Assembly (NCBI GenBank): GCA_005805305.1
Contig: SYMW01000230.1
Location: 1-32,648, forward strand
Source of the DNA: Verrucomicrobiales bacterium
GTDB lineage: Bacteria; Verrucomicrobiota; Verrucomicrobiia; Limisphaerales; F1-80-MAGS106
Length of the DNA stretch: 32,648 bases
Direction: 5' to 3'
The notes under the pieces are model-generated. The model worked only from the letters and a program-made list of their open reading frames with translations. It was not told where the DNA came from and did not search any database. How positions within the stretch are numbered: the first letter of the stretch is position 1; each line of letters begins with the position of its first letter. Both the position numbers and the translations under genes were made by a program. Below are positions 1 through 32,648 of the stretch, one piece after another.

Positions 1-136
1 CGGCGAGCAGCTTCTCGATGGCCGCGGGTTGATCGCCGCTGGGCGTGTGTGGTGAAACGAGCTTGAACACGGTGCTTGGGTAGCTGGCATTGGCTTGAAT
101 GTCGAACTTTCTTGCCACTTTACAGGGGGTCGCCAT
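1..136 (-). CDS. uvrB: UvrB, excinuclease ABC subunit B (N-terminal fragment, cut by window edge)
   Basis: Only the first 45 codons lie in the window. Read on the minus strand from the ATG at 136, the translation contains FKLVSPHTPSGDQPAAIEKL, the hallmark N-terminus of UvrB just before the Walker A region. UvrB is the DNA-damage-verifying helicase-like subunit of nucleotide excision repair; it is loaded by UvrA and then recruits UvrC. The helicase motifs lie outside the window. The 17 residues before the conserved block are a variable extension. A second in-frame ATG at 169 would add 11 residues but would leave only 1 bp to the divergent gene, so 136 is preferred. Identification rests on this short but very characteristic block. 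Confidence 0.88.
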   Translation of the reverse strand, partial: MATPCKVARKFDIQANASYPSTVFKLVSPHTPSGDQPAAIEKLLA

Positions 137-170
137 TCCGATACAAATTGCCGAACTATCCTGAATCATA

Positions 171-2438
171 ATGTATTGCAGGCCACAACCATTTTGGGCG
201 ACGGTCGCGGCCTTTTCCCTGGGGTTGCTGGCGGTTGTGCCAGATGCCCGAGCGGCTGAAGCCGTCGGAACCAAAGATCGGCTGCATTGGGCGTTTCATC
301 CCGTGCGGCGGGCCCCGCCCCCGGCGGATTCCCTCAAGAACCCCAGCTTGGGGCGGCATCCAGTGGATGCTTTTGTCCTGAGCGAACTGGAGGCCCGCGG
401 CCTGGGTTATTCGCCGGAAGCGGACAAAGCCACTCTCTTGCGCCGCGTGTATTTGGATATCGTGGGGATGTCGCCGACCCCTCAGGAAGTCGCGGAATTC
501 CTTGCGGACGAATCCGGGGATGCCTTTGAGAAGGTGGTGGACCATCTGCTCGCCTCCCCTCGATATGGCGAGAGATGGGCGAGGCATTGGCTCGATCTGG
601 CGCGCTATGCCGAAAGCGAAGGCTTCAAGGCCGACGAAACCCGACCCAACGCGTGGCGCTACCGGGATTATGTGGTGCGCTCCCTGAACGCAGACAAGGG
701 TTACGACCGATTCATCCTCGAGCAACTCGCGGGTGACGAGATTTGGCCGGAGGACGCCGAGGCATTGATTGCCACGGGTTTCAACAGGCATTATCCCGAC
801 GAAAGCAACGCGCGCAATTTGATGCAGCGCCGCCAGGAAATCCTCAACGACATCACGGACACTGTGGGATCGGTTTTCTCGGGGTTGACCTTTGCGTGCG
901 CGCGCTGCCACGACCACAAGTTCGATCCCATTCCCCAGGCGGATTACTTCAGGCTCCAGGCGTTCTTTGCGAACACGGCGGCGGACGACCACATCCCCCT
1001 GCTTTTCGGGGAGGCTAAATCGCGCTACGACGAGCGCTTGAGGAAGTGGGAGGGAGCGACCCGGTTTTTACGGGCGGAGATGGAGGCTCTTGAAGCGCCG
1101 AAGCGTGCTGAAATCCTGAGTGATTACGTCGACAAATATCCAGAGGAGATTCAAGTGGCGTTGCGGAAGCCGGAGTCCGAGCGCACGCCTTTCGAGTGCC
1201 AGATGGTGGCCAAGGCCAAGCTCTACATAGATCCTTCCTCGCACCAGTACTTGGCGCCTTCCAAAGCGGCGGCGGCGAAACTGAAAGGTGACCAAAAAAA
1301 GCGCTGGGAGGCATTGAGCCAGGAGCTTGAAAAATACGCCGCGCTGCATCCGGGTCCCCTTCCTGTGGCCACGGGCATTCGTGATCTCAGCGGCACAGCC
1401 CCCGCGACCCATTTGTTGAAGCGGGGAAATTGGGACAGCCCGGAGTCGGAGGTCACCCCAGGTTTTCTGAGTGTGATCGGGCGTCGAACGCCGGAAGCGC
1501 CCTCGAAGGCCAGCCGGAGCACGACTGGCCGCAGGACGGCGCTCGCCAAACTCTTGATTGATCCGTCCAACCCGCTGACCTCGCGAGTGATGGTGAATCG
1601 GTTGTGGCATCATCATTTTGGCCGAGGCTTGGTTGCTACTCCGAGTGATTTCGGAGTGAAAGGGGAATCGCCGAGCCACCCGGCGCTGCTGGACTGGCTG
1701 GCGAACAAATTCATCGCCGAAAAGTGGAGTTTGAAAGCCATGCATCGTTTGTTGGTGACGTCGCGAGCCTATCGGCAAAGCTCGGAGCACCGGCCTGACG
1801 CGTTCCGAACAGATCCGGAAAACCGGTATCTCTGGAGGTACTCCCGGCAGAGGCTCGAGGGCGAGGTCATACGGGACAACATGCTCTTTGTGTCGGGGAG
1901 GCTGAACTCGAAGATGGGCGGCCCGAGCGTGTTTCCCGCGTTGCCTGCCGGGATGGAGAGCCGCGGTGGCTGGAAATTGAGCCCGGACGCCTCCGATCGC
2001 GACAGGCGGAGCATCTATGTGTTTGTGCGCCGCAACACCCGTTACCCGATGTTCGAGACATTCGACATGCCGGACACGCACGAGCCCTGCGCGCGCCGAA
2101 ACCAGACGACGAGCCCGGTGCAGGCCCTCACGCTGCTCAACAGCGAGCTCACGCATGGGTGGGCCGGATCGTTCGCGGAAAAAATCCACCGGGAGAGCAG
2201 TTCCGCTTTGGGAGATCAGATCGAGCGAGCTTACATGTGGGCCTTTGGGCGGCCTCCCACTGGCGAGGAGCAGAAGATCGCGGAGGCCTTCATGCACTCG
2301 CAAGCGCGCGTGATCGAAGCGGCGGCGATCGCCGATCCCGAAAGGGGCGTCTCACCAGAGGCGGTTGCCAGGAGAACGGCCCTTACCGATTTGTGCCACG
2401 CCCTGATGAACTCGAACGAATTTGTCTACCGATTCTAA
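171..2438 (+). CDS. Secreted DUF1549/DUF1553 (PSCyt2-PSD1) protein
   Basis: A 755-residue exported protein. Residues 1-28 look like a signal peptide ending at ARA-AEA. DUF1549 (PSCyt2) covers about 60-272 and includes the segment RYGERWARHWLDLARYA and a CARCH motif at 243-247, which matches the CxxCH haem-attachment pattern. DUF1553 (PSD1) covers about 453-725 and begins at GRRTALAKLL, with the motif NRLWHHHFGRGL. These domains occur together in many Planctomycetes and Verrucomicrobia; their biochemical role is not established. The usual N-terminal PSCyt1 cytochrome module is absent, so this is the short architecture. The DUF1501 gene starts 7 bp after the stop, the standard pairing for this family. 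The start follows an in-frame stop at 162-164, so no longer start exists. Confidence 0.9.
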   Translation: MYCRPQPFWATVAAFSLGLLAVVPDARAAEAVGTKDRLHWAFHPVRRAPPPADSLKNPSLGRHPVDAFVLSELEARGLGYSPEADKATLLRRVYLDIVGMSPTPQEVAEFLADESGDAFEKVVDHLLASPRYGERWARHWLDLARYAESEGFKADETRPNAWRYRDYVVRSLNADKGYDRFILEQLAGDEIWPEDAEALIATGFNRHYPDESNARNLMQRRQEILNDITDTVGSVFSGLTFACARCHDHKFDPIPQADYFRLQAFFANTAADDHIPLLFGEAKSRYDERLRKWEGATRFLRAEMEALEAPKRAEILSDYVDKYPEEIQVALRKPESERTPFECQMVAKAKLYIDPSSHQYLAPSKAAAAKLKGDQKKRWEALSQELEKYAALHPGPLPVATGIRDLSGTAPATHLLKRGNWDSPESEVTPGFLSVIGRRTPEAPSKASRSTTGRRTALAKLLIDPSNPLTSRVMVNRLWHHHFGRGLVATPSDFGVKGESPSHPALLDWLANKFIAEKWSLKAMHRLLVTSRAYRQSSEHRPDAFRTDPENRYLWRYSRQRLEGEVIRDNMLFVSGRLNSKMGGPSVFPALPAGMESRGGWKLSPDASDRDRRSIYVFVRRNTRYPMFETFDMPDTHEPCARRNQTTSPVQALTLLNSELTHGWAGSFAEKIHRESSSALGDQIERAYMWAFGRPPTGEEQKIAEAFMHSQARVIEAAAIADPERGVSPEAVARRTALTDLCHALMNSNEFVYRF

Positions 2439-2445
2439 GGCTCGC

Positions 2446-3888
2446 ATGAGTGCGTTCACGAAACTGGCCCCGAGCGCGCGCCGCGAGTTTCTGGCGCGGG
2501 TGGGCTCTGGTTTTGGAGCCCTGGCGCTGGATTATATCCTCCGCCGCGACACGTTGGAGGCGGAGGCGGCAGGCCACGTTTTCGATCCCTTGCAGCCTCT
2601 GCAGCGTCGAGATCCTCATTTATCCGCAAAAGCGCATTCCGTCATCTGGCTTTTCATGGAAGGGGGGCCGAGCCACTTGGATTTGTTCGATCCGAAGCCG
2701 GAATTGGAACGATTGAGCGGCACGCCCATGCCGGCATCCTTTGGCAAGGTCATCACGGCGATGGGGACGGCTTCGAACACGCTGATGCCGAGCAAGCGCC
2801 GTTTTTCGCGGCACGGTCAAAGCGGGCATTGGATATCCGACTGGTACCCCCATATCGCGCGGAATGCGGACGATTTGACCATCATTCGCTCGTGCCGTGC
2901 CGATGGACTCAACCACGTGGGATCCGTATGCCAGATGAACACGGGAGACATCCTTGCTGGGCGGCCGTCCTTGGGCGCCTGGGCCACCTATGGTTTGGGG
3001 ACCTCCAACGAGAATCTGCCTACTTTTGTCGTGATGACCGATGCGGCCGAAGTGTTGGGCGGCCCGAAGAACTGGAGCGCCGGCTTCTTGCCCACCGTCT
3101 TTCAAGGCACTCAACTGAGGCAGGGCAATGTGCCCATCTTTCACTTGGCGGCCCCGATGGGTGTTGATGATGCCAGGCAGCGAGGCAAGCTTGATTTTTT
3201 GAGAACTCTCAACGGCCGTTTGGGTGCGCGCCGGCCCGAGGATTCCGAGCTTGCCGCCCGGCTGGATTCCTATGAACTCGCTTACCGGATGCAAGCCGCG
3301 GCTCCCGAGGCAGTGGATATCGGCCGCGAAACGGAGGCGACCAAAGCCCTTTATGGATTGGACAACCCGGCGACGGAGAAATTTGGCCAGATTTGCCTTA
3401 GAGCCCGGCGATTGGTGGAGAGGGGCGTGCGCTTTGTGCAGTGCTATTCCGGCAGCGGCAGCGGATGGGATGCCCACAACGATCTCGAAGCAAATCACTC
3501 AAAGTTGTGTCTGTCTTCGGACAAACCCATCGCGGGATTGCTCGCCGATCTCAAGGCGCGCGGGTTGCTGGAGTCGACCCTGGTGATTTGGGGGGGCGAG
3601 TTCGGGCGCACGCCATTCAATGAAAAAGGGCTTGGCCGGGACCATAATCCTTGGGGATTCACGACTTGGATGGCTGGAGGAGGGGCGAAGCCGGGCACGG
3701 TGGTGGGCTCCACGGACGAGATTGGGTTGCGCGCCGTGGATCGACCTGTGCATGTTCACGATCTGCACGCCACGATTCTGCATCTCATGGGGCTGGATCA
3801 CGAACGGCTGACTTACCCGCACAATGGCCGCGGAGAACGGCCTACCATCAACGCTGGAGAAGTCATCACGGAAGCCGTGGAAGCGTGA
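2446..3888 (+). CDS. Tat-signal DUF1501 protein
   Basis: A 480-residue DUF1501 protein, a family distantly related to the alkaline phosphatase/sulfatase fold. The N-terminus (SARREFLARVGSGFGALAL, residues 10-28) is a twin-arginine-type export signal. Family landmarks are EGGPSHLDLFDPKPEL near the start, a GWDAHND segment in the middle, then GGEFGRTP and GRDHNPWGF, with VHDLHATILHLMGLDHE near the C-terminus. The His and Asp residues in these segments could bind metal, but no activity is proven for the family. I chose the ATG at 2446 (AAGG six bases upstream, 7 bp after the previous stop) over an in-frame TTG at 2422 that would overlap the upstream gene. It is almost certainly cotranscribed with the DUF1549/DUF1553 gene and probably works with it in the periplasm or at the cell surface. 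Confidence 0.9.
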   Translation: MSAFTKLAPSARREFLARVGSGFGALALDYILRRDTLEAEAAGHVFDPLQPLQRRDPHLSAKAHSVIWLFMEGGPSHLDLFDPKPELERLSGTPMPASFGKVITAMGTASNTLMPSKRRFSRHGQSGHWISDWYPHIARNADDLTIIRSCRADGLNHVGSVCQMNTGDILAGRPSLGAWATYGLGTSNENLPTFVVMTDAAEVLGGPKNWSAGFLPTVFQGTQLRQGNVPIFHLAAPMGVDDARQRGKLDFLRTLNGRLGARRPEDSELAARLDSYELAYRMQAAAPEAVDIGRETEATKALYGLDNPATEKFGQICLRARRLVERGVRFVQCYSGSGSGWDAHNDLEANHSKLCLSSDKPIAGLLADLKARGLLESTLVIWGGEFGRTPFNEKGLGRDHNPWGFTTWMAGGGAKPGTVVGSTDEIGLRAVDRPVHVHDLHATILHLMGLDHERLTYPHNGRGERPTINAGEVITEAVEA

Positions 3889-3913
3889 CGTTCTCGAGGA
3901 TGGACCGAGGGGG

Positions 3914-5215
3914 TTACTTGGCTGTCCCTTCTTCCAACTCTTTCTTGGCTGCGGCGGCCGCGGCCGCCATGTCCGCGAGTTGCTTTTTGGCATCGACGAC
4001 CTGCTGGTTCGTCATGACCTTGGCCAGAGCATTCAGCAGAGTTTGAGCCTGCCGATCCCCTTGCGCGTCCGCGAGGCTGGCCCATTTGTAGGACTCCACG
4101 TAATCCTTTTTGACGCCGTTGCCTTTGAAGTAGCAGAGGCCCAGATAAGTCTGGGCATTGCGATCTCCCTGTTCCCCGGACTTTCTAAACCAGTTTGCCG
4201 CCTCCTCGAAGTTCACGGGGACTCCTTGCCCCTTGTAATACATGGTTCCTAATTTGTACTGGGCGACGAAGAAACCGTTCTCGGCTCCTTTCTTAAACCA
4301 GTTGAGAGCCTCCGAGTAGTTCTGGGGAACCTCCTCTCCCAGGTAATGGATTTGGCCAACTTGGTAGCTGATAAAATCGTTCGCCTCGGACTTTCTCAAC
4401 CACTCTTCGGCCTTCCCGGGGTCCTTGGGGGTGCCTTCGCCGCGCTCGTAAGCGCGCCAGACCCAGTAATGGGCCTTCAAGTCCCCATTTTCCGCGGCTT
4501 TGAGGGCGTAATTGAACGCCTCGGCGGGATTCTTTTCGACTCCATTACCCGTGCGAAACATCGAGGCCAGTTGGTAGCAGCTCAACCCGTTCCCCTGTTC
4601 GGCTGCTTTTTGAAACCACTTAAAAGCCTCTTTCAAGTCCTTCGCGACCCCTTCGCCTTTGAAGAACAAAGCTCCTAATCGGTATTGAGCCCCGATGCTT
4701 CCAGCCTCGGCCCCCTTGGCATACCATTGCCGCGCTTGGTTGAGATCCTTGGGAACGCCGCGTCCATTGTCATGGACATAACCCATCCAGTATAAGCCCG
4801 CGGGATGATTTTTATCGGAGGAACTTTTGAACCACTTCATCGCCTCCCCGGTGTCAATCGGGACGCCGTTCCCGAACAGATACATCACGCCCAGATCGGC
4901 CTGTGCTTTGGGATCTCCCTTGGCGGCTTCCTTTTTGTTGAAGTCGACGATGCTCGGCAGGTCCTCGAAACGCTGGGTCGATTCCCGAGGCACGCCGCCA
5001 TCCGCGTCGGGCACGGCTTCTTGATCCGCGCTCTGTGGCTTGGCCTTGGTTTGCGCGGGAATGGTCATCGCCCCGCCCATGGCAGCAACCAGCGTCAGGA
5101 TTATTAAGCCGAATCTTTGGCTGGGGCCAAGCAGATCTGGCTGCGCGGAAGTGTTGGAAGCCTTGGGAGACCGTTGGGAAGGTGGATTGCCCGTGCTGTT
5201 CATGGGAATCATCAT
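3914..5215 (-). CDS. Sel1-repeat (TPR-like) protein with N-terminal membrane segment
   Basis: About 433 residues. A single hydrophobic segment (FGLIILTLVAAMGGAMTIPA) near residues 35-55 could be a signal anchor or uncleaved signal. From about residue 100 to 390 there are eight Sel1-like repeats of about 36 residues, with the recurrent pattern A-x-x-x-L-G-x-x-Y-x-x-G-x-G-V-x-x-(D/N)-x-x-E-A-x-x-W-(F/Y)-x-K-(A/S)-A. The C-terminus is an alanine- and lysine-rich helix. Sel1 repeats form alpha-solenoid scaffolds for protein-protein binding; no partner is evident here. The longest open frame starts at GTG 5227; ATGs at 5215, 5212 and 5203 are all possible and no clear ribosome site decides among them. 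It is convergent with the DUF1501 gene, with 25 bp between stops. Confidence 0.87.
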   Translation of the reverse strand: MMIPMNSTGNPPSQRSPKASNTSAQPDLLGPSQRFGLIILTLVAAMGGAMTIPAQTKAKPQSADQEAVPDADGGVPRESTQRFEDLPSIVDFNKKEAAKGDPKAQADLGVMYLFGNGVPIDTGEAMKWFKSSSDKNHPAGLYWMGYVHDNGRGVPKDLNQARQWYAKGAEAGSIGAQYRLGALFFKGEGVAKDLKEAFKWFQKAAEQGNGLSCYQLASMFRTGNGVEKNPAEAFNYALKAAENGDLKAHYWVWRAYERGEGTPKDPGKAEEWLRKSEANDFISYQVGQIHYLGEEVPQNYSEALNWFKKGAENGFFVAQYKLGTMYYKGQGVPVNFEEAANWFRKSGEQGDRNAQTYLGLCYFKGNGVKKDYVESYKWASLADAQGDRQAQTLLNALAKVMTNQQVVDAKKQLADMAAAAAAAKKELEEGTAK

Positions 5216-5227
5216 AAGCGGCGCCAC

Positions 5228-5256
5228 AAAAAAGGCAAACCTCCAACAACGCCTTT
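5228..5256 (-). terminator. Possible weak intrinsic terminator after the MBL-fold gene
   Basis: On the minus strand, AAAGGC and GCCTTT form a 6-bp stem with a 14-nt loop followed by a run of six T. It lies just beyond the stop of the MBL-fold gene and just before the Sel1 gene. The short stem and long loop make it a weak candidate. Confidence 0.3.
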
Positions 5257-5279
5257 GAATCGGCTGAGCGCCCGTCGCA

Positions 5280-6065
5280 TCACCCGACGCTTAAGGTGTG
5301 GTTTGCCTGAAATTGGGAGGTCAATTCTACTCGAATATGAGCTGCTCCGAGCCGGTTGAGGCGGTCGGAAACGGCCTTGTGAGCGAGTTCGGGGCGGTTG
5401 CAGTCGCGGCTCAAGTGGCCAAGGAACAGATGCTTCAAATTGTCCGAAAGGATCTCATCGACGACGTCCGCCGCCGCCTCATTCGACAAGTGGCCATGGC
5501 GTCCGAGGATCCGCTGCTTGGTGCTCCAGGGGCGTCTGGTGTCTTCCTGGAGCATTTTGACGTCGTGATTCGACTCCAAGAGGAGCACGTTGGCGTTTCG
5601 CACACGTTCGAGGGCCAGCTTGGTGGCGTGTCCCAGATCGGTGAGAAAACCGAACTGACCCGACGGCGTGCGCACCATGAATCCGACCGGGTCTTGGGCG
5701 TCGTGGGGTATCGAGAACGCGTCCACTTCCAGATCGCCAATTTCGAATCTCGAACCAGTCTCGAACACGCGGAATTCGAAAGTCGATTTGAGTGTGTACT
5801 CGATGGCTTCTTTTGTGAGCCGGTTGCAATAAATGGGGATTCGGAGCTTGGAGGCCAGCCCAGTCAGGCCGTTGATGTGGTCGGAGTGCTCGTGGGTGAT
5901 GAGAATGCCATGCAAGGTTTCGGGAGAGCGCGCGATGCCAGCGAGGCGTTCGCGAATCTGTTTCCCGCTGAATCCGGCGTCGACGAGGATCCGCGTGGAT
6001 TCGGTTTCGAGGTAAGCGCAATTGCCGGCTGAACCGCTTCCAAGGATTGTTAATCGCACAGCCAT
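5280..6065 (-). CDS. MBL-fold metal-dependent hydrolase, YycJ/WalJ-like
   Basis: A 261-residue single-domain metallo-beta-lactamase-fold protein. It begins MAVRLTILGSGSAGNCAYLE, typical of the YycJ/WalJ group. The metal-binding motif HxHxDH is intact (THEHSDH, His58, His60, Asp62, His63). Further likely ligands are in IPHDAQDP, LTDLGHAT and FLGHLSRDCN. WalJ-type proteins are cytoplasmic and are thought to act as nucleases or phosphodiesterases linked to DNA repair and cell-wall control in Firmicutes; substrate here is unknown. The frame opens at 6104, but the ATG at 6065 matches the family N-terminus. It is divergent from the Nudix gene; the Sel1 gene lies downstream on the same strand. Confidence 0.88.
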   Translation of the reverse strand: MAVRLTILGSGSAGNCAYLETESTRILVDAGFSGKQIRERLAGIARSPETLHGILITHEHSDHINGLTGLASKLRIPIYCNRLTKEAIEYTLKSTFEFRVFETGSRFEIGDLEVDAFSIPHDAQDPVGFMVRTPSGQFGFLTDLGHATKLALERVRNANVLLLESNHDVKMLQEDTRRPWSTKQRILGRHGHLSNEAAADVVDEILSDNLKHLFLGHLSRDCNRPELAHKAVSDRLNRLGAAHIRVELTSQFQANHTLSVG

Positions 6066-6182
6066 TTCGGGGGGGAGCTTCAACGACCGGCGGTCGGAAC
6101 TCAAACTGTTTTGCTCGGCGGACTCGATTTTTTAGGTTCCAAAGCAGGTCGTTGGCAGACAAAGTCAGGGGTTGAATCCAAC

Positions 6183-6701
6183 ATGCATCCCCGAACCTTT
6201 TTCCAGCATTGTCCCCGGTGCGGCCTCCCGGCGCCGGAAGTCTTACCCAAGGCGCCGTTTTATTGCGAGCGTTGCTCATTTCTGTATTACTTCAATCCGG
6301 CGATCGCCGCAGCCGCGCTGATTTTGCGCGAAGACGGCGCCGCGTTGTTCATTCGCCGATCGAAGGATCCTGGCCGCGGCAAACTGGCCATGCCCGGGGG
6401 GTTCATTGACCCTGGCGAATCGGCCGAAGAAGGCTTGCGCCGGGAAGTGAGGGAGGAAGTCAACCTGGAGCTGGATCGGCTCGAGTATTTCGGTTCGTTT
6501 CCGAACGAGTATGCCTATCGTGGAGTGACCTATCAGGTGCTGGATTTATACTTCTTTGCGAAGACCAATCTCGATCATCAGGCCAAAGCCTTAGATGACG
6601 TCGACGCTTTCGAGTGGGTTTTGCCGGCAAGCGTCGACCTGAACCAAATTGCCTTTTCTTCAATGCGAACAGCGCTCGAGCGGATGCGGAAAAAGGGATG
6701 A
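6183..6701 (+). CDS. Nudix hydrolase with N-terminal zinc ribbon
   Basis: A 172-residue cytoplasmic protein. A zinc ribbon is formed by Cys10, Cys13, Cys28 and Cys31 (CPRCG and CERCS). The Nudix box runs from Gly73 to Leu95 (GFIDPGE, then REVREEVNL): catalytic REVxEE is present, while the usual glycine near the end is Asn94. Nudix enzymes hydrolyse X-linked nucleoside diphosphates; the zinc ribbon and domain order resemble the NudC/ADP-ribose pyrophosphatase-like group, but the NudC SQPWPFPxS signature is not seen, so substrate is open. The longest frame begins with TTG at 6111 and reaches into the divergent gene's upstream region; the ATG at 6183, directly before the zinc ribbon, is preferred. 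Confidence 0.88.
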   Translation: MHPRTFFQHCPRCGLPAPEVLPKAPFYCERCSFLYYFNPAIAAAALILREDGAALFIRRSKDPGRGKLAMPGGFIDPGESAEEGLRREVREEVNLELDRLEYFGSFPNEYAYRGVTYQVLDLYFFAKTNLDHQAKALDDVDAFEWVLPASVDLNQIAFSSMRTALERMRKKG

Positions 6702-6884
6702 ATCTTGCGGAGGAGCGGGTGTTCCCATGGGAGCCCGAACTGGCCCATGCTCGGAGCCTTTGGGATGGATTGGGAGGGTTGGTACGAAGCACGCATGATT
6801 TTCAGTTCCTTTCGGGCAGATTTGTGCTTGCCGATGGATTTGATTTGTCCTAAAAAGCGGCAATATCCAGCAGTAATCAATGTT

Positions 6885-8786
6885 ATGAAGAAGCAATTCT
6901 ATCTTTCACTCGGGCTCACCCTGGCCCTCGCACCGGACACCGGTTTTGGCCAGGCATTCGACGTTTCCACATTTGATTCGACCGTGGCCGGGCCGTGGTC
7001 CGAATTAGCTAAAACGACCCTCATGGTGCCAAAGGTCGCCAATGGCTCCGTCAAGCAGGACGGCGCGGTTTCAGCAGCCGAATATGGCGGCTTCACGGGA
7101 GTGACGGTGACCCCGGGAGTGAACGCCTGGTTGTTAGACTGGCCGGAGGATCGGTCTTGGGATAACGCGGCTGATTCCAGCTTTACCTACTGGCTGGCTC
7201 ACGACGATGACTACTTTTATGTCGGAGTGAACGCGAAGGATGATATCGTGAACAGCGACGATCCCAATGGAGCGTTTTGGAAAGATGACTCGATTGAAAT
7301 CGTGGTCGACGCGCTGCTTGATAGATTCGACAACAACACCGACAGCTCAAACGACGCGGTGGGGGGGCATTGCTATGTGAATTTTCAAGGGCGGTTTTCC
7401 GGGTGGGATGACACGGCAAAGGCCAAGGCTGGCATGACCTGGGCGAGCGCCGTTCCCTGGACCTACGCGGACACTGGAGACATCTTTGGCTCAGGCAAGT
7501 CCGCCACGGGGGGATGGCAGATGGAAGTGCGCTTCAAGAAACGCGTGTTCGAGGATGCGACCGCAAAGAATAAGCTGAAAAACGGTTACGTCATGGGCTT
7601 CAACATCGGCATGGACGACGACGACAAAAAGGGCCAGGGACTTAACGGTGACAAATCTCGAACCCAGGACTTGGAGCTGCAGTATTTCTGGGCTAACCGC
7701 CAGCGTTTCAAGGGCGTGAACAAGGATTACTTGGATGGTCTCACGCCGGATGATCGTGCCGCCCAAATTTGGCGGGCCGACACCGACAACTATCCTCTGA
7801 CGATCGACAGCGCGGGAAGGCTCTCCCATGCGGGCACGGGCGAGATCATTTTCGGCTTCGACGAAAACATGCGCTCTTCGGGCAAGGTTCTTTTTGTGAC
7901 GTCCAACGGGGCGTCCCCGGGGAACGCCGACGCGGCTCTGATCGCCCTTCTTCAGGCGAAGGGCTACACAGTCACCGTTTACCAGTCTGGGGGAGCTGGA
8001 GATGACATGCGTGCGGCCGCCGCCGCCAACGACGTTGTGCTGATTTCTGAAACGATCGGCTCAGGCACCGTGCTTGAGCCTGTGGGTGATCCGGCGGTTT
8101 CGAAGTTTATGCTGAGAGATTCGAATGTCCCTGTTATCTCTTTTGAAGCCTTCATGTGGGACAACGCGGAATGGGTGAGCCATCCGGAAGACTTCTCCAA
8201 TGAGTTTTCATTTTTTGGCAACACGGGGAGGACCGAAGACAGCCAGCCGGAAAACATCAAGAACGGCCGCGATTCCCTTCATATCCGAAGCGCCGCTCAT
8301 CCGATCGCCAAAGGGATGAGTGGCAAAGTGAAGGTTTTCACCACGCCCTACAGCCTCAACTACGGCAAACCTTCGGCGGATGCCGATATCATCGCCAGCG
8401 TGGAGCCGGACGGAACATTTCCGACGCTCTTTGTTTATGAAAAAGGCGACAAACTCGTGGATGGCAGCGTCGTGCCGAACAAGCGCATCGGCTTCTACCT
8501 CGGGCAAGTGGCGAGTCTGGTGGCGAACTGGAATCCTGAAATCAGGTACTTGACCGAGGAAGGAAAAGCGCTGCTTTTCAGCACGCTTGATTACGCGATT
8601 GGGGTGAAGGCGCCGCCGACGTTGTCGCTGGCGAGGAGCGGCAATGATTTGACCATCACCTACGGGGGAGGCACCCTTCAAAGCGCGGGTTCCGTTACTG
8701 GAACTTGGAACAACGAGTCAGGCGCGAGTCCTTTGAAAGTGACACCGTCCGCCTCCGCGAAATTCTACAGGGTCAGATCTAATTAA
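6885..8786 (+). CDS. Secreted protein with CBM9-like and glutamine-amidotransferase-like domains
   Basis: A 633-residue exported protein. A signal peptide covers residues 1-23 (MKKQFYLSLGLTLALAP, cleavage near FGQ-A). Residues about 48-275 resemble a CBM9-type carbohydrate-binding beta-sandwich, with the typical alternation of acidic patches (HDDDYFYVGVNAKDD, WKDDSIEIVVDA). Residues about 333-560 begin GKVLFVTSNGASPGNADAAL and look like a Rossmann/flavodoxin-type domain of the ThuA or class-I glutamine-amidotransferase-like kind. I see no convincing Cys-His-Glu triad. The last 60 residues form a beta-rich tail ending KFYRVRSN, similar to the ends of the two giant proteins at 17805 and 21710. 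The frame opens at 6705; the ATG at 6885 is chosen because the signal peptide starts there. Domain calls are by eye; function is unknown. Confidence 0.8.
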   Translation: MKKQFYLSLGLTLALAPDTGFGQAFDVSTFDSTVAGPWSELAKTTLMVPKVANGSVKQDGAVSAAEYGGFTGVTVTPGVNAWLLDWPEDRSWDNAADSSFTYWLAHDDDYFYVGVNAKDDIVNSDDPNGAFWKDDSIEIVVDALLDRFDNNTDSSNDAVGGHCYVNFQGRFSGWDDTAKAKAGMTWASAVPWTYADTGDIFGSGKSATGGWQMEVRFKKRVFEDATAKNKLKNGYVMGFNIGMDDDDKKGQGLNGDKSRTQDLELQYFWANRQRFKGVNKDYLDGLTPDDRAAQIWRADTDNYPLTIDSAGRLSHAGTGEIIFGFDENMRSSGKVLFVTSNGASPGNADAALIALLQAKGYTVTVYQSGGAGDDMRAAAAANDVVLISETIGSGTVLEPVGDPAVSKFMLRDSNVPVISFEAFMWDNAEWVSHPEDFSNEFSFFGNTGRTEDSQPENIKNGRDSLHIRSAAHPIAKGMSGKVKVFTTPYSLNYGKPSADADIIASVEPDGTFPTLFVYEKGDKLVDGSVVPNKRIGFYLGQVASLVANWNPEIRYLTEEGKALLFSTLDYAIGVKAPPTLSLARSGNDLTITYGGGTLQSAGSVTGTWNNESGASPLKVTPSASAKFYRVRSN

Positions 8787-8812
8787 TCGGGCTTCGGGCT
8801 CATGACCGATAG

Positions 8813-8833
8813 CCGGCGAGATCTCCTCGCCGG
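8813..8833 (+). terminator. Hairpin downstream of the CBM9-like gene
   Basis: Perfect 8-bp stem CCGGCGAG/CTCGCCGG with a 5-nt loop, 26 bp after the stop codon. There is no T-run, so it may act only together with the stronger hairpin that follows. Confidence 0.4.
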
Positions 8834-8867
8834 GCTTGGGTCAACCGGTTCGAGCTTTTGGTGCATC

Positions 8868-8905
8868 TTCACCGGGCTGGATACGTTCCAGCCCGGTGAA
8901 GCCAT
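8868..8905 (+). terminator. Strong intrinsic terminator between convergent genes
   Basis: A perfect 14-bp stem, TTCACCGGGCTGGA (8868-8881) and TCCAGCCCGGTGAA (8887-8900), closes a 5-nt loop and is followed by GCCATTTTTA. The T-run lies on the plus strand, so it should end transcription of the gene stopping at 8786 and shield the convergent DUF1080 gene. Confidence 0.85.
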
Positions 8906-8930
8906 TTTTAGCTGAGTTGTCACCGCTGAG

Positions 8931-10091
8931 TCACTTCAACTCGCGGAAATACACATTCATGAACTCCACGGAGCCCCCAGTGTCTGCGAGCCCAAATGTT
9001 CTTGGGGCGGCGGGATCTTCGGGCAGCTGAGCCCGGCCCACTGGTTTGTCATCCAGCTTGACTTGGATCTCCCGGTTTTGAATGGAGATCACAAAGCGTG
9101 TGTACTTTTCCGCTGTGGCGCCCGCCAATTTGAGTTCATGTGAGCTGCCTCGGCTCGTTTTGATGAGCACCGCCGGAACGAGCGGAGGTTCACCCTCCCG
9201 CGGTTTTGCTGGGCGGCAGTCGACGATAAATTCGGAGTCAAGGAAGGGTTTGTCGATCCACAACGTGGCGCCGGGGGCGGGGGTTCCTTCCTTGAGCAGC
9301 AGACGCTCCCCGCGCACCTGCCATCGCGCCGCGGTGGCTTCGTTTGTCTTCCAGCCTCTTAAATCCAAGCCTGTGAAAGCCGTCCTAAAGCCGATGTCAA
9401 AGGGCGCGGATTCGGATTCCGGTGCGCCGGTGGAAGGGAGTTCTTTGATCCGCGCGTTGCGGAATTCGATGGGGGCGCCTTCGGATTCGAGCGCGAGATA
9501 ACCTTTTCGATAGACGCATTTTTCTCCCCCGGACACTTCTTTGCCATTCACGCTCAACCTCAGGACTCCGTTGTTGCAGTGGATGCGGTAATGATTCCAC
9601 TCAGGCGATCCTTTGCTGCGTTCTTCCGAAGGGAAGCTTCTCTGGCCGTTGTGGCGGCCGAAAGGGGACATGGTGGCGCCATGAATCGGGAAGACGTCGC
9701 CATGGGTGGTGTACCATTCGTTTTTGCCTTTGGCATTGAATCCATGATCCAAAACTTGCACTTCGATTCCACGGAGGAACGGGACTCCAGGCGCGGCGAT
9801 GGCAGTGCCCCAAAGGAAGATCCCGGAATTGCCGCCGGAACTGAGATGGCGCCATTCTATTTCGACGATGAAGTTTTCATATTGCCGCGCTGTGCGAATC
9901 GCGCCCGTGGGTTTCCCGGTGCAAAAGACGACTCCATCCTTGATGCTCCATGTCTCGGGAGCGCAGTTCGCGTTCACCCAGCCTTCGAGACTGTTGCTCT
10001 TGAAGAGCGGCACGAATCCCTCCTCGGCCGCGTGAGCACTGGAGAGAGCGCACAAGAGGGTGCTTGTGAATAAAGAAAGCAATTGTTTCAT
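8931..10091 (-). CDS. Secreted protein with two DUF1080 (3-keto-disaccharide hydrolase-like) domains
   Basis: A 386-residue exported protein. The signal peptide is MKQLLSLFTSTLLCALSSAHA, residues 1-21. Residues about 25-213 are a classic DUF1080 jelly-roll: FVPLFKSNSLEGW, WSIKDGVVFCTG, GNSGIFLWG, GIEVQVLDHG and WNHYRIHCNNG. Residues about 226-386 repeat the fold in a diverged form (RTAFTGLDLRGW, WQVRGERLLL, ending VEFMNVYFREL). DUF1080 proteins are concanavalin-like beta-sandwiches; some members cleave 3-keto-glycosides, so a role in periplasmic or extracellular sugar breakdown is likely, with the second copy perhaps binding glycan. It is convergent with the CBM9-like gene. A TATGAT box on the minus strand at 10120-10125 could be its -10 element. 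Confidence 0.88.
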   Translation of the reverse strand: MKQLLSLFTSTLLCALSSAHAAEEGFVPLFKSNSLEGWVNANCAPETWSIKDGVVFCTGKPTGAIRTARQYENFIVEIEWRHLSSGGNSGIFLWGTAIAAPGVPFLRGIEVQVLDHGFNAKGKNEWYTTHGDVFPIHGATMSPFGRHNGQRSFPSEERSKGSPEWNHYRIHCNNGVLRLSVNGKEVSGGEKCVYRKGYLALESEGAPIEFRNARIKELPSTGAPESESAPFDIGFRTAFTGLDLRGWKTNEATAARWQVRGERLLLKEGTPAPGATLWIDKPFLDSEFIVDCRPAKPREGEPPLVPAVLIKTSRGSSHELKLAGATAEKYTRFVISIQNREIQVKLDDKPVGRAQLPEDPAAPRTFGLADTGGSVEFMNVYFRELK

Positions 10092-10264
10092 AGTTAGACC
10101 AGTTCAGGTGTTGGAGCCCATCATAATCTGTCAGCGCGTCGAAGTCCCTAAAAATGCGCAGCCGTGGACCGACCGGGACGCGACAGAGCAAAGGGCGCCG
10201 TGCTTTTCCGTGGAATACCTGGAAGATGGGGTCCATGCCGCCAGGGGTCGACATAAAAAATACT

Positions 10265-10301
10265 AAAAAAAAGGCGCTTGAAGCAATCGCCTCAAACGCC
10301 T
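10265..10301 (-). terminator. Intrinsic terminator after the rhodanese gene
   Basis: On the minus strand, AGGCGTTTGA pairs with TCAAGCGCCT (10 bp, one G-T wobble, 10-nt loop) and is followed by eight T. It sits 34 bp past the rhodanese stop codon. Confidence 0.8.
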
Positions 10302-10334
10302 CTTTGAAGGGGCTGATGGAGAAATGACTCGAGC

Positions 10335-10724
10335 CTAGTTGGCCGCTTTTTCGGTTTTCTCACCGGCCTGCATCCAGCCTGAAATACCAGCGGAGAGGTG
10401 TTTCACATTGGTGTAGCCGAGCTTCTTCGCGGCCTTGGCGGCGGCGGTGTAGGCGTTGCATTTCGGTCCGCCACAGTAAGCCACAACCAAAGTCTTTTTG
10501 TCCTCGGGCAGGACCTTGGCGAGTTTCTTTTGGGCGGACCCAAATTCGAGAGCGCCCGGGATGTGGCCTTTCTGGAAGGATTCGGCGCCATTTACATCGA
10601 TGACGACGACGCTTTTCTTTTCGATGGCAGCTTTGAGTTCGGTGATGCTGATGTCTGGGAATTCGCCCGCATAAGCGGCGGCGGCCATCAGTGATGTAAG
10701 GACGAGTGACAGGAGTTTTTTCAT
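10335..10724 (-). CDS. Periplasmic single-domain rhodanese
   Basis: A 129-residue exported protein with a signal peptide (MKKLLSLVLTSLMAAAAYAG). The rhodanese domain covers about 24-120: DVNGAESFQKGHIPGAL (CH2A-like motif) and the active-site loop YCGGPKCNAY, with Cys84 as the predicted persulfide-carrying nucleophile and Cys89 nearby. The C-terminal HLSAGISGWMQAG is typical. Rhodaneses transfer sulfane sulfur or sense thiols; periplasmic single-domain forms often have redox roles. It appears monocistronic, ending in a clear terminator. A second cysteine in the loop is common in CGGPxCN-type periplasmic rhodaneses. Confidence 0.9.
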   Translation of the reverse strand: MKKLLSLVLTSLMAAAAYAGEFPDISITELKAAIEKKSVVVIDVNGAESFQKGHIPGALEFGSAQKKLAKVLPEDKKTLVVAYCGGPKCNAYTAAAKAAKKLGYTNVKHLSAGISGWMQAGEKTEKAAN

Positions 10725-11105
10725 TGAGCTTGTTTGTGTGGTGACTTTTTAGTTTTGCCGAAACCCCAGGCGAATGTTAACCCGCCCGAGTTTTGGGGAT
10801 GATCCATGAGTCGCAGGGCAATCCCTTGGAAAGCATCTTCAGCATGAAAGCAGTTTACCGCATCACCCCGATTCGCACAACTTCTTTGACGTGAGCGGAA
10901 ATTTCATGGTGCATCCGCGAGTTGTCGGTGGAGCGCGACTGTGCTGAAAGCCAGTCGCAGCAGCATCTCAGGCTCGCTATCACGCCAAACCTGCTGCGGC
11001 TGGTGCTTCGCACACAACCGCGCTCCGGGCTGCCAGCCACATTCACCGTCAACCTGCGGATGCACTGAAATTTCATGGGAAGTTGAGAGGCCATCCTGAC
11101 CGGCC
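10725..11105. other. Intergenic region between rhodanese and queD
   Basis: No gene is supported in these 381 bp. The stretch nearest the rhodanese (10725-10860) should hold that gene's promoter, though no convincing -35/-10 pair is seen. The rest is dominated by a palindromic element described separately. Confidence 0.6.
10898..11078. repeat. Imperfect inverted-repeat element (MITE- or REP-like)
   Basis: The two halves are imperfect reverse complements over about 177 bp. Outer arms: GAAATTTCATGGTGCATCCG at 10898-10917 pairs with CGGATGCACTGAAATTTC at 11057-11074, and GTTGTCGGTG pairs with CACCGTCAAC. Inner arms: GGAGCGCG (10930-10937) pairs with CGCGCTCC (11019-11026), and CCAGTCGCAGCAG (10951-10963) pairs with CTGCTGCGGCTGG (10991-11003, one wobble). 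The 12-bp direct repeat GAAATTTCATGG lies at both ends (10898-10909, 11067-11078). No open frame is plausible inside. It could be a non-autonomous mobile element, a dispersed REP-like repeat or a structured RNA. Confidence 0.7.
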
Positions 11106-11468
11106 TCACTCTCCGCGATACACGCATTCCGCCGTGCAGGTCTCGGCGACGCGGACCTCCGTAAGGAGGGGCAGAGAGGGTTTAAGCCGCTGCCAGATCC
11201 AAACCGCGATGCGCTCGCTGGTGGGATTTTCCAATCCGTGGATCTCATTCAGATAGCGGTGATCCAACTGATCCCAGAGCGGTTTAAAATGGGCCGAGAT
11301 TTCGGCGTAGTCCATGAGCCAGCCGAGTGCCTCATCGCAGTCGCCGGCGACGGTGATTTCACAAGCGAAACTGTGTCCGTGGAGACGGCGGCATTTATGG
11401 GTGACGGGCAGATGCGGCAAGAGGTGCGCCGCCTCGAATTGGAACTTTTTGCGAAGCTCGATTTTCAT
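11106..11468 (-). CDS. queD: 6-carboxy-tetrahydropterin synthase QueD / PTPS family
   Basis: A 120-residue protein of the 6-pyruvoyl-tetrahydropterin synthase fold. Zinc ligands are His15 (FEAAHLL), His30 and His32 (RLHGHSF). The catalytic Cys26 (HKCRR) and the Asp69-His70 pair (QLDHRYLN) are present, as is the pterin-anchoring glutamate region AETCTAE. QueD converts dihydroneopterin triphosphate to 6-carboxytetrahydropterin in queuosine/7-deazaguanine synthesis. No other queuosine gene is in the window. It lies 27 bp downstream of the LuxC-like gene on the same strand and may be cotranscribed. PTPS-like enzymes of other function cannot be excluded. Confidence 0.88.
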   Translation of the reverse strand: MKIELRKKFQFEAAHLLPHLPVTHKCRRLHGHSFACEITVAGDCDEALGWLMDYAEISAHFKPLWDQLDHRYLNEIHGLENPTSERIAVWIWQRLKPSLPLLTEVRVAETCTAECVYRGE

Positions 11469-11495
11469 GTCAATGGAGGATGAGAGCGGGTGTCG

Positions 11496-12854
11496 TTACG
11501 ATGCGGATTCCCAATCGCACCACCACAGGAGGTCGGCGAAAACGGGCCTTCCGTCGCGTCTCCACGTCAGCGGGGGTGATTGCATGGCGCCCACACGGCA
11601 GACTCGCGACACTCCCCATCGGGCAAGTTCACGCGTCAAGGGTCGGGCCTCGTCGTCCAAAGCGGCGATCCCCACAGCGGAGACTTTGTCCCGCACCAGT
11701 TCGGCGTGCTTCAAGAGGTCATGGAGATCGGCTACGGGCTTCACATAAACGAATCGATTCAAGCAGGAGAACTGAAATTGAGGATCGTTCTCATAGACCA
11801 CTGTCCACGCGGTCGATTCATGGCTGCGCCAATGCTTGGTATCCCCCGAATGAGAGGCTCGCACTTCATAAAAGGAGCGGCGTGTGGCGATCGCGGCGGA
11901 TTCCTGGATCGTCAGGGGCGCGCGGGGCTGGAGTTGCTCAAGCTTTGTGAGCTGGCCGGCGAGCATTTCGGCAAATTGTTCAGCGCTCGTTTCACCCCCT
12001 CCTTGCACGTAGAAAACATGGGGCGAGAGGCATCCCTGCTGATCCCATGCCGCGACGTCAGCGGCGGCGCCCTCGGTCCATCGCCGGGTCTTGTAGCCGG
12101 ACAGGGCATCCTTGGTCAGATATGCGAAACTTACCTTGTGGCCGTGGCTTACGAATCTGGTTCTCGACGGCACCACACGGCGGATGGACTCCACGGTTTC
12201 GTCGTTTCCCGTGGCGGTCACGACGTCGGCTTCCCCAAACAATGGCGATTCGCAGGGGTGGCCGCCACCTTTCCAAGCGGCTAATTCCAGGCACGCGCCC
12301 AGTTTGGGATCCGCGTCGTAAAGCGAATGAGCGAAGAGCCGCAAGGCCAGGGGATGCTCCGAGGAGCACTTCACAAACTGGGCGGATTTCAAAAGCAACC
12401 CATGGACAAGGGATACAATCCCCGGAGTCGGAATATTGCCGGCGGTCACATGCACCATCAGGCCTGGCCCCAAGGCGATGGCGCGTTTCCCCGGCGTTTC
12501 GCCACCGCGAAATTCATCCATGGCGGCATCGTCCCCGAGTTCCTGCCGGATCAAGCCCGTCAGGGATTCAATGGTGATGGATTTGAACAAGGCATCCAAA
12601 CCGGAAGCCATTGTTTCCCTCGAAAACCCGGTCCCATTGGGGGACTCCGCGAGAAGGTGCTTTCGAAAAGGAAAGTCGGGTTCGAGCCAATTCTCGGCTA
12701 ATCGTGCCACGAGCCGCACCATTTGGGCAGTGGATCGCTCGCTCAAAAAACGGTCCCGGTTTCGGCGGAGCGCGTGGCAGGCGTCCAGGATCATCATGGG
12801 GGACAGGGAGGCTTCGGCAGGCAGATCTGCGAAGAAGTAGTTCGGCAGGTTCAT
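11496..12854 (-). CDS. LuxC-like acyl-CoA/acyl-protein reductase
   Basis: A 452-residue protein of the LuxC family (long-chain acyl reductase, aldehyde-dehydrogenase fold). Landmarks are VHVTAGNIPTPGIVSLVHGLLL (residues 134-155), the nucleotide-binding KCSSEHPLALR segment, and AAWDQQGCLSPHVFYV with the predicted nucleophile Cys275. LuxC reduces activated fatty acyl groups to aldehydes with NADPH. The ATG at 12854 is chosen: the frame opens at a TTG at 12884, inside the LuxE-like gene, while 12854 leaves an 8-bp gap. The immediate upstream LuxE-like gene suggests that the two form an acyl-activation and reduction pair, as in the luminescence reductase complex, but without luciferase or LuxD. 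Confidence 0.88.
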   Translation of the reverse strand: MNLPNYFFADLPAEASLSPMMILDACHALRRNRDRFLSERSTAQMVRLVARLAENWLEPDFPFRKHLLAESPNGTGFSRETMASGLDALFKSITIESLTGLIRQELGDDAAMDEFRGGETPGKRAIALGPGLMVHVTAGNIPTPGIVSLVHGLLLKSAQFVKCSSEHPLALRLFAHSLYDADPKLGACLELAAWKGGGHPCESPLFGEADVVTATGNDETVESIRRVVPSRTRFVSHGHKVSFAYLTKDALSGYKTRRWTEGAAADVAAWDQQGCLSPHVFYVQGGGETSAEQFAEMLAGQLTKLEQLQPRAPLTIQESAAIATRRSFYEVRASHSGDTKHWRSHESTAWTVVYENDPQFQFSCLNRFVYVKPVADLHDLLKHAELVRDKVSAVGIAALDDEARPLTRELARWGVSRVCRVGAMQSPPLTWRRDGRPVFADLLWWCDWESAS

Positions 12855-12862
12855 TGCGGTGT

Positions 12863-14005
12863 TTACGTTTGATTCAAAGAACAACCGCGTGGTTCTGAAC
12901 TGGAGGCGCGCCCGTGCAGTTCAAATCCATGCCCAAGCGAGGCGGCGAGATCCTCGGTTTGGAGGGCGCAAACCGAAAAAATATTGGCCATATCGAGAAC
13001 TTGGAGGACGCCCACTTCACCCGGCGGCATCTCCCTCTCGTTTTCCGGAGACACGATTCGGATCCGGGTCCAAGGAGGGAAGTGAAAGGTGCGCGGCGGT
13101 GGCTTCACGATCTCCGGGGAATTACTGTCTTCCATCGCCGTGGTCGGGATGGGATGGTCGTAGGCTTGGGAACTCAATTCACTCATACCGTATTCAGAGA
13201 CGATGTGGTCAAGCCGGATGCCCAATGCGTGGTTGATCAGGGAGTGAAGCGCCGTCTTGGACAGCGATCGCGAGCGGCCTTTGTAGCCGCCTGTCTCAAG
13301 CGCCCTGGATCCGGACGGCAAGACCACTGTTTTGCCTGACTGCACCAAGTGATCCGAAAGCTCGACGAAAGAGAAGGCCGTCCCAAGAACGCAAAGCGGC
13401 CGGGCGAAATCCACGGCCTGCCGCAACACGGATTCAATGGCGGCTGTGTTCAGCGACCATGCCCCGTCTCGAGTGAACGTTCCGTGGAACGGATTCGAGG
13501 CTGGGGCGTGCTCTCTTCGAACCACTTCGAACATATGGGCCAGCGAAGAGTTGGGGCAGCGGGCAGGGGGAGGAGTGAGAAAGAGAAAATCCGGGGGCTC
13601 GAGGGGTCCGCCGAAAAGGCGCCCCCGCCAGGGCGCCAAGTCAGGCATGAGATGCCTGTTGAACCAAGGCAGGAGCGAGCATTCGTAGCTTTCGAGGGAT
13701 AATCCACTATGGAAATGGCGGCTGCGAGCCTGGGTCGTGGTTCCGCTCGACCGAAACTCGCGGAGTCGGTCGCTTTCGGGAAGTGCCGTGCAGATCGATT
13801 CCTTGAAAGCCACCACGGGGAGGAACGGGATTTGAGACCAATGCCCGATTTGGCTGGGGACTGACCGCCGTGCCTCGCAGAAACTTCTATACACAGGATT
13901 TGCCTCAAACTGGAGGCGGAATAAATCCAGCGCGAAGCTGTCGAAAAACGAGACGAGCTCCGGATCGAGGCAGGGCGTGGATGTTGGAAGTGCTGAAGCG
14001 GTCAT
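12863..14005 (-). CDS. LuxE-like acyl-protein synthetase
   Basis: A 380-residue member of the LuxE acyl-protein synthetase family (ANL-like adenylating fold). Seen are the N-terminal pattern SFFDSFALDLFRLQFEANP, the P-loop-like SSGTTT (in REFRSSGTTTQ), VLPSGSRALETGGYKG, and a late SEYGMSELSSQAYD adenylate-binding motif. LuxE activates a fatty acid with ATP and holds it as an acyl thioester for LuxC. The ATG at 14005 gives the usual family length and starts just before the conserved N-terminus; an in-frame ATG at 14074 would add 23 residues. The open frame extends upstream to 14530 but covers another gene. It is the first gene of a probable LuxE-LuxC-QueD transcription unit. Confidence 0.85.
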   Translation of the reverse strand: MTASALPTSTPCLDPELVSFFDSFALDLFRLQFEANPVYRSFCEARRSVPSQIGHWSQIPFLPVVAFKESICTALPESDRLREFRSSGTTTQARSRHFHSGLSLESYECSLLPWFNRHLMPDLAPWRGRLFGGPLEPPDFLFLTPPPARCPNSSLAHMFEVVRREHAPASNPFHGTFTRDGAWSLNTAAIESVLRQAVDFARPLCVLGTAFSFVELSDHLVQSGKTVVLPSGSRALETGGYKGRSRSLSKTALHSLINHALGIRLDHIVSEYGMSELSSQAYDHPIPTTAMEDSNSPEIVKPPPRTFHFPPWTRIRIVSPENEREMPPGEVGVLQVLDMANIFSVCALQTEDLAASLGHGFELHGRASSSEPRGCSLNQT

Positions 14006-14125
14006 GGAATCACGAATGAATTCGCGAAGCTTGGCGCCTGCTTCAGGCAGGGAATCCGATCGGGGCGTGCGCATGTGCGGTTTTGAATCGAACGAGGCTG
14101 GTTTTCCGCAACAGCCTTGCGCTGA

Positions 14126-14154
14126 GTTGTATCGGGGATATAGTTTTGTCGCAA
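14126..14154 (-). promoter_or_regulatory. Candidate promoter of the LuxE-like gene
   Basis: On the minus strand, TTGCGA (-35 like) and TACAAC (-10 like) are separated by 17 bp. Spacing suits a sigma-70-type promoter firing toward the LuxE-like gene, but both boxes differ from consensus and this is only a pattern match. Confidence 0.3.
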
Positions 14155-14239
14155 GAGATTCCTGAGTTCGCGGTGGTTGGCGTGCTTCGAGTTCTGCGGC
14201 TAATCCACTGGGCCAGGTGAGACCCGGGACAATGAGTTT

Positions 14240-14446
14240 ATGGCGACATACATTTACGAAACGATTCCAACGAAAAAGGGAGAGGCCCCGCGGAGGTTCG
14301 AGGTGCAGCAGAAGATGAGCGACGAGGCTCTGAAGTCGGATCCTGAAACGGGGCTGCCGGTCAGGAGGGTGATCACCGGGGGCAGCGGGTTGGTGACCCA
14401 TGGCGCGAGCATCCTTTCTATGAAAGTTCCTCGGCGCGGCAAATAG
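14240..14446 (+). CDS. Small FmdB-like protein lacking zinc-ribbon cysteines
   Basis: A 68-residue protein. The start MATYIYETI and the end PVRRVITGGSGLV match the layout of FmdB-type putative regulatory zinc-ribbon proteins, which normally read MPTYxYxC..C and then C..C before the (K/R)RLISGG motif. Here all four cysteines are missing; the middle instead reads FEVQQKMSDEALKSDPETG. It would therefore not bind zinc in the usual way. It is probably cytoplasmic; function unknown. It is divergent from the LuxE-like gene and may share that intergenic region for its promoter. The recognition depends on N- and C-terminal motifs only. Confidence 0.7.
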   Translation: MATYIYETIPTKKGEAPRRFEVQQKMSDEALKSDPETGLPVRRVITGGSGLVTHGASILSMKVPRRGK

Positions 14447-14492
14447 GCGGGTGGTGGGGCTGCCAGGTTTGGGGTTTTGTTTGGGATAGCCG

Positions 14493-14510
14493 TTCCCGAA
14501 TTGTTCGGGA
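14493..14510. repeat. Small inverted repeat (hairpin)
   Basis: TCCCGAA and TTCGGGA flank a 3-nt loop, forming a 7-bp stem 47 bp after the FmdB-like stop. No T-run follows directly. It might act with the next palindrome as a terminator. Confidence 0.45.
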
Positions 14511-14514
14511 CGAT

Positions 14515-14558
14515 CTGGAATAGTGACCACGAAGGATTCGTCGTGGTCACTATTCCAG
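14515..14558. repeat. Perfect 18-bp inverted repeat
   Basis: CTGGAATAGTGACCACGA (14515-14532) is exactly reverse-complemented at 14541-14558, with an 8-nt loop. It lies between the FmdB-like gene and the GntR operon promoter. No T-run is present on either side, so it is not a textbook intrinsic terminator. It may be a protein-binding palindrome, a factor-assisted terminator or a remnant of a mobile repeat. Confidence 0.85.
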
Positions 14559-14594
14559 TTAAGGGACCGTCACGGAAAAGCGAGGAGATGAGGC

Positions 14595-14633
14595 TTGACA
14601 GGGTCTCAATAGTGTATTAGTTCATTAATACAC
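14595..14633 (+). promoter_or_regulatory. Promoter and likely GntR operator
   Basis: TTGACA (14595-14600) is a consensus -35 box. It is followed by a perfect inverted repeat: GTGTATTA (14612-14619), six bases, TAATACAC (14626-14633). A -10 box at the usual 17-bp spacing (TAGTTC, 14618-14623) would lie inside the repeat, so a bound repressor would block polymerase. The repeat ends 5 bp before the GntR start codon. Its placement and symmetry fit autoregulation by the encoded YtrA-type repressor. This is inference; binding is not shown by sequence alone. Confidence 0.75.
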
Positions 14634-14638
14634 ATTCC

Positions 14639-15025
14639 ATGCAGCTTCATATTTCACCAAGGGATGGAGTTCCAATCTTTCGGCAGATTGTTAATCAGGT
14701 GAAGTATTTAGTGGGGTCGGGCCGGCTTGAGCCGGGAGATGAACTGCCTCCGATACGGGTTTTGGCGGAGCAGCTCGTTGTGAATCCCAACACCATCGCC
14801 CGAGCTTACGCGGAGCTGGAGCACGCGGGAGTGGTGTCCAAGCGGCATGGTTCCGGAACGTATGTTTCCGGTAACGGCTCACCCCTGGGACGCCTCGAAA
14901 AGGCCAAAATTCTTTCCCAGAGGACGGATGCGCTGGTGGCTGAAGCCCGTCACTTAGGAGTCGAGTTGAACGAGCTCTTGGATTTGGTCCGGGAACGTCA
15001 CCGAGCCCTTCAATCAAAGGAATAG
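14639..15025 (+). CDS. GntR-family transcriptional regulator, YtrA subfamily
   Basis: A 128-residue regulator. A GntR winged helix-turn-helix covers residues about 9-77, with VPIFRQIVNQVKYLVGSGRL, LPPIRVLAEQLVVNPNTIARAY (recognition helix) and GVVSKRHGSGTYV (wing). The remaining ~50 residues form a short helical tail, as in the YtrA subfamily, which lacks a large ligand domain and usually controls a linked ABC transporter. Here the ATPase gene starts 7 bp downstream. No Shine-Dalgarno sequence is seen before the ATG, which lies very close to the promoter; the transcript may have a very short or no leader. Confidence 0.92.
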   Translation: MQLHISPRDGVPIFRQIVNQVKYLVGSGRLEPGDELPPIRVLAEQLVVNPNTIARAYAELEHAGVVSKRHGSGTYVSGNGSPLGRLEKAKILSQRTDALVAEARHLGVELNELLDLVRERHRALQSKE

Positions 15026-15032
15026 GTTTGTT

Positions 15033-15974
15033 ATGAACCAGCAACCCCTGAACCACGAACCGGTGATCGAGATAAGCCATTTGTCGCGGCGTTTTGGATT
15101 CAAAGTGGCGGTGGACGTCACGAGTTTGAAGGTCCACCGCGGTCAAGTTTTCGGGCTTGTGGGCGCGAATGGCGCTGGGAAAACCACGCTTATCAAGCAC
15201 GTGATGGGACTTCTGAGGGCGGAGTCTGGATCTGTGCGGGTGTTCGGACTGGACCCCGCGTCGGATCCGGTCGCAGTGCTCCGCCGGATCGGGTTCCTGT
15301 CAGAGGATCGCGACATGCCTGGTTGGATGCGGGTGGACGAACTGCTTCGGTACACTCGCGCCTTCCACCGCGATTGGGACAAGGATTACGCGGAGAGTTT
15401 GCGCGAGCGGTTCCAGCTTGATCCCTCCGCCCGCGTCAAGAATCTTTCGCGCGGGGAGCTGGCTAAAACCGGTTTGCTCTTGGCCTTGGCGCACCGGCCC
15501 GAGTTGCTCGTGCTGGACGAGCCAAGCTCTGGGCTTGATCCGGTGGTGCGCCGCGAGATGCTCGAGGCGATCATTCGTTCGGTGGCGGATGAGGGCCGGA
15601 CCGTTTTTTTCTCCTCGCATTTATTGGACGAGATCGAGCGCGCTTCGGATCACGTGGCGATGATGGCGGGCGGGCGAGTCATTCTTGAAGGGCGGGTGGA
15701 GGAGATTCTGGAGTCGCATCATCGGCTGACGTTGCGATTTGCCGCGCCCTTGTCCGAGCCGCCGATCCTGGCGGGGGCGCTGCTGATGACAGGGGCTGGT
15801 CTGGAGTGGACGGCTATCTGCAACGCCGGCCGTCAAGAAATGGAGTCGGCGGCGGCCAAGCTTGGAGGCCGGATCGTGGAGGAGGCAGCGGCCTCGTTGG
15901 ATGACATCTTTCTGGCGCGCGTTGGCTCCAACGGGTCGTCGCTTCGGCGCTCTGAAAAGCAGGAGGTCTCATGA
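15033..15974 (+). CDS. ABC transporter ATP-binding protein
   Basis: A 313-residue ATPase of an ABC-2 type exporter. Walker A is GANGAGKT (residues 44-51), the signature is LSRGE (138-142, variant of LSGGQ), Walker B is LLVLDEP (158-164) followed by SSGLDP, and the switch histidine is in FFSSHLLDE. The Q-loop position reads FLSEDRDMPGWM, with Glu in place of Gln, a pattern found in YtrB/EcsA-like ATPases. The C-terminal ~90 residues form an extra regulatory domain. It sits between its regulator and the permease and overlaps the permease gene by 4 bp (ATGA). Transport substrate unknown. Confidence 0.93.
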   Translation: MNQQPLNHEPVIEISHLSRRFGFKVAVDVTSLKVHRGQVFGLVGANGAGKTTLIKHVMGLLRAESGSVRVFGLDPASDPVAVLRRIGFLSEDRDMPGWMRVDELLRYTRAFHRDWDKDYAESLRERFQLDPSARVKNLSRGELAKTGLLLALAHRPELLVLDEPSSGLDPVVRREMLEAIIRSVADEGRTVFFSSHLLDEIERASDHVAMMAGGRVILEGRVEEILESHHRLTLRFAAPLSEPPILAGALLMTGAGLEWTAICNAGRQEMESAAAKLGGRIVEEAAASLDDIFLARVGSNGSSLRRSEKQEVS

Positions 15975-17677
15975 CTTTTCCCCTTGCCGCGATAACCTGG
16001 GAGATGGGTCGGAAGAACCGATTTGGCTTTCTGCTGTTGGCTTTCTTGCTGTTGTTTTGTTTTGGCGCCAGCCAGCTTGCGGCGCACTTTGCCGAGTTTG
16101 AATCCAGCCTGTCGGAAGATTTACGCCGCCAAATATTGATGTCGACTGGTCCCCTGGATGATCTGGGGATTCTCGAAATGCACGCCCGCACGGAGAGTTG
16201 GCGGCATTTCGCGCTTGTTTCGGGCGGCTTTCTGCTTGGGGTATCAGTGCTTGTGTTGTTCGGTGTGTGCGCGTTCTGCGAATCGAGCCGAGGAGGCGGG
16301 TTCACCGGCATTCCGTCCCGGCTTTTCACTTTGCCGGTGAAGACTCTGCATCTGGTGGCGGTTCCGATCTTGGTGGGTATATTTTTGGTGGTGATTGTGG
16401 GACAGGCTTGGTCGACGCTGGTGTTTAAGCCCATCCTTCCAACTCATCTCCCGATACCGAAAGGATTTTTCCTGCTTTTGTTTGCTTCTTCGATGGTCGC
16501 TTTTCAAGCGCTTGTTTGGACTTTGCCAGCATTTCCCAGAATCCGAGCCACGTCGTTGATCACCCTGATCGCTCTGGTCGTGTTCACAGCCACGATTCCG
16601 TTCTCCGAGAATGAATGGAAGGACCTGGAATCGCCGCTGATGGTTGTTTGGGCCGTCATTCTGGCGGTGTCGCCACTGGCAGCCTGGATTGGAGTGTCCC
16701 GCGTGAGGAGGGGCGAATGGTGCGAATGGACTGTGCTCACTAGGGTAAAGGATGCGATTTCGAACTTCCTATCGAGCAAGCGTGATCTTCGGACGCCCGC
16801 CGCGGCTCAATTCTGGATGGAGCTCCGCCGCATCGGACCGATGGCCCTTGGCGGGTTGACGATTGTGTGTCTGATTATTTATGGACTAACGGCGTTCGCC
16901 TTGGGGACGGGACGAGAGCCCGCCAAGGAGACGGTTGAAGTTGCTTTCAGCGCGATCGTGACCTTTTATGTTTTCGTGTGGTCCCCCTTGGTCGGGGTGG
17001 GGGCTTGCGGGGATGGCGGTTCCCGTCGGCTTCGAATGAGTGCGTTTCAAGCGACGCAGCCCATGACCACGGGGGATTATGTCGCGGCCAAGCTAAAGGT
17101 GATGGCAACGGTTTGGTTTGTCGGCGCGTTGGTGTCGGTCTGCGCGGTTTTAGCTCTAGGGCTTCGATTAAGAGGCGGCGAAACCCTCTTGAGCTGGTTT
17201 CAGGGGCTCGAGGGCATCGCTCCGGTCACGATTGCCGCCTGGTTTTACTCAATTCATGTTCTTTTGGGGTTGTTCCCCCTGTGGCTGGCAGGCCGTGTTC
17301 AGGGATCGACCTGGGCATTCGTGGGTGTGCTTTTGGCCTATGGTTTGGTGGGTCATTTGATTGCCTTGTTTGAGCGGTCGCCAAGTCTCCAAAGCCAGGC
17401 TCTTGCGTGGATCGTTGCCGCCACCGCTCTAAAACTCGGCATCGCGGCGTTGGCGTTTCGAGAAAACCTCAGACGACGGCTGATGGGGAGGCGTTTTGTG
17501 TGGGCCGTAGTGGGAGTGTGGACTCTAGGCACCTGCGTCTCGATTCGAATCATGTCCGTGCTTGCCGAGCAGGCGGGGTGGAACGAGGGGCTCGCGCTGG
17601 CGGGCGCCGTGCTCCTTTTTCCTTTGGCCCGAATCGCGCTCGCGCCTTTGGCGGCCGACCTCAATCGGCATCGTTGA
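15971..17677 (+). CDS. ABC-2 type exporter permease
   Basis: A 568-residue integral membrane protein with about 14 predicted hydrophobic helices, the first at FGFLLLAFLLLFCFGASQL (residues 18-36) and the last at GLALAGAVLLFPLARIAL. The length suggests two fused six- or seven-helix halves. No catalytic motif is seen. Its start codon overlaps the ATPase stop (ATGA), indicating translational coupling and a transporter complex in the inner membrane. YtrA-linked transporters are often induced by cell-envelope stress or antibiotics, which would suggest envelope export, but the substrate cannot be read from sequence. Confidence 0.85.
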   Translation: MTFPLAAITWEMGRKNRFGFLLLAFLLLFCFGASQLAAHFAEFESSLSEDLRRQILMSTGPLDDLGILEMHARTESWRHFALVSGGFLLGVSVLVLFGVCAFCESSRGGGFTGIPSRLFTLPVKTLHLVAVPILVGIFLVVIVGQAWSTLVFKPILPTHLPIPKGFFLLLFASSMVAFQALVWTLPAFPRIRATSLITLIALVVFTATIPFSENEWKDLESPLMVVWAVILAVSPLAAWIGVSRVRRGEWCEWTVLTRVKDAISNFLSSKRDLRTPAAAQFWMELRRIGPMALGGLTIVCLIIYGLTAFALGTGREPAKETVEVAFSAIVTFYVFVWSPLVGVGACGDGGSRRLRMSAFQATQPMTTGDYVAAKLKVMATVWFVGALVSVCAVLALGLRLRGGETLLSWFQGLEGIAPVTIAAWFYSIHVLLGLFPLWLAGRVQGSTWAFVGVLLAYGLVGHLIALFERSPSLQSQALAWIVAATALKLGIAALAFRENLRRRLMGRRFVWAVVGVWTLGTCVSIRIMSVLAEQAGWNEGLALAGAVLLFPLARIALAPLAADLNRHR

Positions 17678-17804
17678 CGCCCAGGCCCTAAAGTCCATGC
17701 GGGCGGGGCTGGTCTCCCGAGATGTGATCCACGCCATCCCGGTGGTTTCCCCAACTCCTCCTTCAAAATTGAATGGTCTCGGCCCAATAATTGCTTAGGG
17801 TTTG

Positions 17805-20800
17805 ATGAGCGGCATGACTTTTCAACGCAACTACAAGGCGGGCCTTGGACTGGCTGTTTTGCTCGCCTTGTTCATCGGCGTCCGTTCGAGCGGAGGCGGA
17901 GTGGGGCTCCAGGCGGGGGTTTTGATTACGGAGATCCATTACAAACCCGCGCTCAAGACGGATCGGACCGAGTTTCTGGAGCTTTATAACACGGATTCGA
18001 AAGCGGTCTCGATCTCCGGATGGCGATTGGATGGGGGAGTCGATTACTTGTTTCCGGCCGGGACTGTTATTGCAGCGGGGGGCTATCTAGTGGTTGGGGA
18101 AAATCCGGACGTTTTGATGACTCGCTTCGGGGTCAGCGCATTGGGGCCTTTCCAAGGCCGGCTCTCCCGGCAAGGGGAGCGTATCATACTTAAAGACGCG
18201 GCGGGAACCGTGATGGATGAAGTCGATTACAAAGGGGGATTTCCCTGGCCGACGCTCACAGGCGAACGGGATCAGTCGATTGAACTTGTGCATACCGATT
18301 TTGGCAATGATTTGGGGGCTCACTGGCGTCCCTCGCTGGCGGCCGCAAGCCAAGCTGGGACCACCGCGATCGCGAACGGGGGTGTGTGGTCGATGTTCAA
18401 GGGGACAGCCAGCGCGGAGGCATTCGGGAGGGATTGGCGTTTGCCAACGTTCAACGACGCCACTTGGACCAAGGCAAAATTGCCGGCGGGTTATGGAGAG
18501 GATTTTGTGGCGACCCAGCTCAACGACATGCGGTCGGGCTACACCTCAGTATTGCTTCGGAACACATTTGAGGTGGAGGATCCCGGCAAGATTTCAGGAG
18601 TCGCGCTAAGGGCGCAGTATGATGATGGGCTTAAGATTTGGATCAATGGAATTGCCGTCGGCAGCGCGAACATGCCCGAAGGAGAAGTGGGATTGAACGG
18701 GACCGCGGTGTCGGCCTTGGAGGATGCGGCTTTCAAGGAAATCCCGTTGTTGGCGCCTGTGCAGGCGCTTCGGAAAGGAATCAATGTGATAGCCGTGCAG
18801 GGTTTTAATTCCAGCCTGGGGGCGAGCAGCGATTTCTTTGTGGATGTGACGCTGACCCTTCAACCCAGGGACGGCGCGGGTGGTGGCATCGGCCCCACTC
18901 CGGGCCGGCAGAATTCCGTGCATTCGGCGAAGATTCTTCCAGCGATCCGGCAAGTGATGCACCAGCCGGAGCAACCTGCCGCCGGTGAAAAAGTGGTCAT
19001 TACCGCCAAAATCACGGATCCAACCGGAATTGGAAGCGTGGAGTTCAGCTATCAAACCGTGGATCCGGGGGCTTACGTGGAACTCAACGACGCGGCGTAT
19101 CAGACGTCCTGGGCCGCATTGGCCATGAACGACTCTGGGCTTGACGGGGATGCGGCGTCGGGAGATTCGATTTACACCGTCACATTGAGCGCCGACACAC
19201 AGATGCATCGGCGTCTCGTGCGATACCGAATTCTTGCAAAAAACATGGGAGGCGGGCAGGTCGTGGCGCCATTTCCTGAGGATCCCCAGCACAACTTCGC
19301 TTATTTTGTCTATAACGGCGTGCCCTCGTGGACTGGTGCCGTGATTCCCTCTGGCGGCTTCCCGCCCGTGACATATGGCACGAACGTGATGCGGCGATTG
19401 CCGGTTTACCATTTGATTTCCAAGAAGGATTCCGTCGAGACCGCGACGTGGAGAGAGAAGTATGGGGGCGATCTCTACAAGTGGTGGGGAACGCTGGTTT
19501 ACGACGGTGTGGTTTACGACCACATCCGATATCGTGCGCGAGGGGGGGTCTGGCGGTACGCGATGGGGAAGAACATGTGGAAGTTCGACTTCAACGCCGG
19601 CCACGATTTCCAGGGGCGCGATAATTTCGGCGAAAAGCACCCGACGAAATGGACCAAGTTGAATCTGGGGGCCTGCATTCAGCAGGGCGACTATTTCCAT
19701 CGTGGCGAGCATGGAATGTTTGAGTCAGTGGGGTTCCGATTGTTTCAATTGGCCGGCGTGGAAGCTCCGGAGACGACCTTTGTTCAATTCCGGATCATTG
19801 ATGGAGCAGCCGAGTCGAGCGCCACGAGCCAATATGAAGGTGATTTCTGGGGATTGTACCTGGCCATTGAACAGGAGGATGGCCGTTTTTTGGAGGAGCA
19901 TGGCCTGCCCGACGGAAACCTCTACAAAATGGAGGGAGGCACTGGGGAACTCAATAATTTGGGCCGTTCAGGTCCTTCGAACAAATCGGATCTGACGGAA
20001 TTCATGTCGACCTACCGAAGCGCGAATGTGCCGGACGCCTGGTGGCGCGCCCACTTTGATCTTGGGAAGTATTACAATTATCGGGCTATCCTTGAGGCGA
20101 TTCATCATTACGACATCGATGAGGGGGCGGGGAAGAACTACTTCTATTACAAGAACCCGGAGACAGGGTTGTGGTCGGTGCACCCATGGGACCTGGATCT
20201 CACGTGGTCCGACAACATGTACGGGGGTGGTCAGGAAGCCTTCAAGAACCGAGTGCTCAGCTCGAGCCGCGTGGCCTTTCTCATGGAGTACAGGAACCGG
20301 GTGAGGGAGTTGCGGGATTTGTTGTTCAACGCGGATGAGACCGGCAAGCTCATCGACGAGCATGCGGCGATGATCCGGGATCCAAGCGGCGGGCCTTCGT
20401 TCATCGACGCGGACCGGGCTCAATGGGATTTCAATCCGGTCATGCGAAACACGTCGATTGTGAATGCTTCCAAAGCGGGGCAGGGCCGCTACTACCAAGC
20501 CGGGGTTGGCGGATACACGTTCGACGGGATGATCAGGAAGATGAAAGCCTACGTGGCGACGCGCGGCGCGCTGTTGGATTCACAGGCGCGAGATACGGGG
20601 ATTCCGAATCGCCCGGTTTTGACGGCGCGGGGCTCGACGAATTTTCCCATCAACAACATTGTCGTGGAATCCTCCTCCTATTCGGGGAGCGCGGCATTTG
20701 CCGCGATGGCTTGGAGGCTCGCGGAGATCAGCGGCAATAACAGCCCGCCATTCGACCCACGCAACCCGCGGCATTACGAGATCCAGCCGGTGTGGGAAAG

Positions 20801-21701
20801 CCTTGTTCAAACAAACCAGGCGCTCGTCATTCAAGTGCCTCCATCATCACTCAAAGTGGGGCGTCTGTACCGTGTCAGGGTGAAGATGAAAGACGTGACT
20901 GGAAGATGGAGCCACTGGTCCGCACCCTTGGAATTCACCGCAGGGGAACCGGAGTTCGTCGATGAACTCGCCGCCTCGCTGAGAATCTCGGAGGTGCACT
21001 ACCACGACGCGGCTTCCGAGTCCTTCGACTTTGTGGAGCTTCGGAACATCAGCGCCACCCTCACGCTGGATCTCAACGGGGTCAAGTTGACGGGGGGGAT
21101 CGAATTGGATTTGGAGGGCCGCCTGCCGCCGGGCGCTTATTTGGTGGCCGCCAATACGGCGCCAGAGGTCTTCAGGTCGCGGTATGGGTTGGATTCCGCT
21201 GATCGTGTGGTCGGGCCATTTTCGGGCAAGCTGAGTGATGGAGGAGAGACGGTGCGAGTGCGCGCCGCGGCCGGCGGCTTGGTCATCGACGAAGTGGCTT
21301 ATGACGACGGCCCGCCCTGGCCTGAGCAAGCGGACGGGCGCGGATCGTCCTTGCATAGGATTGGTTTTCTGGGGGACGGAAACCAGCCCGCGGTTTGGAC
21401 CGCGGCCACGCCTTCCCCTGGAGTTGGGGTTGGATCTGGAGGTGGGAGTGGAGATCCCCTTCGATTGAGCATTGGATTGACGTCAGGACGCGAGGTGCTC
21501 ATACAGTGGCTTGGGTTGCCTGGCAGAGGATACTCAGTCCTCTCGCGGGAGACGCTCACTTCCGCTCGTTCGACGTGGATGAAACTCTTGGACGTAGACG
21601 CGGCTCCTGGTCCGGGCGCCGTTAATCTGTCGGCGCGAGACGTTCTCCGTGATTCTGCCAGTGAGAAGTATTATCAAGTTGTCAGTCCCAAGGTGCCCTG
21701 A
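17805..21701 (+). CDS. Giant secreted lamin-tail / CotH-kinase protein (1298 aa)
   Basis: Signal peptide or anchor at residues ~10-30 (GLGLAVLLALFIGV). Domains in order: lamin-tail domain (LTD) ~38-178 (ITEIHYKP, EFLELYNT, ISGWRLDGG); a beta-galactosidase-like jelly roll ~193-353; an Ig-like domain ~378-490; a CotH-type kinase domain ~530-925 with YLAIEQEDGRFL, GNLYKMEGG, DIDEGAGKNYFYY and HPWDLDLTW; an Fn3-like segment ~940-1047; a second LTD ~1055-1205; and a ~80-residue C-terminal module ending EKYYQVVSPKVP. CotH domains are atypical kinases, shown in spore-forming bacteria to phosphorylate coat proteins; Asp770 and the WDLD aspartates are the likely metal/catalytic residues. I chose the ATG at 17805 (AGGG 4 bp upstream) over a TTG at 17802. 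Very probably cotranscribed with the next gene. Confidence 0.88.
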   Translation: MSGMTFQRNYKAGLGLAVLLALFIGVRSSGGGVGLQAGVLITEIHYKPALKTDRTEFLELYNTDSKAVSISGWRLDGGVDYLFPAGTVIAAGGYLVVGENPDVLMTRFGVSALGPFQGRLSRQGERIILKDAAGTVMDEVDYKGGFPWPTLTGERDQSIELVHTDFGNDLGAHWRPSLAAASQAGTTAIANGGVWSMFKGTASAEAFGRDWRLPTFNDATWTKAKLPAGYGEDFVATQLNDMRSGYTSVLLRNTFEVEDPGKISGVALRAQYDDGLKIWINGIAVGSANMPEGEVGLNGTAVSALEDAAFKEIPLLAPVQALRKGINVIAVQGFNSSLGASSDFFVDVTLTLQPRDGAGGGIGPTPGRQNSVHSAKILPAIRQVMHQPEQPAAGEKVVITAKITDPTGIGSVEFSYQTVDPGAYVELNDAAYQTSWAALAMNDSGLDGDAASGDSIYTVTLSADTQMHRRLVRYRILAKNMGGGQVVAPFPEDPQHNFAYFVYNGVPSWTGAVIPSGGFPPVTYGTNVMRRLPVYHLISKKDSVETATWREKYGGDLYKWWGTLVYDGVVYDHIRYRARGGVWRYAMGKNMWKFDFNAGHDFQGRDNFGEKHPTKWTKLNLGACIQQGDYFHRGEHGMFESVGFRLFQLAGVEAPETTFVQFRIIDGAAESSATSQYEGDFWGLYLAIEQEDGRFLEEHGLPDGNLYKMEGGTGELNNLGRSGPSNKSDLTEFMSTYRSANVPDAWWRAHFDLGKYYNYRAILEAIHHYDIDEGAGKNYFYYKNPETGLWSVHPWDLDLTWSDNMYGGGQEAFKNRVLSSSRVAFLMEYRNRVRELRDLLFNADETGKLIDEHAAMIRDPSGGPSFIDADRAQWDFNPVMRNTSIVNASKAGQGRYYQAGVGGYTFDGMIRKMKAYVATRGALLDSQARDTGIPNRPVLTARGSTNFPINNIVVESSSYSGSAAFAAMAWRLAEISGNNSPPFDPRNPRHYEIQPVWESLVQTNQALVIQVPPSSLKVGRLYRVRVKMKDVTGRWSHWSAPLEFTAGEPEFVDELAASLRISEVHYHDAASESFDFVELRNISATLTLDLNGVKLTGGIELDLEGRLPPGAYLVAANTAPEVFRSRYGLDSADRVVGPFSGKLSDGGETVRVRAAAGGLVIDEVAYDDGPPWPEQADGRGSSLHRIGFLGDGNQPAVWTAATPSPGVGVGSGGGSGDPLRLSIGLTSGREVLIQWLGLPGRGYSVLSRETLTSARSTWMKLLDVDAAPGPGAVNLSARDVLRDSASEKYYQVVSPKVP

Positions 21702-21709
21702 ATTTGTTT

Positions 21710-24700
21710 ATGATTAGAATGTTATTGATGGCCGCTAATTGGATTGGAGCCTTTCTATTACTTGGCGCGACGCAAAGTGTCCGGGCGGCGGAGTTGGTTT
21801 CGCCTCAATCGAGCTGGCGTTATTTCAAGGGAAAAACCGAGGCATCGGCGCCTGACAAGGCGGCTTGGAGGTCTCCATCCTTCAACGACAACGCTTGGCT
21901 CACCGGCTCGGCCCCGTTTTATTTTGGGGAGAACTTGGGGGGAGGCACGGTTCTCACCGACATGGCGAACTCGTACACAACCTTGTTCTTGAGGAAAAAA
22001 TTTGTGGTCGCCAACGCGGCGGATGTGGCGTCTCTGGAATTTTCGGCGATGTGCGACGATGGTTTCATTGCCTGGCTCAACGGCATTAGGATCGCGAGTT
22101 TGTCGCCGCCGGCGGGTGAACCCGCCTACAACTCAGTCGCCACGGCGAACGTGGCGGAGCCCGTTCGGATGACCGAGTACCTGCCCGCGCCCTTGGCGTC
22201 GATCCTCGTGCAAGGCGAGAATGTGCTGGCGATTCAAGTGTTCAATGTTGGGCTGACCAGCAGCGACATCGTGATCGACGCCCAATTGAACGCGGTGGAA
22301 CGAGAGCAAGTGCCGCCGGTGGTGATCAGTGTGGAGCCATCCCCTGGCGTGGTGTCTTCGTTGAACTCGGTGACCATTGAATTTTCGGAGCCGGTCGGCG
22401 GCGTGGACGCGCTTGATTTTTTCGTGAACAGCATCCCCGCGTCCGCGGTCACGGGGGGCGGGCGGTCTTACACCTTCACTTTTGTTCAACCGCCGAAGGG
22501 CGTGGTTCAGTGTTCGTGGAATCCGGCGCATGGCATCACGGATCTCGCGACCCCCCCGAATTCATTCAAAGCGGACGCGGCTGGCTCTGTGTGGACCTAT
22601 GAGATGGCGGACCCGAACGCGCCGTTGCTGAGTTTAAGCCGGCCGTCCGCCGCGGTGACGGTGAGGCAGTTGAGCGAAGTGGAGGTCCTATTCAACGAGG
22701 CCGTTTTTGGCATCAGGGCCGCCGATCTCGAAATTAATGGAAAAGCCGCCTCTGAATTGAGCGGAGCGGGGGCGGGACCCTATCTGTTCCGATTCTCGAC
22801 CCCATCGGTTGGGAACGTGAGATTCTCCTGGGCGGCCAATCAGCAGATCCGCGATGAGGCGGGAAATCAATTCCAGGGATCGCCATGGAACTGCACTTAC
22901 GATCCCGGGGTGCCGCTGCCTGATTTGGTGATCACGGAGTTCATGGAGGAGAATGGAACCGTGCTCAAGGACGAGGAGTCGGACACGCCCGACTGGATCG
23001 AGATATACAATCGTGGAGAAAGCACGATCTCGCTCGGGGGTTGGAGCCTGACCGATGACCACGAGGAACCTGGGAAGTGGATTTTTCCAGCCGTGAGCCT
23101 GGCTGCGAAACGCTATTTGCTGGTCTTCGCTTCCGCGAAGGACCGGGCGTCTGCGGCGCCCAACGCGAAGCTGCACACGAATTTCAAGATTGGGCACGGG
23201 GACCCTATCGCGCTCTACAGCCCAGATTCTCCAAGACGTCTCGTGAGTTATGTGGATTCCAAGCGTCCCGATCAGCGTCCGGATTATTCGTATGGGCGGG
23301 ATCCAGAAGGTCATTGGCGATTTTACAACCGGGGAACGCCAGGAACTCAGAACCCGCCCAGTGTGATCGATGAATCCGTGGAGCCGGTCCATTTCAGCGT
23401 GAAGCGCGGCTACTTCAACACCCCCTTCTCCCTGTCGCTGTCCACTGGGACGAAAGGCGCCGAGATTTGGTACACGACGAACGGGAGTTTGCCGTCCAAG
23501 ACCAACGGGGTGTTGTACACGGAGCCGATTCAGATCAACACCACGCGAGTCATTCGAGCTGCCGGGTTCGGGGAGAACATGCTGGTTTCCCCCGTGGCCA
23601 CGCACACGTATCTCTTCGGGCTGCCGGCGAATCGGCGCGCCATTCCCGCCATGTCCATCACGACGGCGACCAACAATCTTTACGGCCCGACCGGGATCAT
23701 GGAGTCCAGTCCCAGGAACACGACCAAGCATGGCCTGGCTTGGGAGCGTCCGGTCTCGGTTGAGTATCTCCGGCCCGACGGAGAGGAAGGTTTCGCGGTG
23801 GAGGCCGGACTGCGGGTGCAGGGCGGGGCTTACATCAGGGGTTTGTATAACTACAGGCAATCCTCTCCGCCGCAGGGGAAGTATTCGTTTCGCCTCTATT
23901 TTCGGGGCGATTACGGTCTCGGCCGGCTTGAATACCCCTTGATTCCGGATATTTCCGTCACCTCGTTTGACGGGATCGTGTTGAGGGCTGGAATGAATGA
24001 TCCCACGAATCCATTTGTTGTCGACGAGCTGGTGAGGCGGCTGCATGGGGATACGGGCAACCCAGCGAGTCATGGCACCTATGTGCATCTCTTCCTGAAT
24101 GGGCAGTACAAGGGTTATTACAATCCGACGGAACGTATCGACGCCGAGTTTCTAAAAACCTGGCATGGGGGTAATGGCAAGTGGGACTTGATTGCGCAGG
24201 GGGGCGAAGTGCGCGAGGGAGATGCGACGGCTTGGAATTCGATGAGAACCATGATCAATGGTGGGAAGGGGCCGGCGGATCCGGCGACTTACGCGGAGAT
24301 TTCGAAGCGGTTGGACCTGGAGAACTTCGTGGATTATTTGCTCGCAAACATCTATGCCGGCACGGGCGACTGGCCCCACAACAATTGGCGGGCCGCCAGG
24401 GAGCGTGTGACGGGAGGAAAGTATCGCTTTTACATTTGGGACGCGGAGTGGGCGTTCGAAAATCAAGGCCGGTCCGTCAACAACAACACGTTGACCGCGG
24501 AGTTGGGCGGCGATTCCGAGATCGCGCAATTTTATCGGCGGTTGAAATTAAACGCCGAGTTTCGACAACTCTTTGCGGATCGGGTTCACAAGCATTTTTT
24601 CAATGGGGGGGCTTTGACCGACGCGCGCGTCAAGGCCCGCTCCGACGAACAGAGAACGTTGATGGCATCCACGATCTCAGGGTTTAGGAATCCCGTGTCC

Positions 24701-27700
24701 ACCGGCTGGCTGGCCAATCGCCGGAAGAACATCATGAACCACATGAACTCGGCGAAACTATTGATGTCCTCGAACGCGCCGGTTTTCAGCCAGTTCGGGG
24801 GCCGAGTGGGCGCCGGGTATTCGCTGGTGATGACGAACTTGGAGGGAACGATCTATTTTACAAAGGACGGCACGGACCCCCGCGCGCCTGGATTGGCGAC
24901 CGTTGCCAGCAACGCGATTCCTTACATTCGAGCGGCTCCTCCAGTCTTGACGGAAACCGTCCTGATCAAGGCCAGGGCCCAAGCCGGAACGAATTGGAGC
25001 GCCCTAGTCGAAGCCGCTTTTCAAGTCGAAGAGTTGGCTGTTCCCATTCGCATCAGCGAAATCTTGTATAATCCTCCTGGGGGCGACGCCTATGAGTTTG
25101 TGGAATTGGCTAATTTCGGGAACACCCCTGCGCCGCTCGCAGGATTGAATTTCGGGGGCATCGACTACCGGTTCTCCGAGACCGCGGGGTCGCTCGCGCC
25201 CAAGGCCCGGCTCGTCTTGAGTTCATCGCTGAACCCAGTTTTGTTTGCGCAGCGTTATCCCGGAGTGGCCGTGTTCGACCGATTTGGGGGATCTTTGTCA
25301 AACGGAGGCGAGAAACTATCGCTGAAAGACAGGAACGGGAACATCTTGAGCTCGGTCGACTACAAAGACGGCGCTGGCTGGCCGACGGGCGCGGACGGGG
25401 GAGGGTATTCACTGGAGTTGGTCCATGAAAGTGGCGATCCGAACGATCCCAATAGCTGGCAAGCCGGCGCTCGAGTCGGCGGGAGCCCGGGAGCGGTTCA
25501 TGTGCCCAGCACGACCGGCGCGATCGTTCTGAACGAGCTCTTGGCCGACAACGTTTCCGGCATCGACAACGCGGGGGCCCGATCCGATTGGGTGGAATTA
25601 AGAAACTTAACGGCGGCGAGCGTGGATTTGACCGGATGGAGTCTCTCGGACGGGACCAACCCGCGCAAATTTGTCTTCCCCACTGGAGCCAGAATTGGAG
25701 CCAATGCTTTTTTGATTGTTTGGTGCGATAGCAATGTGACCGCTCCCGGGCTCCACGCGGGGTTCGGATTGAATAGAGAGGGAGACACGATTTCCCTGTA
25801 CGACTCGAAAACCAACCATGTGGATGGTTTGAGGTTCGGGCCTCAGATCGCCGATGTTTCACTCGGGCGCGAGAATTCCGCCGAGGGCGGATGGGTGATC
25901 TGCGAACCCTCTCCAGGCGGCCCCAACGAACCCGCCCGCGGCGCCGAACACAGCCGGTTGGTGGTGAATGAGTTTTTGGCGAACACCATCACCGGCGAAG
26001 CTGATTGGATCGAGCTTCACAACGGGGATGCCCAATTGCCTGTGGATTTGTTTGGCATCTACCTGGGCACGAGCAATGCGACCCACCGTCTCTTGAGCCA
26101 CATCGTGGTTCCTCCCTCGGGGTATATCCAACTGTTCGCGGACGAAGGCAGCGGATCCACGAATCTTGATTTTAAGCTGCCGGCGGCGGGAGGTGCGATC
26201 AGGCTCCATGATTCGAAGGGCGCTTTGGTTTCGAGCACTACTTATGGACCGCAATTGGAGGGTGTGTCAGAGGGCCGGTTTCCCGACGCGGACGGTCCTT
26301 TCCAGCGGTTCTCTTCCAGCGCGAGCCCGGGAGCCAAGAACCACCTTGGGGTCTATGACGGCCCCTTCATCAACGAGGTGTTGGCGTGGCCGGAGGTGTT
26401 CAAGCTGTCGGATCAAGGCCTCGTGGCATGGATCGAACTGCACAATCCTAAATCGACGCCCTTCGACTTGAGCGGAATGAGCGTCAGCGCGGACGAAAAA
26501 GTCCCAGGCCAATGGGTGTTTCCCTCGGGTTCATCGATCAAATCTGGCGGGTATTTGATTCTTCGGTTCGATCCCGGGGCGGCCAAGTCCACGAAGACGG
26601 AAGATTCACCCAATGTGGGCCGCGGATTGTCCGCGGCGGGAGGGGGCGTGTTCCTGTTCAATGCGGCAAATCAGTTGGTGGACTCGGTGAATTACGGATT
26701 CCAAGCCCCGGATCTCACGATTGGCAAGGCGAATGGGGTCTGGAGCCTGACCTCCAAACCGACCCCCGGCGCGGCCAACGCTTCTCCATCGGCTTTAGGT
26801 GATGTTTCGAAGCTGCGATTGAATGAGTGGATGGCCGCCCCGTTGCAGGGCTCTGACTGGGTGGAACTTTACAATTCGGACCACTTGCCCTTGAACTTGG
26901 AAGGCCTTGGGATTTCCGACAATCCTTCGATGGCGGGCCAGACGAACCACATCGTCGGGCCCTTGAGTTTTATCGCCGCCAACGGCTGGGTTCGGTTCGA
27001 AGCCGACGGGAGTGCCAACCTGGGTCCCAATCATCTGCCGTTCAGCTTGGACGATCGAGGGGAGACCCTGCGAATCTATGGACGATCCCAACAAATCATC
27101 GATTCCTTGGATTTCACGACCCAAGCGCCGGGAGTGTCCCAGGGCCGATTGCCGGACGGCGGTGGATCGTTTTTATCGTTTCACGGGAGTGCTAGTCCGG
27201 GGGAAGCGAATTACGCATTGCCACCTGGTCTCGTGGTCAATGAGTTGCTGGCTCACACCGACCCTCCCCTGGAGGACGCGTTGGAACTTCTGAATTTAGG
27301 ACCGGCTTCGTTAGACATCAGCGGCTGGTTCTTGAGCAATGCCCCGAAGAATTTTAGGAAATATCGCATCCCGAACGGTACGGTGCTGGCGCCAGGCGCA
27401 TTCTTGGTCATTTACGAATCCCAATTCAACCTGGGAACGGATTCCGAAAACGATTTCACATTCAACTCCGCGCACGGGGATGAGGCGATTCTGTCGTCCG
27501 CGGACGCGAATGGGAACTTCACGGGGTTTAGGCTTCGCCAGCCGTTTGGTTCTTCAGAGAACGCCGTCTCCTTCGGCCGCCACGCGACGTCCGCGGGGAT
27601 TGAATTCGTGGCCATGGATAGGATTTCGTTCGGAGTGGATAATCCGGCGTCATTGAGCCAGTTCCGTACGGGTCGCGGCGCCGCCAATGGCCGTCCCAAA

Positions 27701-28654
27701 GTGGGCCCGGTGGTGATCACAGAGATCCATTATTCAGCGGGAGTGGCCGTGGGGGAGGGGGCGCAGATCGCCCGCCCCGAGTTCGTCGAATTGCACAATC
27801 CGCTTGCGGTCCCAGTGGCTTTGTTTGACCCCGCGGCGCCAGGGAATAGATGGAAGTTGGCCAATGCGATTGACTTCGAGTTTCCGCCGGCGACCGTCCT
27901 GGGGGCGGGCGGCTATGTTTTGGTCGTGGATTTCGACCCCGTCGCCAACCCCGGATTGACTTCTGAGTTTCGCCAGCGACACAACATTCCAGCGGGGACG
28001 CCGATTCTCGGTCCATTCTCAGGAAAATTGGGGAATGAGGGTGATTCGGTTGAGCTTTACAAGCCAGATCCTCCTCAGAAACCCCCGCATCCCGACGCTG
28101 GTTTTGTTCCCTTCATATTGGCGGAAAAGATCGCTTATGCGCCAGTGTCACCTTGGCCGGAGGGGGCGCTTGATCCATCACGGTCGTTGCAAAGAGTCTC
28201 GGTTGGAGGCTTTGGGAATGAGCCGCGGAATTGGGGGGAAGGGGTGCCCACGCCCGGAAGAGCCACGGTGGTGGTGGTGGACCTGGATACCGATAAGGAC
28301 GGGATGCCAGATCATTGGGAACGGGCGAATGGGTTCGATCCAGCGGGCGCGTCGGACGCTTCGGCGGATGCGGATGGCGATGGGATGACCAATCTCCAGG
28401 AGTATCTCGCGGGAACTGATGCCCGGTCCCGGCAGAGCGCGCTCCGGTTGACTTGGGCGTTGGCCGCCACCGGTTCGGTTTTCCTTGAGTTCACGGCCCA
28501 GCCTGGGAAAGGCTATTCCATCGAGAGGAGCGAGATTCTCGCCGCCGGAGGAGCGTGGGGGGGTGACTCCATCGTGAAAAGCGAACCGCAAAGTCGGGTG
28601 ATTCGGGTTGAGATCAAGCGGCCAGGTTTTTATAGAGTCCTGAAAAGTCCATGA
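21710..28654 (+). CDS. Giant secreted CotH-kinase protein with eight lamin-tail domains (2314 aa)
   Basis: Signal peptide residues 1-27 (cleavage VRA-AE). Domains in order: jelly roll ~31-195; two SbsA/Big-type Ig-like domains ~201-398; LTD1 ~403-546; chitobiase-C-like domain ~561-635; CotH-type kinase ~641-1008 (LFLNGQYKGYYNPTERID, GDWPHNNWR, YRFYIWDAEWAF); a second chitobiase-C-like domain ~1026-1106; then seven more LTDs at ~1111-1261, 1270-1406, 1415-1543, 1551-1690, 1700-1832, 1840-1988 and 2000-2184; a calcium-type thrombospondin-3-like segment ~2190-2235 (DLDTDKDGMPD, DADGDGMTN); and a C-terminal module ending FYRVLKSP. Expected at the cell surface or outside the cell. The jelly roll and CotH parts resemble the upstream protein, so the two are probably paralogues. 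ATG at 21710 is chosen, 8 bp after the previous stop; a TTG at 21704 is the alternative. Confidence 0.88.
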   Translation: MIRMLLMAANWIGAFLLLGATQSVRAAELVSPQSSWRYFKGKTEASAPDKAAWRSPSFNDNAWLTGSAPFYFGENLGGGTVLTDMANSYTTLFLRKKFVVANAADVASLEFSAMCDDGFIAWLNGIRIASLSPPAGEPAYNSVATANVAEPVRMTEYLPAPLASILVQGENVLAIQVFNVGLTSSDIVIDAQLNAVEREQVPPVVISVEPSPGVVSSLNSVTIEFSEPVGGVDALDFFVNSIPASAVTGGGRSYTFTFVQPPKGVVQCSWNPAHGITDLATPPNSFKADAAGSVWTYEMADPNAPLLSLSRPSAAVTVRQLSEVEVLFNEAVFGIRAADLEINGKAASELSGAGAGPYLFRFSTPSVGNVRFSWAANQQIRDEAGNQFQGSPWNCTYDPGVPLPDLVITEFMEENGTVLKDEESDTPDWIEIYNRGESTISLGGWSLTDDHEEPGKWIFPAVSLAAKRYLLVFASAKDRASAAPNAKLHTNFKIGHGDPIALYSPDSPRRLVSYVDSKRPDQRPDYSYGRDPEGHWRFYNRGTPGTQNPPSVIDESVEPVHFSVKRGYFNTPFSLSLSTGTKGAEIWYTTNGSLPSKTNGVLYTEPIQINTTRVIRAAGFGENMLVSPVATHTYLFGLPANRRAIPAMSITTATNNLYGPTGIMESSPRNTTKHGLAWERPVSVEYLRPDGEEGFAVEAGLRVQGGAYIRGLYNYRQSSPPQGKYSFRLYFRGDYGLGRLEYPLIPDISVTSFDGIVLRAGMNDPTNPFVVDELVRRLHGDTGNPASHGTYVHLFLNGQYKGYYNPTERIDAEFLKTWHGGNGKWDLIAQGGEVREGDATAWNSMRTMINGGKGPADPATYAEISKRLDLENFVDYLLANIYAGTGDWPHNNWRAARERVTGGKYRFYIWDAEWAFENQGRSVNNNTLTAELGGDSEIAQFYRRLKLNAEFRQLFADRVHKHFFNGGALTDARVKARSDEQRTLMASTISGFRNPVSTGWLANRRKNIMNHMNSAKLLMSSNAPVFSQFGGRVGAGYSLVMTNLEGTIYFTKDGTDPRAPGLATVASNAIPYIRAAPPVLTETVLIKARAQAGTNWSALVEAAFQVEELAVPIRISEILYNPPGGDAYEFVELANFGNTPAPLAGLNFGGIDYRFSETAGSLAPKARLVLSSSLNPVLFAQRYPGVAVFDRFGGSLSNGGEKLSLKDRNGNILSSVDYKDGAGWPTGADGGGYSLELVHESGDPNDPNSWQAGARVGGSPGAVHVPSTTGAIVLNELLADNVSGIDNAGARSDWVELRNLTAASVDLTGWSLSDGTNPRKFVFPTGARIGANAFLIVWCDSNVTAPGLHAGFGLNREGDTISLYDSKTNHVDGLRFGPQIADVSLGRENSAEGGWVICEPSPGGPNEPARGAEHSRLVVNEFLANTITGEADWIELHNGDAQLPVDLFGIYLGTSNATHRLLSHIVVPPSGYIQLFADEGSGSTNLDFKLPAAGGAIRLHDSKGALVSSTTYGPQLEGVSEGRFPDADGPFQRFSSSASPGAKNHLGVYDGPFINEVLAWPEVFKLSDQGLVAWIELHNPKSTPFDLSGMSVSADEKVPGQWVFPSGSSIKSGGYLILRFDPGAAKSTKTEDSPNVGRGLSAAGGGVFLFNAANQLVDSVNYGFQAPDLTIGKANGVWSLTSKPTPGAANASPSALGDVSKLRLNEWMAAPLQGSDWVELYNSDHLPLNLEGLGISDNPSMAGQTNHIVGPLSFIAANGWVRFEADGSANLGPNHLPFSLDDRGETLRIYGRSQQIIDSLDFTTQAPGVSQGRLPDGGGSFLSFHGSASPGEANYALPPGLVVNELLAHTDPPLEDALELLNLGPASLDISGWFLSNAPKNFRKYRIPNGTVLAPGAFLVIYESQFNLGTDSENDFTFNSAHGDEAILSSADANGNFTGFRLRQPFGSSENAVSFGRHATSAGIEFVAMDRISFGVDNPASLSQFRTGRGAANGRPKVGPVVITEIHYSAGVAVGEGAQIARPEFVELHNPLAVPVALFDPAAPGNRWKLANAIDFEFPPATVLGAGGYVLVVDFDPVANPGLTSEFRQRHNIPAGTPILGPFSGKLGNEGDSVELYKPDPPQKPPHPDAGFVPFILAEKIAYAPVSPWPEGALDPSRSLQRVSVGGFGNEPRNWGEGVPTPGRATVVVVDLDTDKDGMPDHWERANGFDPAGASDASADADGDGMTNLQEYLAGTDARSRQSALRLTWALAATGSVFLEFTAQPGKGYSIERSEILAAGGAWGGDSIVKSEPQSRVIRVEIKRPGFYRVLKSP

Positions 28655-28722
28655 TCCAACTCTCTGGCCTTGTGTGCGCTGAGGGCTTCGTTTAGTATCC
28701 CCGCGACATAAGAACTGGAGTA

Positions 28723-30354
28723 ATGAAAAACTGGACGCTTTCGCGACGACTTTCCGCCACGCTGGTCGTCATTATATCCCTCTTGATGGTGGGGCAGGTT
28801 ATCTCATGGTTTGTCGAAAGACAGTTCTCTCAGGAGGAATTGCGTGCCAATGCCCGGCGGGACAAGCTGCTTCTGAATGCGGACAAGATCAAGTATGCGA
28901 TCCTCCAAACCAGTGACGCGCTTCGAGGGATGCTATTGAACCCGACGAACGCCGTTTTTTTGAGTTCGACCAACGCGCTGGTTGAGAAGAACAGAAAACT
29001 GAGCGCGGACACTGACATGGTCAGGGCCGTGAAAGAGATGAGATTATCCGTGGAAGGAGACGCCGAGTTGCTGGGATCGTTGGAAGTGTTGAACGAGTAT
29101 GACGAAAAAACCCTCAACGGGATTGAGAATCGGATCGTGGAACTCGTCGAGAAGAATCCCTCCGAGGCGCTGGATGTTTACAACCATGATTATCTTCCCG
29201 CGCGGGAGCACCTCGATCGTTTTGTTTCCAATTTCCTAGGCCGGGTCTTGCGTGATTCCATTCGGCAGAGCGATCGGTCAAGCGCGGCGCAGATGGTTGG
29301 GCTTGGGATTTTGATCGCTATTCTTCTCATCAGTGGATGGCTTGGACGCTCGTTGAATCAATCCATCCAAACGCCGCTGCGCGAGTTGAGCGAAGCGATG
29401 CAGCGTGTGAGAAGCGGCAATTTTTCGCAGAAGTTGAAAGTCACGAGCCAGGACGAGTTTGGTGTTCTGGCGGAAGGTTTGAACCGCACTTGCGACGACC
29501 TGGGGTTGCTGGTTGGGCAGGTTCAGCGATCTGGAATCCAGGTCAACACGTCGCTCACGCAAATTGCCGCGACGGCTAGGGAACAGCAGGCTACGGCCAA
29601 CGAGATTGCCGCGACAACCACCGAGATTGGGGCCACGGCGAAGGAAATCGCGGCCACCTCGGTAGAATTGCAGAGGTCCGTGGCAGAGGTGGCCAAGGTG
29701 GCGGAGCACACGGCGAGCCTGGCGAACACGGGCCAGTCCGGGTTGTCCCGGATGGAGCACACGATACGCCAAATCACCGAGGCGGCTTCGGCGATCAGCA
29801 CCAAGCTGAATGTTCTCAACGAGAAAGCGGCGAACATCAACCAGGTGGTGGCCACGATCACCAAAGTGGCGGATCAAACAAATCTCTTGTCTCTCAACGC
29901 GGCCATCGAAGCGGAAAAAGCCGGAGAGTATGGCAGGGGCTTCGCCGTGGTGGCGACCGAAATTCGGCGTCTGGCCGACCAAACGGCGGTGGCGACTTAC
30001 GACATTGAGCAGACGGTCAAGGAAATGCAGTCGGCCGTTGCCGCCGGGGTGATGGGGATGGACAAATTCTCCGACGAAGTCAGGCGCGGTGTCACCGAAG
30101 TGCAGCAAGTTGGATCGCAGCTCAGCGAGATCATTGTGCAGGTTCAAACGCTGACGCCTCGGTTCGAAAGCGTTAACGGAGGCATGCAGGCCCAAGCGAC
30201 AGGAGCCCGGCAGACGAGCGAAGCACTCTCCCATTTGAGCGAGGCGGGCCAGCAGATTGCCGAGGCCGCGAATCAATCCAACGTCGCCATCGATCAGTTG
30301 ACCGAGGCCGTGGGCCGCTTGCGGGATGCGATTTCGAAGTTCAAACTTGCCTAG
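28723..30354 (+). CDS. Methyl-accepting chemotaxis protein, WspA-like
   Basis: A 543-residue receptor. TM1 lies at residues ~11-31 and TM2 at ~189-209, enclosing a ~155-residue helical (4HB-type) periplasmic sensor. HAMP covers ~207-262, and the cytoplasmic signalling coiled coil ~270-540. The hairpin tip reads NLLSLNAAIEAEKAGEYGRG and continues FAVVATEIRRLADQTAVATY, then SAVAAGVMGMDKFSDEVRRG and EGMQAQATGA-like sequence; this is much closer to Pseudomonas WspA than to classical chemotaxis receptors. WspA senses surface contact and, via the Wsp phosphorelay, raises cyclic-di-GMP. GGAG lies 5 bp before the ATG. No other wsp or che gene is adjacent, so its partners must be elsewhere. Confidence 0.9.
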   Translation: MKNWTLSRRLSATLVVIISLLMVGQVISWFVERQFSQEELRANARRDKLLLNADKIKYAILQTSDALRGMLLNPTNAVFLSSTNALVEKNRKLSADTDMVRAVKEMRLSVEGDAELLGSLEVLNEYDEKTLNGIENRIVELVEKNPSEALDVYNHDYLPAREHLDRFVSNFLGRVLRDSIRQSDRSSAAQMVGLGILIAILLISGWLGRSLNQSIQTPLRELSEAMQRVRSGNFSQKLKVTSQDEFGVLAEGLNRTCDDLGLLVGQVQRSGIQVNTSLTQIAATAREQQATANEIAATTTEIGATAKEIAATSVELQRSVAEVAKVAEHTASLANTGQSGLSRMEHTIRQITEAASAISTKLNVLNEKAANINQVVATITKVADQTNLLSLNAAIEAEKAGEYGRGFAVVATEIRRLADQTAVATYDIEQTVKEMQSAVAAGVMGMDKFSDEVRRGVTEVQQVGSQLSEIIVQVQTLTPRFESVNGGMQAQATGARQTSEALSHLSEAGQQIAEAANQSNVAIDQLTEAVGRLRDAISKFKLA

Positions 30355-30645
30355 CATCCATTTAACCGGGCAGGCACCGGTCGTGGTTCGTGGTGGCTTG
30401 GCCTCCCTAGGCAACCGCTAGCTTCGGTTTGGCATTGAAATGGTGGGAGGGGCCAGTGAGTTCTGTCATCGTTCAGCCTCAAAACGGCAGTTGCCCCAGT
30501 TCAATCTTCGCAAGATCCTGGCGATAAACTTTTTCCGATCCACTCACCTGATCCACAAGGGATATGCCTCCCTCTTCGTCAAACTTTTCTCATCCAGGCT
30601 TTTGCGAATCTCCACGATGTTCAACTGCCGTTTTATGGATAGTTC
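30355..30645. other. Intergenic region after the WspA-like gene
   Basis: A 291-bp stretch with no supported gene. An open frame at 30440-30673 has an unusual composition and overlaps the next gene, so I do not count it. A minor hairpin (AACCG/CGGTT near 30415-30431) without a T-run is the only structure seen. The promoter for the downstream gene is probably here. Confidence 0.5.
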
Positions 30646-31962
30646 ATGGGGTCTTCGAGCCATCACGGAATGATTGTCCGATTACAGGCGTGTAAGAGTT
30701 GCTTGAGCCGGGGTGAATTTCCTCCTGCGAATCAGCTTCGTAATTCCCGGTGTTTGAGCTTCGGGGCGAGGTTGTCGGTGAAGGTTCTCGCCTGCTTCCT
30801 TGGGTTGTCACACGGGACAAATGTCCAAGCTTCATCGGATCCGAGCCCCGGCAAACCATCACAGGCAAGCTACCAGAACCAGCAATTGAACGAGGGACCG
30901 TGGTCGATCCACGTGGCGCGTATTCCAAGGATTGGAGGCCGGTATGACATCTTGGCGGTTCATGCGCACGGGGCCGCAGTTGGACTTTCCACCGTGACCG
31001 ATCAAACGAAGATTGTCAGCCCCGCTCGAGGCGTTCCCATTGCCGCAATCAATGGCGATTTTTATCAGCGTGAGGGGGTCTTTTCGGGAGATCCCAGAGG
31101 TTTGCAGATCGCGGAAGGCGAGTTGATCAGCGCCCCCGATGGTGGTGCCAGCTTTTGGGTCGACGCCATTGGCGAACTCCACGCGGGAACGGTGCATTCC
31201 AAGCTTCAAGTCACTTGGCCCGATGGGACGAGCAGCGACATCGGATTAAATGGGGCTCGTTTGCAGGGGCGCGCGGAGCTTTACACCTCAGCTATGGGAG
31301 CTTCCACCAGGGCGCGGCGGGGTCGTGAGCTCGTGTTGAGCCATGTGGAGCAGGTCCCGTGGCTGCCTCTTCACGCCGGGAAGCAATATCGGTTGAAGGT
31401 AACCGGGATTCATGAGCAAGGCGACACTCGGATTGTCCCCGGCACGGTGGTGTTATCCCTGGATCCTTCCGTCTCGAGGCGAGTTCCGAGGATTGAAACA
31501 GGAAGTGAAATCGTGCTATCGACCGCGACTGAGCCGAGGCTTCGTGGTGTCCGTTCCGCCATCAGCGGAGGCCCAGTTCTGCTGCGGGATGGGAAGCGAC
31601 AGGCTTTTAAGCCGTCGGAAACCGAGTCGCACGTGTTGTCGTCCATGCAGACCAGGCATCCGCGTTCCGCCGTCGGATGGAACGAGGAGTTTTTGTTCTT
31701 GGTTCAAGTCGACGGGCGATACCCTGGTTTTTCAGAGGGCATGACTCTCGCTGAGTTGGCCCGGCATATGGCGCGGTTGGGATGCCGGGAAGCGATCAAT
31801 CTTGATGGAGGCGGCTCGTCCGCGATTTGGTATGATGGAGCCATCAGGAATCGTCCGTGTGATGGGAGGGAGCGGCGAGTCGCGAACTCGTTAGTCGTGG
31901 TCGAAAAACGCCCCCCGAAGCTCGAACCGGCACGGAGCAAATCCGAATCGCCGGCGCCGTGA
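30646..31962 (+). CDS. Phosphodiester glycosidase family (NAGPA-like) exported protein
   Basis: Up to 438 residues. The NAGPA domain covers about 100-415: IAAINGDFYQREGVFSGDPRG near its start and INLDGGGSSAIWYDG (from about 384) near its end, the two signature motifs. Bacterial members are linked to exopolysaccharide or wall-glycan metabolism and hydrolyse sugar phosphodiesters. A hydrophobic stretch LSVKVLACFLGL at residues 43-54 looks like a signal peptide but is preceded by 42 residues, so the true start may be further in, for example a TTG at 30754 or 30772. I kept the ATG at 30646, which has GGA 6 bp upstream. The next gene begins 2 bp after the stop, implying one transcript. Confidence 0.8.
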   Translation: MGSSSHHGMIVRLQACKSCLSRGEFPPANQLRNSRCLSFGARLSVKVLACFLGLSHGTNVQASSDPSPGKPSQASYQNQQLNEGPWSIHVARIPRIGGRYDILAVHAHGAAVGLSTVTDQTKIVSPARGVPIAAINGDFYQREGVFSGDPRGLQIAEGELISAPDGGASFWVDAIGELHAGTVHSKLQVTWPDGTSSDIGLNGARLQGRAELYTSAMGASTRARRGRELVLSHVEQVPWLPLHAGKQYRLKVTGIHEQGDTRIVPGTVVLSLDPSVSRRVPRIETGSEIVLSTATEPRLRGVRSAISGGPVLLRDGKRQAFKPSETESHVLSSMQTRHPRSAVGWNEEFLFLVQVDGRYPGFSEGMTLAELARHMARLGCREAINLDGGGSSAIWYDGAIRNRPCDGRERRVANSLVVVEKRPPKLEPARSKSESPAP

Positions 31963-31964
31963 GG

Positions 31965-32648
31965 ATGAAAGCGGCCATGATCAGCGGGAGCGGCGCGGCC
32001 GAGGCTCCGGAAAATAGACGGCGCCGTGAGGCTGGTGAGATTCTCTCCAAGGCTATAGCGCGTGGAGCCAATGCCTCACGAATCGTTGTTTTTCTCTGTG
32101 CCGGCTTGCTGGGCCTAACCACATTGTGGGCCGCCAGCGGGGCGGGAAACCGTTTCCTTCCTGATAGTGTTGCCAAAATCGACATCGAAATGTCACCCGA
32201 GAGCATGGAAAGCCTGCGGCTGGACAGGCGCAAAGATGTTCGCGCGGCAGTGCGGTTCGACGGTTCGCTTTTCCTCGAAGTCGGGGTTCATCTGAAGGGG
32301 TTTTCAGGCAGTTTTCGACCCCTTGATGACAAGCCTTCCTGGACGTTGGATTTCGAACGGTTCCGGGATGGGCCACGCTGGAAAGGGTTTCGCAAGATCC
32401 ACCTGAACAATTCGGTCGAGGATCCCAGTTATCTGAAGGAAAAGATCGGGAGTGAGTTTTTTGCCTCGGCAGGAGTGCCTGCCCCGATGGTGGGTTACGC
32501 CGTCGTGGCGTTGAACGGCCGGCGGCTGGGACTCTATGTGCTCAAGGAAGGCTTTACACGGGAGTTTTTGAGCCGTCACTTCGAAGATCCGAACGGCAGC
32601 CTCTACGACCCCGAGCAGAAAGGGGATATCGATCAGAATCTGAAACTC
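31965..32648 (+). CDS. CotH-kinase family protein (C-terminus beyond window)
   Basis: An open frame of 228 codons without a stop runs off the right edge. It starts MKAAMISGSG at the ATG at 31965 (GAGG directly before), or at the ATG at 31977. Residues ~39-57 (RIVVFLCAGLLGLTTLWA) form a signal anchor. The rest matches the N-terminal half of a CotH domain: VRFDGSLFLEVGVHLKG, SWTLDFERF, KIHLNNSVEDPSYLKEKIG, FFASAGVPAP and VALNGRRLGLYVLKEGF, then GSLYDPEQKGDID. The catalytic part is outside the window. Unlike the two giant proteins, the CotH domain follows the membrane anchor directly. It starts 2 bp after the NAGPA-like gene stops and is likely cotranscribed with it. Confidence 0.85.
   Translation, partial: MKAAMISGSGAAEAPENRRRREAGEILSKAIARGANASRIVVFLCAGLLGLTTLWAASGAGNRFLPDSVAKIDIEMSPESMESLRLDRRKDVRAAVRFDGSLFLEVGVHLKGFSGSFRPLDDKPSWTLDFERFRDGPRWKGFRKIHLNNSVEDPSYLKEKIGSEFFASAGVPAPMVGYAVVALNGRRLGLYVLKEGFTREFLSRHFEDPNGSLYDPEQKGDIDQNLKL

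Follow-up and report, generated by a model that had tools for sequence, protein, structure and literature searches.

A long palindrome in the intergenic DNA of a 32,648-bp stretch from a Verrucomicrobiales bacterium (the window) raises the question of what kind of sequence it is and how it came to lie there. A first-pass annotation, made from the letters alone, had described positions 10898-11078 as nested inverted repeats that fold into one long imperfect hairpin, and had taken it for a non-autonomous element present in dispersed copies, or else for a structured RNA. Our analyses indicated the former. The element proper is window 10907-11067, a small correction to that extent, and it is a 161-bp palindromic MITE, non-autonomous and of ISKra4 type (Table 1).

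The inverted outer and inner arms were present in the window as described, and their nesting reflects terminal inverted repeats (TIRs), 24 bp long and imperfect, that enclose an inverted pair of REP-like hairpins. Folding of the + strand at 10890-11085 gave -98.9 kcal/mol compared with -69.8 +/- 4.2 for shuffled sequences (z = -6.9, 0/200 shuffles as good), confirming the long hairpin. Two ORFs run across the element on the same strand and overlap one another, and both are mechanical. The ends at 10907 and 11067 were fixed by alignment of copies together with their flanks. The 12-bp direct repeat reported at both ends does exist, and it is the target-site duplication GAAATTTCAT(GG), which lies outside the element and has been extended to 12 bp by chance.

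Table 1. Features of the element and its surroundings in the window.
Feature	Position	Strand	Basis or remark
MITE, whole element (T/C)GGTGCATCC...GGATGCACTG	10907..11067	+	dispersed copies; ends set by target-site duplications
Left TIR TGGTGCATCCGCGAGTTGTCGGTG	10907..10930	+	matches the CGGTGCATCCGCAAGTTGTCGGT end beside an ISKra4-like transposase
Right TIR CAGTGCATCCGCAGGTTGACGGTG	11044..11067	-	the complete IS in L311 has this CAGTGCATCC form at its far end
Target-site duplication, left copy GAAATTTCA	10898..10906	.	window sequence and family statistics
Target-site duplication, right copy GAAATTTCA	11067..11075	.	register uncertain by 1 bp; window sequence and family statistics
REP-like hairpin 1, GGAGC-GCGACTG...CAGTCGC-AGCAG	10930..10963	+	core occurs free of TIRs in genomes elsewhere in the order
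REP-like hairpin 2, inverted, GGAGC-GCGGTTG...CAGCCGC-AGCAGG	10990..11026	-	repeats in other genomes and own sequence
Intron site, between bases, empty in the window copy	10930..10931	- (antisense)	occupied by a group II intron in 15 sister copies
Predicted -35 hexamer TTGTGC, offset 27	10875..10880	-	best of 46 offsets, score 8.05; weak in the window copy
Predicted -10 hexamer TAAACT, spacer 17	10852..10857	-	same scan
Putative rhodanese-like gene	10335..10724	-	ORF; name from the first-pass annotation and sequence inspection; downstream of the predicted promoter

Searching the genome that holds the window (G000; 4.56 Mb in 319 contigs, 82% complete) with this stretch identified at least 40 matches at 94-100% identity, from 137 first-look candidates. 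The fetched part of G000 contained at least 65 distinct insertion sites as judged by the left end and at least 52 by the right end, and all copy numbers given here are minimum counts. The element is therefore short, non-coding and present in many near-identical copies, as MITEs are. A second subfamily, GGTGCATCCACGCG, was approximately 91-93% identical. The left end of the young subfamily has a T and not the conserved terminal C, and CGGTG/CAGTG ends were found in the older subfamily and in the IS described below. Many copies broke off at contig ends after approximately 138 bp, so the element accounts in part for the fragmentation of the assembly and explains many of the contig breaks in G000.

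Among 58 related genomes, one (G005; SXMN01, Verrucomicrobiales bacterium F1-120-MAGs170), which falls in a different family within the order, had full-length copies at 88-91% identity, located at other sites; two genomes of the same genus had no match to the element. Multiple copies, conservation in a relative and a fold far better than shuffled sequence are the opposite, on all three counts, of the outcome that the first-pass annotation had named as speaking against it. An end-pattern scan of named genomes turned up this TIR with different interiors, in elements of 191 bp (NC_groundwater_1487) and 115-120 bp (LJ-3-4m_bin-0163), and in L181 as a TIR-TIR pair of 41 bp. As the interiors differed around the same TIRs, it is the inverted repeats that define the family, with the inside being variable. 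In L141, L143, L153 and other CAIMTB01 loci, from a genome of uncultured Verrucomicrobia, the same TIRs surround a shorter, unrelated interior (115-120 bp), and these elements are a MITE family of their own. In viral contigs, the TIR patterns gave chance matches only.

The flanks of the copies were informative as to the type of enzyme involved. Among the own copies with both flanks, 26/32 had a target duplication of approximately 9 bp matching at 8/9 positions or better, compared with about 2.5% of shuffled pairs. In G005, 13 of the 19 copies had duplications matching at 8/9 or better (about 3.5% in shuffled pairs). REPINs have been proposed to move by RAYT/HUH transposition, which is not expected to leave such duplications, and the duplications thus point to a DDE transposase.

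A partner for the element was reached by tracing unpaired element ends to one contig of G000, C138. There, CGGTGCATCCGCAAGTTGTCGGT lies directly beside a 414-aa ORF that is encoded on the opposite strand, and the element and the transposase side of C138 have the same 23-bp end. The C138 ORF matched the NCBIfam ISKra4 model (NF033572) with an E value of 5.7e-52 and a score of 177 bits, below the cut-off of 205, and it matched Pfam UPF0236 above the cut-off of that model. By these profile scores, the predicted transposase is ISKra4-like rather than a formal equivalog (177 vs 205 bits), and the IS on C138, of which one end was seen as the IS is cut by the contig end, is the probable source of the MITE. 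Partner searches with DDE_Tnp_1, IS1 and an ISAs1-associated domain found no partner.

Transposase homologues in G005 (82%, decayed) and G061 (63%) had an end identical or close to this one, and those in G063 and G002 had variant ends. The G061 locus (L311) contains a complete IS of 1519 bp, with CGGTGCATCC on the transposase side and CAGTGCATCC on the other (CGGTGCATCC...GGATGCACTG), and its ends reproduce the CGG/CAG asymmetry of the MITE. The reading frame of this IS is broken and there is no clear duplication. An autonomous partner with matching ends, as is characteristic of a MITE, was therefore seen at one end in G000 and at both ends on the L311 relative. A DruA-like ORF (Druantia protein DruA, PF14236; L248 3424-3921) overlaps the ISKra4-like transposase gene at its start and may belong to the same IS.

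PMC3942029 describes members of the ISKra4 group, ISLre2 and TnGBS as inserting upstream of sigmaA promoters, and as doing so in either orientation if their two repeats are nearly perfect. It gives the ISKra4-group ends as 18-39 bp IRs with a terminal C and 8-9 bp duplications. In its TIR type, its duplications and its insertion upstream of promoters, the element resembles the ISKra4 family as presented there (p-MULT 4, Mutator-like DDE transposases), and it differs in being a 161-bp non-coding derivative found in Verrucomicrobiota.

We examined the outward flanks for promoter-like signals. TTGA was enriched at offset 28, a peak obtained with base frequencies alone and no matrix, and a -10-like signal was present at 50-52. 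Offsets 1-46 of flanks reduced for similarity were then scored with -35/-10 matrices of approximate E. coli frequencies. The best offset was 27-29 in 24/65 own left flanks (p 1e-12) and 16/49 own right flanks (p 5e-8), and in 8/16 (p 3e-6) and 8/20 (p 2e-5) of the two G005 flank sets, compared with 6.5% expected throughout. The mean promoter-score profile was flat outside the peak. The insertions are at a fixed distance from sigma70-like promoters, with the predicted -35 starting 27-28 bp out, which is approximately 11 bp longer than the 16 bp between the -35 and the repeat given for p-MULT 3 in PMC3942029. In the window, the copy lies upstream of a predicted, weak promoter that points to the putative rhodanese gene starting at 10724; a stricter promoter scan of the window did not report this promoter.

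Selection removes insertions in genes, and intergenic DNA is rich in promoters, so an apparent preference for promoters might be a by-product of insertions surviving only between genes. We consider this very unlikely, as one would not expect survival bias on its own to produce a single-offset peak (27-28 bp) on a flat 1-46 background, and each of two genomes and each side of the element showed the peak when taken separately. A targeting rule that holds with the same spacing at unrelated sites in two genomes of different families is directly testable. With MITEs that aim at promoters, dozens of genes would have the same 161-bp DNA upstream at fixed spacing, and this would be a route to coordinated regulatory change.

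The proximity of copies to promoters, together with a fold far better than that of shuffled sequence, could also be read as favoring the second of the original proposals, that the sequence is a structured or cis-regulatory RNA (e.g., a leader or attenuator) that is copied for its RNA function. However, an element that lies upstream of a promoter is not transcribed by that promoter. Across 50 copies, one base pair had changed on both sides, and such compensatory changes, which had been suggested as a check, were in no excess over shuffling. Rfam gave no match to the element at the gathering threshold, and a scan found no terminator-like site. The palindromy arises from the TIRs and the REP pair. 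We regard an RNA function as very improbable, and this half of the original proposal was not borne out, in contrast to the dispersed MITE.

The interior of the MITE has a distribution of its own. Any match to the element was present in 23/58 genomes, and in most of these 23 there were repeat matches to element positions 23-60 and 82-122. These interior repeats were mostly without TIRs and occurred as inverted pairs. Both halves of the interior are small hairpins with GGAG at their head, in an arrangement like that of a REP doublet (cf. PMC3116915). By inspection, G019, G049, G016 and G023 (L069, L070, L072, L074) have MITE-like elements in which the same kind of inverted REP pair is flanked by ends of the GGGCGCATCT type or similar. 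Judged from these sequences, capture or insertion of a REP pair may have occurred more than once, as the observations suggest.

The interior shares with REPINs (PMC3116915) the inverted REP doublet and its short spacer, and G000 has nine RAYT-type (PF01797) matches. The whole unit could accordingly be viewed as a REPIN, in which a RAYT (Y1/HUH) transposase moves the REP doublet and the outer arms are only an extension of the palindrome; the interior is indeed common in the order in the absence of TIRs. Several findings argue against this. The duplications of approximately 9 bp are at the outer ends, and these ends are common to the element and the ISKra4-like IS. None of the nine RAYT-type loci carried the element or the REP core (1.5 kb on each side where the contig allowed), and in 239 kb of G000 sequence, a non-random sample taken around MITE copies, the core was found only within the MITE. 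These data largely refute a RAYT as the mobilizer of the whole 161-bp unit, and we regard the REPIN reading as highly improbable. In contrast to REPINs, which are associated with RAYTs, the element had no RAYT link that we could find; its doublet lies between IS-type TIRs, with target duplications, and is apparently their passenger. This suggests that REP doublets have been spread by a DDE transposase rather than by a RAYT.

Several copies of the MITE had the left TIR followed by a complete group II intron domain V/VI (Rfam RF00029, 77/77) that ended exactly at the junction. There were 18 near-identical intron 3' ends in G000, a nineteenth, divergent match having been set aside; 15/18 were at one nucleotide position in the MITE and 3/18 were elsewhere. 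The MITE copies with the intron belonged to both subfamilies. The near-identical intron ends as a whole were on contigs C25, C102, C133, C182, C200, C214, C223, C297 and others (L258-L275). The intron body and its reverse transcriptase were absent from the assembly. Two contigs begin with (A)CAC before GAGCG, which would fit, on thin evidence, an intron 5' end of GTGT. In the sense of the intron, the insertion point is directly after a REP hairpin. Class C group II introns insert beside hairpins, namely terminators and attC. Some IS elements target REPs, according to PMC1525189. Repeated insertion at one position beside the hairpin of a dispersed repeat is shared with both, and the difference is that the hairpin here belongs to a MITE. 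These findings suggest that a MITE is where this group II intron has mainly settled, and the intron may recognize the REP hairpin there.

Based on these observations, we believe with high confidence that the MITE is moved in trans by an ISKra4-like DDE transposase, targeted to promoters, with a REP pair as passenger and an intron that uses it as a landing site. In such a scheme, the DDE transposase supplied by the ISKra4-like IS would act in trans by recognizing the 23-24 bp TIRs, and insertion would occur approximately 27 bp upstream of the -35 of sigma70-like promoters with approximately 9 bp being duplicated. An inverted REP-like pair, of a kind widespread in the order, would have been captured and carried along, such that most of the DNA between the TIRs would be of non-IS origin. 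For the group II intron, the point where the left TIR meets the first REP hairpin would then be an insertion site available in many copies.

More tentatively, we speculate that these parts form a hierarchy of three layers, in which a promoter-seeking MITE spreads a captured REP doublet to the upstream side of promoters and the intron has specialized on the MITE-REP junction as a safe site in many copies, each layer depending on the one below. The distance to the promoter would be about one DNA turn above that of related transposases, and the REP hairpins, lying upstream of the promoters, may insulate or regulate. Although possible, this wider picture is doubtful.

A different group II intron was observed at the start of another contig of G000 (C286; L277), just downstream of a BlaI-like ORF, with its 3' end unassembled. 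Its RT/maturase was considered as the enzyme of the MITE-inserted intron and rejected, as the tail of its ORF differs from the tail before the 3' end of that intron. The protein is 562 aa with RVT_1 and GIIM domains, and its nearest solved chains include the GsI-IIC RT.
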